This document shows positions 1 through 64,000 of a stretch of DNA of 64,000 nt, piece by piece; the stretch's first letter is position 1, and the number at the start of each line of letters is the position of its first letter. Source of the DNA: Brachybacterium paraconglomeratum (GTDB taxonomy: Bacteria > Actinomycetota > Actinomycetes > Actinomycetales > Dermabacteraceae); the NCBI RefSeq assembly GCF_003994255.1, contig NZ_ML133861.1, forward strand, positions 1 to 64,000, written 5' to 3'. The notes beneath the pieces are model-generated. The model was not told the origin of the DNA and did no database searches. It was given only the letters and a program-made list of their open reading frames with translations. The position numbers were made by a program, and so were the translations under genes.

Positions 1-128
1 TCAGCGGTCAACGCGTGTCTCTCGACCGGGCGGCAACACCCCCCCGGACCATTGATGGCAGGGCAACATAGCCATACCCGGCCGAGCGACCAGACCCCGT
101 CCATCGGGGTGCTCACAAGGTAACGGGC
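1..128. other. left edge, no recognisable gene
   Basis: I see no credible coding sequence here. Homology to the downstream transposase begins abruptly near base 129, so this stretch is probably the sequence against which the IS256-family copy was truncated. The short open frames here have no recognisable content. Confidence 0.5.
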
Positions 129-683
129 TTGCAGCGGTGCCGCAGGCACTACGCCGCGAACCTCGTGGCCGTGGCGCCGAAGAGCATGTGGTCGGCGGTG
201 AAAGCGATGCTGCACGGCGTCTATGACCAGCCCGACGCCGCAATGGTGAACGCCCAGTTCGACCGACTGCTGGACTATGTCAGCGAGAAGCTTTCGGCCG
301 TGGCAGAGCGCCTCGACGCGGCCCGCGCGGACCTCCTCGCGTTCACAGTGTTCCCCAAGGACGTGTGGGGCCAGATCTGGTCGAACAACCCCACCGAACG
401 GCTGAACAAGGAGATCCGCCGCCGCACGGACTCTGTCGGCATCTTCCCCACCCGCGAGGCGATCGTCCGTCTTGTCGGCGCGGTCCTGGCCGAACAGGCC
501 GACGAGTGGGCCGAAGGACCCCGCTATCTCGGCCTCGACGTTCTCACTCGCTGCCGCCTCACTCTCGTCCCTGACACCAGCACCGAGGAGGTCACCACTA
601 ACCCCCTGCCCGCACTGACCGCCTGCCCTCTCAGCAAAGGATCGCTACACCACTTCCAGGGACTTGACCCGGCGGGTCCATAG
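129..683 (+). pseudogene. IS256-family transposase, C-terminal remnant
   Basis: This frame matches only the last third or so of an IS256-family (mutator-type) transposase. It opens at [11 protein letters not shown], which corresponds to an internal motif (WQRCRVHFARN) of the complete copy at 15823-17091, and it contains the family signature [17 protein letters not shown] carrying the catalytic glutamate. The two upstream catalytic aspartates are missing, so it cannot be active. Its sequence differs clearly from the intact copy, so it is another family member and not a duplicate. The frame reads into the element end: bases near 660-671 read GGGACTTGACC, the same as at the end of the intact copy. 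The TTG at 129 is only the first in-frame start-like codon. The remnant marks the left border of the metal-resistance island. Confidence 0.85.
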
Positions 684-913
684 TTGCACGGAGTTGGACG
701 CGCTCGTCCGCGCTGAGGACACCAGGTGTGCGCTGGTCGGCACCGCCACCTTCATCAGGGCAAGAGCCCATTGGCTGCGCCTTCGCTGGATCGAACGCCG
801 CGCCGCGATCGCCGGAGGCGTCTTCGCTGCATGCTTCCCGTTGCGTTGCCCGCGCCATGAACAGCCGCGATGGAGGCGCTGGACTTCCGCGTCTTCACCA
901 CCCGCAGAACCAC
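684..913. other. intergenic, nothing recognised
   Basis: Between the IS256 remnant and the terminator of the NlpC/P60 gene I find no open frame with a plausible start and recognisable family content. Several short overlapping frames exist on both strands, as expected for GC-rich DNA. It may be degraded mobile-element sequence. Confidence 0.4.
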
Positions 914-956
914 GAGCGACGTGCAGCCCGTCGTCGAAGGGGACTGCACGTCGCTC
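914..956 (-). terminator. hairpin downstream of the NlpC/P60 gene
   Basis: A perfect 13-bp inverted repeat (arms GAGCGACGTGCAG and CTGCACGTCGCTC) with a 17-base loop lies 14 bases past the stop codon of the minus-strand NlpC/P60 gene. There is no strong T-run, as is common in actinobacteria. Position and stem strength suggest transcription termination. Confidence 0.6.
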
Positions 957-969
957 AGCGCTGTTGGGG

Positions 970-1797
970 TCAGCGGAAGGTGATGAAGGTGGGGTTGCCC
1001 CAGATCGTGCGCTCGGTGACGGCGCCGGGGGATCGACCCGCATCGACGACCTTGTCGCCGCCTGCGTAGATTCCCATGTGGCCGGGCCACACGACGATGT
1101 CGCCTGGCTGGGCCTCGGACTTGGAGATCTGGGTCGCCGCGGCGACCTGCTGGCCGGAGGTGCGGGGGAGGTCGATGCCGACCTGCTTGTAGGCGTACTG
1201 GGTCAGGCCGGAGCAGTCGAAGCTCACGCCCGGCTTGCTCGAGCCCCAGGAGTAGGAGGCGCCGATCTGGGTGCGCGCGGCGTCGACGATCGCCTCACCA
1301 CTGCTGGAGGACGAGGATGCGCCCTGGGTCGGGACGGAGGTGCCTGCGCCGCCGACGGACGCGCCGCCATTGAGTGAGCCGCGGGTTTCGGGGCCTACGA
1401 CGCCGTCGACCTGGAGGCCGTTGTCTCGCTGGTAGTCCTTCACCGCGCCGTGGGTGAGCTTCCCGAACTTGCCGTCCACAGCAAGCGAGGCGCCCTCCTT
1501 GTTCAGCGCGGACTGGAGCTTCTCGACCGAAGATCCCTGGGAGCCCCAGCGGAGCTTCTTCGAGGAATGGAGCGCCTTGGCCGGGGTCGGGGCGGCGGGC
1601 GCAGCAGCCGGCGAGGCCACGGCGGGGGTGGACGCGGGGACAGCAGGGGCTGCCTGGGCGGTGCCGCCAGCGAAGGCGGAGCCGAGCAGCACGGTGCCGA
1701 GGACGGCCGCGCCTCCGGTGCCACGCAGGGCGCGTCCGCTGTGGCGGAGGGGGGTGATTGCGCGGCCAGGCGCGCGGTGGGAATTGCTCGTGGCCAT
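970..1797 (-). CDS. secreted NlpC/P60 endopeptidase with peptidoglycan-binding domain
   Basis: Predicted 275-residue exported cell-wall hydrolase. The N-terminus is arginine-rich, followed by a hydrophobic signal segment and an AQAAPA-type cleavage region, then an Ala/Pro linker. Next is a PG_binding_1-like domain (WGSQGSSVEKLQSALN ... VDGKFGKLT ... VDGVVGPET), a Ser/Gly-rich linker, and a C-terminal NlpC/P60 domain with the catalytic cysteine in FDCSGLTQYAY and the histidine in PGHMGIYAG. NlpC/P60 enzymes usually cut D-iGlu-diaminopimelate bonds in stem peptides. I chose ATG at 1797 because ACGGAGAA precedes it. The frame stays open for 88 more codons upstream, but those residues look non-coding and would bury the signal peptide. 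It is transcribed in the same direction as the thiol/metal operon but is separated from it by about 336 bases. Confidence 0.9.
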   Translation of the reverse strand: MATSNSHRAPGRAITPLRHSGRALRGTGGAAVLGTVLLGSAFAGGTAQAAPAVPASTPAVASPAAAPAAPTPAKALHSSKKLRWGSQGSSVEKLQSALNKEGASLAVDGKFGKLTHGAVKDYQRDNGLQVDGVVGPETRGSLNGGASVGGAGTSVPTQGASSSSSSGEAIVDAARTQIGASYSWGSSKPGVSFDCSGLTQYAYKQVGIDLPRTSGQQVAAATQISKSEAQPGDIVVWPGHMGIYAGGDKVVDAGRSPGAVTERTIWGNPTFITFR

Positions 1798-2133
1798 GAA
1801 TGTTCTCCGTGATGATCCCCGAAATGTTCGGGGAGATTCGGGCATTGGGTCGCGGCAACGCAAAAGCAGTGCAAGTATCGGGAAGAAACTCTCGTACCTC
1901 GTAACCGGTAAGACCAACATACCGACGGGCGCGGGCTTGGGGAACACTCGAGGGAGACCTTGGCTGATGACTTCACCAGTTCTTGAACCGAGGACGCATC
2001 GGCCCGAGTCTCCATACGTTCTCTTTACTTGAGTCCGGCGTCTCGGTGGTGTGTGTGTCACGTCGGTCGTCCGACGCCCGGGCTCTGTACTGCGAAACGT
2101 TCTCGGCAGGTGGCGCCAAAGGCTCCGCGGGGT
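1798..2133 (-). promoter_or_regulatory. long leader/promoter region of the NlpC/P60 gene
   Basis: This 336-base gap separates ccdA from the NlpC/P60 gene. It holds no convincing gene. Two inverted repeats stand out: CCCCGAA/TTCGGGG (1817-1833) just upstream of the ribosome-binding site, and CGTCGG/CCGACG (2061-2076), which could be a weak terminator for the ccdA operon. Leaders of wall-hydrolase genes in actinobacteria often carry c-di-AMP riboswitches, but I could not match the conserved ydaO core here. Confidence 0.4.
1817..1833 (-). promoter_or_regulatory. stem-loop before the NlpC/P60 ribosome-binding site
   Basis: Seven-base perfect arms, CCCCGAA and TTCGGGG, separated by ATG, lie about 20 bases upstream of the minus-strand start at 1797, with the ACGGAGAA Shine-Dalgarno sequence between hairpin and start. 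It could be an operator or a translational or transcript-stability element. No regulator is identified. Confidence 0.4.
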
Positions 2134-2973
2134 TCACACGGCTGGCTGGAACGTGGCGATGGAGCCTTGCAGGTGATCCATCCAGGTGGCCCACGTCCCG
2201 GTGAGAAGAAGGAGTCCGATGGTGATCAACAGCGCGCCGGAGAGAATCCCGAGGAGTCGTCGGTGTCGCGAAAGGGCCCTGCTCACGCCCATCGCCTTGT
2301 CGAGAAGGAGGGCGCTGATCACGAAGGGGATGCCTAGGCCAAGGGAGTACGCGAGAGCTAGGACGGCACCGCGTGTCGCTCCGGAGCCCTCTGCTCCTGA
2401 GTCGAGGGAGAGGGCGATGATCGCGGCGTACGTGGGGCCGATGCACGGGGTCCAGCTGAGCCCGAAGACGAACCCGAGCAGCGGGGCGCCCAGGAGGCCT
2501 GCGTCGGGCCGTCTCTTCGTGACCCGGATGTTCCCTGAAAACCGAGGCAGGGCACCCATGAAAATGATTCCCATGAAGATGACGATGAGGCCGGCGATGC
2601 GGTTGATCCATTCGGCGTGAGCTTGAAGCAGGTATCCCATCGCCCCGGCGAATCCGCCGAGAGCCATGAAAACTACTGTGAATCCCGCAACAAATAGAGC
2701 GCTGCCTCCCAGCATTCGTCCAGTTCCCGCTCGGTAAGCCTCACCTCGAGCGGTTTTCCGGCCAGTACCTGGATCCTTGCGGGGTGATGCAGATATCCCC
2801 GTGTTCTGGCCCGCGAGCCCGGAGACGTAGCCGAGGTAGCCGGGCACGATCGGCAGCACGCACGGTGAGAGGAACGCGATCAGTCCCGCGATCGCCGCCA
2901 CCGCGACTGCCAGCATGAGAGAGCCCGACAGGGCGATCGACTGGAAGGTCTCAGCGAGTCCGCCCCCGCTCAC
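2134..2973 (-). CDS. ccdA: CcdA/DsbD-family transmembrane thiol reductant transporter
   Basis: 279-residue polytopic membrane protein of the CcdA family, which passes reducing equivalents from cytoplasmic thioredoxin to extracytoplasmic TlpA/ResA-type acceptors. The two redox cysteines expected in paired transmembrane helices are present: C38 in LSPCVLP and C177 in WTPCIGP, each in the usual proline/glycine setting. About six hydrophobic helices are visible, with a polar loop near residues 60-85. The start is GTG at 2973, overlapping the TlpA stop codon by 4 bp (GTGA), which implies translational coupling. No cytochrome c maturation genes (ccsA/resB) are adjacent, so here it most likely serves the TlpA protein encoded just upstream. 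It is the last gene of the six-gene metal/thiol operon. Confidence 0.9.
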   Translation of the reverse strand: MSGGGLAETFQSIALSGSLMLAVAVAAIAGLIAFLSPCVLPIVPGYLGYVSGLAGQNTGISASPRKDPGTGRKTARGEAYRAGTGRMLGGSALFVAGFTVVFMALGGFAGAMGYLLQAHAEWINRIAGLIVIFMGIIFMGALPRFSGNIRVTKRRPDAGLLGAPLLGFVFGLSWTPCIGPTYAAIIALSLDSGAEGSGATRGAVLALAYSLGLGIPFVISALLLDKAMGVSRALSRHRRLLGILSGALLITIGLLLLTGTWATWMDHLQGSIATFQPAV

Positions 2974-3569
2974 TCGGCAGCCTCTTCGAGAACGCCGTCG
3001 AGCATCGCACGCAGGATCGAGGGATCGATCGCTCCGGAGATCCGGCCAGCGACCCGTCCATCGTGATCGAGGACGAGGGTCGTGGGGACGGCATTGGGTG
3101 CGACATGTCCACGAAGCTGGTACAGGATCTCGGACTGCTGATCGGGGATTGAGGGGTAGGTGATGCCGTAGTTCTCCTCGAAGGCCTGGGCGGGCCCCGC
3201 CTCGTCGCGGAGGTTGATGCCGATGAATACGACGCCCTGGTCGGTGTACTCCTCATGGATGGCTTGGAGGTCAGGTGCCTCGACCCGGCACGGTGGGCAG
3301 GAGGCATACCATACGTTCACCACGAGCACGTTGCCGAGGTGCTCGATCGAGTCGAACTCGTCGCCGTCGTAGGTGGTCCCGGAGAACTCCACTGGCTCCG
3401 TACGGTCGGCGGGAGCGATCTCTGTGGTGACACCGTTGCCGGAGACGTATCCGGAGTTCTCGGAGTCGTAGCGGTCGCTGGTGTCCTCGCTGCTGCAGGC
3501 CGTGGCCAGGCCGATGGCTGCAGCGAGCCCTGTGGCATGGAGCAGCTGCCGCCGAGAGCGGGAGCGCAT
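2970..3569 (-). CDS. TlpA/ResA-like thioredoxin lipoprotein
   Basis: 199-residue secreted thiol-disulfide protein. The N-terminus (RSRSRRQLL then a hydrophobic stretch) ends in a lipobox, LATAC, with C25 as the predicted lipidated cysteine. The thioredoxin fold follows with the active site WYASCPPC (C91, C94) and a late cis-proline region (NAVPTTLVLD). TlpA-type proteins with CPPC sites generally reduce extracytoplasmic disulfides or metal-oxidised thiols, receiving electrons from CcdA. The following gene is ccdA, overlapping by 4 bp, which supports a functional pair. The gene lies 49 bases downstream of the VKOR gene in the same operon. Confidence 0.9.
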   Translation of the reverse strand: MRSRSRRQLLHATGLAAAIGLATACSSEDTSDRYDSENSGYVSGNGVTTEIAPADRTEPVEFSGTTYDGDEFDSIEHLGNVLVVNVWYASCPPCRVEAPDLQAIHEEYTDQGVVFIGINLRDEAGPAQAFEENYGITYPSIPDQQSEILYQLRGHVAPNAVPTTLVLDHDGRVAGRISGAIDPSILRAMLDGVLEEAAE

Positions 3570-3618
3570 GGACGTACTCCTTCCGGTCGAGGGGGACGGA
3601 CAGATGAGTGGGGAGGGG

Positions 3619-4266
3619 TCAGAGCACCGTGGACCAGTAGTCCCAGAATCTCATTGCAATGAGAGACAAGATCACGAGGTACCAGGCCACGAGCACCGGG
3701 AGCCGGAACTCGATCAGTAGCGAAACGGTTCGACGCGTGACGGGTGCGGCCCCGCGGGTCCAGCGGCGCAGGTGGTGGAGGGTGGTGAACCAGAACAGGG
3801 GGATCGTCACCGCCCACACGACCATGCAGTAGGGGCATAGCGCCCCGATCTCGTACAGGCTCTGGCCGATCAGCCAATGCACGAACAGCATCGCGAACGT
3901 GACACCGACCTGAATGACCACGCTCATCCAGCGCGCCATGCGGGCACCAGCCAGGAAAGCTGTGCCTAGGGCCAAGACGGCGGAGAATCCGGCGATGCCG
4001 AGGATCGGATTGGGAATGCCGAAGGCCGAGGCCTGAGGGGTGGACATCACTGATCCGCAGGACAGGACCGGGTTGAGGCTGCAGGAGGGGACGTAGGCGG
4101 GGTCCTCGATCAGCGCGATCTTCTCGACCAGCAGCACGACGGCCATCACCAGGCCTGTTCCCCCGGTGATCGTGAACAACAGGCCGAGACCGAGGCGCGG
4201 CCGAGTTTCTGCATCGGTCACGATGTCCCCCCGTGACGCCTCTCCGGCGCCAGACGCGGTCGACAC
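3619..4266 (-). CDS. vitamin K epoxide reductase (VKOR) family membrane oxidase
   Basis: Four-helix VKOR-family protein, the actinobacterial counterpart of DsbB, which reoxidises DsbA using quinone. Counting from GTG at 4266, the two loop cysteines are in VPSCSLNPVLSCG (C62, C70) and the CxxC pair is in ALCPYCMVVW (C144, C147). This is the four-cysteine arrangement expected for VKOR. Hydrophobic helices flank these sites, and a further C-terminal helix follows. The start is uncertain. GTG 4266 lies just after the DsbA stop. GTG 4221 has a stronger GGGGGG Shine-Dalgarno sequence. An ATG at 4317 would overlap DsbA heavily. The neighbouring DsbA-like gene is the natural partner. Confidence 0.88.
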   Translation of the reverse strand: MSTASGAGEASRGDIVTDAETRPRLGLGLLFTITGGTGLVMAVVLLVEKIALIEDPAYVPSCSLNPVLSCGSVMSTPQASAFGIPNPILGIAGFSAVLALGTAFLAGARMARWMSVVIQVGVTFAMLFVHWLIGQSLYEIGALCPYCMVVWAVTIPLFWFTTLHHLRRWTRGAAPVTRRTVSLLIEFRLPVLVAWYLVILSLIAMRFWDYWSTVL

Positions 4267-4270
4267 CGCC

Positions 4271-4921
4271 TCAGCCCTCGAGAGCGGTATCGAGAGGGTT
4301 CGTGAGGTCCTCGACACGGGTGGGCTCCAGCGGCTTCCCGTCGACGAAGAACGTGGGGGTGCCGGTCACGCCGAGAGCCTCGGCGTCCGCGGCGCTCTGT
4401 TCAATGCGCTGGGTCGTGGCGGGGTCGTCGTAGACCTGCTCGAACCGCTCCATGTCCAGCCCGATCTCCTCCGCGTAGGAGAAGAAGAGTTCACGCTGGG
4501 ACGTCTCCTGGTGTCCCCACTCGGTAGCATTGTCGAACAGGGCCTTGTACATCGCCTCGAACTCGCCCTGCTCCTTCGCAGCCTCCGCGGCCTGGGCAGC
4601 CTCGACAGAGTTTCCATGCAGTGGCAGGTACCGCACCACAAAGGTGACACGGTCTCCATACTCGGCGCGGAGCTCCTCGACGGTGGGGTACAGGGAAAGG
4701 CATGCTTCGCACTCGAAATCGAGGTACTCCACGAAGACGACGTCGCTGCTTCCCTCCGAGAGTCGGGGGCTGTCCTCTCGAACGAGCTGAGAGGTCGGTG
4801 CATCCGACGCGTCTTCATCCGCTGTCGTGTCGCGCCCGGTGTCGGGGACGATGAGGAATCCCGCGAGCATCAGCGCCGCGACGGCAAGCAGTCCGATGGT
4901 CAGTTTTGTGCTGCGGCGCAT
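4271..4921 (-). CDS. DsbA-like thiol:disulfide oxidoreductase, membrane-anchored
   Basis: 216-residue protein with an N-terminal hydrophobic segment (residues 7-25, signal or anchor) followed by a DsbA-type thioredoxin domain. The active site is DFECEACLSLYP (C71-E-A-C74), and the conserved cis-proline loop is VTGTPTFFVDG near the C-terminus. Such proteins introduce disulfides into exported proteins and are reoxidised by VKOR in actinobacteria. The VKOR gene is immediately downstream. The start overlaps the end of the P-type ATPase gene by 22 bases, so the two are co-transcribed. There is no lipobox. Confidence 0.9.
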   Translation of the reverse strand: MRRSTKLTIGLLAVAALMLAGFLIVPDTGRDTTADEDASDAPTSQLVREDSPRLSEGSSDVVFVEYLDFECEACLSLYPTVEELRAEYGDRVTFVVRYLPLHGNSVEAAQAAEAAKEQGEFEAMYKALFDNATEWGHQETSQRELFFSYAEEIGLDMERFEQVYDDPATTQRIEQSAADAEALGVTGTPTFFVDGKPLEPTRVEDLTNPLDTALEG

Positions 4922-7038
4922 TCGGCGGCCTCTCGGGTGGGGGGCGTCTCGCGGTTATCCTGCCCGGCGCGGCTGGGTGTCCCCTGCGAGTGCACTCCCT
5001 CGGCCCGCGCGGCGCGCATGCCGTTCGCGATGACGACCACCTCGGCCACCTCGTGCACAAGCACCACGGCAGCGAGTCCCAGCACTCCGAAGAGGGCCAG
5101 CGGGAACAGCACCACGATGATCGCCAGCGCGAGGCCGATGTTCCCCGTCATGATGCGACGTCCCCGACGAGCATGGGCCAAGGCTGCGGGGAGCTGGCGC
5201 AGGTCCGTGCCGGTGAACGCGACGTCGGCCGACTCCACCGCAGCGGCCGTCCCGGTCACTCCCATGGCGATGCCGACGCTTGCTGAAGCGAGCGCGGGAG
5301 CATCATTGATGCCGTCGCCGATCATCGCGGTTGGGCTCTGTGCGGTCAGATGGCGGATATGGGAGGCCTTATCGGTGGGCAGCTGCTCTGCGTGGACCTC
5401 GTCGATCCCGGCTTCTGCGGCGATCGCCCGGGCCGTCAGCTCATTGTCGCCGGTGAGCATCACGGTGCGGATCCCCTGGGCGTGCAGGGCGGCAACGGCC
5501 TCGGCCGCATCAGCGCGCAACTCGTCGCGGATCCCGATCGCGCCGATCACCTGGGAGTCCTCCTCGACCATGACCACGCTCATGCCCTGGGAGGCCATGT
5601 CTCGAGTCTGGTCCCCGAGAGCACCTGGGGTGATCCAGCGAGGACTTCCCGCGCGCACCACGCCTCCCCGGATCGTGCCGGTGATGCCGTGACCGGGAAT
5701 CTCCTGGACGTCGTCGGCCTGCACCGACGAACCGGAAGCGGCAGTGAGGATTGCGGTGGCCAGCGGGTGGGTGCTGACGGACTCAAGTGCCGCGGCGATT
5801 GCGAGAACATCAAGATCGCTGTGCCCCTCGGTGACGGCGACATCCACTACGCACGGCTGGTTGCGGGTGAGGGTGCCTGTCTTGTCCAGGGCCACGGTGC
5901 GGATCGTGCCGAGCTGCTCGAAAGCGGCGCCGGACTTGATGACCACACCGAGCTTGCTGGCAGAGCCGATCGAGGAAATGACGGTCACCGGGACGGCGAT
6001 CGCGAGAGCGCAGGGAGAAGCGGCCACCAGCACCACCAGAGCGCGTTCGACCCAGGTCATCGGATCACCTGTGACGACGCCGACGAGGGCGACGAGCACG
6101 GCGACCACGAGCACCGTGGGAACCAGGGGCCGAGCGATGCGGTCGGCGAGGCGTGCCCGCTCGCCCTTGGCGGCGTGGGCCTGGTCGACCAGGCGCACGA
6201 TCTGGGTGAGGGAGTTGTCGCGTCCGTCTGCCGTGGCCCGTAGCGAGATCGAGCCGGAGCCGTTCACGGAGCCGGCATGAACTTCATCCCCGGGCCCCAC
6301 CTCGACGGGGATGGATTCCCCAGTGATCGCCGAGGTGTCCACCCATGAGCGACCGGTCTCGACAACGCCGTCAGTGGCCACGCGATCGCCGGCACCCAGC
6401 AGGAGCACATCCCCGGCGCTGACCTCTGCGGCGGGAACGGTCCGAGGCCCGTCGGGCCGCCGGACCCGGGCGGTCTCCGGCATCAGGGCGAGCAACGCGC
6501 GGAGACCCTGCTTCGCACGGTCCATCGAACGGTCCTCGAGCGCCTCGGCCAGGGAGAACAGGAACGCGAGAGCCGCCGCCTCACCGACGTGACCGAGCAG
6601 CACAGCCCCGCTTGCAGCGATCGTCATCAGCAGACCCACACCAAGCCGGCCCCGGCCGCGACCCTGCACAAGGCGCCGCAACGTGCCGGGCACGAACGTC
6701 CAGGCCCCGGCAAGGAGGGCCAGGACATGCACGACCAGGGCCGCCAGCTCGAAGTTCGCCCAGTCGATTAGCAGACCGGCGACCCACAGGACCCCGGCAG
6801 TAACGGGAAGCAGAAGGGAGCGGTCGCGCCACCAAGGCGTCGAACGCTCTACCTCAAGCGGCTCGCCGATTGGTGCCGGGGCAGTGCTCCCACAGCACGC
6901 ATCCCCGTCCTCCGCTGGTTGCGACGCCGTTGCGGGGCCGCAGCAGGGTTCCCCATCGGGGGCCGGAGGTGGTGAGAAAGCAAGCGGAGTCCGGGTAGTA
7001 GCAGCGGGACGGGCGGGGCCGCAGCACTCATCGCTCAT
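4900..7038 (-). CDS. heavy-metal P1B-type ATPase (CmtA/CtpG-like)
   Basis: 712-residue metal-exporting P-type ATPase. Core motifs are TGES (239-242), the transmembrane SPC metal site (341-343), the phosphorylated aspartate D385 in DKTGTL, GDGINDAPAL in the hinge, and VLVHEVAE in the last helices. The SPC signature replaces the CPC of copper pumps and is typical of the P1B-4-like Co/Zn/Cd group. There is no HMA domain. The N-terminal tail instead has three Cys-Cys motifs (C5-C6, C32-C33, C48-C49, each followed by glycine) in a Pro/Ala-rich segment, probably soft-metal ligands. It overlaps the CmtR-type regulator upstream by 4 bp and DsbA downstream by 22 bp. By analogy with CmtR-CtpG of Mycobacterium tuberculosis, the likely substrate is Cd(II) and/or Pb(II). 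Substrate is inferred. Confidence 0.9.
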   Translation of the reverse strand: MSDECCGPARPAATTRTPLAFSPPPAPDGEPCCGPATASQPAEDGDACCGSTAPAPIGEPLEVERSTPWWRDRSLLLPVTAGVLWVAGLLIDWANFELAALVVHVLALLAGAWTFVPGTLRRLVQGRGRGRLGVGLLMTIAASGAVLLGHVGEAAALAFLFSLAEALEDRSMDRAKQGLRALLALMPETARVRRPDGPRTVPAAEVSAGDVLLLGAGDRVATDGVVETGRSWVDTSAITGESIPVEVGPGDEVHAGSVNGSGSISLRATADGRDNSLTQIVRLVDQAHAAKGERARLADRIARPLVPTVLVVAVLVALVGVVTGDPMTWVERALVVLVAASPCALAIAVPVTVISSIGSASKLGVVIKSGAAFEQLGTIRTVALDKTGTLTRNQPCVVDVAVTEGHSDLDVLAIAAALESVSTHPLATAILTAASGSSVQADDVQEIPGHGITGTIRGGVVRAGSPRWITPGALGDQTRDMASQGMSVVMVEEDSQVIGAIGIRDELRADAAEAVAALHAQGIRTVMLTGDNELTARAIAAEAGIDEVHAEQLPTDKASHIRHLTAQSPTAMIGDGINDAPALASASVGIAMGVTGTAAAVESADVAFTGTDLRQLPAALAHARRGRRIMTGNIGLALAIIVVLFPLALFGVLGLAAVVLVHEVAEVVVIANGMRAARAEGVHSQGTPSRAGQDNRETPPTREAAECAAAQN

Positions 7039-7412
7039 CTGGCGATCTCCTCAGCGGCGGGGATAGGGGAGTTGCAGCACAGAGGGACGTCACAGTCCGA
7101 GTCGGTGCAAGGGGCGCCGTCGTCGACGGCGAGCACGGTCTCGACCAGCGCGGAAAGCGCCCGGGAGAGGTGCCCATCGGCGATCTCGTAGCGGGTGCGC
7201 CGACCCTCAGGTGTCGCCACCACGATCCCGCATCCACGCAGGCAGGAGAGGTGATTGGAGACGTTCGTGCGGCTCAGCGACAGCTCATCGGCGAGGGCTG
7301 CTGGATAGCTCGGACGATCGAGAAGAGAGAGCAGGATGCGCGATCTCGTGGGGTCGGCCATGGCGCGGCCAAGCCGATTCATCACATCGAGCTGCGTAGC
7401 TATAGTCAGCAT
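7035..7412 (-). CDS. cmtR: CmtR-type ArsR/SmtB metal-sensing repressor
   Basis: 125-residue winged-helix repressor. From ATG at 7412 the ligand residues fall exactly where M. tuberculosis CmtR has them: C57 and C61 in NHLSCLRGCG in the recognition-helix region, and C102 in the C-terminal tail (GAPC). These are the known Cd(II)/Pb(II) ligands. The tail here carries extra cysteines (C107, C112, C113) not in the classical set. The start was chosen by alignment to the CmtR N-terminus (MLT...LGRAMADPTR); longer upstream frames lack homology. It is the first gene of the six-gene operon and overlaps the ATPase start by 4 bp. A leaderless promoter with a palindromic site over the start suggests autorepression relieved by metal. 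Confidence 0.92.
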   Translation of the reverse strand: MLTIATQLDVMNRLGRAMADPTRSRILLSLLDRPSYPAALADELSLSRTNVSNHLSCLRGCGIVVATPEGRRTRYEIADGHLSRALSALVETVLAVDDGAPCTDSDCDVPLCCNSPIPAAEEIAR

Positions 7413-7458
7413 GCGGTGACCATACAGTGTGCAGTGACCAGTCAGCAAGCGATGACCA
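7401..7458 (-). promoter_or_regulatory. cmtR promoter/operator region
   Basis: On the minus strand a -35 TTGCTG (7443-7448) and -10 TATGGT (7419-7424) are 18 bases apart. The -10 ends 6 bases before the ATG, so the transcript should be leaderless. An imperfect 24-bp palindrome (7401-7424), with outer TAT/ATA and inner GTCA/TGAC arms, covers the -10 and start codon. On the plus strand three TGACCA-containing octamers lie at 7415, 7433 and 7451, exactly 18 bases apart. A second compact palindrome, TGAC-CA-GTCA, is at 7435-7444. These are candidate CmtR sites. Confidence 0.6.
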
Positions 7459-7619
7459 GTAGTGGCGACCTCTCTCCCCGCCGCCGCAGTTCTCATGTAG
7501 ATGGCCGTGTTGCTGCAGCCCTCTAGCTTGGCCGGGCGATTCTCAGGATGAGCACGGTACACCGCGGCGGGTTACTCGCATGAATGATCGGATCTGGTGG
7601 AGTGGTCTAGTGCCCTTCC

Positions 7620-9893
7620 TTACCTTCGTGTCGGCCGGAGTGAGGTGACGTTCTGGAGTCGGAGGCTGTTGTGGACCACGAAGACGGAGGAGAGGGACAT
7701 TGCAGCGGCAGCGATCAGGGGGTTCAGCAGACCGGCGGCGGCGATCGGGATGGCCGCGATGTTGTAGGCGAAGGCCCAGATCAGGTTGGTGCGGATGGTG
7801 CGGTGGGTGGCGCGGGCGAGGGTGATGGCGTCGGCGATCGAGTAGAGATCATCCCGGACGAGGATGATGTCGGCCGACTTCAGGGCGACGTCGGTGCCGG
7901 TGACGATCCCGAGCCCGAGGTCGGCGGCCGCGAGGGCGGGAGCGTCGTTGATGCCGTCGCCGACCATGGCGACCCGGTGCCCCTCGTCCTGGAGCTGCTC
8001 GATCACGGCGACCTTCTCCGTGGGGAGGACGCCGGCACGGACTTCCGGGATCCCGAGAGAGTCGGCGACCCGCTCGGCGGCTGCCGGAGTGTCTCCCGTC
8101 AGCAGTACAGTTCGCAGCCCGAGCTCGTGCAGCGCGGCGACGGCCTCCGCGGCGTCCTCCTTCATCACGTCGGAGAGCGTGATCACCCCGATCGCCTCCG
8201 TGCCCCGTGCGACCAGCGCGGTGGAGTGCCCTGCCCTTTCGGCATCTGCGACGGTCTGCGCCAGCGCTTCGCCGACGTGGGCGCCGAGCTCGCGCAGGAA
8301 GGCCCGGCTGCCGACAGCGATGCTCTCCCCGTCGATCGTGGCGCTAATCCCGTGGCCGGGGGAAACGATGTGATCGGTAGCTGTCGGGATGTCGGCGACC
8401 ATGGTCGCGGCGCGGGTGCGGAGTGCTTCGGCGACGGCATGTTCGGAAGCCGCTTCGACGCCGGCAGCCAGGCGCATGAGCTGCTCTGCGGTGACCCCGT
8501 CTGCATGGATGCTGACGACGCGCGGGGCGCCGAGCGTGAGGGTTCCGGTCTTGTCCAGGACGACGGTGGTGACCTTGCCGCTGGCTTCCAGCGCGTCCTG
8601 TCCCTTGACCAGGACCCCAAGCAGCGCGCCGCGCCCGACGCCGACCATGAGCGCGGTAGGGGTGGCGAGGCCGAGGGCGCAGGGACAGGCGATGATCAGC
8701 ACGCTGATCCCGTTGGTCACCGCAGTGGACACGTCAGCGCCGGCGAGGAGCCAGGCGAGTGCGACGAGCACGGTGAGGATGAGGACGACGGGGACGAACA
8801 CGCGCACCACCGCGTCGACGAGGTGCTGGACCTGGGCCTTGCGGATCTGCGCTTGCTCTGCGATCGCGGCCATCTGCGCGAGCTGTGTGTGGGCACCCAC
8901 TCGAGTCGCCTCGAGGGCGAGGATCCCGTCCGTGGACACGGAGCCGCCGATGACCTCGTCGCCCGGACCGACCGTGCGGTGGAGGGATTCTCCGGTCATG
9001 GCGCCCGTGTCGAGGGAGGCGGTGCCCTCGATGACCCGGCCGTCGGCGGCGATCGTCTCGCCGGGGCGTACGAGCACGATGTCGCCGGTGCGGAGCTCCT
9101 CGACCGGCACCATCGTCTCGACCCCGTCTCGTCGGCGGCGGGCCTCTCGTGCCCCGAGGGCGGACAGCGCGCTGAGCACGTCGCCGGCGCGGCGCCGGCT
9201 GCGGGTCTCGAAGTAGCGGCCTGCGAGCTGGAAGGTCGTCAGTCCCGCGGCGACGTCGAGGTACAGGGCGTTGGCGCCGTCGGGGACCTCTCCGATGCCG
9301 AGCCACACGCCGTCGCTGGGCTCGATCCCGGCGATCATCGCGACGAGGGCCCAGCCGAACGAGGTGACGATGCCGAGGGAGACCAGGGTGTCCATGCTGA
9401 CGGAGCGGTTCTGCAGGTTCCGCCAGGCGGCCCGGTGGAAGGGCCAGGCCGCCCACGTGACCACGGGGACCGCGAGGAGGACGCACAGCAGCTCCCAGCC
9501 GGGGAACCGCCACTGCTCCACGAGTGCGAGGGCGATGGTGAGGTCCATCAGCGGAACGGTGAGCAAAGCTGCGGTGATGAGCCTGCGCCGCAGGGTCACG
9601 ATGCGATTCTCGTTGGCGCGGCGCGACCACTCGTCGTCCTGGTCGTCGTGCTCGGCCGCGTCGTAGCCGGCGCCGCGGATGACCTCGACCGCCTGAGCCG
9701 GGGAGGCGATGCCCGTGACGACGGCGCGCTCGGTGGCGTAGTTGACGGTGGCGCTGACGCCGTCGAGCTTGTTGAGCTTCCGCTCGATGCGGTTCGCGCA
9801 CGCCGCGCAGGTCATCCCGGAGATGTCGAAGGTGTACCGCTCCTCCAGGGAGAGGGCTGGCGGGGCGGCCAGGGCGGTGGGGGTGTGGTTCAT
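7620..9893 (-). CDS. copA: copper-translocating P1B-1 ATPase CopA
   Basis: 757-residue Cu(I) exporter. It has one N-terminal heavy-metal-associated domain with GMTCAAC (C29, C32), a basic/acidic linker, then the P-type core: TGES (300-303), the intramembrane CPC (403-405) in IIACPCALGLA, D447 in DKTGTLTL, an HP-locus region (EAASEHAVAEAL) and GDGINDAPAL. The CPC plus HMA combination assigns it to copper rather than to Cd/Co like the neighbouring ATPase. ATG at 9893 overlaps the stop of the CopD-CtaG gene by 4 bp, so the two form a translationally coupled unit. In-frame codons continue far upstream but belong to an unrelated frame of that gene. Confidence 0.95.
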   Translation of the reverse strand: MNHTPTALAAPPALSLEERYTFDISGMTCAACANRIERKLNKLDGVSATVNYATERAVVTGIASPAQAVEVIRGAGYDAAEHDDQDDEWSRRANENRIVTLRRRLITAALLTVPLMDLTIALALVEQWRFPGWELLCVLLAVPVVTWAAWPFHRAAWRNLQNRSVSMDTLVSLGIVTSFGWALVAMIAGIEPSDGVWLGIGEVPDGANALYLDVAAGLTTFQLAGRYFETRSRRRAGDVLSALSALGAREARRRRDGVETMVPVEELRTGDIVLVRPGETIAADGRVIEGTASLDTGAMTGESLHRTVGPGDEVIGGSVSTDGILALEATRVGAHTQLAQMAAIAEQAQIRKAQVQHLVDAVVRVFVPVVLILTVLVALAWLLAGADVSTAVTNGISVLIIACPCALGLATPTALMVGVGRGALLGVLVKGQDALEASGKVTTVVLDKTGTLTLGAPRVVSIHADGVTAEQLMRLAAGVEAASEHAVAEALRTRAATMVADIPTATDHIVSPGHGISATIDGESIAVGSRAFLRELGAHVGEALAQTVADAERAGHSTALVARGTEAIGVITLSDVMKEDAAEAVAALHELGLRTVLLTGDTPAAAERVADSLGIPEVRAGVLPTEKVAVIEQLQDEGHRVAMVGDGINDAPALAAADLGLGIVTGTDVALKSADIILVRDDLYSIADAITLARATHRTIRTNLIWAFAYNIAAIPIAAAGLLNPLIAAAAMSLSSVFVVHNSLRLQNVTSLRPTRR

Positions 9894-11824
9894 CGTGTGC
9901 GCTCCCTGTCCGAGAGTTTCTTGAGCATGTCGTTGTAGGCGTCGAACTCGGTGTCCAGGCCGCGGTCGAGGTGCCGATCCCGTCGGCGGGCCTCCTTGTC
10001 GTCCTGACGCGCCCATTGGATGCACAGTGCGACGATTGCGATGATCAGAGGGATCTCCCCGCCTGCCCAGGCCACCGCGCCTGCTGTCTGCTGGGAGCGC
10101 TCGAGGTCCGCCCAGGGCAGAGCCAGAGATCGGTAGTAGTTCTCTGCGAACAACGAAGGGGCCGAGATGATCGCGACGCCGAAGAAGGCGTGGAAGGGCA
10201 TCGCAGCGAAGGTGTAGCCGAGCTTCCCGATGTGCGGCAGGGGCCGCGGGGGACGGTCCACGCCGATGATCAGGCTGTAGTACGCGTACCCCGTGGCCAG
10301 GAAGTGGAGGTTCATCAGCTGGTGTGCCCAGTGAACACTCATCATCGTCTCGAACAGGGGGGTGAAGTACAGGCCGTAGTAGGAGCCGATGAAGATAATG
10401 AACACGAACGCCGGGTGGTACAGGACGCGCAGCAGTCGCCAGTGCAGGATCTGCGTCACCCAGGAGTGCACGCCCGCCCGCCGTCGATCCACGCGCGCGG
10501 TACGCAGGACCAGAGTGATCACCCCGCCCTGGACCAGGAGGATCGGAGCGAGCATGGACAGGCTCATATGCACCACCATGTGCACGCCGAAGTCCGGGGC
10601 GGAGTACTTCCCGAACCCGGAGCTCGTGGCCGCGAGGACGACCAGCCAGCCGCCGCACCACAACAGCACGCGGCTGATCGGCCAGCTCGTGCCGCGCCGG
10701 CGCAGGGCGATCACCATCGCGAGATAGAACGCGATACCGGCGACCGCGAGGACGGCGAACAGCAGGTTGAGCCGCCACGTGCTCATCAGCGTCCCGAGGG
10801 TTGGCGCATCCGGGACTTCGAACCCCATGAACACCTGCGGGATGCTCGTGGGCACGAAGTACTGCGGCGGCGGAATGCGAGTCATCGCCGCACCGATCGC
10901 CACCCACATGATGATCAGCAGGGCCGGGACCGCCATCCTGTGCACGCTCCGGCGCTGCATGACCACGAGCGCCACTATGAGCGCGACCAGCAGCGCCAAA
11001 CGCACTAGAGCGAGGACACCGGTCACTGAGCCCCAAGGGGTGGTGCCGGCGAGCTTGAACCACGTCACCACCAGCTCCGTCACAAGCACGACAGCCGCCC
11101 CCACCAAGCCCATGCGGGAAACGCGTCCCACTAACAGGGGCAGCCGTCCACCCTCGTCATGACGGATGACCTGCAATGCCGCAGTGACGAGGATCGGGCC
11201 CAGCAACACCCCACCCGCGATGACCTGAAGTGCACCAGCATCTCCACCGATGTCGTGGTCCGGGCCGACGAGGATCTGCCCCACCACCACCGGCGCCAAT
11301 GCGCCGACGATTCCCGCCCACAGACCCGGCAGCAGCGTTGTCCAGCGTGTACCCCAGTAGGAGCACAGCCACAGGACCAGGGCCCCGACCAGTGTGACGG
11401 TCCATGCCCGGGGCATGTAGCCGAACATGTAGAGCGGCCCAAACGATCCCGGCTCCAAGAGACGGCCCATCCCGAGGCCGTTGGACTCGGGCGCCGAGAC
11501 GATCACGTTCGCCGCCGCCAGTACGACCCACGCGCCCGAAGCCCAGGTAAGGAGGGTCAGGTCGGGGCCGAACCGCACACTGCTTGCCGAGCGGATAGAG
11601 CGCGGATGCAGAAACAGCACCGCGACGACGGCGCCCAGGGAGACCAGTGCTGCGAGATCGGCGGCGCCACGCAGACCTGCAGCTACCACGGCTGTCCCGA
11701 GCCCGGGGAACTCCCGGTGTATGTCCTCATAGACGGCCGGGCCGCTGAGCAGGTTCGCTGCCACCGCGGGTAGCGCCGCTAGGAGGAGCGAGCCCACCGC
11801 CAGGAGTACTACTCTCTGCTTCAC
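9890..11824 (-). CDS. CopD-CtaG fusion: copper resistance / cytochrome oxidase assembly membrane protein
   Basis: 644-residue polytopic membrane protein joining two families. Roughly residues 1-320 resemble CopD (copper import/resistance, multiple helices). Roughly residues 340-640 resemble the CtaG/caa3 assembly family (HMVVHMSLSMLAPILLVQGG, MMSVHWAHQLMNLHFLATGYAYY, GAVAWAGGEIPLI), rich in membrane His and Met residues suited to Cu. This fusion is common in actinobacteria and probably moves Cu for resistance or oxidase metallation. The start is GTG at 11824, preceded by GGTGAG. A BlaI-type box and -10-like TAGATT immediately upstream suggest a nearly leaderless, repressor-controlled transcript. 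It is the first gene of an operon with copA. Confidence 0.88.
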   Translation of the reverse strand: MKQRVVLLAVGSLLLAALPAVAANLLSGPAVYEDIHREFPGLGTAVVAAGLRGAADLAALVSLGAVVAVLFLHPRSIRSASSVRFGPDLTLLTWASGAWVVLAAANVIVSAPESNGLGMGRLLEPGSFGPLYMFGYMPRAWTVTLVGALVLWLCSYWGTRWTTLLPGLWAGIVGALAPVVVGQILVGPDHDIGGDAGALQVIAGGVLLGPILVTAALQVIRHDEGGRLPLLVGRVSRMGLVGAAVVLVTELVVTWFKLAGTTPWGSVTGVLALVRLALLVALIVALVVMQRRSVHRMAVPALLIIMWVAIGAAMTRIPPPQYFVPTSIPQVFMGFEVPDAPTLGTLMSTWRLNLLFAVLAVAGIAFYLAMVIALRRRGTSWPISRVLLWCGGWLVVLAATSSGFGKYSAPDFGVHMVVHMSLSMLAPILLVQGGVITLVLRTARVDRRRAGVHSWVTQILHWRLLRVLYHPAFVFIIFIGSYYGLYFTPLFETMMSVHWAHQLMNLHFLATGYAYYSLIIGVDRPPRPLPHIGKLGYTFAAMPFHAFFGVAIISAPSLFAENYYRSLALPWADLERSQQTAGAVAWAGGEIPLIIAIVALCIQWARQDDKEARRRDRHLDRGLDTEFDAYNDMLKKLSDRERTR

Positions 11825-11833
11825 CTCACCGAA

Positions 11834-11848
11834 TCTACAAGATGTCGA
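11834..11848 (-). promoter_or_regulatory. candidate BlaI/CopY-type operator before the CopD-CtaG/copA operon
   Basis: The 15-bp imperfect palindrome TCTACAAGATGTCGA (plus-strand reading) overlaps the putative -10 (TAGATT, minus strand). Half-sites TACA and TGT(C) match the TACA/TGTA core used by BlaI/MecI/CopY repressors. A matching site lies at 13213-13227 beside the repressor gene. Confidence 0.6.
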
Positions 11849-11902
11849 GTACGCAGCACGAGATGGCCGCTCATGCTGTTGCTGACGTCTCCCGCACGCA
11901 TC

Positions 11903-12751
11903 TCAACGCTGCTTTCGCTGCAGTCTCTGCCCCGGAAGGGAAGCCACCAGTACCCTCCCCTGCGGCAGAGGGTAAGTCCTGTGGAGCGCTCGAACGCGAG
12001 CGGCACGAACTTCCAGCTCGCGGGAGGGGGCGAGGTGATGGAGTGCGACGAGGGCGTCGTGCAGATGGGCGGGGCCGACCTTCTCGGCAGCGACATCGTC
12101 GGCCGCCAGCTCGGTGAGCAGCATGATCCGTGAAGCAAGCTCTCGTCGCAGCCGGGACCTCTTGGGCAGGCACGCTACGTGCCACGCTCCGACCCCCCTC
12201 ACCAGCGCGTGAAGCTGATCGAGATGTGCTGCTTCGTGGGCGAGAACCGCGGACAGGTAGGAGGGCGGAAGCGCGTGCCGAACGGCGCGCGAGACGAAGA
12301 TCGACGGCGTCGCGCCCGGGACGGCCACCGCGACATAGCGAGAATCCTCGATCTCGACCACGGCAACAGCGCCGACCTGCCAGGAGTCCGTTCGGCGGCG
12401 CGAGAGCATTTCCGCGACGCTCGGCCGCTCGTCATCATCCTTGCCGGGATCGACCCTGCCCAGGTGGGCGAGCGATCCCACGATCCCTAACCCCCCGAGA
12501 CCGGCCCAGGCGATGAACGTGAGAGCAAGCCCCTCGGCCGCAGCGCTCGCGGAGCTCGCCGACAGGGAGAGCGCGGCCGCCAGGAGAATGGACGCGATCG
12601 CGATGACCAGCCCAACAACACCAACCGAGGCCCACACCATCAGCGCCCGCCGGGGATGGCGGATCTGCCACCTCCCACGGGATACGAGGTACGCGGAGAG
12701 CGGGCATGCAATCAGGCCAGCCAGCAACGGCCCGACCACGGTCCAGACCAT
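11903..12751 (-). CDS. M56-family (BlaR1-like) membrane metallopeptidase
   Basis: 282-residue membrane protease. N-terminal hydrophobic helices (about residues 1-20, 38-65 and 75-95) precede a cytosolic domain with the zinc-protease motif HEAAH (172-176) and a downstream glutamate in LLTELAADD (E214). This fits the M56/BlaR1 family whose members cleave BlaI/MecI-type repressors. Unlike BlaR1 it has no C-terminal penicillin-binding sensor domain, so its trigger is not beta-lactam binding by that route. ATG at 12751 overlaps the stop codon of the BlaI-type repressor by 3-4 bases, the usual blaI-blaR1 coupling. Context suggests it helps induce the copper genes. Confidence 0.9.
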   Translation of the reverse strand: MVWTVVGPLLAGLIACPLSAYLVSRGRWQIRHPRRALMVWASVGVVGLVIAIASILLAAALSLSASSASAAAEGLALTFIAWAGLGGLGIVGSLAHLGRVDPGKDDDERPSVAEMLSRRRTDSWQVGAVAVVEIEDSRYVAVAVPGATPSIFVSRAVRHALPPSYLSAVLAHEAAHLDQLHALVRGVGAWHVACLPKRSRLRRELASRIMLLTELAADDVAAEKVGPAHLHDALVALHHLAPSRELEVRAARVRALHRTYPLPQGRVLVASLPGQRLQRKQR

Positions 12752-13134
12752 CAGCGACCTCGGCGAGACCGCCGTGACGTGATCGCATCCATCACCAGAT
12801 CAAGGTCGGACTCAGAGAGGTTGTCGGTGAACGCCATCAGCGCATCCTCACGATCGTGAGCGTCATCGAGGACCTCAACCATGTCCGCGGCATGCGCCTG
12901 CGCACTGCTCACGACCGCTTCGAAGGTCACGCGCCGAGGTGACCGGGCTCGGCGAGAAACCATCCCCTTCGCCTCGAGCCGGGAGAGCACTGTCAGAACC
13001 GTGGTCTGCGCTGGCGCGGGATCCTCAAAAGATGCCTGGATCGCTCTCGCGCTAAGGGAGCCGGTGGAAGTCCATAAAGCTCGCATCACCAGTGCCTCCA
13101 GTGCGCCGGAGGATCGAGACCTCACTCCCGCCAT
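12751..13134 (-). CDS. BlaI/MecI/CopY-family repressor
   Basis: 127-residue dimeric winged-helix repressor of the BlaI/MecI/CopY (penicillinase repressor) family: LEALVMRALWTSTGSLSARAIQ, then QTTVLTVLSRLEAKGMVSRRARSPR as helix-turn-helix and wing, then a helical C-terminal dimerisation arm. The CopY-type CxC metal motifs are absent, so it is unlikely to sense copper directly. Regulation probably involves the coupled M56 protease. The start ATG 13134 follows GGGGAGGGAG. A TACA/TGTA-type box at 13213-13227 overlaps its own probable -10 (TAGAAT, minus strand), consistent with autorepression and with control of the divergent DUF5134 gene. Confidence 0.92.
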   Translation of the reverse strand: MAGVRSRSSGALEALVMRALWTSTGSLSARAIQASFEDPAPAQTTVLTVLSRLEAKGMVSRRARSPRRVTFEAVVSSAQAHAADMVEVLDDAHDREDALMAFTDNLSESDLDLVMDAITSRRSRRGR

Positions 13135-13212
13135 CTCGTCACCACTCCCTCCCCGTGTAACGCCTCAGTCCGAGTACCGTACCGCGCACGGGTGTCGCCG
13201 TACATCTCTAAT

Positions 13213-13227
13213 TCTACTTCCTGTAGA
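13213..13227. promoter_or_regulatory. candidate BlaI/CopY-type operator in the divergent blaI / DUF5134 promoter
   Basis: TCTACTTCCTGTAGA is a 15-bp palindrome with 5-base arms TCTAC and GTAGA. It overlaps a plus-strand -10-like TAGAGT (13224-13229), 8 bases before the GTG at 13238, and a minus-strand TAGAAT. One bound dimer could therefore control both directions. It shares TCTAC(A/T) and TGT half-sites with the site at 11834-11848. Confidence 0.6.
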
Positions 13228-13237
13228 GTCCAGTGCT

Positions 13238-13870
13238 GTGATCGAGTCTCCCTGGTCATTCGTGCTGACCGCCATCTTCCTCGCAACGGCCGTGTTCTGC
13301 GCAGTTCACCTCGCACAGAGCCGCGGCGCTTCCGCCGCAGTGATCACTGGGTCAGTGCATTCCTCCCATCATGGGCCGGTGGCGACGGCGGTGCACGTCA
13401 ACCATCTCGTGATGAGCCTGGCGATGCTGCTGATGGTGTGGCGGCCGGTCGGCACGGCCGGGACCTGGATCCAGGTCGCCCTCTTCGCGCTCTTCACCGT
13501 CGTGATGCTGCTCGGCCTCCCCACTGTCCACGGGGTGAGTGAGCGCGTGGGGGTGGTTAACCACGTGGTGCTCAACTCCGTGATGATCTGGATGCTGCTG
13601 GCGATGCCCCTGCTGATGGGCCACGCCATGGGCGGCTCCGCCGATGCGCACGCCGGACACCACGGCGGCGGGACCGGGGACGAGATGGCGATGGAGATGG
13701 CGCCGGCCCCTGCCTGGGCGGAGGCAGTGAACTGGGGGGCCGTCGTGCTCAGCGCCGTGATCACCGCGTGGTGGCTCGTGCGCTTGCTCCGCGATCCGGG
13801 GCACCGCGCCCACTCGGCCTGCCACCTCCTGATGGCCGCAGGAATGGCGCTCATGCTCGCCCTCATGTGA
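13238..13870 (+). CDS. DUF5134-like membrane protein with His/Met-rich loop
   Basis: 210-residue membrane protein resembling the DUF5134 family, with about six hydrophobic helices. Between helices 4 and 5 there is a loop rich in His and Met (MGHAMGGSADAHAGHH, then DEMAMEMAP), and the first half has SVHSSHH and HVNH motifs. Such residues are suited to copper binding. The start is GTG at 13238; the putative -10 ends only 8 bases upstream, so the mRNA is probably leaderless. It is followed 45 bases later by the PepSY gene and lies divergent to the BlaI-type repressor, which supports a role in copper handling. Function is inferred from context. Confidence 0.8.
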   Translation: MIESPWSFVLTAIFLATAVFCAVHLAQSRGASAAVITGSVHSSHHGPVATAVHVNHLVMSLAMLLMVWRPVGTAGTWIQVALFALFTVVMLLGLPTVHGVSERVGVVNHVVLNSVMIWMLLAMPLLMGHAMGGSADAHAGHHGGGTGDEMAMEMAPAPAWAEAVNWGAVVLSAVITAWWLVRLLRDPGHRAHSACHLLMAAGMALMLALM

Positions 13871-13915
13871 ACCCGGCCCACGCCACCTCTCCGTCACAGC
13901 GAAAGGCTCGACCCG

Positions 13916-15291
13916 ATGGCCACCCAAGCCTCGCCCCGCCCCACCGGTGGCAACACCTCTCGCCCGCGCCGACTGCGCGATGAGCTGCGAGAGCTCACGC
14001 TCCGCCTGCACTTCTACGTGGGGCTGTTCATTGCGCCGTTCCTCCTGGTCGCCGCGGCGACCGGGATCCTGTACGCGCTGACCCCGCAGATCGAACAGGT
14101 CGTCTACGACAAGGAACTCCACGCCAGTGCCCCGGCCGGCGCGGAGATGGTGCCGCTGGCGCAGCAGGTCGAGGCGGCGCGGAGCGAGGTCACAGACGGC
14201 ACGATCACGCAGATCCGTCCGCCCAAGGATGCCGAGTCCACCACGCGCGTCACGTTCGATTCCCCTCGGCTCGCGAGGATCGCCAGCTCACCGCGTTCGT
14301 CGACCCCTATACCGGGGAGGTGACCGGCGTGCTGAACACCTTCGGGGAGTGGCTGCCGCTGCGGACCTGGTTCGACGATCTCCACCGCAATCTCCACCTC
14401 GGGGACGCCGGCCGCTGGTACAGCGAAGTCGCGGCCAGCTGGCTGTGGGTCCTCGCCCTCAGCGGACTCACCCTCTGGGTCACACGTAAAGTCCGCACTC
14501 GCTCTGCACGCGCCTACCTCCTGCCCCAGCGTAAGGGACCGCAGCGCCAACGCTCCATAAGCCTCCACGCCACCATCGGCGTCTGGGCCGCTATCGGAAC
14601 GTTCTTCCTCTCCGCCACCGGACTGACCTGGTCCCAATTCGCGGGCGGCAACGTCAGCGCACTGCGCCAGAGCCTGAGCTGGTCAACGCCCTACCTCTCC
14701 TCCGAGGCGGCAACCACCACCCCGATCGCAGAAACCGAAGTGCCTGCCACCGCGCAGAGCGTGCTCGAGGCGGCCCGCCCAGAGGGCCTGACCGACCCGG
14801 TAGCGATCACCCCCAGCACCGACGGAGGAGCGTGGCTCGTCTCCCAGGTGCAGCGATCATGGCCCCTGAAGCAGGACTCCATGGCGATCGACCCCACCTC
14901 CGAAGCTGTCGTCGGGAGCGTGCGCTTCGCCGACTGGCCCGTTGCCGGGAAGCTCGCCGAAGCTGGGATTTCCTTCCACATGGGCATCCTTTTCGGCTGG
15001 CCCAACCAGCTCCTGCTCATCGCCATCGCCGGTGCGGTAATCGCGCTCATCGTGATCGGGTACCGCATGTGGTGGCGACGCCGCCCCAAGCCGCCACGCA
15101 CAGGCCTCCCTCGCCCTCTCGGTCGTCGCGTCGACACCGCGGCGGCCTACGGCATCCTCATCGCGATCGCTGCGGTCGTCGGCCTCGCCCTCCCCCTCCT
15201 CGGAGTCACGCTCCTCGCCTTCATCGCGCTCGACCTCACCCGAAGGATCGTCCCGGGAATGGACAGCGCGAGAAAGAATGAGTCCGCATGA
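13916..15291 (+). pseudogene. PepSY-domain membrane protein gene with frameshift
   Basis: Two frames together encode one PepSY-associated transmembrane protein of about 458 residues. The first frame (13916 to about 14270) gives a cytosolic start, the first helix (FYVGLFIAPFLLVAAATGILYAL) and part of the periplasmic PepSY domain, then goes out of frame and stops at 14323. The second frame resumes near 14273 with GEDRQLTAFVDPYTGEVTGV and continues through three more helices to 15291. A single missing base around 14262-14275 restores continuity. PepSY/PiuB-like proteins of this shape often occur with metal or haem uptake and copper genes. It is either a true pseudogene or a sequencing error; the reading frame is otherwise intact. 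Confidence 0.85.
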
Positions 15292-15401
15292 GCTCGCTCC
15301 CGGCGCGTTAGGACGTAGTCCGCACGCCCCATCCGCAGTCTGAGGGGATCTCACAGTGAATCGGCCCAGGTCTGGTGCCGCTGCTGTTTGAGTCCGGAAG
15401 G
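15292..15401. other. intergenic, junction with IS fragments
   Basis: Short spacer after the PepSY gene. No gene or clear terminator is recognised. The last bases before 15402 probably belong to the end of an IS3-type element. Confidence 0.4.
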
Positions 15402-15491
15402 ATGGACAGGCACCCGTGGAAGATCGATCCCCAGCTGCGCGCGAGGTGCGTTCGGCTCGTCAGGGAGCACCTCCAGGAGTACCGGGACTGA
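15402..15491 (+). pseudogene. IS3-family OrfA N-terminal fragment
   Basis: Thirty codons encode MDRHPWKIDPQLRARCVRLV and then REHLQEYRD before a stop. This resembles the start of the helix-turn-helix OrfA of IS3-family elements (region of the form PxLRxRxVRxVxxH). It is much too short to be functional and lies in opposite orientation to the OrfB remnant that follows. Confidence 0.5.
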
Positions 15492-15515
15492 TGCGCGATC
15501 AGGTGTCAGCTGGGG

Positions 15516-15722
15516 TTAGGCCGCCAGTCTGACGGTCGGGTTCATGATGGTCTCGTACTCGATAGGGGTCAATCGGCTCAGGCGGGCCTGTCGGCGACGA
15601 CGGTGGTAGGTCCGCTCGATCCAGGTGATGATCGCGATCCGCAGTTCCTCTCTGGTCCTCCAGCGCTTTCGATCCAAGACGTTCTTCTGGAGCAGTGCGA
15701 AGAAGGATTCCATGGGTGTGTC
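15516..15722 (-). pseudogene. IS3-family OrfB transposase, C-terminal remnant
   Basis: The minus-strand frame ends with the conserved C-terminus of an IS3-family integrase-type transposase: DTPMESFFALLQKNVL, RTREELRIAIITWIERTYH and SRLTPIEYE. The motif with the catalytic glutamate (MESF) is retained, but everything upstream is lost. Homology stops at base 15720, which is also where the left inverted repeat of the IS256-family element begins. The IS256 insertion therefore appears to have cut this copy. Confidence 0.85.
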
Positions 15723-15775
15723 CCTTAGCGTGGTGGCAATCCCGGGGTGGCGTGGAGCTGCTGGTAGGCGATGAA

Positions 15776-15829
15776 GGGTCATCGCGGGACCTCCCAAATC
15801 GACCAAGAAATAGGGACCCGCGATGACCC
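15776..15829 (+). promoter_or_regulatory. hairpin covering the transposase start codon
   Basis: Perfect 13-base arms GGGTCATCGCGGG (15776-15788) and CCCGCGATGACCC (15817-15829) flank a 28-base loop. The right arm contains the ATG of the transposase. A transcript entering from outside would fold and hide the start, whereas one initiated inside the left arm would not. Such protection from read-through is known in IS10 and IS50; here it is inferred. Confidence 0.55.
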
Positions 15830-17091
15830 ACCACCAGTCTGCACTCTCGACCCTCGTCAGTGAACTGCTCCAGGACCCCGACCTCGCTCATGAGGAGCTG
15901 TTCCGCCGGCTTCTCCAGGCCGGACTCCAGGACCTCATCGATGCCGAAGCGTCCGTCAAGATCGGTGCGGAGCGTTACGAACGTTCCCCGTCCCGCTCGA
16001 CCCGTCGCAATGGCACCAGGGCAAAGCGCCTGGCTACCCCGGCGGGAGAGCTGGATCTGGCGATCCCGAAGCTAAGGGCCGGCTCGTTTTATCCCGCGCT
16101 GCTGCATCCTCGTCGCCGGGTCGACAAAGCGCTCTGGGCGGTGATCTGCACGGCCTGGATCGACGGCGTCTCCACCAGGAAGGCCGAGGACCTCGTGCGG
16201 GCGCTGGGCAACGAGTCCGGGATCAGCAAGTCCCAGGTCTCGAGGATCTGCGGCGAGATCGACGAGGTCGTCGCGGAGTTCCTCCACCGCCGCCTGGACC
16301 ACACTTGGTTCCCCTACTTGTTCCTGGACGCGACCTATCTCGACATCCGCCAGGGCGGCCGGGTCGTCTCCCAAGCCGTCGTCGTCGCCACGGGCGTGGC
16401 CGCGACCGGTCACCGAGAAGTGCTCGGGATGGCGATCGGTGACGCGGAGACCACCGGCTTCTGGACCGAGTTCCTCCGCAGCCTGCGCGAACGCGGGTTG
16501 AGGGTCTCCACCCCCGCCGCACCGGAAGGCGTGCTGCTGGTGACCAGTGACGCGCACGCGGGGCTGAAGCATGCGATCAAGGCAGTGCTTCCGGGAGCGT
16601 CATGGCAGCGCTGCCGGGTCCACTTCGCACGCAACATCACCCAGGCGCTCGGCTCGGCGCGCTCCAAGCCCGTCAACGCCCTGGTCTCCACGATCTTCGC
16701 CCAGACCAGCCCGGAAACGGTCCGCGAGGCCTATCAGCAGGTCACGGCCTCACTCGAGGCCTCCTTCCCGAAGATCGCGGCCATGCTCAAGGACGCCGAG
16801 GCAGACCTGACCGCATTCGCGGCGTTCCCCATCGAGCACTGGCGAAAGATCTGGTCGAACAACCCCATCGAGCGGGTGAACAGGGAGATCAAGCGCCGAG
16901 CAGACGTCGTCCAGATCTTCCCGAACCGGGACTCTGCGACCAGACTCGTCGGCGCAGTCCTCCAGGACCAGCACGAGGAATGGCAATACGGCGAACGCCG
17001 CTACATCAGCGACATCTCCCTACGCCGACTCGCCGACATGCTCACCAACGACACCCCCGAGACCACCAGCCGGCTCCTCATGACCGCCTGA
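15823..17091 (+). CDS. IS256-family transposase
   Basis: 422-residue DDE transposase of the mutator/IS256 family, full length for the family. The catalytic residues are visible: D169 in LFLDATYLDIR, D243 in VTSDAHAGLKHAI, and the glutamate in the IWSNNPIERVNREIKRR block (E350 or E355). The WQRCRVHFARN motif lies between the second aspartate and the glutamate. The N-terminus shows the usual conserved PRRNGTRAKRL-like DNA-binding region (TRRNGTRAKRL). The start is ATG at 15823, inside a hairpin arm. No disruptions are seen, so it is potentially active. Confidence 0.95.
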   Translation: MTHHQSALSTLVSELLQDPDLAHEELFRRLLQAGLQDLIDAEASVKIGAERYERSPSRSTRRNGTRAKRLATPAGELDLAIPKLRAGSFYPALLHPRRRVDKALWAVICTAWIDGVSTRKAEDLVRALGNESGISKSQVSRICGEIDEVVAEFLHRRLDHTWFPYLFLDATYLDIRQGGRVVSQAVVVATGVAATGHREVLGMAIGDAETTGFWTEFLRSLRERGLRVSTPAAPEGVLLVTSDAHAGLKHAIKAVLPGASWQRCRVHFARNITQALGSARSKPVNALVSTIFAQTSPETVREAYQQVTASLEASFPKIAAMLKDAEADLTAFAAFPIEHWRKIWSNNPIERVNREIKRRADVVQIFPNRDSATRLVGAVLQDQHEEWQYGERRYISDISLRRLADMLTNDTPETTSRLLMTA

Positions 17092-17129
17092 CCCAAAAGC
17101 CACCACACAACGGGACTTGACCGGGATGA

Positions 17130-17369
17130 GCGCAGCTAGCGCAGCTCTTCCACAGCGCCGAGGGGGAGGAGCATGCCGTCGCCTGGGCTCGTGACGTGCT
17201 CACCAAGGACAGACTGGACGCCGCCCGGAGCCCGTTGCGCTCGCTGCGCGCCCTCCGCCGTGCCGAGCGGCGCCTCGGTCTGATCACCGCCCGCTATCTC
17301 GTCGACGCCGTCGCAGGTCGCGGGGAGCGGGGCGATGGGGGAATGCGGCGCAGTCGCCTGATGCACTGA
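17130..17369 (+). pseudogene. truncated gene tail next to the IS256 element
   Basis: An open frame of 79 codons begins immediately after the IS right end and reads AQLFHSAEGEEHAVAWARDV, then a basic helical stretch (RSPLRSLRALRRAERRLGL) and ITARYLVDAV, ending at 17369. Codon use looks coding, but there is no proper start and I do not recognise the family. It is most likely the C-terminus of a chromosomal gene whose 5' part was lost when the island or IS inserted. It could instead be a fortuitous frame. Confidence 0.4.
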
Positions 17370-17481
17370 CGGTGCACCCACCGCCGACGGGGGCTCGGCA
17401 GATTAGGACGGTCCGAGCCCGTGCCCGCCGACGTGCGTACGCGCTCCGCCGAGCGACTCCTCCCGCAGCACACAGGGAAGA

Positions 17482-17505
17482 GCCCCGAAGATCGATCTTC
17501 GGGGC
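17482..17505. terminator. terminator after qcrB
   Basis: The 24-base perfect palindrome formed by GCCCCGAAGATC and its complement lies 38 bases beyond the qcrB stop codon. It is strong enough to stop transcription from either side and separates the respiratory operon from the island remnants. Confidence 0.7.
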
Positions 17506-17542
17506 CCTTCTCGCGTACTCCGCTGCGGTGGTCAGTGAACGG

Positions 17543-19213
17543 TCAGTGCACGACCTTCTCGGCCGGGGTGCGGTAGTCGCCGCCCGTGGCCTCGTCGATG
17601 ACGTGCTTCTCGTGGCCGGCATGCTCGAGCGCCTCGCGGAGCGACGCCGGGGTGACCGGCTCGATGCGGTCCTTGAAGAAGAAGCTGGTGGCCTTGGCAC
17701 GCAGGGAGGAGACTCCCTTGCCCGCCTTGAGCGGACGGTAGTCGTCGTGGGCGACGAGCTCCCAGCGCTCGTACTCGTCCAGCGGCTCGTGGATCTCGAT
17801 CATGTCACCGGAGCCGGTGCGGACGATGCGGGAGGTCTCCCGGCCGTGCAGCACGAGATCGCGCTTCTGACGCTGGATCGAGAGGCACAGGCGCTTCGTG
17901 ATGTAGAAGGCGAGCACCGGGGCCACGAAGAACGACACACGGAACAGCCAGGTGAGGTCGTTGATCGAGAGCTGCAGGGCGATCGCGATCAGGTCGTTGG
18001 TCGCCGCCAGCGCGAGGATCAGGTACGAGACGATCCAGGCGACGCCGATGCCGGTGCGCACCGGCGCGTTGTACGGCTTGTCCGCGAGGTGGTGCTCGCG
18101 ATCGTCACCGGTGACCCAGGCCTCGATGAAGGGGAACAGGGCGAGGAACGCCAGCATCGCGCCGTAGATCGCCATCGGGATCAGCATGTTCAGCGAGAGG
18201 ACGTACCCGAAGACCGTGATCTCCCAGCCCGGGATGAGGCGGAGGCCACCGTCGGTCCAGAGCATGTACCAGTCCGGCTGCGAGCCGGCCGAGACGGGGG
18301 AGGGGTCGTACGGGCCGTAGACCCACATCGCGTTGATCGACGTGGTCGCCGAGATCAGCGTGATGATGCCGAAGACGAGGAAGAAGAAGCCGCCGGCCTT
18401 CGCTCCGAACACCGGCAGGACCGGGTGCCCGACCACGTTGCGGTTCGTGCGGCCCGGGCCCGCGTACTGGGTGTGCTTGTGCACGACCACGAGCACGAGG
18501 TGGATCGCGATGAGTCCGAGGATCGCAGCAGGCACGAGCAGGATGTGGATCGTGAACAGGCGCGGGATGATGTCCGTGCCCGGGAACTCGCCGCCGAAGA
18601 GCAGCATCGACAGGTAGGTGCCGACGATCGGGATCGCCTTCATCAGCCCATCGGCGATGCGCAGGCCGTTGCCGGAGAGCACGTCGTCCGGGAGCGAGTA
18701 GCCGGAGAAGCCGGCCGCCATGCCCAGGATCATCAGCGAGAAGCCGATGAGCCAGTTGAGCTCGCGGGGCTTGCGGAAGGCGCCGGTGAAGAAGACGCGG
18801 AACATGTGCACGAAGATCGAGACCATGAACACGAGCGCCGCCCAGTGGTGCATCTGGCGGAACAGCAGTCCGCCCTTCACCTCGAAGGCGATCTCCATCG
18901 TCGACTCGAAGGCGCGGGAGACCGTGGCGCCCTGGAGCGCCTCGTACGGGCCGTTGTAGATGACCTCCTCCATGGAGGGGTCGAAGAACATCGTCAGGAA
19001 GACGCCGGAGATCAGCAGGATGACGAAGCTGTACAGCGCCATCTCGCCGAACATGAAGGACCAGTGGTCCGGGAAGACCTTGCGCGCGAAGAACTTCACG
19101 AAGCCGGCGCCGGAGAGGCGCTGGTCGAGGAAGTCTCCGCCCACCGCGCCGAGCTTGAGCAGGCGGGAGTCGTCGGAAGACTGCTTCCGGGAGCTGGGAG
19201 TCGTGGTCGTCAT
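17543..19213 (-). CDS. qcrB: cytochrome bc1 complex cytochrome b subunit QcrB
   Basis: 556-residue membrane subunit carrying the two b haems and the quinone sites of the actinobacterial bc1 complex. Cytochrome b features are plain: long hydrophobic helices, paired haem-binding His residues (MHHWAALVFMVSIFVHMFRVFF; LLVPAAILGLIAIHLVLVVVHKHTQ), GYSLPDD and the Qo-site region near DPSPVSAGSQPDWYML. The extended C-terminal cytosolic tail is usual in this phylum. ATG at 19213 lies 4 bases after the qcrA stop. It is last in the ctaE-qcrC-qcrA-qcrB cluster and acts with the cytochrome aa3 oxidase as a supercomplex. Confidence 0.96.
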   Translation of the reverse strand: MTTTTPSSRKQSSDDSRLLKLGAVGGDFLDQRLSGAGFVKFFARKVFPDHWSFMFGEMALYSFVILLISGVFLTMFFDPSMEEVIYNGPYEALQGATVSRAFESTMEIAFEVKGGLLFRQMHHWAALVFMVSIFVHMFRVFFTGAFRKPRELNWLIGFSLMILGMAAGFSGYSLPDDVLSGNGLRIADGLMKAIPIVGTYLSMLLFGGEFPGTDIIPRLFTIHILLVPAAILGLIAIHLVLVVVHKHTQYAGPGRTNRNVVGHPVLPVFGAKAGGFFFLVFGIITLISATTSINAMWVYGPYDPSPVSAGSQPDWYMLWTDGGLRLIPGWEITVFGYVLSLNMLIPMAIYGAMLAFLALFPFIEAWVTGDDREHHLADKPYNAPVRTGIGVAWIVSYLILALAATNDLIAIALQLSINDLTWLFRVSFFVAPVLAFYITKRLCLSIQRQKRDLVLHGRETSRIVRTGSGDMIEIHEPLDEYERWELVAHDDYRPLKAGKGVSSLRAKATSFFFKDRIEPVTPASLREALEHAGHEKHVIDEATGGDYRTPAEKVVH

Positions 19214-19217
19214 GAGA

Positions 19218-20279
19218 TCACTTGTCCTTGTGGATGTTCCAGAAGCTGGGACCGATCGGCTCGGTGAAGTCGCCGGGGGCCACGAGATACCCCTCGGCGT
19301 CGACCTCGATCGGCAGCTGCGGCAGCGGACGGTGGGCCGGGCCGAAGATCACCTTGGCGCCGTCGGTGACGTCGAAGGTGGACTGGTGGCACGGGCAGAG
19401 CATGTGGTGCGTCTGCTGCTCGAACAGCGCGACCGGGCAGCCGACGTGCGTGCAGATCTTCGAGAACGCGAGCACGCCCTCCACGCCCATCGACATCGAC
19501 TCGTCGTTCTTCGCGAGCTTGGGGTCGATGCGCACGATCACGGCCGCGGCCTTCGCGCGCTCCTCGAGGCGGTGCGGGGTCTCGTCGGTGAGGCCCTCGG
19601 GCATGACGTGGAAGATCGAGTTCATCGCGACGTCGGAGAGCTTGATCGGCGTGCCGTCGTGGTCCCGGGCGAGGCGCTGGCCCGGGTTCTGGCCCCAGAA
19701 GGTGTGGTGGAGCTTGTTGCCCGGGAGCGGGCCCAGCGTCGACAGCGGGGCGAGCACGGCGATGGGCAGGGCCGCGAGAGCCGCCACCATCGCGGTGACC
19801 ATGACGGGACGACGGCCGATGCCGGTCTCCGCCAGACCGCTGGTGATCATCTCGGCAGCGGCCTTGCGCGTCTCGTCGGAGCCGCGGACGTCATGGCGCT
19901 CCTCGACCCACTCCTCGTCGGGCATGAGCGTCTTGGCCCAGTGCACCGCTGCGGCGCCGATGAAGAACACCGCGATCGCGAGACCGAGGCCCGTGACGAG
20001 GTTGGACCACCACAGCGCGCGGGGAGTGCCCTCCTCCGCGAAGATGTTGGTGTCCAGCGGCGTGACGAGGAAGTACGCCGCGATGAAGATGACCGTCCCG
20101 ACCACGCTGAGGAGGAACATGAAGGCGACGAGTCGCTCGGCGCGCTTCTCCGCGGGCTTGGAGATGTCGGTCTGACGGGGGGTGTGGGGAGGCAGACCCG
20201 GGTTCGGGAACCCGCCGCCCTCCTTGGGGGCGAGGGTGCTGACCCGGGTGGGGGAGCTGCCGTCGGTGTTGGTGTTCAT
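19218..20279 (-). CDS. qcrA: cytochrome bc1 complex Rieske iron-sulfur subunit QcrA
   Basis: 353-residue Rieske protein of the actinobacterial type, with three N-terminal transmembrane helices before the soluble domain. The [2Fe-2S] ligands are in CTHVGCPVAL and CPCHQSTFDV (two Cys and two His, plus the disulfide-forming cysteines). The N-terminus MNTNTDGSSPTRVSTLAPKE is hydrophilic. I chose ATG at 20279 as start; a GTG 12 bases upstream is an alternative. It is located between qcrC and qcrB with gaps of only a few bases. Confidence 0.95.
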   Translation of the reverse strand: MNTNTDGSSPTRVSTLAPKEGGGFPNPGLPPHTPRQTDISKPAEKRAERLVAFMFLLSVVGTVIFIAAYFLVTPLDTNIFAEEGTPRALWWSNLVTGLGLAIAVFFIGAAAVHWAKTLMPDEEWVEERHDVRGSDETRKAAAEMITSGLAETGIGRRPVMVTAMVAALAALPIAVLAPLSTLGPLPGNKLHHTFWGQNPGQRLARDHDGTPIKLSDVAMNSIFHVMPEGLTDETPHRLEERAKAAAVIVRIDPKLAKNDESMSMGVEGVLAFSKICTHVGCPVALFEQQTHHMLCPCHQSTFDVTDGAKVIFGPAHRPLPQLPIEVDAEGYLVAPGDFTEPIGPSFWNIHKDK

Positions 20280-20287
20280 GCTCGCAT

Positions 20288-21088
20288 TCACTTGGCCTTC
20301 GCCCCCAGCCACACGGCGGCGCCGAGGAGCAGGGACAGGATGATCGTCCAGGCGTACAGGCCCTCGGTCACGGGGCCGAGGGAGCCCAGGGAGATGCCGC
20401 CGGGGGAGCCGGTCTCCTCGAGGGTCTCGAGGTAGGTGATGACGTCCCGCTTGTCCTCGGGCGAGAGGTTGGTCTCGTTGAAGACCGGCATGTTCTGGGG
20501 ACCGGTGTCCATGGCCTCGTAGACGTGCTTGCCCTCGACGCCCACGACCGGCGGGGCGTACTTGCCTCGGGTCAGCGCACCGCCGGCACCGGCGGCGTTG
20601 TGGCACATGGCGCAGTTCATGCGGAAGATCTCGCCGCCGCGCTCGGCGTTGCCCTTGCTGGTGTCCAGCCACTCCTCGTCCGGCACCGACGGGCCGGGGC
20701 CGAGCGAGGCCACGTACGCGGCGAGCTGACGGGTCTGCTCCTCGTTCATCTGCTGCGGCTTCTGGCGGGCCTGGGCGCCGGAGGCCTGCATGGGCATGCG
20801 GCCCGTGCCGACCTGGAAGTCGACGGCGGCGGCGCCCACGCCGATCAGCGAGGGGCCGAGGGTCTGACCGTCGGGGTCGCTGAGACCCGCGGCATCAAGT
20901 CCATGGCAGGTCGCGCAGTTGGCGAGGAAGAGGGCACGACCTTGCTCGACTTCGCTGTCGGTGTAGGCCTCGGCCTGGGCCGCCTGCGGCTGCAGGGCCG
21001 CGTACAGCCCGCCGGTCGCGACGAGCGCGAGCAGCAGGATCACGAGTAGCGCCATCGGGTGATGACGACGTGCGGCGAGAGCCTTCAC
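20288..21088 (-). CDS. qcrC: dihaem cytochrome c subunit QcrC
   Basis: 266-residue membrane-anchored cytochrome cc of the bc1 complex. There are two CxxCH haem sites: NCATCHGLD in the N-terminal half and NCAMCHNAA in the C-terminal half. There is an N-terminal hydrophobic anchor (HPMALLVILLLALVATGGLYA) and a second transmembrane helix at the C-terminus. The two haem domains substitute for soluble cytochrome c, delivering electrons directly to the aa3 oxidase. The order downstream of ctaE is the standard one. Confidence 0.95.
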   Translation of the reverse strand: MKALAARRHHPMALLVILLLALVATGGLYAALQPQAAQAEAYTDSEVEQGRALFLANCATCHGLDAAGLSDPDGQTLGPSLIGVGAAAVDFQVGTGRMPMQASGAQARQKPQQMNEEQTRQLAAYVASLGPGPSVPDEEWLDTSKGNAERGGEIFRMNCAMCHNAAGAGGALTRGKYAPPVVGVEGKHVYEAMDTGPQNMPVFNETNLSPEDKRDVITYLETLEETGSPGGISLGSLGPVTEGLYAWTIILSLLLGAAVWLGAKAK

Positions 21089-21173
21089 GGTTCGGACCTC
21101 GATTCGTGGAGGGGGCGGGCGGGGAGGGACAGGAGTTCGGGGGTGCGTTGGGGCCCGGGGGCCGCTGCGCGGA

Positions 21174-21908
21174 TCAGAAGATCGTCCAGTCGAAGTCGAC
21201 CGGGACCACGTGGCCGGAGGAGGTGCCGGTCAGGATCGGGTCGAGCATGTACACGACGAAGAAGAGCACGATCCAGACCACGTCGACGAAGTGCCAGTAA
21301 TAGGAGACGCAGATCGCCGAGACCTGCTCGTGGGCCGTGAAGCTCTCGGCGACGTAGGCGCGCATCAGCACCATCAGGAAGGCGACGAGGCCGCCGATCA
21401 CGTGGAGGCCGTGGAAGCCGGTGGCGAGGTAGAAGACCGAGCTGAACGGCGAGGACGACATCGTGACGCCACTGTGGATGAGCTCGGCGTACTCGTAGGC
21501 CTGGCCCGAGACGAAGATCGCGCCGAGGATGAAGGTGAGCGTGTACCACTCGATCATCCCCCAGCCGGCGATGTTGAAGATCGAGCCCTCGCGGCGCTTG
21601 CGCGGCGAGAAGGACTGCCCCCAGGGGAAGCGGCCCTCGGCGACGAAGACGCCGATCTGGCAGGTGACGGAGCTGAAGACCAGGATCGAGGTGTTCAGCA
21701 GCGCGAAGCCATGGGTGAAGTTCGACTGGCCCTCGGCGAAGGTCTCCGGCGCCAACGACCGCAGCGTGAAGTACATCGCGAACAGGCCGCCGAAGAACAT
21801 GAGCTCGCTGGCGAGCCAGACGAGGGTGCCGATCTGCGTCGGGTTCGGGCGGCCGACCGCTGGGGCGGCAGCGGGGGAGGAGCGCACAGGCAGAGTCGCA
21901 GTAGTCAC
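21174..21908 (-). CDS. ctaE: cytochrome c oxidase subunit III
   Basis: 244-residue subunit III of the aa3-type terminal oxidase with about five to six transmembrane helices. Conserved family segments include ASELMFFGGLFAMYF, GFHGLHVIGGLVAFL and SYYWHFVDVVWIVLFFVVYM. The start is GTG at 21908. A -10-like CATAAT on the minus strand ends 6 bases before the GTG, so the mRNA is likely leaderless. It opens the ctaE-qcrCAB operon; ctaC/ctaD are not in the window. Confidence 0.94.
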   Translation of the reverse strand: MTTATLPVRSSPAAAPAVGRPNPTQIGTLVWLASELMFFGGLFAMYFTLRSLAPETFAEGQSNFTHGFALLNTSILVFSSVTCQIGVFVAEGRFPWGQSFSPRKRREGSIFNIAGWGMIEWYTLTFILGAIFVSGQAYEYAELIHSGVTMSSSPFSSVFYLATGFHGLHVIGGLVAFLMVLMRAYVAESFTAHEQVSAICVSYYWHFVDVVWIVLFFVVYMLDPILTGTSSGHVVPVDFDWTIF

Positions 21909-22145
21909 GTCACCATTATGTCGTGTCGTCAGATTCGGTGTGTCGGTTCACGACGACCGAGCACATCGCGGGGCCTGCGCCCCGGGCGGACCGTGCCAGC
22001 ATAGCCCTCCTGACGGCCTGTCACGAACCAGGACACGCGTCGATACGCCCAGGTGATCGACCATGTGCGTGCGTCGTGACCGTTCCGTGATCCGATCCGT
22101 GACCAGGGCGACGGTGCACCCGCTCGCAGGTGCGATGATCGAGGC
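21909..22145. promoter_or_regulatory. divergent promoter region ctaE / trpD
   Basis: This 237-base region lies between the minus-strand respiratory operon and plus-strand trpD. A CATAAT -10 for ctaE is visible at 21915-21920 (minus strand). I see no clear trpD promoter and no attenuator-like run of tryptophan codons. Confidence 0.4.
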
Positions 22146-23228
<1,083 letters not shown>

Positions 23229-23238
23229 GCGCGCTCCC

Positions 23239-23520
23239 TCAGCCCTCGAGACCCAGGTCGAAGGCGGCGTCGAGGTCCCGCTTCGAGTAGGTCTTGAAGG
23301 CGATGTTGGTGGTGGTGTCCCGGACGCCCTCGACCCGGCTGAGCGAGCCGGCGATCACGCCGGCGAGGTCCTCGTGGTTCCGCACACGGGCCACCGCGAT
23401 CAGGTCCACGTCGCCCGTGACGGAGTAGACCTGCTCGATCCCGTCGATGTCGACGATCGCCTCGGCGACCTCGGGGATGCGCTGGGGGTCGACGACGATC
23501 GAGACGATGGCGGTGATCAT
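23239..23520 (-). CDS. stand-alone Lrp/AsnC ligand-binding (RAM) domain protein
   Basis: 93-residue protein equal to the C-terminal regulatory domain (RAM) of Lrp/AsnC regulators: MITAIVSIVVDPQRIPEVAE, then GIEQVYSVTGDVDLIAVARV and GVRDTTTNIAFKTYSKRDLD. No DNA-binding helix-turn-helix is present. Such stand-alone RAM proteins bind amino acids and form rings, but their targets are mostly unknown. The ATG at 23520 has a good AGGAGA sequence. It converges on trpD with a 10-base gap. Confidence 0.9.
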   Translation of the reverse strand: MITAIVSIVVDPQRIPEVAEAIVDIDGIEQVYSVTGDVDLIAVARVRNHEDLAGVIAGSLSRVEGVRDTTTNIAFKTYSKRDLDAAFDLGLEG

Positions 23521-23570
23521 GGATTCTCCTTCGACGGGCGCGGGGGCGCCGAGCGGCTTCTCCCGTGAGC

Positions 23571-25235
23571 CTATTCCCCCGGAGCGGTCGAGGTCATGGC
23601 GAAGCGCCGGGAGAGGTGCTCCGCCTCGAAGCGGGCCCGGGCCGGCACCTGCCACGACCCCTCGCACAGCACCGTGCGCACGCCCTCGCCCTCGAGCCAC
23701 CCCAGCAGGATCTCGGCCTCCTGGTGATACCCCTGGCACAGGGGCGCGGCGAGCTCGGCCTCGCCGGTCCCCGTCATCGCCAGGGAACGCGCGAAGGGCA
23801 GGGGGTCCTTCGCCGCCGGCACCAGGGTGGTCCCGGAGAACCGTCCGTAGCGCACGGCCAGCAGCTCCCAGCCGCGTCCGCCGATCACGGCCTCGGTGCT
23901 GGGCCGGGCCGCGATGAGCAGCGGCACCTCCGCGAGGGCGCGCAGCCGGGAGGCGCGACGGGCGGCGTCCAGATAGGCGAGAGCTAGTCGGCGCAGCTTC
24001 TCCGCCTCCTCGTAGCGTCCCGCGTCGACGTGGGCGCGCAGCCGGGAGGCGGCATGGTCGAGCACCTCGCGCGGGTCGGCGACCATGGCGCGGCGCAGCC
24101 GCTCGTGATGCCCGCTCGACGGGGCGGCGCTGCGCGCGGGATCGGCCTCCAGCGCGGCACCGCGCCCCATGACCGCGTCGGTGAGCAGCCCGCGCAGCGG
24201 CTGGGCGTCGTGCCGGGAGGCGAGGGGGCCGATGTGCGCCGAGCCGTCGGCCTCCGTACGGGCCAGCCGCGCCCCGCGCAGCCCCTCGCCCGTCGGCCCG
24301 AGCCGCAGCCAGTGTGCCGCCTCCGGGCGCAGCCCGCGCCGGTTAGAGGGCGGCTTCTCCTGCGCGATCAGCCGCAGCTCGCGCACGGCGGCCTCGGTGG
24401 CGGTGGCGCACTCGATCACGCGCAGCGACTCCGCGCGCGGCAGCATGTCCAGGATCGCGCGGCGCGTCTCGCTCGCGGTGAAGTAGGTGCGCACCCGGGA
24501 GCGCAGGTTCCGGGAGGTGCCGACGTACAGCACCGAGCCGTGCGCATCGAGGAACTGGTAGACGCCGGGGACCGAGGGGACGTCGGCCGCGAGGTGCTTC
24601 TTGCGCAGCTGCACGGGCTTGGCCCGGCGGTGGGCCGTGCCGAGGTCCTCGAGCGTCGAGGCGCCGGTCGGGCCCAGCCGGGCGATGATCGCGTGGAGCA
24701 CGTCGACCGTCGCGCGGGCATCCGAGAGGGCACGGTGGTCCGGGGTGACCGCCGCCCCGACATGGGCGGCGAGGGTCGAGAGCTTGTGATCGCGCACCTC
24801 GTCGCGGCGGAAGACCGTCCGGGCGAGTGCGAGGGTGTCCAGCACGGTCGGCGCGGGCCACTCCAGCGCGCACTCGGCAGCGCGGGCGCGCAGGAAGCCG
24901 ATGTCGAAGCGGGCGTTGTGGGCCACCAGCGCGGCCTCGGGCCCGACGAAGTCCAGGAACATCGGCAGCACGGTCCGGATCGAGGGGGCGCCGCGCACGG
25001 TCGCATCGGAGATGCCGGTGAGGGAGGCGATGTAGGCCGGGATCGGACGCTCCGGGTCCACGAAGGTGCGGAACTCGCCGAGCACCTCGCCGCCGCGCAC
25101 CTTCACCGCGCCGATCTCGGTGATCGCGTCCGCGGCGGGATCCGTCCCGGTGGTCTCGAGATCGACCACCACCAGCGTCGCCTCCGCGAGCGGGGTGCCC
25201 AGGTCCTCGAAGCTGAGCTGACGGCGTGCGGGCAT
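23571..25235 (-). CDS. DEDDh exonuclease fused to UvrC/Cho-like GIY-YIG nuclease
   Basis: 554-residue fusion. Residues of about 20-190 form a DnaQ/epsilon-like 3'-5' exonuclease: VVVDLETTGTD (D25, E27), HNARFDIGFL, and HRALSDARATVDVL for the late His/Asp pair. Residues of about 225-320 are a GIY-YIG domain like the UvrC N-terminus (VPGVYQFLDAHGSVLYVGTSRNLRSRVRTYF). The rest resembles the Cho/UvrC-associated region. Proteins of this type are widespread in actinobacteria, annotated as DEDD exonuclease domain-containing, and are presumed to act in DNA repair. The start is ATG 25235; the open frame continues upstream into repeat DNA but without homology. Confidence 0.92.
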   Translation of the reverse strand: MPARRQLSFEDLGTPLAEATLVVVDLETTGTDPAADAITEIGAVKVRGGEVLGEFRTFVDPERPIPAYIASLTGISDATVRGAPSIRTVLPMFLDFVGPEAALVAHNARFDIGFLRARAAECALEWPAPTVLDTLALARTVFRRDEVRDHKLSTLAAHVGAAVTPDHRALSDARATVDVLHAIIARLGPTGASTLEDLGTAHRRAKPVQLRKKHLAADVPSVPGVYQFLDAHGSVLYVGTSRNLRSRVRTYFTASETRRAILDMLPRAESLRVIECATATEAAVRELRLIAQEKPPSNRRGLRPEAAHWLRLGPTGEGLRGARLARTEADGSAHIGPLASRHDAQPLRGLLTDAVMGRGAALEADPARSAAPSSGHHERLRRAMVADPREVLDHAASRLRAHVDAGRYEEAEKLRRLALAYLDAARRASRLRALAEVPLLIAARPSTEAVIGGRGWELLAVRYGRFSGTTLVPAAKDPLPFARSLAMTGTGEAELAAPLCQGYHQEAEILLGWLEGEGVRTVLCEGSWQVPARARFEAEHLSRRFAMTSTAPGE

Positions 25236-25313
25236 GGGGGACAGGCTACGACGCGGCCCCGACAGCCGGACGTCGGGAGGCTGCGCGGGCACCGGTCCGC
25301 GACGAGCCCGGAC

Positions 25314-25365
25314 GCACGACGGGCCCCGCGATGCGCGACGGGCCCCACGACGCACGACGGGCCCC
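25314..25365 (+). repeat. three 19-bp-spaced copies of GC(A/G)CGACGGGCCCC
   Basis: The 14-base unit occurs at 25314, 25333 and 25352. The last copy is also the left arm of the fadD terminator. The two upstream copies could form alternative, longer-looped stems with the same right arm. Confidence 0.7.
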
Positions 25366-25393
25366 GGCACCGCCGGGGTGCCGGGGCCCGTCG
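25355..25393 (-). terminator. strong terminator downstream of the acyl-CoA synthetase gene
   Basis: Perfect 17-base arms (CGACGGGCCCCGGCACC and its complement) with a 5-base loop lie just past the stop codon of the minus-strand fadD gene. Bases upstream repeat the left arm twice. Confidence 0.75.
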
Positions 25394-25416
25394 GCCGTCG
25401 GGAGGCGCGCCCGCGC

Positions 25417-27225
25417 TCAGCCCTGGGGCTTGGGCGCGGAGTAGATCTTCTCGATGATCGGGGCGAGGTCCTTCACGACCACGTTGCGCTTGAGCTTCAG
25501 CGAGGGCGTGAGATAGCCGTTCTCCTCGGTGAAGTCGGAGTCGATGACCACGAAGGAGCGGATCGACTCGGCCCGGGAGACCGACTCGTTCGCCCGGTCC
25601 ACCACCTTCTGCAGCTCGGCGCGGATCTCCGCGTCCTCCGCGGCCTGGGTGAGGCTCATCTCCGGCTTGCCGTTGTTCTTCAGCCAGGTCGGGAGCATCT
25701 CGGCGTCCAGCGTGAGGATCGCGGCGACGAAGGGCTTCTGGTCGCCGATCACCACGCACTGGCTGACCAGGGGGTGGGAGCGCAGCTGGTCCTCGAGCTG
25801 CGCCGGGGAGACGTTCTTGCCGCCCGCGGTGACGATGACCTCCTTGCGGCGTCCGGTGATCGTGATCGATCCGTCGTCGGCGAGGGAGCCGAGGTCACCG
25901 GTGTGGAACCAGCCGTCCTTCAGGGACTCGGCGGTGGCCTCGGGGTTGTTGTGATAGCCCTTGAACACCATCACGCCCTTGACCAGCAGCTCCCCGCTGT
26001 CGTCGATCGCGACGGAGGAGCCGGGCAGGGGCGGGCCCACGGTGCCGGGGCGGACGTCCCAGGGCAGGTTCACGCAGATCGGCGCCGTGGTCTCGGTGAG
26101 GCCGTAGCCCTCGAGCACGGTCACGCCGATGCCGCGGAAGAAGTGGGACAGCCGCGCACCCAGCGGAGCGCCGCCGGAGACCGCCCACTTGACCTGACCG
26201 CCCATCGCCTCGCGCAGGGTGCCGTAGACGAGACGGTCGAAGAGCTTGTGCTTGAGCGAGAGGGTGAGCGGGACCTTCCCGTCGGCCAGCGCGGTGGAGT
26301 AGTCGATCGCGGTCTTCGCGGCGGCGCCGAAGATCCTGCCCTTGCCGCTGGCGATCGCCTTGGCCTCGGCGCCGTTGTAGACCTTCTCGAACACGCGCGG
26401 CACGGCGAGCAGGAACGTGGGCTTGAAGGCGGCGAGGTCGGGCAGGAGGTTCTTGGTGTCCGGGGTGAAGGCCGTGGTGACCGGCCAGGCCGCGGCGAGC
26501 ACCGTGATCAGACGGGCGAAGACGTGCGCCATGGGCAGGAACATCAGCAGGCGCGAGCCGCTGGGCAGCACCTTCTCGCCCAGCAGCGTCACCGCGCTGC
26601 GGGTGGTGTCGACGAAGTTCGCGTGCGTGAGCTCGGCGCCCTTGGGACGGCCGGTCGTGCCGGAGGTGTAGATGATGGTGGCGACGTCGTCGAGACGGCG
26701 CGCGGTGCGCCGGGACTCGAGCTCCTCGTCGCTGATCCCTGCGCCGCGCTGCCTGAGGTCCTCGAGGATCCCGTCCTCCAGCACGCCGATGCGCTGCAGC
26801 GCCGGCAGCTCGCCGCGCACCGACTCCATGTCCTCCTTGTGGCGCGTGGACTCGACGAGGGCGAACTTCGCCGCGGAGTCCGAGGCGATCCACTGGATCT
26901 GGCTCGGGGAGGAGGACTCGTAGATCGGGACGCTGACGCCGCCGGCCCACCAGATCGCCCAGTCCGCCAGCGCCCACTCGTAGCGGGTGCGGGAGAGGAT
27001 CGCGACGACGTCGCCAGGGGCGACCTCGGAGGCGATCAGCCCCTTCGCGACCGCCTTGACGTCCTCGACGAAGTCGGCCGTCCGCATCGGTCGGTAGCCG
27101 CCGCCCTCCTGGGCGAGCTCGAAGATCGGCACGGAGGGATCCGCCCTGAGGCGCCCCAGCAGCAGGTCCGTCGAGTTCTCGTCGGGGCTGCTGTGATGCT
27201 GGGGCGGCGTGGTGTACTGCTTCAT
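25417..27225 (-). CDS. long-chain fatty-acid--CoA ligase (FadD15-like)
   Basis: 602-residue AMP-forming acyl-CoA synthetase that activates fatty acids to acyl-CoA. ANL-superfamily signatures are present: IIYTSGTTGRPKGAELTH (P-loop), LEGYGLTETTAPICVN, WFHTGDLGSLADDGSITITGRRKE (hinge), and AGGKNVSPAQLED, with the catalytic C-terminal lysine region further on. Length and the large N-terminal domain match bacterial FadD15/AMP-binding long-chain synthetases. ATG at 27225 has GGAGAT upstream. It is monocistronic with its own terminator. Confidence 0.93.
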   Translation of the reverse strand: MKQYTTPPQHHSSPDENSTDLLLGRLRADPSVPIFELAQEGGGYRPMRTADFVEDVKAVAKGLIASEVAPGDVVAILSRTRYEWALADWAIWWAGGVSVPIYESSSPSQIQWIASDSAAKFALVESTRHKEDMESVRGELPALQRIGVLEDGILEDLRQRGAGISDEELESRRTARRLDDVATIIYTSGTTGRPKGAELTHANFVDTTRSAVTLLGEKVLPSGSRLLMFLPMAHVFARLITVLAAAWPVTTAFTPDTKNLLPDLAAFKPTFLLAVPRVFEKVYNGAEAKAIASGKGRIFGAAAKTAIDYSTALADGKVPLTLSLKHKLFDRLVYGTLREAMGGQVKWAVSGGAPLGARLSHFFRGIGVTVLEGYGLTETTAPICVNLPWDVRPGTVGPPLPGSSVAIDDSGELLVKGVMVFKGYHNNPEATAESLKDGWFHTGDLGSLADDGSITITGRRKEVIVTAGGKNVSPAQLEDQLRSHPLVSQCVVIGDQKPFVAAILTLDAEMLPTWLKNNGKPEMSLTQAAEDAEIRAELQKVVDRANESVSRAESIRSFVVIDSDFTEENGYLTPSLKLKRNVVVKDLAPIIEKIYSAPKPQG

Positions 27226-27393
27226 CGAATCTCCTTCGATCCGGCGGGGTGCACGTGACCGGCGTACCGGACGACCTGGCCGGAAGCGCTGGTGGGGTCG
27301 TGACGAGTCTACGGCAGAGCGCCACTACGATGAGCGCGACAGCTGCGCGACGACCGGATGCGCGCGGCGCGCAGGGGAACGAGGCAGGGACGG

Positions 27394-28329
27394 ATGCTCT
27401 CCATCGGAGTCGACATCGGCGGCACGAAGATCGCGGCAGGGGTCGTGGACGAGGACGGCGAGATCATCGCCGCGACCACGCGCAGCACGCCGGCGACGGA
27501 CCCGGCGCTGCTCGAGGCCGCGGTCGCCGATGCGGTCGCGGAGCTGCGCGGCGAGCACGCCGTCGGCGGGATCGGCGTCGGCGCGGCCGGGTTCATCGGC
27601 GCGGACCGGCGCACCGTCACCTTCGCCGCGAACCTGGCCTGGCGCGATCACCCCCTCGCCGACGAGCTCGAGCGCCTCACCGGGCTCCCGGTCGTCGTCG
27701 AGAACGACGCGAACGCCGCCGGCTGGGCGGAGTTCCGCTTCGGCGCGGCCCGGGAGGCGCGCCACATGCTGATGCTCACCGTCGGGACGGGGCTCGGCGG
27801 CGCGGCCGTGATGGAGGGGGTCCTGCTGCGCGGCAGCGCGGGCTTCGCCGGCGAGGTCGCCCACATGACCGCGGTGCCCGACGGGCAGTGGTGCGGGTGC
27901 GGGCTGCGCGGCTGCCTCGAGCAGTACACGGCCGGCACCGCGCTCGTGCGCGCCGCGAAGCGCCGGGCCGCGAGCGGCGACCCGCTGCTCGGTCCGCTGG
28001 TGCAGGCCGCGGGCGGGGACCGGCGCGCGATCGACGGCCCGCTCGTCACGCGACTGGCCCAGCAGGGAGACCCGGGCGCGCGGGAGCTCATCGCCGAGAT
28101 CGGGACCTGGCTCGGACGCGGCGCGGCGACGATCTCCGCGCTGCTGGACCCCGACGTGATCGTCGTCGGCGGCGGCGTCTCGGCCGCCGGGGACCTGCTG
28201 CTGGATCCCGCCCGGCAGGCGTACTCCGCGAGCCTCACCGCCCGCGCGCACCGGCCCCTGGCGCCCTTCGTGCTCGCCGGCATGGGGAACCGTGCCGGGA
28301 TCGTCGGCGCCGCGGACCTCGCCCGCTGA
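27394..28329 (+). CDS. ROK-family glucokinase
   Basis: 311-residue ROK sugar kinase, most likely the ATP-dependent glucokinase of actinobacteria. It has the N-terminal phosphate loop GVDIGGTKIAAGVV, the catalytic region VVENDANAAGWAEF (aspartate), and the zinc-binding CGCGLRGCLEQ motif with three cysteines plus an upstream histidine (EVAHM). No helix-turn-helix precedes the kinase, so it is an enzyme rather than a ROK repressor. ATG 27394 follows GAGGCAGGGACGG. It is separated from the convergent gene by a tandem-repeat tract. Confidence 0.9.
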   Translation: MLSIGVDIGGTKIAAGVVDEDGEIIAATTRSTPATDPALLEAAVADAVAELRGEHAVGGIGVGAAGFIGADRRTVTFAANLAWRDHPLADELERLTGLPVVVENDANAAGWAEFRFGAAREARHMLMLTVGTGLGGAAVMEGVLLRGSAGFAGEVAHMTAVPDGQWCGCGLRGCLEQYTAGTALVRAAKRRAASGDPLLGPLVQAAGGDRRAIDGPLVTRLAQQGDPGARELIAEIGTWLGRGAATISALLDPDVIVVGGGVSAAGDLLLDPARQAYSASLTARAHRPLAPFVLAGMGNRAGIVGAADLAR

Positions 28330-28330
28330 G

Positions 28331-28408
28331 CCGCGCAGGCGGGGAGCGCAGCCGCGCAGGCGGGGAGCGCTGCCGCGCAGGCGGGGAAAGCAGCCGCGCA
28401 GGCGGGGG
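28331..28408. repeat. 21-bp tandem repeat, four copies
   Basis: CCGCGCAGGCGGGG recurs at 28331, 28352, 28373 and 28394, a strict 21-base period, with small differences in the linkers (AGCGC, AAAGC). It fills the gap between two convergent genes and is a candidate variable-number repeat. Confidence 0.85.
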
Positions 28409-28413
28409 CCGGC

Positions 28414-28935
28414 TCAGACCTCGGCGCCGTCGTCCCCCTCGTCGCGGGGGCGGCGCGGCAGCCGCAGCAGCAGCGAGACCATCCCGCCGAGCGCCGCGGC
28501 GCCGCCGGCCCATCCGAGCACGGAGGGCAGCGAGGACGAGAGCGTCACGGCGAGCAGGAGCACGAAGCCACCGAGCAGCGCGGTCCACGACCACAGCACC
28601 GCGGAGGAGGGCTGGGGGAGGTCCGGGTCCGGCGGGTCGAAGTCGCCGTAGAGCACCTCGTCGTCGTCGAGCTCGCGCGGCGGGGCGTCCCGCGGCCCCC
28701 TCGAGGGGTGTGCCTCGCGGGCACGTCGACGGGATTCCTGCAGGGCCGCCTCGGTCGGCTGCCCGTCCTCGTCCTCCTCAGTGGCGAAGCGGCCGGGGCC
28801 GTCCTCGTCTTCCGGCGCGGCCGGCTCGCGCGGCGCCCTGCCGGGGCCGAGCGCGAGCCCCTCGTCGCGCAGCATCCGGGCGAACTCTGCGTCAACGTCG
28901 CGGGGCTCGGGGGAGCGGCCGTCCTCCCCGGTCAT
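28414..28935 (-). CDS. small membrane protein of unknown function
   Basis: 173-residue protein. Residues 1-115 are hydrophilic and strongly acidic with many Pro, Glu and Asp residues. They are followed by two hydrophobic helices (VLWSWTALLGGFVLLLAVTL and VLGWAGGAAALGGMVSLLL) and a short basic-acidic tail. No family is recognised. ATG at 28935 overlaps the stop codon of the alpha/beta hydrolase by 4 bp, so both are translated from one mRNA. It may be a scaffold or envelope protein; no function can be assigned. Confidence 0.8.
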   Translation of the reverse strand: MTGEDGRSPEPRDVDAEFARMLRDEGLALGPGRAPREPAAPEDEDGPGRFATEEDEDGQPTEAALQESRRRAREAHPSRGPRDAPPRELDDDEVLYGDFDPPDPDLPQPSSAVLWSWTALLGGFVLLLAVTLSSSLPSVLGWAGGAAALGGMVSLLLRLPRRPRDEGDDGAEV

Positions 28936-29705
28936 CGGGACCCCTCGGGGAACGGGACATGGGCGTCCAGGAACCGGGCCGAGGTCTCGAACAAGATCGG
29001 GGCGTCGTGGTCGAGCGTCGCGAGATGGTGGCTCCGGGTGAGCGAGAGCCGTTCGACGGGCCCGCGGACCCGGGAGGCGACGAGATCGCTGTCGGAGGGC
29101 GGGACGGTGTGGTCGACGCGGGAGGTCGCCAGCAGCAGCGGCGCCTCGACGGCGCCGAGTCCCTCGCGGGTGCGGCGGAACAGCCGGCGCAGCTGGCCGA
29201 CGGCGCGCAACGGCAGCCGCTCGTACGCCTCCTCGGAGACGTCCGCGCGCGCGATGTCCGACCCGATCCCGGGCAGGGTGCGCACCACCGGGGCGAGCAG
29301 ATCGGCCGCGGCCGCGATCCGGGGCAGCGTCATCCCCGGGTTCACCGCGACCACGGCGGAGATCGCCCCGGCGAGCTCCTCGTCCTCGGCGAGCGCGAGG
29401 GCGAGGTTCCCGCCCATCGACAGCCCGCCCACCGCGATCGGCCCGAGCTCGCCGGACAGCTCCAGCGCCGCCTCGCGCACGCATCCGTACCAGTCCTGCC
29501 AGCTGGTGCGCGCGAGGTCCTGCTCAGTGCGCGCATGGCCGGGCAACAGCGGCAGCTCGACCTCCCAGCCGAGCGCGGCGTGGTGCTCCGCCCAGGGACG
29601 CAACGACTGCGGCGAGCCGGTGAACCCGTGGCACAGGAGGAGCCCGCCGCGCGGGTTAGAGTGACCCCGCGCGCGCCACGGCAGGGACAGTTCGCTGAAA
29701 GCCAT
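28932..29705 (-). CDS. alpha/beta hydrolase (carboxylesterase / monoacylglycerol lipase type)
   Basis: 257-residue serine hydrolase. The nucleophile elbow is GLSMGG (GxSxG), the oxyanion-hole region is LLCHGFTGSPQSL, and the late acid/His pair appears in SRVDHTVPPSDSD and SRSHHLATLDHD. This layout matches Est30-type carboxylesterases and bacterial monoacylglycerol lipases. The substrate is unknown. It lies divergent from the PlsC acyltransferase gene, so a lipid role is plausible. It is coupled by overlap with the small membrane protein downstream. Confidence 0.88.
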   Translation of the reverse strand: MAFSELSLPWRARGHSNPRGGLLLCHGFTGSPQSLRPWAEHHAALGWEVELPLLPGHARTEQDLARTSWQDWYGCVREAALELSGELGPIAVGGLSMGGNLALALAEDEELAGAISAVVAVNPGMTLPRIAAAADLLAPVVRTLPGIGSDIARADVSEEAYERLPLRAVGQLRRLFRRTREGLGAVEAPLLLATSRVDHTVPPSDSDLVASRVRGPVERLSLTRSHHLATLDHDAPILFETSARFLDAHVPFPEGSR

Positions 29706-29777
29706 GGGGACATCGTCGCATCCGATTCCGCCCGGGGCATCCTCGCCCCGTCCTCGAGCGCCCGCAGGAGGGCCGAC

Positions 29778-30512
29778 GTGCTGTACGAGATCGCCAAGCC
29801 CTTCGTCATGGCGGTGGTGAGGGCCGTGTGGGCGCCGACGCTCAGCGGCCACGAGAACATCCCCGAGCAGGGACCGGTGATCCTGGCGTCGAACCATCTC
29901 ACCTACGCCGATACCGTGTTCCTTCCCGGACAGGTGCGGCGCAGCGTGCACTTCCTGGGCAAGTCCGACATCTTCTCCGGCCGCTCGCCGATCGCGCGGC
30001 TGGCCGGCGCGGTGATGCGGGGGCTGCACGTGATGCCCGTGGACCGCAGCGGCGGCGGTGCCGCGCGCACCGCGATCCAGGCGGGGCTCGAGGTGCTCTC
30101 CCGCGGCGACGTGCTCGGCATCTATCCCGAGGGGACCCGCAGTCCCGACGGCCGGCTGCATCGCGGGAAGACCGGGGTGGCGCGCTTCGCCCTCGCCGCG
30201 GAGGCACCGATCGTGCCGGTCGCGATGATCGGCGCCTTCGAGGCGCAGCGGGGACGGAAGTACTTCCCGCGCCGCCGACCCCGCATCCATGTGGAGGTCG
30301 GGGCGCCGATCGATCCGGCGGAGGTTCTCGCCCGCCATCCCGGAGCCGACGAGGCGACACGGCTGCGCGCCGTGACCGACGAGGTCATGGACCGGATCGC
30401 CGCGCTCTCCGGGCAGGAGCGGGCCCCGGAGTACGCGAGCGACGTGAAGCGCCGGCTGCGCGCGGAGCAGGCCGCCGCGAAACCCGCGGGGACGCGGCGC
30501 CGACGGCGCTGA
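29778..30512 (+). CDS. 1-acyl-sn-glycerol-3-phosphate acyltransferase (PlsC family)
   Basis: 244-residue membrane-associated acyltransferase that adds the second acyl chain to lysophosphatidic acid. The HX4D motif is in SNHLTYADTVFLPG, the second motif is GKSDIFSGRS, and the substrate-binding EGTRS is in IYPEGTRSPDGRLHRGKTGVARFAL. An N-terminal hydrophobic segment (VMAVVRAVW) and a basic C-terminal tail are visible. GTG at 29778 has GGAGGG upstream. PlsC paralogues with this composition are common in actinobacteria, so the exact acceptor is uncertain. Confidence 0.9.
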   Translation: MLYEIAKPFVMAVVRAVWAPTLSGHENIPEQGPVILASNHLTYADTVFLPGQVRRSVHFLGKSDIFSGRSPIARLAGAVMRGLHVMPVDRSGGGAARTAIQAGLEVLSRGDVLGIYPEGTRSPDGRLHRGKTGVARFALAAEAPIVPVAMIGAFEAQRGRKYFPRRRPRIHVEVGAPIDPAEVLARHPGADEATRLRAVTDEVMDRIAALSGQERAPEYASDVKRRLRAEQAAAKPAGTRRRRR

Positions 30513-30621
30513 GCCCGTGACGGGCTCTCGCCCGGCCCGCGCCGTGCCCGCGACGGGCCGCGCACTGCCCGGCGATCGGTCCCTGCGCACGCACCCGTGC
30601 GGAACTGGCTACCCTGTCGGC

Positions 30622-32019
30622 GTGACTCCATTCAGCCCCGACGCCCCCGCCCGCGCCCACGACTTCTCGCTGTCCTCGGCCGATGACGGCCTGGCGGCGC
30701 TCGGCGCCTGGCGCGAGCTCCCGCGCGTGCAGCAGCCCGTGTGGCCCGACGAGGGGTCCCGCGCCCAGGTCTTCGACGACCTGCGTGCCGCGCCGCCGCT
30801 GGTCTTCGCCGGCGAGGTCGACGTGCTGCGCGAGCGCGTCGCCGCCGCGGCCCGCGGCGAGGCCTTCCTCCTCGCCGGCGGCGACTGCGCCGAGACCTTC
30901 GCGGACTCCACCGCGGATCGCATCCGCAACAAGATCCGCACCATCCTGCAGATGGCGGCCGTGCTCACCTACGGCGCCTCCGTGCCTGTCGTGAAGATGG
31001 GCCGGATGGCCGGACAGTTCGCCAAGCCCCGCTCCGCCGACGAGGAGACCCGCGACGGCGTGACACTGCCCACCTATCGCGGCGACGCGGTCAACGAGCA
31101 CGCCTTCACCGAGGAGGCCCGGATCCCGGATCCGCGCCGCCTGTGGAAGACGTACACCACCAGCGCCTCCACGCTGAACCTCCTGCGCGCCTTCACGAAC
31201 GGCGGCTTCGCGGACCTCCGCGAGGTCCATTCCTGGAACCGGGGCTTCACCTCCTCGGGCGTCGGCTACGACCGCTACGAGGAGCTCGCGGTGCAGATCG
31301 ACAAGGCCGTGCGCTTCATGGACGCGATCGGCGCGGACTTCGACGCGCTGAAGGTCGTGGAGTTCTACGCCTCCCACGAGGCGCTGCTGCTGGACTACGA
31401 GGAGGCGCTCGCGCGCATCGACTCCCGCACCGGCGAGATCTATGGCTGCTCGGGCCACTTCCTGTGGATCGGCGAGCGCACCCGTCAGCTCGACGGAGCG
31501 CACGTGGAGTTCATGTCCCGTCTGCGCAACCCGATCGGGGTGAAGCTCGGCCCCGACGCCTCCCTCGACGACGCGCTGCGTCTGATCGACCGCCTCGACC
31601 CCGAGCGCGAGCCGGGCCGTCTCACCTTCATCACCCGCATGGGCGCCGGGAAGATCCGTGACCGGCTCCCGGCGCTGGTCGAGGGCGTGCGGGACTCCGG
31701 CGCCCAGGTCGCCTGGGTGACGGACCCGATGCACGGCAACACCATCACCTCCTCCAACGGCTACAAGACCCGCCGCTTCGAGGACATCCTCGACGAGGTC
31801 GTGGGCTTCTTCGAGGTGCACCAGGAGCTCGGAACCGTCCCGGCGGGCCTGCACATGGAGCTCACCGGCGACGACGTCACCGAGGTCCTGGGCGGCACCG
31901 GGGAGATCGACGAGGAGGGCCTCACCCGTCGCTACGAGACCCTCGTGGACCCGCGGCTGAACCATCAGCAGTCCCTCGAGCTCGCCTTCCTCGTCGCGGA
32001 GATGCTCTCCCGCCGCTGA
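30622..32019 (+). CDS. aroG: class II 3-deoxy-7-phosphoheptulonate synthase
   Basis: 465-residue plant-type (class II) DAHP synthase that condenses phosphoenolpyruvate with erythrose-4-phosphate to start the shikimate pathway. Family hallmarks: GDCAETFADS, KIRTILQMAAVLTYGASVPVVKMGRMAGQFAKPRS, the metal/PEP-site region GCSGHFLWIGERTRQLDGAHVEF, and WVTDPMHGNTI. The length is normal. GTG at 30622 was preferred over an upstream ATG because homology begins there. A bidirectional terminator separates it from the convergent kinase gene, an arrangement conserved in mycobacteria (aroG near pknL). Confidence 0.95.
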   Translation: MTPFSPDAPARAHDFSLSSADDGLAALGAWRELPRVQQPVWPDEGSRAQVFDDLRAAPPLVFAGEVDVLRERVAAAARGEAFLLAGGDCAETFADSTADRIRNKIRTILQMAAVLTYGASVPVVKMGRMAGQFAKPRSADEETRDGVTLPTYRGDAVNEHAFTEEARIPDPRRLWKTYTTSASTLNLLRAFTNGGFADLREVHSWNRGFTSSGVGYDRYEELAVQIDKAVRFMDAIGADFDALKVVEFYASHEALLLDYEEALARIDSRTGEIYGCSGHFLWIGERTRQLDGAHVEFMSRLRNPIGVKLGPDASLDDALRLIDRLDPEREPGRLTFITRMGAGKIRDRLPALVEGVRDSGAQVAWVTDPMHGNTITSSNGYKTRRFEDILDEVVGFFEVHQELGTVPAGLHMELTGDDVTEVLGGTGEIDEEGLTRRYETLVDPRLNHQQSLELAFLVAEMLSRR

Positions 32020-32044
32020 GCGGCTTCGCGCACCCGGTAGCCCG

Positions 32045-32086
32045 ACGACGACGGCGCCGCCCCGATCGGGGCGGCGCCGTCGTCGT
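32045..32086. terminator. bidirectional terminator between aroG and the PASTA kinase gene
   Basis: A 21-base-arm near-continuous palindrome centred on GATC at 32065/32066 lies between two convergent stop codons. The arms include GGCGCCGCCCC and its complement. This is the strongest hairpin in the window. Confidence 0.8.
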
Positions 32087-32133
32087 GCCCGGGAGGCGGG
32101 AGCGCCGGAGCCTCGCCGCCCCGGCTCCGGGGT

Positions 32134-34188
32134 TCAGAAGACCTTGATCGTGATCGTCGAGCCCTTGGCCTGCTGGCTTCCCGCCGCGGCGGTCTGCTCG
32201 TAGACCTGGCCGAAGACCGGCTCGCCCTTGTCATGGACGACCTCGACCGTGAACCCGGCCGCCTCGAGGGCGGAGCGGGCCTCGGCCTCGGGCTTCTTGA
32301 AGACGTCCGGGACCGTGACCATCTCGGGGCCGAGGGAGGTGACGATGTGGACGGTGTCCCCGCGGTGCAGGGTGCCGGAGGCGGGGGACTGCGAGATCAC
32401 CGAGCCCTTCGGGACCGACGGGGAGTGCGCCTCCGCGCTCGTGACGCGGAAGCCGGCCGCCTCGAGGGTGGAGCGCGCCGAGGCCGCGGGGGCGCCGGTC
32501 TGGTCCGGCACGGACAGCGGCTGACGGCCCTGCGAGACGACCACGTGGACCTCGCCGCCCTCGGGGAGCGCCTCGGCGTCGGCCGACTGGGAGATCACCA
32601 CGCCCTGGGGGACGGTCTCGGAGTACTCCGCCTCGTCCTCGACCAGCTCGAGCCCGAGCGCCTCGACCTGCTCGCGCGCCTCCTCGAGGCCGGTGCCCTC
32701 GAGCGCGGGGACGGGGAAGGTCTCCACCCCCTTGGAGACCACGAGGTGGACGTCGCTGCCCTTCTTCAGGGTGGTGCCGGTCGAGGGCTCCGCGGAGATC
32801 ACGTGCCCGGCCGGGACCGTGTCGTCGAAGCGCTCCTGGGTCCGCACGGTCAGATCGGAGGCGGTCAGCTCCGCCTCCGCGTCCTGCAGCGGGGTGCCGG
32901 TGACGAGCGGGACGGTCCGGTCGGCGCCGGGGCCGGTCTCGAGATACCAGTCGGCGCCGGTCCACGCCCCGCCCGCCAGCACGGCCACGAGGCTCAGCGC
33001 GGCGAGCGCGGCCATCGGCCGGGAGCGGCGGCGCGCGCCGACGGGCAGGTGCCGTCCGCGCCGGGCGCGGGGAGCGCGCACGACGAGGCTGCGCGTCCTC
33101 TCGTCCTCCTCGGCGGCGGCGCCCTCGGGCTCCTCGGCGTCCGTCCCGTCCTCGTCCTCCGCCTCCCCACCGGCGCCGGCGTCGGGCGCGGTGGTCTCGG
33201 CATCGGCGCCGCCGGGCGCGAAGACGCGCGGGCCGCGGGAGATGTCGGCCGCGACCTCGTCCAGTGAGGAGGTGGGGTGGGGGACGTCGCCGGTGTCGCT
33301 CGGCTCGATCTCCTCGGGCCGGGCGGCGAGCACCGCCGCGGGGAGCGTGCGGAGGAGCTCCCGCACCGCCTTCAGCAGGTCCGCAGCGGAGGCGGGTCGC
33401 TGCTCGACCCCGCGCGCGCAGGCCCAGGTGATCAGGGAGTCCAGAGGGCGGGGGATGCCGGAGACCAGCGTCGAGGGCGCGGGGATGTCCTCGTGGACGT
33501 GCTGGAAGGCGATGTGCACCGGCTGCTCGCCGCGGAAGGGCTGCCGTCCGGTCAGCATCTCGAACAGGACCACGCCGAGGGAGTAGAGGTCGCTGCGCTC
33601 GTCGGCCTCGCCGCGGGTGACCACCTCGGGGCTGATGTAGGCGACGGTGCCGAGCAGGGCGGCGCCGGTGGAGGAGTTGTTCGCGCCGATCGCGCGGGCG
33701 AGCCCGAAGTCGGCGACCTTCACGGTGTCCTGCCGGTCCAGCAGGATGTTCTCGGGCTTGATGTCCCGATGGACGATCCCGGCCCCGTGCGCGGCGACCA
33801 GCGCCTCCAGCACCTGCGCCGTGATCTCGAGGGACTCGCCGACGGTGAGGCGGCCGCGCTCCACGATCCGGGCGCGCAGCGTCTCGCCCTCGATGAGCTC
33901 CATGGCGAGGTAGATGCGGTCCTCGTCCTCGCCCTGGTCGAAGACTCCGACGACGTTGCGGTGGGCGAGGCGGGCGGCGGAGCGCGCCTCCCGTCCGAAG
34001 CGACGGCGGAAGTCCTCGTCCATCGCGAGGTGGGGATGCATGATCTTCAGGGCCACGACGCGGTCCAGCCGCTGGTCGTGCCCGCGGTGCACGGTCGCCA
34101 TTCCGCCGCGCGCGATCGGCTCCTCGACCCGGTAGCGGTCGTCGAGGAGCAGGCTGATGCCGGGGGAAGTCGACGTCGCCGAGCTCAC
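32134..34188 (-). CDS. PknL-like serine/threonine kinase with four PASTA domains
   Basis: 684-residue membrane kinase. The kinase domain spans residues of about 20-280: glycine loop IARGGMATVH, K48, HRDIKPENIL with catalytic D142, DFG 160-162, and a Ser/Thr activation loop. An acidic juxtamembrane stretch (300-365) and a basic patch lead to one transmembrane helix (391-411). Four extracellular PASTA repeats fill about 422-684, each beginning with a V-P or P-L-V type strand and containing the VISQSP-like core. PASTA domains bind muropeptides or lipid II. The neighbours (aroG, Rv2175c-like, idsA) correspond to PknL rather than PknB. GTG at 34188 was chosen by homology. Confidence 0.93.
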   Translation of the reverse strand: MSSATSTSPGISLLLDDRYRVEEPIARGGMATVHRGHDQRLDRVVALKIMHPHLAMDEDFRRRFGREARSAARLAHRNVVGVFDQGEDEDRIYLAMELIEGETLRARIVERGRLTVGESLEITAQVLEALVAAHGAGIVHRDIKPENILLDRQDTVKVADFGLARAIGANNSSTGAALLGTVAYISPEVVTRGEADERSDLYSLGVVLFEMLTGRQPFRGEQPVHIAFQHVHEDIPAPSTLVSGIPRPLDSLITWACARGVEQRPASAADLLKAVRELLRTLPAAVLAARPEEIEPSDTGDVPHPTSSLDEVAADISRGPRVFAPGGADAETTAPDAGAGGEAEDEDGTDAEEPEGAAAEEDERTRSLVVRAPRARRGRHLPVGARRRSRPMAALAALSLVAVLAGGAWTGADWYLETGPGADRTVPLVTGTPLQDAEAELTASDLTVRTQERFDDTVPAGHVISAEPSTGTTLKKGSDVHLVVSKGVETFPVPALEGTGLEEAREQVEALGLELVEDEAEYSETVPQGVVISQSADAEALPEGGEVHVVVSQGRQPLSVPDQTGAPAASARSTLEAAGFRVTSAEAHSPSVPKGSVISQSPASGTLHRGDTVHIVTSLGPEMVTVPDVFKKPEAEARSALEAAGFTVEVVHDKGEPVFGQVYEQTAAAGSQQAKGSTITIKVF

Positions 34189-34304
34189 GTGTCCGAATCT
34201 ATGGGGCGGGGGGCCCCGGAACCGGGAACGACACACGCGGCGCGCGGCACAGTGACGGGGTCGACGGGATGCGCGGGCCGCCGGAGCCGTGGCACTCTGG
34301 TCCC

Positions 34305-34658
34305 GTGAACGACCTGGACACCCTCATCACCGAATGGCTCACCCTCCCCGACGTCGCCGAGCATCTCGACGTCGAGGTCTCGCGCGTCCGCCGCCTCATC
34401 GAGGAGGGCCAGCTGGTCGCCGTGCGGCGCGGGGATCCCGTGGTGCGCATGGTGCCGGCGCTGCTGCTCAAGGACGGCGAGATCACCCCGCACCTGCCCG
34501 GCACGATCACCGTGCTGCGCGACGGCGGCTTCGAGGACGCGGAGCTGCTGGCCTGGCTGTTCGAGGAGGACGACTCGCTCCCCGGCCGTCCCATCGACCA
34601 CCTCCGCCGGGGCCAGCGCGGCGAGGTGCGCCGCCGGGCGCTCGCCCTCGCCCTCTGA
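34305..34658 (+). CDS. Rv2175c-like DNA-binding protein
   Basis: 117-residue protein similar to M. tuberculosis Rv2175c: ITEWLTLPDVAEHLDVEVSRVRRLIEEGQLVAV forms a winged helix-turn-helix, followed by the conserved C-terminal half (LLKDGEITPHLPGTITVLRDGGFEDAELLAWLFEEDDSLPGRPIDHL). Rv2175c is a known substrate of PknL, whose phosphorylation releases it from DNA. Here the two genes are divergent neighbours with 116 bases between their starts, supporting the same relationship. The start is GTG at 34305. Confidence 0.92.
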   Translation: MNDLDTLITEWLTLPDVAEHLDVEVSRVRRLIEEGQLVAVRRGDPVVRMVPALLLKDGEITPHLPGTITVLRDGGFEDAELLAWLFEEDDSLPGRPIDHLRRGQRGEVRRRALALAL

Positions 34659-34709
34659 GTCGCCGCCTGGCAGGCCGACCAGGACGTCCCGTCCCGGTCG
34701 GCGCCGGCC

Positions 34710-35843
34710 TCAGGCCCGCAGCGAGTCGACGTCCGTCGCACGCACTGCGAGGGCCTCGAGCCCGGCGCGGCCCAGCTCTCCCAGCCCCTCGGCGGCCTCC
34801 AGGAGCTCCCGGCCCCGGGTGGCGCGAGCGCGCACGTCGGCGGCGACCGAGGCGACGGCCCCCGTCGCGACCATGAGCTCGTGCACGGCGTGGACGGCCG
34901 CCTCGTCCGCCTCGGCATCGCCGACCACGCGCGAGAGCAGGCGCTGTCCCTCGGCGTCGGCCGCGGCCTCGGTGCGGGCCAGGAGCACGGTGCGCTTGCC
35001 CTCGACGATGTCGCCGCCGATCGGCTTGCCGGTGGCGTCCTGGTCCCCGACCACGCTGAGCAGGTCGTCGCGCAGCTGGAACGCGGTCCCCACCTCGATC
35101 GCCCAGCTGGAGAGCGCCTCGAGCTCCGGCTCCTCGGCGCCCATCAGCGCCGCCCCCATCCGCACGGGCCGCAGCACGGTGTACGGCACCGTCTTCCAGC
35201 GGATCACCGAGAGCGCGGCCTGCTCCGCATCGGGGGCGGAGGCGAAGCCGCCCGCCTGATGGAGGATGTCGAGGTGCTGCCCGGACATCACCTCGGTGCG
35301 CATGGCCTCGAACTCGGCGCGGGCCGCCGCGACGCGTGCGGCGGGACCCGGGATCGCCGCTGCGATCTGCTCCGCCCAGGTCAGGGCGAGGTCGCCGAGC
35401 ACGATCGCGACCGCGACGCCGAACTCCTCGGCGGAGCCGGAGAGCCCGGCGGCCTCGTGCGAGCGCTGGGCCCGGACATGCTGCGCCGGGCGTCCCCGCC
35501 GCACGGGGGAGTGGTCGATCACGTCGTCGTGGAGCAGCGCCGCCGCCTGCACGAGCTCGATCGCCGCGCCCAGCCTCGCGAGCGCCTCCACCTCCTCTGC
35601 CGTCGGCTCCCGGCGGAGCGCCGCGACCCCGCCCCAGAAGCAGAACCGGGGACGGAGCAGCTTCCCGCCCTCGAGGAAGGCCTTGAGGTCGTCCACCAGC
35701 GCCGCGCTCTCCATCGAGATCCGCCCCAGCTGCGCCCTGCGCTCGGAGAGCTCGGCGGACGTGACCTCCTCGATCCGGGAGACGAGCAGCGCGTCGAGAT
35801 CCGAGAGGCGAGCGGCGGGGGGAGTCGGCGAGGCAGCGGTCAT
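34710..35843 (-). CDS. idsA: polyprenyl (geranylgeranyl-type) diphosphate synthase
   Basis: 377-residue trans-isoprenyl diphosphate synthase. The first aspartate-rich motif is DDVID (106-110) in LLHDDVIDHS, and the second region is FQLRDDLLSVVGDQ. GGKLLRPRF and the RRGRPAQH arginine pair are also present. It resembles actinobacterial IdsA-type enzymes that make C20 (or longer) prenyl diphosphates for carotenoids or menaquinone. Product length is not determinable by eye. The start is ATG at 35843. Its position beside the Rv2175c-like gene parallels idsA2 in mycobacteria. Confidence 0.9.
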   Translation of the reverse strand: MTAASPTPPAARLSDLDALLVSRIEEVTSAELSERRAQLGRISMESAALVDDLKAFLEGGKLLRPRFCFWGGVAALRREPTAEEVEALARLGAAIELVQAAALLHDDVIDHSPVRRGRPAQHVRAQRSHEAAGLSGSAEEFGVAVAIVLGDLALTWAEQIAAAIPGPAARVAAARAEFEAMRTEVMSGQHLDILHQAGGFASAPDAEQAALSVIRWKTVPYTVLRPVRMGAALMGAEEPELEALSSWAIEVGTAFQLRDDLLSVVGDQDATGKPIGGDIVEGKRTVLLARTEAAADAEGQRLLSRVVGDAEADEAAVHAVHELMVATGAVASVAADVRARATRGRELLEAAEGLGELGRAGLEALAVRATDVDSLRA

Positions 35844-36003
35844 CGAGGGGTCCTTTCGCACGGGTGCCCCTGATCCTCCCATGCACGCCTGGGACCTCCC
35901 GCGCACGCCCGGGCGCGACGCGACCGTTCCTCCCCACCGGGGCTCCGTCCCCAGGGCGCGCTCCTCCCGCCCGCTCGGCCGCCCGATCGCGCAGGGTCGG
36001 GGC

Positions 36004-37158
36004 ATGACGACGCACATCACCCCCGCCGATCCCGGCCGCCACCTCGGCGCGGCCGCCGACCCCGCCGAACTCCTCGCCGAGGCGCGGCTCAGCCTGTACG
36101 AGGCCCCCTCGGACTGCCTGCTCCTTTCCGGCACCGCCGCACCGGGCCGCCAGCCCCTGATCACCCGGTCCTCCCTGCACGACCTCCTCGCTCCGTGCGG
36201 CGGCGAGAATCTCCGCCGCCACGTCCGCCTCGTCGCCGAGCGGGGAGCGGAGGGGATGCACGCCCTGATCGTGATCGGCGACGGCCGGCAGAGCGTGCTC
36301 GAGCCGCTGGTGCGCGAGGTGCTCGCCCGCGCCGGCGGCCTCGTGGCCGCCACCGCCGCCGCGCTCGGCCCGGGCGGGGCGCAGCTGCTCAGCCTCCGCG
36401 GCGCCGCCGACGGACGCCGCTGGGAGCTCCGAGCGGCGACGGGCGGGGACGAGGAGCTTCTGGCCGTGCCGGCCGGGCCGCTGCGCGACTTCGCCGCGAC
36501 GCAGGCCGCGGCCCGCGCGGTCCTGGCGGGGCGAGCCATCCCCCAGGAGGCCCGCCCCGAGCCGCTGCTCGAGGAGATCGGGCGCGCCCTGCACCTGCCG
36601 CCCCCGGACCTCGCCTCCGCCGCCGATCCCGGCCTCCTCCTCGCCGAGGCCGGCGCGGCCCTCCGTGCCCTGCGGCGGGGCCGGCCGGGGGCTGTCGGCG
36701 CGGACGGGATGACGAAGTGTGAACACATCGCGCAGCTGCTCGCGGCGCTCGCCGTGGACCGCCTCCACTGGGAGCTCCTCGCCCAGCTGGTCGAGCACGG
36801 CGGGGCGCCGCCGATCGCCCGCGAGACCCTCCTCCAGGAGCTCGTCGCCGATCCCACCAGACGCCCCCACCCGGACGTCTGCGCAGGTGGCAGGGTGTAC
36901 GTGCTGCTCGAGGAGATGCGCTGCGTGGCCTCGGCGGCGCTCGATGCCGCGGGGCCCGCCGCGCGCGGCACTGCGCGCCCTGCGTGGCGGGCGCTGACCG
37001 CTCTGCTGGTCCTGCTCGCCTGGTGGAACCACCGCTTCGCGACCGCGGGGAGCCTCGTCGACGAGCTCCGGCATCGGGAACCGGACTCCACTCTGGCACC
37101 CTTGCTGTCGAGAATGACCGACACCCCCGTCTTCCCCGCCTGGTGGCCCAGCACCTGA
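36004..37158 (+). CDS. DUF4192-like protein
   Basis: 384-residue cytosolic protein, Ala/Leu/Arg-rich, resembling the actinobacterial DUF4192 family in overall layout and in its C-terminal LLAWWNHRFATAGSLVDELRHREPDSTLAPLL region. The usual DUF4192 N-terminal signature is weak here, so the assignment is moderate. Function is unknown. It is divergent from idsA (161-base gap) and is followed 50 bases later by metX. The start ATG 36004 is the first good candidate; further upstream codons in frame look non-coding. Confidence 0.75.
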   Translation: MTTHITPADPGRHLGAAADPAELLAEARLSLYEAPSDCLLLSGTAAPGRQPLITRSSLHDLLAPCGGENLRRHVRLVAERGAEGMHALIVIGDGRQSVLEPLVREVLARAGGLVAATAAALGPGGAQLLSLRGAADGRRWELRAATGGDEELLAVPAGPLRDFAATQAAARAVLAGRAIPQEARPEPLLEEIGRALHLPPPDLASAADPGLLLAEAGAALRALRRGRPGAVGADGMTKCEHIAQLLAALAVDRLHWELLAQLVEHGGAPPIARETLLQELVADPTRRPHPDVCAGGRVYVLLEEMRCVASAALDAAGPAARGTARPAWRALTALLVLLAWWNHRFATAGSLVDELRHREPDSTLAPLLSRMTDTPVFPAWWPST

Positions 37159-37208
37159 GGGGAGGGGGAGCCCGGGAGCACCGCGCCGGGCAGGAAGGAA
37201 CGCTGCCG

Positions 37209-38426
37209 ATGACCCTCCTCGGAGAGCACCGCGGCCCCGACGCCCCGACCGACCCGCAGGGCGACGGAGGGCCCGCCGCCCAAGCCGCGGCGGAGCACCG
37301 CACGGGGACCCCCGCCCTGCTCGGGGCATGGCACCCCGACCGCGGCGCGGGAGACCGACGGTTCACCTCGATCGGCGCGCTGCCGCTCGAGAGCGGCGAG
37401 GTGCTCGAGGACGTCACGATGGCCTACGAGACCTGGGGGACCCTCGACCGCGACCGCGGCAACGCCGTCCTCGTCCTCCATGCCCTGACCGGCGACTCCC
37501 ATGTGCGCGGCGCCGCCGGGCCGTCCCACCCCACGCCCGGCTGGTGGGAGGAGATCGTCGGCCCCGGGCGGCCGATCGACACCGACCGGTACTTCGTCAT
37601 CGCCCCCAACGTGCTCGGCGGCTGCCAGGGCAGCACCGGACCGAGCTCCGCCGCTCCCGACGGACGGCCCTACGGCTCCCGCTTCCCGCAGGTGACGATC
37701 CGCGACCAGGTCGCGGCCGAGCACCGCCTCGCCGAGGAGCTGGGCCTGCCCCGCTGGGCGCTGGTGATCGGCGGCTCGATGGGCGGCATGCGGGCGATCG
37801 AATGGGGAGTCACCCACCCCGAGCAGGTCGAGCGCCTCGCCGTGATCGCCTCGTCGGCCCGCGCGAGCGCCGACCAGATCGCCTGGAACAGCGCCCAGGT
37901 CGCGGCGATCCGCGTCGACCCCGCCTTCCACGGCGGCGACTACTACCACCTCCCGCCGGAGGAGGGCCCCCACGCCGGGCTCGGCATCGCCCGCCGCATC
38001 GCCCACACCACCTATCGCACCGCCGACGAGCTCGAGGCGCGCTTCGGCAACCGCTCCCAGGGCCCCGAGAACCCCCTCGACGGCAGCGGCCGGCACCAGG
38101 TGACCAGCTACCTCGACCATCACGCGGTCAAGCTCTCCCGCCGCTTCGACGCGAACTCCTATGCCACCCTCGCCCAGTCGATGAGCACCCATGACGTGGG
38201 CCGCGACCGCGAGGGCACCGCCGCGGCCCTGCGGCGCGTGCGTGCCCGGACCCTGGTCGTCGCGATCGACTCCGACCGCCTCTTCCCGCCGGAGCTCGTG
38301 CGCGAGATCGCCGAGCACGTCCCGGTCGCCCGCTGGCAGCTGGCGAGCTCGCCGATCGGGCACGACGCCTTCCTGCTGGCCCATCCGGGACTGGAGAAGT
38401 GGATCGGCGACCTGCTGGACCATTAA
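37209..38426 (+). CDS. metX: homoserine O-acetyltransferase
   Basis: 405-residue alpha/beta-hydrolase-fold enzyme that acetylates homoserine with acetyl-CoA in methionine synthesis. Conserved blocks: VLVLHALTGDSHVRG, WWEEIVGPGRPIDTDRYFVIAPNVLGGCQGSTGPSS, the nucleophile in GGSMGGMRAIEW, the aspartate in AIDSDRLFPPE, and the histidine in IGHDAFLLAH. The N-terminus has a 35-residue variable extension. A related enzyme, homoserine O-succinyltransferase, shares the fold, but the actinobacterial form is the acetyltransferase. Confidence 0.94.
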   Translation: MTLLGEHRGPDAPTDPQGDGGPAAQAAAEHRTGTPALLGAWHPDRGAGDRRFTSIGALPLESGEVLEDVTMAYETWGTLDRDRGNAVLVLHALTGDSHVRGAAGPSHPTPGWWEEIVGPGRPIDTDRYFVIAPNVLGGCQGSTGPSSAAPDGRPYGSRFPQVTIRDQVAAEHRLAEELGLPRWALVIGGSMGGMRAIEWGVTHPEQVERLAVIASSARASADQIAWNSAQVAAIRVDPAFHGGDYYHLPPEEGPHAGLGIARRIAHTTYRTADELEARFGNRSQGPENPLDGSGRHQVTSYLDHHAVKLSRRFDANSYATLAQSMSTHDVGRDREGTAAALRRVRARTLVVAIDSDRLFPPELVREIAEHVPVARWQLASSPIGHDAFLLAHPGLEKWIGDLLDH

Positions 38427-38469
38427 GCTGGCCGCGCCGCAGCACCGCTGCGCAGGGAGGAGACGTCGC

Positions 38470-38868
38470 GTGACCATCGTCGTGGGGTACGCCCCGTCCA
38501 CGCAGGGGAGGGCCGCGCTGCGCGCCGGCATCCGCTACGCCGAGCGCACGGGCTCGCCGCTGCTCGTCGCCGCCCATCAGCACGCCGTGCCCGGCAGCGG
38601 AGGGGCCGCCGCGACCGAGGAGGAGGTGCGCGCTGAGCTCGAGGAGCAGGGCGCGGACCTCGAGGGCGTCACGATCCGCCGAGGCCCCGACCGCGAGATC
38701 GGCGAATTCCTGCTCGCCACGATCGAGGACGTCCAGGCCGAGCTCGTGGTGATCGGCCTGCGCCGCAAGTCGCCGATCGGCAAGCTGAACCTCGGCGCCT
38801 CGGCCCGCAGGGTCGTGCTCGGCGCGCCCTGCCCTGTGCTCACCGTCAAGGACCAGGACCCCGCCTGA
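38470..38868 (+). CDS. universal stress protein (UspA family)
   Basis: 132-residue single-domain Usp with the N-terminal VTIVVGYAPSTQGRAALRAG strand-loop and a C-terminal ATP-binding segment, VVIGLRRKSPIGKLNLGASARRVVLGAPCPVLTV. This approximates the G-x2-G-x9-G-S/A nucleotide-binding pattern. It is probably an ATP-binding stress or dormancy-related protein. The start is GTG 38470, 43 bases after metX, possibly in one transcript. Confidence 0.9.
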   Translation: MTIVVGYAPSTQGRAALRAGIRYAERTGSPLLVAAHQHAVPGSGGAAATEEEVRAELEEQGADLEGVTIRRGPDREIGEFLLATIEDVQAELVVIGLRRKSPIGKLNLGASARRVVLGAPCPVLTVKDQDPA

Positions 38869-38944
38869 GCCGCGGCCGGGGCTGCCCGGGACGCGACGGC
38901 GCGGAGGCGCCGATCACGTGCCGCGCGGCCGGGGAGCGGGGTGC

Positions 38945-38970
38945 GGGAATACCTGCCCCTGAAGAGCGTT
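38945..38970 (+). promoter_or_regulatory. SigR/SigH-type promoter upstream of sigA
   Basis: GGGAAT (38945-38950) and CGTT (38967-38970) with a 16-base spacer match the thiol-oxidative-stress ECF sigma consensus (SigR of Streptomyces, SigH of mycobacteria). A housekeeping-like -10, TACACT, overlaps the same place. The 5' leader to the sigA start would be about 150 bases. Confidence 0.5.
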
Positions 38971-39130
38971 ACACTGAGCAGGCTTGACGGCACCGTGCCT
39001 TCGTGCGCCCCTTCCGCGGTACAGACCGGGAACGCGACACGCGGCGCACACCGTGAGCCGCGCCGAGAAGACCGATCGCCCGAGTGCGGCGGACCGCCCG
39101 CACCGGGCCGCCGCCGGAAGAAGGAACTCT

Positions 39131-40444
<1,314 letters not shown>

Positions 40445-40466
40445 TCAGGGCGCACCTCTCATCACC

Positions 40467-40505
40467 GGGCGGGCCCGGGATCCTCCGCGGATCCCGGGCC
40501 CGCCC
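40467..40505 (+). terminator. terminator after sigA
   Basis: Perfect 17-base arms including GGCGGGCCCGGGATCC, with a 5-base loop, lie 23 bases past the sigA stop codon. Confidence 0.75.
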
Positions 40506-40530
40506 TCCGTCGGACCACGCAGGAGGAGCC

Positions 40531-41121
40531 ATGTCGCAGCACCGCGGCGCAGCGCCGCACACCGTCGAGCCCGCTCGCGCCGCGCTCGACGACGCCGCAC
40601 CGCTGCCAGTCGAGGTGCACCGCGTCCTGCCCGAGCAGTGGCGTGCGCACCGCGAACTGCGCCTGGATATGCTCGAGGCCGACCCGGACGCCTTCTGGGC
40701 CGACCTCGCCGAGGTGCGCTCCCGCACCGAGGCGCAGTGGCGGGAGGAGATCGCCGGACCCCGGATCCACCTCCAGGCCCGCGCCGGCGAGACGGTGCTC
40801 GGCGGGATCGCCCTGCTGCCCGAGGGCTACACGCCGGAGCACCCGATCCCCGAGGACCGCTCGAACATCGTCTCGCTCTGGGTGCGGCCGACGGCGCGGG
40901 GCCGCGGCATCTCCACGCTGCTCCTGCGCAGCGTCGCGGAGCTCGCGCTCTCGATCGGCCGGCCCGAGCTGAGCCTCGACGTCGACGACACCAACTCCTC
41001 TGCACGGGCCGTCTACGAGCGCCTCGGCTTCCGCGCGACCGGCCAGCGCGAGCCGCGCGAGGGCCGCGACAGCGCCTGGATCGAGTACGTGCTCGGCGCG
41101 GAGGAGCTGCTGCGCGGCTGA
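40531..41121 (+). CDS. GNAT-family N-acetyltransferase
   Basis: 196-residue acetyltransferase. The acetyl-CoA-binding motif appears as SLWVRPTARGRGISTLLLRSVAELA (R-x-x-G-x-G/A), and the C-terminal strand-helix is LDVDDTNSSARAVYERLGFRATG. The substrate cannot be deduced. The N-terminal 30 residues are a variable leader. It follows the sigA terminator, so it likely has its own promoter in the 26-base gap or depends on read-through. Confidence 0.88.
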   Translation: MSQHRGAAPHTVEPARAALDDAAPLPVEVHRVLPEQWRAHRELRLDMLEADPDAFWADLAEVRSRTEAQWREEIAGPRIHLQARAGETVLGGIALLPEGYTPEHPIPEDRSNIVSLWVRPTARGRGISTLLLRSVAELALSIGRPELSLDVDDTNSSARAVYERLGFRATGQREPREGRDSAWIEYVLGAEELLRG

Positions 41122-41144
41122 GGCGCGGCCCGCCCCCGGACACG

Positions 41145-41181
41145 ACGAAGGGTGCCCGCCAAGATGGCGGGCACCCTTCGT
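41145..41181. terminator. bidirectional terminator between the GNAT and DUF7455 genes
   Basis: Sixteen-base arms (CGAAGGGTGCCCGCC plus one flanking pair) surround an AAGAT loop between convergent genes. Confidence 0.75.
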
Positions 41182-41200
41182 GGAAGCGGGGAGGGGGAGT

Positions 41201-41322
41201 CGATCAGTCCTGTGTCAATCCGACTGATCTCCTGCCGCTCGTTCCTCGCAGCACGTCGATCAGTCCTGTGTCATTCCGACTGATCTCCTGCCGCTCGTTC
41301 CTCGCAGCACGTCGATCAGTCC
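41201..41322. repeat. 56-bp direct repeat, two copies plus partial third
   Basis: Units start at 41201 and 41257 and differ at one base; a third start at 41313 runs into the stop region of the DUF7455 gene. Each full unit carries the inverted pair GATCAGTC ... GACTGATC with a 12-base spacer, so each can form a hairpin. The shared sequence includes the last bases of the gene, suggesting that the gene end was duplicated in tandem. Confidence 0.9.
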
Positions 41323-41534
41323 TCGACGGGCTCCGGCTTGAGGTGGAGCCGCTCGGTCTCGTCGATGACCTCGGAGGCGATGCCCTTCAGGGCGTCCTCG
41401 TGGGCGCGGGCGTGGTGGGCGCAGAACATGAGCTCGCCGCCCGCCTCGAGCAGCACCTTGACGTACGCCTGGGCGCCGCAGCGGTCGCAGCGGTCGTGGG
41501 CAGTGAGCCGGGGGGCTTCGAGAGTGAGGTTCAT
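41316..41534 (-). CDS. DUF7455 family small Cys-rich protein
   Basis: 72-residue protein with RCDRCGAQAYVKVLLEAGGE, LMFCAHHARAHEDALKG and an acidic C-terminus. Two CxxC/CxxH-like pairs (C16, C19 and C38, H41 approximately) suggest a zinc-binding knuckle. The family is conserved beside parE in actinobacteria but has no assigned function. ATG at 41534. Its 3' end is embedded in the 56-bp repeat array. Confidence 0.88.
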   Translation of the reverse strand: MNLTLEAPRLTAHDRCDRCGAQAYVKVLLEAGGELMFCAHHARAHEDALKGIASEVIDETERLHLKPEPVED

Positions 41535-41687
41535 GGGATCCTTTGTAGCACCGACCCGGGCGCCGACGGGAGCGTCCACAGCCCTGGTTCGCCAGGGGCG
41601 CAAAGCCCTGTGAGCCGGACCGCGCCGCCGCGCACCGCGAGCGGCGGATGCGCTGTTCGCGGCGTCGTTCGTCGTAGGATCCGGAGG

Positions 41688-43805
41688 GTGTCCACCACCA
41701 CCGCCGCGAAGAAGTCCGCCTACGACGCCCGCAACCTCCAGGTCCTCGAGGGCCTCGAGGCCGTGCGCAAGCGTCCCGGCATGTACATCGGCTCCACCGA
41801 CTCCCGGGGCCTCATGCACTGCCTCTGGGAGATCCTCGACAACGCCGTCGACGAGGCGCTCGGCGGATACGGCGAGTCGATCGCGGTGATCCTCCACCCC
41901 GACCACTCCGTCGAGGTGCGCGACACCGGCCGCGGTGTCCCGGTGGACGTCGAGCCCCGCACCGGCCTCACCGGCGTCGAGGTCGTCTACACCAAGCTCC
42001 ACGCGGGCGGGAAGTTCGGCGGCGGCTCCTACGCCGCCTCCGGCGGCCTGCACGGCGTCGGCGCGAGCGTCGTCAACGCGCTCTCGGGCCGCCTCGACGT
42101 GGAGGTGGACCGCGGCGGGAAGACCTACGCGATGAGCTTCCAGCGCGGCGTGCCCGGCGTCTTCGCCGACGAGGGCGAGCCCTCGCCGGAGTCCCGGTTC
42201 ACCCCGGCCGACGGTCCCGGCGAGCTGCGCGTGGTCGGCAAGGCCAAGCGCGGCGTGACCGGCACCCGCGTGCGCTACTGGGCCGATCCGCAGATCTTCG
42301 TCAAGGGCTCCCACTTCTCCCTGGACGACCTCACCCGCCGCTCCCGCCAGACCGCCTTCCTCGTCCCGGGCCTGCAGCTCTCGGTCACCGACCACCGTCC
42401 CGAGGCGAACCCTGACCAGCCCGCCACCCGCACCTACAAGTACGACGGCGGCATCAGCGAGTTCGTCGAGTACCTCGCCCAGGACCAGAAGATCACCGAC
42501 GTGATCCGCCTCCAGGGCTCGGGCGACTACACCGAGACGATCCCTGTCCTCGACAAGAACGGGCACATGGTCTCCACCGACGTCGCGCGCACCTGCGAGG
42601 TCGACATCGCCCTGCGCTGGGGCTCCGACTTCGACTCGACGCTGCGCTCCTTCGTGAACATCGTGGCGACCCCCAAGGGCGGCACGCACGTCACCGGCTT
42701 CGAGCAGGCGCTGGTCAAGACGATGCGCAAGCAGGTCGAGAACCAGGCCCGCCGCGTGAAGTTCAACGCGAAGAACGAGAAGATCGAGAAGGACGACACC
42801 CTCGCCGGCCTCACCGCCGTGGTGAGCGTCCGCATCGACGAGCCGCAGTTCGAGGGCCAGACCAAGGAGGTCCTCGGCACCCCCGCGATCCGCCAGATCG
42901 TCGCGAAGGTCGTCGAGGACCGCCTCACCGACTTCCTCACCTCCACGAAGAAGGGGGAGAAGGAGCAGGCGGCGCTCGTCGTCGACAAGGTCGTCTCCGA
43001 GATGCGGGCCCGCATCGCGGCGCGCATGCACAAGGAGGTCTCGCGGCGCAAGAACGCGCTGGAGTCCTCCACGATGCCGACCAAGCTCGCGGACTGCCGC
43101 ACCCACGACGTCGACCGCTCAGAGCTGTTCATCGTCGAGGGCGACAGCGCGCTCGGCACGGCGAAGAACGCCCGCTCCTCCGAGTTCCAGGCGCTGCTGC
43201 CCATCCGCGGCAAGATCCTCAACGTGCAGAAGGCGTCCATCACGGACATGCTCAAGAACGCCGAGTGCGCGAACATCATCCAGGTGATCGGCGCCGGTTC
43301 CGGGCGCACCTTCGACCTCGAGGCCGCCCGCTACGGCAAGATCATCATGATGACCGACGCCGACGTGGACGGCGCCCACATCCGCACCCTGCTGCTGACC
43401 CTCTTCCACCGCTACATGCGCCCCCTGGTCGAGGCGGGCCGCGTCTACGCGGCGGTCCCGCCCCTGCACCGGGTCGAGATCGTCCACGGCGGCTCGAAGA
43501 AGAACGAGCTGGTCTACACCTACTCCGAGGCCGAGCTGAACAAGCTGCTGAAGAACCTCGAGCGCCGCGGCAAGAAGTACAAGGAGCCGATCCAGCGCTA
43601 CAAGGGCCTGGGCGAGATGGACGCCGATCAGCTCGCGGACACCACCATGGATCCGCGCCACCGCATGCTGCGGCGGGTGCGGATCGAGGACGCCGAGGCC
43701 GCCAGCGCCGTCTTCGAGCTGCTGATGGGCTCCGAGGTCGCGCCGCGCAAGCAGTTCATCATCGAAGGAGCCGAAGAGCTCGACCTGGAGAGGATCGACG
43801 CATGA
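41688..43805 (+). CDS. parE: DNA topoisomerase IV subunit B
   Basis: 705-residue GHKL ATPase/TOPRIM subunit of topoisomerase IV, which decatenates replicated chromosomes. ATPase motifs: [93 protein letters not shown] and [18 protein letters not shown]. The partner parC is encoded at 48458-50926, and the location near sigA distinguishes it from gyrB. The GTG at 41688 follows GGAG. It overlaps hisF by 4 bp. Confidence 0.93.
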
Positions 43806-44587
43806 GTGTCGCCGTCCGTGTGATCCCGTGCCTGGACGTCGACGCGGGCCGCGTCGTCAAGGGCGTGAACTTCAAGGACCTGCGCGACGCCGGGGACCCC
43901 GTCGAGCTCGCGGCGCGCTACGGCGCCGAGGGCGCCGACGAGCTCACCTTCCTCGACGTCACCGCCTCCTCCGGCGGCCGGGAGACGATGATCGAGGTCG
44001 TGCGCCGCACCGCCGAGCAGGTGTTCATCCCGCTGACCGTCGGCGGCGGGGTCCGCTCCGCCGAGGACGTCGACCAGCTGCTGCGCGCCGGCGCCGACAA
44101 GTGCGGCGTGAACACCGCCGCGATCTCCCGTCCAGGCGTGATCTCCGAGATCTCCCGCCGGTTCGGGAACCAGGTGCTGGTCCTCTCGATCGACGCCCGC
44201 CGCGTCACCGACGAGACCCCCGAGGGCACCGCTCGCACCGGCTCCGGCATCGAGGTCACCACGCACGGCGGCCGTCGCGGCACCGGCATCGACGCGATCG
44301 AGTGGATCCGTGAGGTCACCGAGCGCGGCGCGGGAGAGATCCTGCTGAACTCGATGGACGCCGACGGCACCAAGGACGGCTTCGACCTCGAGCTGATCAC
44401 CGTCGCCCGCGAGGCGACGAGCCTGCCGCTGATCGCCTCCGGCGGCGCCGGACGGCCCGAGCACTTCGCCCCCGCCGTCCACGCCGGGGCCGACGCCGTG
44501 CTCGCCGCGAGCGTGTTCCACTTCCAGGAGATGACGATCGGCGAGGCGAAGGCCGCGATGGCGGCCGACGGCATCACCGTGCGGTGA
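43802..44587 (+). CDS. hisF: imidazole glycerol phosphate synthase cyclase subunit HisF
   Basis: 261-residue TIM barrel that uses ammonia from HisH to form imidazole glycerol phosphate and AICAR. Catalytic aspartates lie in [18 protein letters not shown] and in [17 protein letters not shown]; phosphate-binding loops appear as LTVGGGVRS and [16 protein letters not shown] 43802 overlaps the parE stop (ATGA), and its own stop overlaps the next gene. It is separate from other his genes. Confidence 0.95.
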
Positions 44588-45489
44588 GCGCCCCGCTGTC
44601 CGTCGCCCCGCGGCGCGCCGGGACCGGCCGCGCCCGGGGTCAGCGCCTGGTCGTCGGTGCGCTCGTCGCGGCGCTCGTGCTTCTGCTCGGTGCCGGCTGG
44701 CTGCTCTGGGACAACCGTCGACTCGTGGTCACCGAGCAGGCGGTCGAGGTCGCCGCGACCCCGGAGGGCGGGCTTCGCATCGCGCACGTCTCCGACCTGC
44801 ACGCCGCCGACCACGGCGACTTCCAGGACCGGCTCGCCGCCGAGATCGAGCAGCGGGACGTCGATCTCGTCGCGCTCACCGGCGACCTGATCGACATGCG
44901 CACCACCGATCTCGGCCCCGTCCTGGACCTCGCCGAGCACCTCAGCGCCGTCGCCCCCACCTTCTTCGTGCTCGGCAACCACGAGGGCGACTCCGCCCTG
45001 CGCGAGGAGCTTCTGGCGGGGCTCGAGGACGCCGGGGTGACGATCCTGCGCGACGAGGTGACGAGCCTCGAGATCCGCGGCACCGAGGTGACGGTCGCGG
45101 GGCTCGAGGACCGACGGGTCGCCGTGGTCGACGGACGCACCCCGGCCCAGCCCGCCGCGGTGCTGGACCGGTTCGCGCTCGAGTCCGCACCGGGCCCGAC
45201 GGTGCTGCTCGCCCACCGCCCCGAGTTCCTCGCCCAGTACGCCGATCACGGCGCGGACGTCGTCCTCTCGGGGCATGCGCACGGCGGGCAGGTGCGGCTG
45301 CCGCTGATCGGTCCCCTCTTCGCCCCGCACCAGGGATGGTTCCCGGCGCTCACCGAGGGCGTGCACCGCCAGGGAGACACCGCCTTGGTGATCAGCCGCG
45401 GGCTCGGCAACAGCGTCGTCGGCGTACGGGTGAACAACCCGCGCGAGCTCGTCGTCGTCGATCTCCTGCAGGAATCCCCGCAGGGCTGA
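44584..45489 (+). CDS. membrane-anchored metallophosphoesterase
   Basis: 301-residue calcineurin-like phosphoesterase. A basic N-terminus and one transmembrane helix ([21 protein letters not shown]) precede the catalytic domain: [35 protein letters not shown] and [14 protein letters not shown] supply the metal-binding Asp/His/Asn residues. This YkuE/YaeI-like group includes UDP-diacylglucosamine-type hydrolases and unknown envelope phosphatases. GTG 44584 overlaps hisF by 4 bp. Confidence 0.9.
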
Positions 45490-45585
45490 GCCGCCAGGGG
45501 CCGGACCGCGCGCTGCGGCTCCGGGCCGGCAGCGACCCGGCCGCGCCGCGCCCGTCCTGGGCCGCGAGATCCCGGGACGCGCGAC

Positions 45586-45615
45586 GGCCCGCCCGGCAGG
45601 GGAGCCGGACGGGCC
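45586..45615. terminator. terminator between convergent genes
   Basis: An imperfect stem (GGCCCGcCCGGC / GCCGGaCGGGCC) with a 6-base loop lies in the gap between the metallophosphoesterase and the small minus-strand gene. Confidence 0.55.
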
Positions 45616-45643
45616 GCGCGGCGGGGCCCCGAGGGGCCGGGGG

Positions 45644-45904
45644 TCAGCGCACGTGGAGCTGGCCGAACAGGAGCAGCGCGTGCTCGGCGGTGCGCTCGTG
45701 CTCGCGGCGGGCGCGCTCGGCCTCGAGCGCCCGGCGCCTCCGCCGCCGCGCGCGGAGCTCGGCGAGCACGCCGCGCAGCTGCCGGTCGAGCTGCCGGTCC
45801 CGGGAGGGATCGGCGACTGCGGCGTCGACGAGCTGGGGGAGGTCCTGGACGGGGAGGTCCTGGACGGTCGGGGGCCTGGTGGTGGGGAGCTGGAGAGTGG
45901 ACAT
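45644..45904 (-). CDS. small basic protein of unknown function
   Basis: 86-residue protein. The N-terminus has a short internal repeat (VQDLPVQDLP), and the C-terminal half is a highly charged helix rich in Arg and Glu (RRRRRRALEAERARREHERTAEHA), possibly coiled coil or nucleic-acid binding. ATG 45904 follows an excellent AGGAGG sequence at a good distance, which supports a real gene. Family not recognised. A perfect 9+3+9 palindrome lies about 46 bases upstream. Confidence 0.65.
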   Translation of the reverse strand: MSTLQLPTTRPPTVQDLPVQDLPQLVDAAVADPSRDRQLDRQLRGVLAELRARRRRRRALEAERARREHERTAEHALLLFGQLHVR

Positions 45905-45949
45905 GGCGTTCCTCCTGGGAACAGGGACGTGAAGGAGTCTGCCGCCGCG

Positions 45950-45970
45950 GGCGGACAGATGCTGTCCGCC
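45950..45970. promoter_or_regulatory. perfect palindrome upstream of the small basic protein gene
   Basis: Arms GGCGGACAG and CTGTCCGCC separated by ATG. Position 46 bases before the start suggests an operator or leader hairpin. Confidence 0.5.
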
Positions 45971-46322
45971 GAGCGGCGGGGTGAGGGTGCGGGCCGGGCC
46001 GTGTGCGGCACGCGGCGCGCCAGGGCGCACCGGGACGCGCTCGCGCGGCGGCGAGCGGCAGGGCGGGTCAGGGGCGGGTCGGCGTCAGCAGGCGCCGGCG
46101 GCGAGGACGACGGGGGCACGGCCCCCGTCGGACGCGGCGGACGCCGTGACCGCTCCGCCTGGGCGGTGGAGGGATGCCGTGGTGCCGAGCGTCGACGCGC
46201 GCGGACCCGTCGGGGCCGGGGTCGAGGTCGGGTGCATCTCCATGACCACAGTCCACCATCCCGCGACCGACGGGGCCAGCGAATAAACCGCGGGGACCCG
46301 GCGGCCGGCGGCCGAACAGGCG

Positions 46323-46357
46323 AGGGCCCGGCCGTCCGCTGGGGACGACCGGGCCCT
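46323..46357 (-). terminator. terminator after the mutarotase gene
   Basis: 15-base arms (AGGGCCCGGCCGTCC and a complement with one G-T mismatch) with a 5-base loop lie 32 bases past the stop. Confidence 0.65.
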
Positions 46358-46388
46358 GGAGGGCTCCCGACGAGGGGAGGAGCCGTGC

Positions 46389-47297
46389 TCAGCTCTCGAT
46401 GCGGTAGGTGACGCCGAGGCGGTGGGAGGCGCCGGGCTCGAGCGCGACGAAGCCGTCCTTGGCGACGGCGGGCTCGAGGCAGACGAAGCGGGGCCAGTCC
46501 GCATCGGGGATGTCCGCCATCCCCGTCACCAGGGTGTCCCAGGGGTTCCACACCACGGTGCGGGAGGTGCCGCGCGGGGTGGAGACGAGGCGTCGGCCGA
46601 GCACCGGGTCCACGACCGTCACCTCGCCGGTCGCCTCGGTGATCCGGTCGGTGGAGGCGGTCAGGCGCAGCGGCTCCTCGGGCAGCACGTCCGCGGCGAG
46701 GTCCCGCGTGTTGTCGAGATAGGCGGCGCCCTCGAGGCCGAGGATCTCGATCTCGCGCACGTCGCCGACGGCGAGATAGGTGTGCAGCGCCGCCTCGAGC
46801 TCGACCGGGCGCGAGCCGGCGGTCAGGGTGAGGTCCACGTCCAGCTGCGCGCCGAGGCGGAAGACGGCCTCGCCGCGCAGCGCGACCGCGTCCTCGGGGG
46901 TGGCGAGGGTGATCTCGACGTCGTCGCCCTCGCGGCGGGCGGAGGCGAGCTCCCAGCGGATGTTCCGCAGCCAGCCGTGCTTGACCGTGCGGGCGAGATC
47001 GCGGCCGGGCCCGAACCAGGGGCCGACCAGGGGCACGCCGCCGCGGACGGCGACGCCGGGCCCGAACTCGGAGCTCGGGCTCATCCACAGCAGGTCCTGC
47101 CCGCCGGCGGGGACCCAGCTGGTCAGCTGCGCGCCGTCGAGCAGGAGAACGCCGGTCGCTGCGGGGGAGTCGACCAGGACGGCGTCGACGCCGTGCGCGA
47201 TGCCGAGGGCGACGCCCTCGGGGAGCGGGACGGCGGCGTCGCGGGCGGCGGCGGCCGCAGGGTCCCGGACGGCGGGGGACTGGGGATCGGTGCTCAT
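46389..47297 (-). CDS. D-hexose-6-phosphate mutarotase (YeaD-like)
   Basis: 302-residue aldose-1-epimerase-fold protein. Features: LTSWVPAGGQDLLWMSPSSEF, AVRGGVPLVGPWFGPG (Arg/Gly/Phe-rich substrate pocket), HGWLRNIRWEL (catalytic His), LEAALHTYLAVGDVREIEILGLEGAAYLD (His/Glu), and VVWNPWDTLVTGMADIPDADWPRFVCLEPA, typical of the apospory-associated/YeaD subgroup. It interconverts alpha and beta anomers of glucose-6-phosphate or galactose-6-phosphate. ATG 47297; co-directional with the DUF998 and parC genes. Confidence 0.9.
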   Translation of the reverse strand: MSTDPQSPAVRDPAAAAARDAAVPLPEGVALGIAHGVDAVLVDSPAATGVLLLDGAQLTSWVPAGGQDLLWMSPSSEFGPGVAVRGGVPLVGPWFGPGRDLARTVKHGWLRNIRWELASARREGDDVEITLATPEDAVALRGEAVFRLGAQLDVDLTLTAGSRPVELEAALHTYLAVGDVREIEILGLEGAAYLDNTRDLAADVLPEEPLRLTASTDRITEATGEVTVVDPVLGRRLVSTPRGTSRTVVWNPWDTLVTGMADIPDADWPRFVCLEPAVAKDGFVALEPGASHRLGVTYRIES

Positions 47298-47317
47298 GGG
47301 CCTATCGTCCCACGCCC

Positions 47318-48454
47318 TCAGGAGGAGATGCCGGGCTCCTCGTCCTCGTGGCCGGGCATCACGGCAGGACCCTCCTGCGGCGAACCCGCGGCCCCGGCGC
47401 CGTCCTCGGGCAGGCCCTCCGCGGCGGCCGAGACTGCGCGGATGAGCAGCAGCAGCCAGACGAACACGATCACCGCCGCTCCCATCTCGAAGGCCGTGAA
47501 GTTCAGGTAGCCCACCCCGGCGTACAGCACGACCACCATCATCAGCAGGGCGAAGGCGCCGGCGGTGAAGCCGATCAGGGCCCCGGGCAGGCGGCGCAGC
47601 AGCACCGGCAGCACCAGCAGCGTCAGCCCGAACACCACCACCAGCGACTGGGCGACGATGTCGTGCCAGAGCACGCTCACGCTCCGCGAGACCAGCGCGA
47701 CGAGCGCGACGAGCACGCCGACGAGGGTGAGCATCACCCGCACCGCGGTCACCGCGCGATGGTCCTCGCCCGTGGCGCGGGCCCACCGGTCGAGGTCGTG
47801 CGCGATGAACTCCACCACCGTCAGCAGGGCGATGCCCGTCAGCAGGAGGGTGAGGTTGAAGATCGTGCTGGAGGCTCCGGTCCCCTCGCCGAGCTCGGAG
47901 AAGTAGCGCTCCCACCAGTACGGGTCCGGGGCGCTCAGCGCGCTGGCGAGCACGCCGACGGTGACGAAGGCGGCCAGCAGCGTCGCGAGCGAGCGGCCGG
48001 TCAGCGCCATCACCGAGGAGGAGGCGATGTAGGCGGCGCCGCCGCTGGCGGCCGCGACCCAGAAGGTGCCGGCGAAGCGGTCCAGCGCCACGCCCTGGAA
48101 GGCCTGCTGGAACACCGCGAACAGCGCGCCGGTGAGGAACAGGCCCAGCAGGCCGTGGATGAGAGAGAGCCCCACCACGTCCAGGGCGCGCCGCCAGAGC
48201 GGCCGGGAGCCGAACCAGGGCATCGTGCGCACCCGGTCCGCGACGAGCACCAGCACCGAGGTCGCGGTCCCGCATCCGGCCACGGAGAGCGCCGCGACCT
48301 GGCCGATCGATCCGGTCCCCGACAGCGCCGCGGTGCCCCGCAGCGCGATCAGACCCACCACGAGGCCGACGACCGCGCCGGCGACGCCGATCGCGACATG
48401 CCCGTTCTCGGCGCGGGTCGCCCCGGTTCCCCGGTGCGCGGCGGGGGCGGCCAC
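47318..48454 (-). CDS. DUF998-like polytopic membrane protein
   Basis: 378-residue integral membrane protein with about ten hydrophobic helices and an acidic Pro/Gly-rich C-terminus. The segment PDPYWWERYFSELGEGTGASSTIFNLTLLLTGIALLTV matches the DUF998/Frag1-type signature (S-E-L-G ... F-N). Function unknown. ATG or alternative start at 48454 lies 3 bases after the parC stop codon, so it is co-transcribed with parC. Confidence 0.8.
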   Translation of the reverse strand: MAAPAAHRGTGATRAENGHVAIGVAGAVVGLVVGLIALRGTAALSGTGSIGQVAALSVAGCGTATSVLVLVADRVRTMPWFGSRPLWRRALDVVGLSLIHGLLGLFLTGALFAVFQQAFQGVALDRFAGTFWVAAASGGAAYIASSSVMALTGRSLATLLAAFVTVGVLASALSAPDPYWWERYFSELGEGTGASSTIFNLTLLLTGIALLTVVEFIAHDLDRWARATGEDHRAVTAVRVMLTLVGVLVALVALVSRSVSVLWHDIVAQSLVVVFGLTLLVLPVLLRRLPGALIGFTAGAFALLMMVVVLYAGVGYLNFTAFEMGAAVIVFVWLLLLIRAVSAAAEGLPEDGAGAAGSPQEGPAVMPGHEDEEPGISS

Positions 48455-48457
48455 GGA

Positions 48458-50926
48458 TCAGCCGACCGCGGCGATCGGCACCGGGACGGGGGTGCCGGAG
48501 CCGTCGCGTCGACCGGTGGGCTCGGGAAGGTCGATCGGCTGGCCCGCCTCGGAGGAGGCGCGGGCCGGATGCGGCACCACCCACGCGCCGATGAGGGAGT
48601 CCTCGCCGCGCAGGAAGCGATGGCAGCGCATGCCGGCGGTGGAGCGGCCCTTCGCCGGGAACTCCGTCAGCGAGGAGACCTTGAGCGAGCCGGTCTGCAG
48701 CAGCGGCAGCGTCGCCGAGCTGCCCGCGACGGTGACGACGTCCGCGGGCGCGGTCACGTCGATCACGCCGAAGGACAGCACCTGCGCGTCGCCCGCGAGC
48801 TTGATCCCGGCCACGCCGCCCGCCCCGCGGCCCTGGGGGCGCACGCCGGAGGAGGGGAAGTGCAGCAGCTGCGCGTCGGTCGTGACGAAGACGAGGTCGA
48901 GGTCCGCGTCGTCCTCGAGGTCCACGACGCCGACGACGGAGTCGCCGTCCTTCAGCGAGATGATCTCGAAGCCGTCGGTGCGGGGGAAGTCGAGCTGGAC
49001 CCGCTTGACCACGCCCTGGCGGGTGCCCAGCGCGATCGCGCCGCCGCGGGCGATGTCCGCCTCGGCCAGGCGGATCAGGCCCAGCGGGCGCTCGTCCCGC
49101 TCGAGCTCCAGCAGGTCGACCAGGCGCGTGCCGCCGGCGAGGGAGGGCGCCGAGGCGGTCGGGGCGAGGTTCGGCAGGTCCACGACGGACAGCCGCAGCA
49201 CCCGGCCGCGATCGGTCACGACGCCCACCTCGGCGCGGGTGGTGCTGCGCACCGAGGAGACGATCACGTCGTGCGCGCCCCGCGGGCCCTCCCGCAGCAG
49301 CGGCCCTTCCCCGGAGACCCGGGCGATCAGCCCCGTGCCGGTCAGGTGCACGCCGCAGGGCTCGTCGGCGACCTCGAGGGAGGCGCCCGCCTTCGCCGAC
49401 GGGGCGGAGGCGGACTCGAGCAGCACCGTGCGGCGCGCGTCCCCGTGCTCGGCCGCGACGGCGGCCAGCTCGTCGGAGACCAGGCGGCGCAAGACGTCTT
49501 CGGATCGCAGAATTTCTTCGAGATGCTCGATCTCGGCCCGCAGCTCGTCCCGCTCCGCCTCGAGGTCGATCTGCGAGAACTTCGTCAGGCGGCGCAGGCG
49601 CAGCTCGAGGATGTACTCGGCCTGCACCTGGGTGAGGTCGAAGACCTGCATCAGGCGGGTGCGGGCGGTCTCCGCGTCGTCGCTCTGGCGCACGATCTGG
49701 ATGACCTCGTCGATGTCGAGGATCGCCAGCAGCAGGCCCTCGACCAGGTGCAGGCGCGCCCTGCGCTTGCCGAGGCGGTGCTCGGTGCGGCGCCGCACCA
49801 CGGCCAGGCGGTGGGCGACGAACACCTCCAGCAGCTGCTTGAGGCCCATCGTGCGGGGCTGCCCGTCGACCAGGGCGACGTTGTTGATGCCGAAGGACTC
49901 CTCCAGCGGGGTGAAGCGGTAGAGCTGCTCGAGCACCGCCTCGGGCTCGAAGCCGGACTTCACCGTGAGCACGAGGCGCAAGCCGTGGTGGCGGTCGGTG
50001 AGGTCCTGGTAGTCGGTGATACCGGTGACCTTCTTGGCCTGCACCGCATCGCGCAGCTTCTCGGCGAGGCGCTCGGGGCCGACCTGGTAGGGCAGCTCGG
50101 TGACGACGATGCCCTTGCGGCGCGAGGTGACGTTCTCGATCCGGGTGGTGGCCCGCATCTTGAAGGAGCCGCGACCGGTGCGGTAGGCGTCCCGGATCCC
50201 GTCCAGGCCCACGATCCGACCGCCCGTGGGCAGATCCGGGCCGGGCACGAAGCGCATCAGCTCCTCGAGATCCGCCTCCGGGTTCTCGATGAGATGGCGG
50301 GCCGCGGCGATCGTCTCGACCAGGTTGTGCGGCGCCATGTTCGTGGCCATGCCGACGGCGATGCCGGAAGCACCGTTGACCAGGAGGTTCGGGTACTGCG
50401 CGGGGAGCACCTCGGGCTGGGTGAGCTGGTTGTCGTAGTTCGGGACCATGTCCACGACGTCCTCGTCCAGCGAGTCCGTCATGAGCAGCGCGGCCTTCGC
50501 CAGGCGCGCCTCGGTGTACCGGGCCGCGGCGGGGCCGTTGTCCAGGGAGCCGAAGTTGCCGTGCCCGTCCACCAGCGGCAGGCGCATGTTGAAGCCCTGC
50601 GCCATGCGCACCAGCGCGTCGTAGATCGCGGTGTCGCCGTGGGGGTGGAGCTTGCCCATCACCTCGCCGACCACGCGCTGGCTCTTGACGTGCCCCTTCT
50701 CGGGGCGCAGGCCCATCTCCGCCATCATGTAGAGGATGCGGCGCTGGACGGGCTTGAGGCCGTCTCGCGCGTCGGGCAGCGCCCGGGAGTAGATCACGGA
50801 GTAGGCGTACTCGAGGAACGAGGACTCCATCTCGCTGGTGACGTCGATGTCGACGATGGTCTCGTCGACGGCGTCGTCCCCTGCGGGCGGTGCGGTGCTG
50901 CGTGATCGTGCCATGGAGGACATCAT
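48458..50926 (-). CDS. parC: DNA topoisomerase IV subunit A
   Basis: 822-residue breakage-reunion subunit. The catalytic tyrosine is in [11 protein letters not shown]. Other GyrA/ParC hallmarks are [50 protein letters not shown] (quinolone region) and [23 protein letters not shown]. The C-terminal beta-pinwheel lacks the QRRGGKG GyrA box, which with the nearby parE indicates ParC. A central helical coil ([12 protein letters not shown]) is present. Start codons ATG at 50926, 50923 and 50914 are all possible. Confidence 0.93.
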
Positions 50927-51017
50927 GGCGCATGACCGGCCATGATCCCGGGATCCCGCGCCCCCGACGGGACGTGAATCCCGTCAACGCCCGCCCCTGC
51001 CGGACTAGGATCGCGCC

Positions 51018-53768
51018 ATGGCGGACAGACGCGACGGCCTGCGGTCACTGCGACGACGTGCCCGGGGCGGCACCGACGCCGGCCCGGCCTATCCCGCGCA
51101 CTGGGAGGCGGACATCGCCCTGCGCGACGGCTCGGCCGCGCACCTGCGCCCGATCCTGCCCGAGGATGCCGAGGCGCTCCAGGCCTTCCACCAGCGCCAG
51201 TCCGAGCACTCGCGGTACCTGCGGTTCTTCGCGCCGATGCCGCGGCTGTCCGAGCGGGACCTGACCCGCTTCACCACCGTCGACCACCGCGACCGGGTCG
51301 CCTTCGTCGTGCTCGTGGGAAAGGACATCGTCGCCGTCGGCCGCTACGACCGGACCTCCCCGCGCTCGGCGGAGGTCGCCTTCAACGTCGCCGATTCCCG
51401 GCAGGGCTCGGGCCTGGGGTCCGTGCTGCTCGAGCACCTCGCGGCCGCCGCGCGGGAGCAGGGCATCGACGTGTTCACCGCCGAGGTGCTCCCGCAGAAC
51501 ACGAAGATGATCAAGGTCTTCACCGAGGCGGGCTTCGACGTCGACCGCACCCTCGACGACGGGGTGGTGATGGTGTCCTTCCGGATCGACCCCACCGCCC
51601 GGTCCCTCGCGGTGATGGCGGAGCGGGAGCACCGCGCCGAGGCGCGCGCCATGGAGCGGCTGCTCCACCCCGAGTCCGTGCTCCTGGTGGGGGTCTCCTC
51701 CCACCGCGATTCCGTCGGCGGCCGCTTCCTCACCGCGCTGGAGGGATCCGGCTACGCCGGCACCGTCCACCTCGTCTCCCGCGAGGCGCTCGAGCTGCGG
51801 GGCCGACGCGCCTGGGCGCGGATCTCCGAGGTCCCCGGACCGGTCGACCTCGCCGTGATCGCGCTGCGCCCCGAGGCCTGCCTCGACGCGGTCGAGGAGT
51901 GCGCAGAGATCGGGGTGCGCAGCGTCGTGATCCCCACCGAGGGATTCGCCGACAGCGAGCGCGGCCGGAGCCTCCAGCGCGAGCTGGTGGCGCGGATCAG
52001 ACGCCACGGCATGCGGCTGCTGGGCCCGGGATCCCTCGGCATGCTGCGCACCGGCGACTCGCCGCTCAGCCTCTCCCTCGCCCCGCACATGCCGCGCGCG
52101 GGGCGGGCCGCGCTCGCCGGCCAGTCCAGCGCGCTCTCCGCGATGCTCCTGGCCGGCACCGATGCCCGCGGGATCGGCCTGCACGAGTTCGTGGGCGTGG
52201 GCAACCGCGCCGACGTCTCTCTCAACGACACCCTCCAGCACTGGGAGGACGACGAGGAGGTGGGCGTGATCGGGCTGGCCCTGGAGTCGATGGGGAACCC
52301 GCGCAAGTTCACCCGGATCGCCCGGCGCCTGACCCGCCGCACCCCGCTGATCGTGCTGCGCCCGCCCGGCAGCGAGTCCCATCTGCCGCCCGGCCACGAC
52401 GTGCGCCGCTCCACCCTGCCTCGGCGCGCCCTGGACCAGGTGCTCGACTCCGCCGGGGTCGTGCAGACCGGGGGAGTGGACCACCTCCTGGACGTCGTGG
52501 ACGGCATCGAGCGCCAGGGCCTCCCGCTCGGGCCGAGGGTCGGGATCCTCTCCAACACGGCGGCGCTCGGCGCCTCGCTGCGCGGCGCCGCTGACCGTGC
52601 CGGGCTGCGCATCGTGGCCGAGAACCGCTCCGTCCCCCTCTCGCCGGACCCGCGTCTGATCCAGCGCGCCTTCACCACGATGGCGGCGCTGGGCGAGGTG
52701 GACCTCGTGATCGCCGGGGTGCTCGACGCGCAGGGCGAGGACGCCGAGGAGGTGCTGCGCCAGATGGCGATCGTCGCCCGCCACTCCGAGGTGGTGCTGC
52801 TGGTGTGCGTGGTCACCGGCAGCGACCGCTTCGACGCGCTGCGCGGCCGGGTGCGCGTCGACCCGCAGCTCCCGCCGGTGCACGCCACCCCCTTCGCCGT
52901 CGTCCGCGCCGCCTCCGGCCTGCTCGAGGCGGCGCTGCGCCCTGCGGCCGACGACGAGGAGCCGGCCCGGCGCGAGGACGTGGACCGCGTCGCGGCGCGG
53001 GAGATCGCCGAGCGGCTCCTGAGGGACCACCCCGGCGCGGGGAGCCCGTCGGACCCCGGGGACCGCACCGGCGCCGAGGTCGAGGTCGGGGGAGACGACG
53101 TCGCCGCGCTCCTGGCCGCCTACGGCATCGAGCTGCTGCAGGGCCGACGCGTCGTCGACGAGGAGGAGGCGCTCGCGCGCGCCGCCGAGATCGGATATCC
53201 CGTCGCGCTGAAGAGCACCGATCCCGTGCTGCGCCATCGTGCGGACCTCGGCGGGGTGCGCCTGGGGATCCCCGACGCCGTCCAGCTGCGCCATGCGGTG
53301 CAGGCCATGCACAAGGACCTCTCCTACTCCTCCGCACCGCTCGAGGTGCAGGCGATGGCGCCGGCCGGGGTGCCGATGGTGGTGCGCAGCGTCGAGGACC
53401 CCTCCCTGGGGCCGGTGCTCTCCCTGTCCGTGGCGGGGGACGCGACCGACCTCCTGGACGACATCGCCTATGCGATCCCGCCCTTCAGCGAGGCCGGTGC
53501 GCACCGGCTCGTCGACGCCCCCGCCAGCGCCGTGAAGCTCCGCGGCACCCGGGGGCTGCCGCCCGCGGACCGCGACGCGCTCGCCGACCTGGTGGTCCGG
53601 GTGGGCCTCCTCGCCGAGGACCTGCCCGAGCTCGCCTTCCTCGAGCTGTACCCGGTGCTGGTCGCCCAGCACGGCCTCACCGTGGTCGGGGCAGGAGCAC
53701 GGCTCGCCCCCGCGCCGAACCGCACCGACGGGGCGCGCCGCACGCTGTCCGGACCGCCCGGTGCCTGA
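51018..53768 (+). CDS. PatA-like GNAT / ADP-forming acyl-CoA synthetase fusion
   Basis: 916-residue protein acetyltransferase candidate. Residues of about 35-190 are a GNAT domain (FNVADSRQGSGLGSVLLEHLAAAAREQGI as the acetyl-CoA loop). Then comes a CoA-binding domain (LLHPESVLLVGVSSHRDSVGGRF), flavodoxin-like acyl-CoA synthetase domains (LAGQSSALSAML, GVGNRADVSLNDTLQHW), and a C-terminal ATP-grasp domain (AAYGIELLQGRRVVDEEEALARAAEIGYPVALKS). GNAT at the N-terminus is the Streptomyces PatA arrangement, opposite to enterobacterial PatZ. Such enzymes acetylate lysines, for example in acetyl-CoA synthetase, under metabolic control. Confidence 0.88.
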   Translation: MADRRDGLRSLRRRARGGTDAGPAYPAHWEADIALRDGSAAHLRPILPEDAEALQAFHQRQSEHSRYLRFFAPMPRLSERDLTRFTTVDHRDRVAFVVLVGKDIVAVGRYDRTSPRSAEVAFNVADSRQGSGLGSVLLEHLAAAAREQGIDVFTAEVLPQNTKMIKVFTEAGFDVDRTLDDGVVMVSFRIDPTARSLAVMAEREHRAEARAMERLLHPESVLLVGVSSHRDSVGGRFLTALEGSGYAGTVHLVSREALELRGRRAWARISEVPGPVDLAVIALRPEACLDAVEECAEIGVRSVVIPTEGFADSERGRSLQRELVARIRRHGMRLLGPGSLGMLRTGDSPLSLSLAPHMPRAGRAALAGQSSALSAMLLAGTDARGIGLHEFVGVGNRADVSLNDTLQHWEDDEEVGVIGLALESMGNPRKFTRIARRLTRRTPLIVLRPPGSESHLPPGHDVRRSTLPRRALDQVLDSAGVVQTGGVDHLLDVVDGIERQGLPLGPRVGILSNTAALGASLRGAADRAGLRIVAENRSVPLSPDPRLIQRAFTTMAALGEVDLVIAGVLDAQGEDAEEVLRQMAIVARHSEVVLLVCVVTGSDRFDALRGRVRVDPQLPPVHATPFAVVRAASGLLEAALRPAADDEEPARREDVDRVAAREIAERLLRDHPGAGSPSDPGDRTGAEVEVGGDDVAALLAAYGIELLQGRRVVDEEEALARAAEIGYPVALKSTDPVLRHRADLGGVRLGIPDAVQLRHAVQAMHKDLSYSSAPLEVQAMAPAGVPMVVRSVEDPSLGPVLSLSVAGDATDLLDDIAYAIPPFSEAGAHRLVDAPASAVKLRGTRGLPPADRDALADLVVRVGLLAEDLPELAFLELYPVLVAQHGLTVVGAGARLAPAPNRTDGARRTLSGPPGA

Positions 53769-53805
53769 GGACCGTGCGGCCGCCGCCGCGTGGGAGACTG
53801 GGGCG

Positions 53806-54381
53806 ATGACCACCGCCCTGCCCGCCGACCTCCGGAAGGACCTCGAGACCGCCGGGTACTTCCCCCAGGCCGCCTCCCGCAGCATCGAGCGCTCCCTGCG
53901 CGGAGCGGCCGTGCTCACGCACCTCGTGCGCGCCGAGACCACCTTCGACGGCCCCGAGGTGCGACGGCACCTCACCGTCGTCGTGCTCACCGCGACGCAC
54001 CTGCTGATCACCCATCTCGACGACGACCCCGCGGACGCGCTGAACCCCAGCCAGGTCGTCTCCACCACCGAGCGGGTGCGTCTGCGCCGCATCACCTCGA
54101 CGGGCCTGTCCCAGGTCTTCGACACCGACGGGCAGCTCGCCACGGGCCGCGAGTCCGAGATCACCCTCGGAGTGACCTGGGACGGCAGCCGTCGCCTCGA
54201 CCTCGAGCCGGCCGACTGCGGCGACCCCACCTGCCAGGCGGACCACGGCTACACCGGCAGCTCCGCCCCCGCGGACCTCGCGCTGCGGGTCAGCGCGCTG
54301 GCCGACGGCGAGGCCGCGGTCGAGGAGGCGCTCGCCTTCCACGACCGCCTCCTCGAGGCGATCGACGACCTCGGGGCCTGA
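53806..54381 (+). CDS. DUF5998 family protein
   Basis: 191-residue cytosolic protein of the actinobacterial DUF5998 family: LRKDLETAGYFPQAASRSIERSLRGA, then HLTVVVLTATHLLITHLDDDPAD and a C-terminal ADCGDPTCQADHGYTG with two cysteines and a histidine. Function unknown. It lies between the PatA-like gene and the phosphatase-superfamily gene in a conserved order; the three are probably one operon (gaps of 37 and 8 bases). Confidence 0.88.
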   Translation: MTTALPADLRKDLETAGYFPQAASRSIERSLRGAAVLTHLVRAETTFDGPEVRRHLTVVVLTATHLLITHLDDDPADALNPSQVVSTTERVRLRRITSTGLSQVFDTDGQLATGRESEITLGVTWDGSRRLDLEPADCGDPTCQADHGYTGSSAPADLALRVSALADGEAAVEEALAFHDRLLEAIDDLGA

Positions 54382-54389
54382 GCCGGAGC

Positions 54390-55532
54390 ATGGCCGAGAT
54401 GGACGATCCCGCCCTGCCCGACTGGCCCGAGGACCTGCTCCCCCCGCCCTTCGCCGCGGGGGAGCGGCCGGGCCTGCTGGACGTGCTCGCCCCCCTCGCC
54501 TCCGCGCCCGAGGAGGGACGGGACCTGGTGGTGCTGCTCGACGGCGTCGGCGCGGACCTGCTGGCCGAGCACCGGGCGCTCACCCCGACGCTGAGGCGCC
54601 TCGAGGGCTCCGTCGAGCGGATCCGCACGGTCACCCCGTCGACGACCGCCAGCGCGATGGTCTCCCTGCACACGGGGCTCGCACCGCTCGAGCACGGGGT
54701 GCTGGGCTATCTCGGCTTCGACCCCGTGGGCCGCCGTGCCGTCAACCAGCTGACCGGCGCCCCGGGCCTGGACCCCCACGCCTGGATGCCGCTCACGACC
54801 CCGGTGGAGGCCGGGGCGCGCCGCGCCGTGCAGGTCGCCCCCGCCAAGCACGCCCGCTCCCATCTCAGCGGCGTCGCCTATCGCGGCTGGGAGTTCCTCG
54901 CCCAGGGGCGCGGGGACCGCGTCGAGGCGGTGCGCACCGCGCTGCACCGCGGCGGCCCGGACGCGCTGGTGCACCTGCACGTGGACGACGTGGACCACGC
55001 GGGCCACGCGCACGGCATCGACTCCGAGACGTGGCGCACCGCGCTCGCCGAGGTCGACGCGCTGATCGGCACGCTGCTTCGACGCGTCCCCCGGGGGACC
55101 CGCGTCCACCTCACCGCCGATCACGGGATGGTCGACACCTCCGCCGCGCACACCGTCGACCTCGCGGAGGAGCCGGCGATCCTGTCCCTGGTCGAGGAGG
55201 TGACGGGGGAGGCGAGGGCGCTCGCCCTGCACGCGGTGCCCGGCGACGGCGCCGCCGAGGAGCTCGCCGAGCGGATGCGCGTGCTGATGGGGGAGCGCGC
55301 CCTGGTCCTCACCCGGGACCAGGTGCTCGCCTCGGGGCTGCTCGGCCCGGCTGCCACGGCGATCCCCGCGCACGTCCGGGGACGGATCGCCGACGTGCTC
55401 GTCCTCGCCCGCGGACGCTGGGGCGTGGACGACTTCTCACGCCGCCCCGAGACGGCCCGGTCGATGATCGGGGTGCACGGATCGCTCACCTCGGCGGAGG
55501 CGGTCGTGCCGCTGCTGCGCACGATCACCTGA
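54390..55532 (+). CDS. alkaline-phosphatase-superfamily phosphodiesterase / nucleotide pyrophosphatase
   Basis: 380-residue metal-dependent hydrolase. The metal/nucleophile sites appear as VVLLDGVGADLL (Asp), TVTPSTTASAMVSLHTGLAPLEHG (nucleophilic Thr), HLHVDDVDHAGHAHG (Asp/His) and HLTADHGMVDT (Asp/His). No signal peptide is seen, so it is cytosolic. It is related to NPP-type phosphodiesterases; the physiological substrate is unknown. ATG 54390. Confidence 0.88.
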   Translation: MAEMDDPALPDWPEDLLPPPFAAGERPGLLDVLAPLASAPEEGRDLVVLLDGVGADLLAEHRALTPTLRRLEGSVERIRTVTPSTTASAMVSLHTGLAPLEHGVLGYLGFDPVGRRAVNQLTGAPGLDPHAWMPLTTPVEAGARRAVQVAPAKHARSHLSGVAYRGWEFLAQGRGDRVEAVRTALHRGGPDALVHLHVDDVDHAGHAHGIDSETWRTALAEVDALIGTLLRRVPRGTRVHLTADHGMVDTSAAHTVDLAEEPAILSLVEEVTGEARALALHAVPGDGAAEELAERMRVLMGERALVLTRDQVLASGLLGPAATAIPAHVRGRIADVLVLARGRWGVDDFSRRPETARSMIGVHGSLTSAEAVVPLLRTIT

Positions 55533-55592
55533 GCCCTGCCGCGGCGCGATGCCCGGTGGGCAGGGCCACCCGCGGCGGCCCCGGGAGACGGC

Positions 55593-56936
55593 TCAGTCGT
55601 TCCGGGAGCCGAAGACGATCTCGTCCCAGCTGGGCATCGAGGCGCGCTTGCTCTTCGACCGGGAGGACTTCCGGGCCGGCTTCGCGGGCTCCTCGGACTC
55701 GCCGGAGCCCTCTCCCCGCGCGGCGGCGGAGGCGTCGTCGAAGCCGGGCAGCGGCGTGAGGTCCACGGTGTCCTGGTACTGGATCCCCGGCTCCTCGGGC
55801 TCGTCGCCCGCCTCGTCGGAGGTCTCCTCGGCCGGGTCGTCGGCGCCGTCCTGCGCGCTCGGGGAGTCCGAGGGGTCCTCGGCGGCGAGCTCCTCGTCGG
55901 CGGCCTGCCCGTCCTGCTCCTCCGGCGCCGAGGAGTGCTCGCGCAGGGCCTCCGCGTCCGGGTCGTGGTCGGCGGGGGACTCGTCCGCCCCGGCGCCCGA
56001 TCCGGCCTCAGCCGGCGCCGGGCCGGCGAGCACCGGTGCGACGGGACGCGCGTGATCGGTGTGCGGAGCGGGATCGGCGGCGAGCCCGGAGCCCTGCGCA
56101 TCGGTGCCGTCGTCGCCGGGCTCCTCGACGGTCTCGTCGAGCCCCGACCAGACGGTCGCGGAGTCGTCGGGGCGGGGCACGGAGCGCATCCCGCGACGGG
56201 CGTTGAGCGCATCGAGCTCGCTGTCCTCGAGCGCGGAGGGGTGCTCGTCCGCCACGGGACGGCGGGGCGGCCAGGTGCGGGCGCGGGGCGACTCGCCCTC
56301 GAGCGAGCCGTCGGCCTCGAGGTCGTACACGGAGGACTTCACGGCCTGGAGCCGGCCGCGGCCGCGGCTGGGCTCCGGCGGGGCGTCCTCGTCGCTGATC
56401 CATCGGGCCTCGTCGTCCAGCGGGGACACGGAGCGGGTCTCGACATCGGCGGCCCAGTGGGCCTGCCGGGTGCGACCGCCCGCGGAGAAGGTCAGCTCGA
56501 GGGTCCAGGTGCCGTCGGGGCGCCGCCAGGCGTCCCAGGCGCTCTCGCCGGTCGCCTCGCGGGCGGCGAGCCGCTCGGCGACGACCTCCTGGAGGGCGGG
56601 GCCGCCGCGGCCGACGGGGAAGGTGCGCGCCCGCTGGGCGGTCCACTCGCGCTCGGCGAGCACCGGCCCCTCGTAGCGGCGGACGTGCTCGAGGGGGATC
56701 TCGGAGGTCTCCGAGATCTCCTCCGCGCTGCGGCCGGCGCGGAGCATCGCCTGGATCTCCTTGGGGCGCAGCGGGGTCGCGTCGGCCGCCTGGATCATGT
56801 TCAGCGCGGGACGGTCCGAGCGCACCGCGGCGCGCAGCGCGCGGTCGATCCGCAGGGTGTACCGATCGCCGTCGGAGTCGACCAGGAGCAGATGCTCCCC
56901 GTCGTCGTGGATCCCGTCGAGATCGAGCTCGCGCAT
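55593..56936 (-). CDS. sepH: septation protein SepH (DUF3071)
   Basis: 447-residue actinobacterial cell-division regulator that stimulates FtsZ assembly. The conserved N-terminal DUF3071 domain covers about 1-175, beginning MRELDLDGIHDDGEHLLLVD and including a helix-turn-helix, PLRPKEIQAMLRAGRSAEEISETSEIPLEHVRRYEGPVL. The remainder is a long disordered acidic linker, and the C-terminus has a short basic, conserved motif (RKSSRSKSKRASMPSWDEIVFGSRND). ATG 56936. Confidence 0.93.
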   Translation of the reverse strand: MRELDLDGIHDDGEHLLLVDSDGDRYTLRIDRALRAAVRSDRPALNMIQAADATPLRPKEIQAMLRAGRSAEEISETSEIPLEHVRRYEGPVLAEREWTAQRARTFPVGRGGPALQEVVAERLAAREATGESAWDAWRRPDGTWTLELTFSAGGRTRQAHWAADVETRSVSPLDDEARWISDEDAPPEPSRGRGRLQAVKSSVYDLEADGSLEGESPRARTWPPRRPVADEHPSALEDSELDALNARRGMRSVPRPDDSATVWSGLDETVEEPGDDGTDAQGSGLAADPAPHTDHARPVAPVLAGPAPAEAGSGAGADESPADHDPDAEALREHSSAPEEQDGQAADEELAAEDPSDSPSAQDGADDPAEETSDEAGDEPEEPGIQYQDTVDLTPLPGFDDASAAARGEGSGESEEPAKPARKSSRSKSKRASMPSWDEIVFGSRND

Positions 56937-57082
56937 CGTCGTCCTCTCCGTCCGAGCCTGGTCTCGGAGCCTGGTCGCTCGCAGGCACAGTCTAGGCCGT
57001 GACCCTACAGTGCGACGCCTGGGTGCGCGCCGGACGCGCCCGGGCCGTCGGCACCGGACGCCGACGGGGCGGGGACGTCGTG

Positions 57083-57111
57083 TTGCCGCTCACGGGTGCC
57101 TCTGCAATAAT
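57083..57111 (+). promoter_or_regulatory. housekeeping-type promoter for the DUF4193 gene
   Basis: -35 TTGCCG (57083-57088), 17-base spacer, -10 AATAAT (57106-57111). This is the best sigma-70-like match in the window and gives a leader of about 110 bases. Confidence 0.6.
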
Positions 57112-57231
57112 GCCGCCGCATTCAGCGTTGGGACCCGGACCGGTCGGATGCGGTCCCTAGTGGCCGCGCCGGCGCGGACATGCCCACACCCAGGTCGTAC
57201 GACCCCGCAGACAACCAGGAACGGACCGTAG

Positions 57232-57534
57232 ATGGCCACTGATTACGACGCCCCGCGCAAGAACGACGACGAGTCGAACGACGACTCCATCGAGGAGCTG
57301 AAGGGCCGACGGAACGAGGCGGCGACCCCCACAGTCGACGAGGACGAGGCCGAGGCGGCCGACTCCTACGAGCTCCCGGGCGCCGACCTCTCCGGCGAGG
57401 AGCTCTCCGTGCGCGTGCTCCCCCGCCAGGCGGACGAGTTCACGTGCGCCAGCTGCTTCCTCGTGAAGCACCGCAGCCAGATCGACCACGTCGAGGGCAC
57501 GCTCATCATCTGCAAGGAGTGCGCGGCGGCCTGA
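57232..57534 (+). CDS. DUF4193 family protein
   Basis: 100-residue small actinobacterial protein. An acidic N-terminal half (MATDYDAPRKNDDESNDDSI, E/D-rich) is followed by a compact zinc-ribbon-like end, DEFTCASCFLVKHRSQIDH ... IICKECAAA, with two CxxC pairs. It is highly conserved near dut and sigA in actinobacteria, and its role is unknown, although a link to transcription or ribosomes is often presumed. ATG 57232 with a clear promoter and downstream terminator, so it is monocistronic. Confidence 0.93.
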   Translation: MATDYDAPRKNDDESNDDSIEELKGRRNEAATPTVDEDEAEAADSYELPGADLSGEELSVRVLPRQADEFTCASCFLVKHRSQIDHVEGTLIICKECAAA

Positions 57535-57581
57535 CGTGCGCGCGAGCGCGGGTCAGCAGAGGGGGAGAACCCCTGAAGCAG

Positions 57582-57613
57582 GAACGGCACCTCCCGACAG
57601 GGAGGTGCCGTTC
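57582..57613. terminator. terminator after the DUF4193 gene
   Basis: 14-base arms GAACGGCACCTCCC and GGGAGGTGCCGTTC with a GACA loop. It can serve the convergent DUF3093 gene as well. Confidence 0.75.
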
Positions 57614-57685
57614 GTCGTTCCCGGACCGGTCGCGTCCGGACGGGCCGTGGCGCGTCTTTGGCGAGGTCGTGGACGGCGCCGCCGG

Positions 57686-58243
57686 TCAGGCCGCGCGCCG
57701 CGCCTGCTGCTGGGCGGTGCGCAGAGCGAGGGCGAGGTCCTCGGGGCGACGGGTCGAGGCGACCCACGCGGTGGTCGGGTCCTCCGGATCCAGCACCTCG
57801 ACGCGGATCCCGCTGCGGGTCCAGCCGCGCACCTCGTGGTGAGCCAGCGGCTCGAAGTCCTGGCCGATCGTGAGAGCCCAGTCCTCGCCGCGCAGCACCT
57901 GCGGCTCGCCCAGCTCCGTCACGTCGATCCGGGCGCGGCCCAGGCGGAACCGGCCGTCCGAGACCTCCAGCACGGGGGAGTAGGAGATCAGCAGCACGAT
58001 CGCGATCACGATGGAGACCGCCGACAGCGCGATCGCCGCGCCGAGGTGCAGGGGCACGATGACGAGCCCGAGCGCTGCGCCGATCGCCATGCCGATCACC
58101 CAGGCGCCGACGCCGGGCAGGAGGTGCTCGCGGTGGAGCGGCGTCCCGGCACCGCTCCCGGAGACGGGGGCCGCACCGGCGGCGGACCGCTCGGACGGGG
58201 ACTCGGCGGCGGGAGGAACGGCAGAGGCGGACATGCCCACCAT
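57686..58243 (-). CDS. DUF3093 family membrane protein
   Basis: About 185-residue protein with a hydrophilic Ser/Ala/Pro-rich N-terminus, two transmembrane helices (GAWVIGMAIGAALGLVIVPL and ALSAVSIVIAIVLLISY) and a C-terminal domain with LEVSDGRFRLGRARIDV and HHEVRGWTRSGIRVEVLDPEDPTTAWVASTRRPEDLALALR typical of DUF3093. Function unknown. Start codons ATG 58243, ATG 58234 and GTG 58255 are possible; an AGGGAG lies 11 bases before 58243. Position beside dut is conserved. Confidence 0.88.
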   Translation of the reverse strand: MVGMSASAVPPAAESPSERSAAGAAPVSGSGAGTPLHREHLLPGVGAWVIGMAIGAALGLVIVPLHLGAAIALSAVSIVIAIVLLISYSPVLEVSDGRFRLGRARIDVTELGEPQVLRGEDWALTIGQDFEPLAHHEVRGWTRSGIRVEVLDPEDPTTAWVASTRRPEDLALALRTAQQQARRAA

Positions 58244-58308
58244 GGTCTCACGCACTCCCTGGACCTCCGGTGCGCGGAGGACGCCGCCTGAGCGCCTACC
58301 CTGGCGTC

Positions 58309-58788
58309 ATGTCTGCCGATCCCGACACCAGCGCACCGCTGCGGATCCGCCGCACCGGCGCGACCCCGCTCCCGCACCGCGCCCATGCCGACGACGCCGG
58401 CCTCGACCTCGCCAGCGCCGAGGAGCTCGTGATCCCCGCGGGCGGCCGCGCACTGGTCGACACCGGCCTCGCCGTCGCCCTCCCGCCCGGCACCGTGGGA
58501 CTCGTCTGCCCCCGCTCGGGCCTCGCCGCGAAGCACGGCGTCACGGTCCTCAACGGCCCCGGTATCGTGGACGCCGGCTATCGCGGACCGCTCAAGGTCG
58601 CGCTGCACAACACCGATCCGACGGAGGACTTCCCCCTCCACGTCGGCGACCGGATCGCCCAGCTCGTGGTGGTGCCGTTCCTGGCCCCCGTGCTGCAGGA
58701 GGTCGACGACCTCGAGCAGACGGACCGGGCCACCGCCGGGTTCGGCTCCAGCGGCGGCTTCGGCGGCGCACACCACCAGGAGGGATGA
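58309..58788 (+). CDS. dut: deoxyuridine 5'-triphosphate nucleotidohydrolase
   Basis: 159-residue trimeric dUTPase hydrolysing dUTP to dUMP and PPi. The five motifs are recognisable: HADDAGLDLAS (1), VCPRSGLAAKHG (2), GPGIVDAGYRGPLKVALHN (3), VGDRIAQLVVVPF (4), and the glycine-rich C-terminal arm TAGFGSSGGFGG (5). It is followed by a DUF3710 gene with overlapping start. Confidence 0.96.
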   Translation: MSADPDTSAPLRIRRTGATPLPHRAHADDAGLDLASAEELVIPAGGRALVDTGLAVALPPGTVGLVCPRSGLAAKHGVTVLNGPGIVDAGYRGPLKVALHNTDPTEDFPLHVGDRIAQLVVVPFLAPVLQEVDDLEQTDRATAGFGSSGGFGGAHHQEG

Positions 58789-58790
58789 CC

Positions 58791-59570
58791 ATGGGACTGT
58801 TCTCCCGCAGGAAGCGGCAGGAGCCGGAGGAGATCGAGGGGCTGGACGCCCTGGACCGCGACTCGCCCGCGCCGGACGACGCCCCGGAGGACGAGGGCGC
58901 GGCCGACGACGCCCTCCCCGAGGACGAGCCCGAGGTCGAGGGGGACGCCCCCGCACGCGGGGACCACCTCGAGGACGGGCCCTACGACGAGGCCGACGCG
59001 CCCGACGAGGACCGCATCGACCTCGGCGGCCTGCTGGTCCCCGCCATCGACGGCATGGAGCTGCGGATGGAGGTCGACCAGCGCACGAACGCCGTGACCG
59101 GCGCGAACCTCGTCATCGAGGGCTCCTCGCTGCAGGTCCAGGCCTTCGCTGCCCCCAAGTCCCGCGGGATCTGGGAGGAGGTGCGGGGCAAGCTGCGCGA
59201 GTCCGTGGTCAAGCAGGGCGGCACCGCCGAGACACGCCCGGGCGCCTTCGGGACCGAGCTGATCGCGCGCATGCCCGTCAAGCGGGCCGACGGCCGCACC
59301 GCCTACCGTCCCGCGCGCTTCATGGGCGTCGACGGGCGGCGCTGGCTGCTGCGCGCGGTCCTCTCCGGCAAGGCGCTGGCCGACCCCGAGCAGGCGCGCC
59401 GCTTCGAGACCCTCGTCTCCCGCCTGGTCGTCGTGCGCGGCGCGGAGGCGATGGCGCCGCAGGAGCTGATCCCCCTGCACCTGCCCGGCGAGCGTCCGGG
59501 CCTCAACCAGATCCGCTCCGGCCCGCTGGACCCGCTCGCCCGCGGTCCGGAGATCACCGAGATCGGATGA
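58791..59570 (+). CDS. DUF3710 family protein
   Basis: 259-residue protein. A basic N-terminus and a very acidic, disordered region (residues 15-75) precede the DUF3710 domain (IDLGGLLVPAIDGMELRMEVDQ ... VDGRRWLLRAVLSGKALADPEQARRFETLVSRLVVVRGAEAMAPQELIPLHLP). Function unknown; conserved next to dut in actinobacteria. ATG 58791 has AGGAGG at a good distance; ATG 58785 overlaps the dut stop and is an alternative. Its stop overlaps the DUF3159 start by 4 bp. Confidence 0.9.
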   Translation: MGLFSRRKRQEPEEIEGLDALDRDSPAPDDAPEDEGAADDALPEDEPEVEGDAPARGDHLEDGPYDEADAPDEDRIDLGGLLVPAIDGMELRMEVDQRTNAVTGANLVIEGSSLQVQAFAAPKSRGIWEEVRGKLRESVVKQGGTAETRPGAFGTELIARMPVKRADGRTAYRPARFMGVDGRRWLLRAVLSGKALADPEQARRFETLVSRLVVVRGAEAMAPQELIPLHLPGERPGLNQIRSGPLDPLARGPEITEIG

Positions 59571-60388
59571 GCACCCACCGCGCCGGCGGCCGGCCCCGTC
59601 GGGACCCGGCCGACTCGCCCTCCGACCCCGCGCCTGCTGGCGGATCCACGCCGCGCAGCGGCTCCGATGTCGCGCCCGCTCCCGGGGCCGGCGCGCAGGG
59701 CGCGCCCCCGGCGGACCATCAGCCCGCGGGAGAGCCCGCGGGCGGGGAGGGATCGACCCGCAGCGGCCTCGGCGCCGTGCTCCAGGAGGAGGAGTTCTCC
59801 GTCGCCGACGCGATCGGTGGGCGCCGCGGGATCGTGGAGTCGGTGCTGCCGACGCTGCTGTTCGTCGTGCTCTTCGTCGCCACAGGTGCCGTGGGCCTCG
59901 CCGCGGGCGCCGCGGTCGCGGCCGTCGTGGTGATGCTGGTGGTGCGCCTCGTCCAGCGCCAGAGCCCCTCGACCGTGATCGGCGGGCTGATCGGGGTCGC
60001 GCTCGGCGCGGTCCTCGCGGTCCGCTCCGGGGAGGGGTCCGACTTCTACTGGCCGGGCATCGTCACCAACGCCGTCTCGCTGGCCGTGCTCCTGCTCTCC
60101 CTCGCCCTGCGGCATCCGCTGGTCGGCGTGGTCGTCGCGCTGCTGGACCCGCGGGTGTCGGACTGGCGCGAGCACGAGGACGGCCGCCGCGTGTACACCC
60201 GTGCGACGCTCCTGTTCGCGGGGCTGTACGCGGCCAAGCTCGCCGTGCAGCTCCCGCTGCTGCTGACCGGCCAGGTCGCGGCGCTCGGCGCGGCGAAGAT
60301 CGCCATGGGCCTGCCGGCCTTCGCGGTGATCGCCTATCTCGTCTGGCTCATGCACCGCGGGCTGCTCGCCCGCCGCGGCCTCCGCTGA
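59567..60388 (+). CDS. DUF3159 family membrane protein
   Basis: 273-residue protein. The N-terminal 80 residues are hydrophilic and Pro/Gly/Ala-rich. The DUF3159 region follows (FSVADAIGGRRGIVESVLPTLLFVVLFVATG) with about five helices, ending in LVWLMHRGLLARRGLR. Function unknown, possibly ion or lipid transport. Part of the dut-DUF3710-DUF3159 operon, overlapping the DUF3710 stop (ATGA). Confidence 0.9.
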   Translation: MSTHRAGGRPRRDPADSPSDPAPAGGSTPRSGSDVAPAPGAGAQGAPPADHQPAGEPAGGEGSTRSGLGAVLQEEEFSVADAIGGRRGIVESVLPTLLFVVLFVATGAVGLAAGAAVAAVVVMLVVRLVQRQSPSTVIGGLIGVALGAVLAVRSGEGSDFYWPGIVTNAVSLAVLLLSLALRHPLVGVVVALLDPRVSDWREHEDGRRVYTRATLLFAGLYAAKLAVQLPLLLTGQVAALGAAKIAMGLPAFAVIAYLVWLMHRGLLARRGLR

Positions 60389-60509
60389 ACCACGACCGGC
60401 GCGGTCAGCGCACCGTCCACTGGATGAGATGATGGTGCACGATGTGCCCGTCGAGAGTTCTGCCGCCGTCCGAGCCGGGCTCGGACCCGGAGTGGAGGAG
60501 AGTGGTCCG

Positions 60510-61832
60510 ATGACCCCCGATGCCGACAGCGCGCCGAGCAGCCCCGCCCCCGGCGGCCGAGTCCTCACGGTCACCGCCGGCCCTCCCGCCGCCGGCGGCA
60601 CCTTCGTGGCCCGCCACGAGGGCCGGGTCGTCTTCGTGCGCGGCACCGCGCCGGGGGAGACCGTCACCGCCCGCCTCCTCGAGGACCCCCAGGCGAAGGC
60701 CGATGCCCGCTTCTGGCGCGCCGAGGCGCTCGACGTGCTCGAGGCCGGCCCCGACCGGGTCCCCACGGTGTGGGAGGAGGCCGGGGTCGACGGCGTCGGC
60801 GGCGCGGAATGGGCGCACATCGCCCTGCCCGCCCAGCGCCGCATCGCGAGCGAGGTCATGCAGGAGCTGCTGCGCCGCGCCGGGGTGACGAGCTTCCCGA
60901 TCGAGCAGGTGCAGGTCGAGCCCGCCCCGCACGACGCCGACGGGCTCGGCTGGCGCACCCGGGTGCGCTACGCCGTCGGCCCCGACGGGGAGGTCGGGAT
61001 GCGCGGCTGGCGCTCCCACGAGGTGCGTCCCGTGGGGGAGGATCCCCTGTCGGCCCCCGCGGTGCGCGCGCTGCGCCTGGGGGAGTGGACCGCTCCCGAG
61101 GGCACCGAGGCCGTCGACGCCGTGGCCCCCTCGGCCGGTCCGGCCTCGGTGGTGCTGATCGGCCGCGACCTGGATCCCGAGACGATCGAGATCCCGGAGA
61201 GCTGGGGCGACGCCGACGTCGCGGTCCGCACCGGCCGCGGCCTCGTCCCGCTGCGCGGCGACGGCACCGTCCACGAGCGTCTGGGCGAGCGGATGTTCAC
61301 CGTCAGCGCCACCGGCTTCTGGCAGTCCCACCGCCGGGCCGCGGAGCTGCTCACCGAGGTCGTCGACTCCGCTCTGCACGCCCCGCGCGGCGGCAGCGCC
61401 TGGGACCTCTACGGCGGCGTCGGCGTCTTCGCCGCGGTCGCCGCGGAGCAGGTGGGCACGGGCGGCTCGGTCGTCTCCGTCGAGGGCAACCGCCGCGCCT
61501 CCCAGCTGGCCGCCCAGAACCTCGAGGACCTCCCGCAGGTCTCCACCGCCACGGCCGATGTCACCGACTGGGTGCGCGCACGCCGCGGCGGGGTCGACGC
61601 GGTGGTCCTGGATCCGCCGCGCGCCGGCGCGGGCGTCGAGCTGATGGGGCTGCTCGCCGGCGCCGTGCGCCAGCGCATCGTGTACGTCTCCTGCGAGCCC
61701 GCCACCCTCGCCCGCGACCTCGCCGCGATCGAGGGCAAGGGATGGCAGGTCAAGGACCTGCGCGCCTTCGACCTCTTCCCGCACACGCACCACATCGAGT
61801 CCGTCGCGGTCCTCGAGCGCTCCGCGGGCTGA
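60510..61832 (+). CDS. class I SAM-dependent RNA methyltransferase (TrmA/RlmD family)
   Basis: 440-residue RNA m5U-type methyltransferase. An N-terminal TRAM-like region (GRVVFVRGTAPGETVTARLLED) is followed by a central insert and a C-terminal Rossmann domain: SAM-binding WDLYGGVGVFAAVAAEQVG, VVLDPPRAGAG, and YVSCEPATLARDLAAI with the catalytic cysteine, then HTHHIESVAVLER. No Fe-S cluster cysteines of RlmD are evident near the N-terminus. The target base (23S rRNA or tRNA) is not determined. ATG 60510 follows GGAGGAG; an earlier ATG at 60429 is possible. Confidence 0.9.
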   Translation: MTPDADSAPSSPAPGGRVLTVTAGPPAAGGTFVARHEGRVVFVRGTAPGETVTARLLEDPQAKADARFWRAEALDVLEAGPDRVPTVWEEAGVDGVGGAEWAHIALPAQRRIASEVMQELLRRAGVTSFPIEQVQVEPAPHDADGLGWRTRVRYAVGPDGEVGMRGWRSHEVRPVGEDPLSAPAVRALRLGEWTAPEGTEAVDAVAPSAGPASVVLIGRDLDPETIEIPESWGDADVAVRTGRGLVPLRGDGTVHERLGERMFTVSATGFWQSHRRAAELLTEVVDSALHAPRGGSAWDLYGGVGVFAAVAAEQVGTGGSVVSVEGNRRASQLAAQNLEDLPQVSTATADVTDWVRARRGGVDAVVLDPPRAGAGVELMGLLAGAVRQRIVYVSCEPATLARDLAAIEGKGWQVKDLRAFDLFPHTHHIESVAVLERSAG

Positions 61833-61869
61833 CCGGGCCGACACGCGCCCGGCGCAGATGACGCCCTGT

Positions 61870-61887
61870 CAGGACCATGGGGTCCTG
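61870..61887. promoter_or_regulatory. palindrome CAGGACC/GGTCCTG upstream of acnA
   Basis: Seven-base perfect arms separated by four bases, located just upstream of the acnA -10. The arrangement resembles the AcnR (TetR-type) operator of corynebacteria, CAG-N-AC followed by GT-N-CTG, but with a longer spacer. Confidence 0.45.
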
Positions 61888-61892
61888 CGTGG

Positions 61893-61917
61893 TATGATTT
61901 ATCTTGACTTCAAGATA
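61893..61917 (+). promoter_or_regulatory. acnA -10 and an 18-bp perfect palindrome
   Basis: A -10-like TATGAT (61893-61898) is followed at once by TATCTTGACTTCAAGATA (61900-61917), with 8-base arms separated by CT. The palindrome covers the expected transcription start, as expected for a repressor operator. The half-site TCTTGA is reminiscent of MarR-family sites, but the regulator is unknown. Confidence 0.6.
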
Positions 61918-62054
61918 CTTGCCGGGGATCCGCCCGGCACCCCCTCCTCGGCCCGCGCCCTCCGCGTCGGGCCCCTAGGTGCGCGATCGCCTGCCGTGCG
62001 CGGGCGACGCGCCTACGATGGAGGGGTCGAACCCATACCGAAGGAGTGCGTCCG

Positions 62055-64000
<1,946 letters not shown>

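Follow-up and report, generated by a model that had tools for sequence, protein, structure and literature searches.

A putative Cd/Pb-efflux operon with a candidate envelope thiol-protection module in Brachybacterium paraconglomeratum

Within the first 64,000 nucleotides of contig NZ_ML133861.1 of B. paraconglomeratum (the window, meaning the whole stretch of DNA that was analyzed), six minus-strand genes running from 7412 to 2134 encode, in order, CmtR, a P1B-type ATPase, DsbA, VKOR, TlpA, and CcdA in intact reading frames. Judging from these sequences and their relatives, we lean toward reading the locus as a Cd/Pb-efflux operon with an envelope thiol-protection module whose reducing arm was recruited locally. 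The gene content, the overlapping frames, the presence of one operator, and the repeated assembly of the set argue for one functional unit.

Gene identities and the CmtR-type operator

A preliminary description of this DNA had placed six genes with overlaps or short gaps on one strand at 2134-7412, and the five junctions indeed consist of three overlaps (4, 22, and 4 nt) and two 49-nt gaps. The genes, their control site, and nearby features are as follows.

7401..7425, minus strand: CmtR operator dyad, overlapping the CmtR start codon (matrix score, 22.2 bits)
7035..7412, minus strand: CmtR, an ArsR/SmtB sensor of the Cd(II)/Pb(II) type (NCBIfam CmtR equivalog NF047906, 168.8 bits versus a cut-off of 150)
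4900..7038, minus strand: P1B-type heavy-metal ATPase, CtpG/CadA-like (TIGR01512, 494.3 bits versus 313.5; 4-nt overlap with CmtR)
4271..4921, minus strand: DsbA-like thiol oxidoreductase with an N-terminal hydrophobic anchor, CEAC active site, and TP loop (22-nt overlap with the ATPase gene)
3619..4221, minus strand: VKOR-type thiol oxidase, GTG start (PF07884, 139.1 bits, E = 1.3e-40; 49-nt gap after DsbA)
2970..3569, minus strand: TlpA/ResA-like thiol reductase, probable lipoprotein, CPPC active site (49-nt gap after VKOR)
2134..2973, minus strand: CcdA/DsbD-type transmembrane electron carrier, GTG start (PF02683 [DsbD_TM], 32.7 versus 27.1 bits; 4-nt overlap with TlpA)
970..1797, minus strand: secreted NlpC/P60 peptidase with a peptidoglycan-binding domain (PF00877 and PF01471; 336-nt gap after CcdA)
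15823-17091: IS256 transposase (family match)
129-683: partial IS256 transposase (below the family cut-off)

The six gene identities proposed earlier were borne out by Pfam and NCBIfam profiles together with retained cysteines. CmtR aligned without gaps to residues 1-103 of 2jsc; it carries the motif HLSCLRGCG and a cysteine at position 102, and its cysteines 57, 61, and 102, which we take to be the Cd/Pb-sensing ligands, match those of 2jsc. The ATPase has an SPC motif (ASPCA) and three N-terminal CC motifs, and its best PDB match was 7qbz, a cadmium translocating P-type ATPase.

The four redox proteins all retain their active-site cysteines, and these residues and the family assignments uphold the earlier division into an oxidizing pair (DsbA-VKOR) and a reducing pair (TlpA-CcdA). 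DsbA scored above the Pfam cut-offs of Thioredoxin_4 (PF13462) and DSBA (PF01323), and its C71, C74, T188, and P189 were invariant in an alignment of 19 sequences. Its PDB matches were of the DsbA type and also of the Scs type, and its structure model had a mean pLDDT of 84.4, with residues 1 to 38 low. VKOR keeps both cysteine pairs (CSLNPVLSC and CPYC), and among PDB sequences it matched VKOR weakly (E = 2e-5); its start was chosen by a G-rich upstream stretch, and a longer frame from an upstream GTG is also possible. TlpA exceeded the Pfam cut-offs of AhpC-TSA/Redoxin (PF00578/PF08534) and fell under the NCBIfam cut-offs for TlpA (51.4 versus 230 bits) and ResA (62 versus 170 bits); its lipobox was judged by eye. 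The 279-residue CcdA matches DsbD_TM alone, with membrane cysteines in PCVLP and TPCIGP.

A dyad over the start codon was common to CmtR upstream regions (186 genes, 134 of them non-identical): ATAGT-N13-ACTAT occurred in 51 of the 134 non-identical regions, and spacing shorter by one base was found in 15 with ATAGT and 6 with ATGGT. When the window was scanned with a symmetrized matrix built from 114 sites of the two spacings mixed, 7401-7425 was the sole site of at least 8 bits in the 64 kb (the best of five shuffles reached 10.1 bits). The operator pattern was found twice in the 3.78-Mb genome, each time at a CmtR start, and the reversed control gave 0. These results agree with the earlier proposal of control by a single Cd/Pb sensor, in that there is one CmtR-type operator and no second in the window. 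The first CmtR codons run through the right half of the operator, so that only the left half escapes constraint from coding. The same matrix found no site of at least 11 bits in the related Janibacter locus (L014) or its metagenome-assembled counterpart (L023), and the site at L022 scored just 12.9 bits. Scans of 900-7800 gave no sigma-70-type promoter (0.5 expected) and three terminators (1.8 expected), and an Rfam scan of positions 1-24000 of the window returned no match.

Immediately upstream, at 7620-11824 and in the same orientation, are genes for a CopA-like ATPase and a CtaG-type protein, from which read-through into CmtR is possible. Downstream of CcdA, the NlpC/P60 gene is the seventh gene in all eight intact Brachybacterium loci; in the window it perhaps belongs to a transcript separate from the operon. 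The genome's second CmtR (L059:7249-8294, G000:C3) has its own operator and adjoins a Cad-family cadmium transporter gene.

What CmtR senses bears on a different explanation, which we consider very improbable: that its main signal is oxidant or zinc stress and that the genes serve as an operon against redox stress, exporting zinc as well. The three cysteines with presumed roles in Cd/Pb sensing are retained, and the genome's other CmtR adjoins the cadmium transporter gene just mentioned, both of which speak against it. On its side, H2O2 lowers DNA binding of Mycobacterium bovis CmtR, according to the accessible part of one report (PMC7863910), and the accessible part of another has CtpG acting on zinc, with other work in conflict (PMC13043812).

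Distribution and arrangement of the gene set

CmtR scored above its family cut-off in 117 of the 396 genomes of the order. Among the matches listed, the ATPase is present in 69 of 140 CmtR-centered loci; any of DsbA, VKOR, TlpA, and CcdA accompanies it in 12 of the 69, and all four do in 5; several of the 140 share one genome, some end at contig ends, and the HMM thresholds for locus gene content were set by eye from score lists. The six-gene set is thus a minority variant of CmtR-ATPase loci. The earlier suggestion of a dedicated set therefore stands only in part: the set recurs beyond one genome, but it is not general, as 57 of the 69 CmtR-ATPase loci among the matches listed have no thiol gene within the fetched stretch. 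These 57 loci also imply that the thiol genes are not needed for efflux.

Of the 396 genomes, 48 encode an operon-like VKOR (E ≤ 1e-45); within the window's genus the figure is 8 of 27. In 30 VKOR loci of ~3.5 kb each, DsbA was found in 25 and the ATPase in only 11, so the DsbA-VKOR pair also exists without a nearby pump. Some CcdA match was obtained in all 38 genus genomes searched; operon-class CcdA (77 to 84% identity, window included) covered the query in nine of the 38, one of which (G222) has an internal stop, and G199 holds an operon-class CcdA fragment.

With the window's VKOR as the query, 18 loci were recovered from the named genome collection. DsbA adjoins VKOR in 16 of these, CmtR and the ATPase are also present in 9, and in one further locus the ATPase lies where the contig ends. 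The full colinear order was found in eight Brachybacterium loci (the window, L009 [apparently on the same contig as L238], L010, L012, L136, L165, L236, and L237), in Janibacter L014, and in the near-identical L023, which shows the same identities to the window as L014, such that the two are not independent. At L213 (G286), the order is ATPase-DsbA-VKOR-TlpA-CcdA, and the locus ends before any CmtR.

Other loci carry the same families in different layouts. In the Brevibacterium-type loci L174, L177, and L101, CmtR-ATPase-DsbA-VKOR is accompanied by a divergent TlpA-CcdA pair that reads away from the intergenic stretch with the CmtR operator; in L101, a Cad-family transporter gene sits between the ATPase and DsbA genes. 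In Corynebacterium glyciniphilum (L015), CmtR-ATPase-TlpA-CcdA runs in one direction and CtaG-DsbA-VKOR in the opposite one, the latter reading away from the intergenic stretch with the CmtR operator. L022 and L024 have CmtR-ATPase-DsbA-VKOR, with the oxidizing pair only, and L220 has the order DsbA-VKOR-CmtR-ATPase. The preliminary description would have counted an absence of this gene order from other genomes as refutation; it was not refuted on that score, as the order recurs in Brachybacterium and Janibacter and is rearranged in Brevibacterium and C. glyciniphilum. The recurrence in other genera and the lone strong operator match point to an arrangement beyond chance. A search for near-identity to plasmids gave three partial matches only.

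Several further loci were observed. L235 (G222) is a decayed copy in which DsbA and VKOR are readable and TlpA and CcdA are broken, without CmtR or the ATPase within 9 kb. In Dietzia, relatives of DsbA-VKOR lie near MerA, PCuAC, and a Dyp-type peroxidase at L016, and by eye also at L017 (near MerA) and L018, all without an operon-type CmtR; judging by the neighbors at L016, the association of DsbA-VKOR with metal loci is broader than its association with CmtR. In Nesterenkonia (L020:8543-11917), VKOR is located beside genes for a CsoR-like repressor and rhodanese-like proteins, by eye a persulfide-type operon. Genes resembling the SCO6881 family, below the family cut-off, lie near the L022 and L024 sets in Aeromicrobium and Nostocoides (L022:1997-3289 and L024:1890-3203) and may point to conjugative elements.

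These surroundings bear on the idea that the thiol genes hitchhike, with metal islands gathering envelope-stress genes that share mobility and not one pathway, an idea that we regard as improbable. The operon has a low GC3 (0.794, against 0.962 in eight of the window's chromosomal genes), and the IS256 transposase at 15823-17091, the partial one at 129-683, the SCO6881-family-like genes near L022 and L024, and the occurrence of the DsbA-VKOR pair without the ATPase would all fit. Hitchhiking sits poorly, however, with the overlapping reading frames, with the recurrence of the same families around a CmtR operator in several layouts, and with the repeated addition of TlpA-CcdA described below.

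Origins of the oxidizing and reducing arms

The window's CcdA shares 71% identity with the host's ResB-linked CcdA at C4 and 57% with the other host copy. In G286, the operon CcdA has 86% identity to the genome's own ResB-linked CcdA, versus 45% (a partial match) to the window's CcdA. In Brevibacterium, the operon CcdA reaches 56 to 57% identity to the ResB-linked CcdA proteins of the genus, versus 49 to 52% to the copies of the window's genome (G000), over most of the length; since this margin is small, its recruitment rests on the tree. In the CcdA tree, each operon group joins the ResB-linked CcdA of its own lineage (support, 100/99, 97/96, and 100/98). A single clade of the 13 operon CcdA rows, a group chosen after the identities had been seen and with L015 left out, was rejected (p-AU = 4e-62). 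The groups of the TlpA tree match those of the CcdA tree, with household TlpA coming from one of the three lineages only.

Given that operon CcdA groups with each lineage's own cytochrome-c CcdA, the reducing arm was probably added independently in three lineages from each host's cytochrome-c pair; gene conversion could mimic such recruitment. The probable independent origins of the reducing arm are a new finding of the present analysis. That part of the thiol machinery was seemingly added separately in different families suggests that the parts work together.

Each of the 12 genomes that were searched has a single ResB match, located beside the household CcdA and not the operon CcdA. The only ResB match of the window's genome is at C4:41836-43272, beside its household CcdA. 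A plain cytochrome-c locus was ruled out on the grounds that the genome's ResB lies elsewhere (G000:C4).

The ancestry of CcdA also allows a narrower role, which we judge rather unlikely. TlpA-CcdA would be a metal-induced spare for cytochrome-c maturation: with the household pair blocked by exported metal, it would keep the cysteines of apocytochrome CXXCH motifs reduced so that the one ResB-CcsA ligase can use them, and DsbA-VKOR would serve general folding. The grouping of operon CcdA with the lineage's own cytochrome-c CcdA in three lineages favors such a role, as does the single ResB by the household CcdA in each genome searched, which the spare pair would serve in trans. However, the operon lacks both ResB and CcsA, and descent from a cytochrome pair is no proof of the same client. 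Moreover, a third TlpA-CcdA pair in the genome (G000:C13) is part of a copper cluster that also holds a paralogous NlpC/P60 gene and a multicopper oxidase, which suggests a wider use; CopA-like ATPases, an HMA protein, and a DUF326 protein of the copper-storage kind (under the Csp1 cut-off) are encoded there as well. The cysteine peptidase NlpC/P60 is twice linked to TlpA-CcdA (window, 970-1797; L058:894-1769; L190:13654-14535).

For the oxidizing arm, the identities run the other way. Between the operon VKOR and the host's second VKOR the identity is 37%, and the operon DsbA shares 39% and 34% with two other host DsbA-like proteins. Since the genome holds a second VKOR, two more DsbA-like proteins, and two more CcdA proteins, the operon copies are extras. 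The VKORs of L013, L014, L015, L022, and L024 are 57 to 63% identical to that of the window. The oxidizing arm probably arrived together with the efflux genes. Of the inner branches, 12 of 22 in the VKOR tree and 10 of 21 in the DsbA tree are left open, mostly between genera, so a single origin of the oxidizing arm is likely at most.

Relation to known systems and proposed function

The nearest relative of the operon is cmtR-pacL2-ctpG of Mycobacterium tuberculosis, and the nearest analogue is Scs. The operon is best called a variant of the cmtR-P1B-ATPase resistance operon that would work partly like Scs, and not a Scs member. The preliminary description knew of no named system with this exact set; none was met in the literature as far as its accessible portions go, although Scs is a clear functional precedent. 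In the accessible part of its description, cmtR-pacL2-ctpG raises Cd tolerance and likewise joins a CmtR-type sensor and a Cd-family P1B-ATPase in one operon, whereas an APC motif is named for CtpG, in contrast to SPC here, and the four thiol-redox genes are an addition of the Brachybacterium operon (PMC13043812). PacL is absent at the Brachybacterium locus, where the 4-nt overlap of the CmtR and ATPase genes leaves no room for it between them and the remaining genes of the operon fall into different families.

Scs (ScsABCD of Salmonella, Proteus, and Caulobacter) is likewise a metal-linked locus for thiol oxidoreductases of the envelope, in which the DsbD-like electron carrier ScsB has ScsC as its CXXC partner (PMC8900818, PMC3672137). 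Unlike the Brachybacterium operon, the four Scs members, as described in the accessible portions of these papers, include neither VKOR nor an efflux ATPase, and the metal is copper rather than Cd/Pb (PMC8900818, PMC3672137). ScsB is described there as a three-domain protein, whereas the operon CcdA is the membrane part alone and so falls outside Scs. System II cytochrome-c maturation (ResA/CcdA/ResB/CcsA) shares the pairing of a TlpA/ResA-like protein with CcdA, as well as the origin of the CcdA sequence, but has ResB, which is lacking at the operon. The mycobacterial DsbA-VKOR disulfide pathway likewise pairs a membrane-anchored DsbA with VKOR. In contrast to that pathway, the Brachybacterium pair is placed in a metal operon, and its VKOR and DsbA are far from the host's other copies (37%; 39% and 34%).

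In the reading that we favor, that of Cd/Pb efflux with thiol protection in the envelope, Cd or Pb (possibly Zn or an oxidant) would release CmtR, and the ATPase would move metal from the cytosol to the cell-wall space, where free cysteines would be attacked. DsbA would rapidly close cysteine pairs in newly exported proteins so that they do not bind metal, and VKOR and quinone would reoxidize DsbA. CcdA would pass electrons from the inside to TlpA, which would reopen wrong disulfides and keep needed cysteines reduced, whether single catalytic ones (such as that of the NlpC/P60 neighbor) or those of heme-binding CXXCH motifs. Consistent with such a division of labor, the accessible part of a study of disulfide introduction reports that cadmium binds free protein thiols and that cells deficient in disulfide introduction are extremely cadmium sensitive, although single mutants were only slightly and the double mutant strongly Cd sensitive (PMC7089426). 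This sensitivity of disulfide-poor cells makes the oxidizing arm a natural partner of Cd export. The part played by the reducing arm is less evident. As this arm appears to derive from cytochrome-c pairs, cytochrome-c cysteines are a good candidate client; NlpC/P60 and misoxidized proteins are others.

We put forward a fuller version only tentatively, as possible rather than probable. One metal-driven transcript would combine efflux with both opposing thiol pathways, having been built repeatedly from a mobile CmtR-ATPase-DsbA-VKOR cassette and a locally copied cytochrome-c TlpA-CcdA pair; disulfides would be closed and reopened, and cytochrome-c cysteines would be kept reduced, during Cd/Pb export.

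Metal resistance has mostly been described as the removal of metal from the cytosol. The locus described here suggests that some Gram-positive bacteria place a thiol oxidase and a thiol reductase behind the efflux sensor and so handle damage outside as well. Should the repeated addition of the reducing arm hold true, it would constitute a natural experiment and would make the targets of soft metals in the actinobacterial envelope testable, namely, folding, cytochrome c, and peptidase cysteines.
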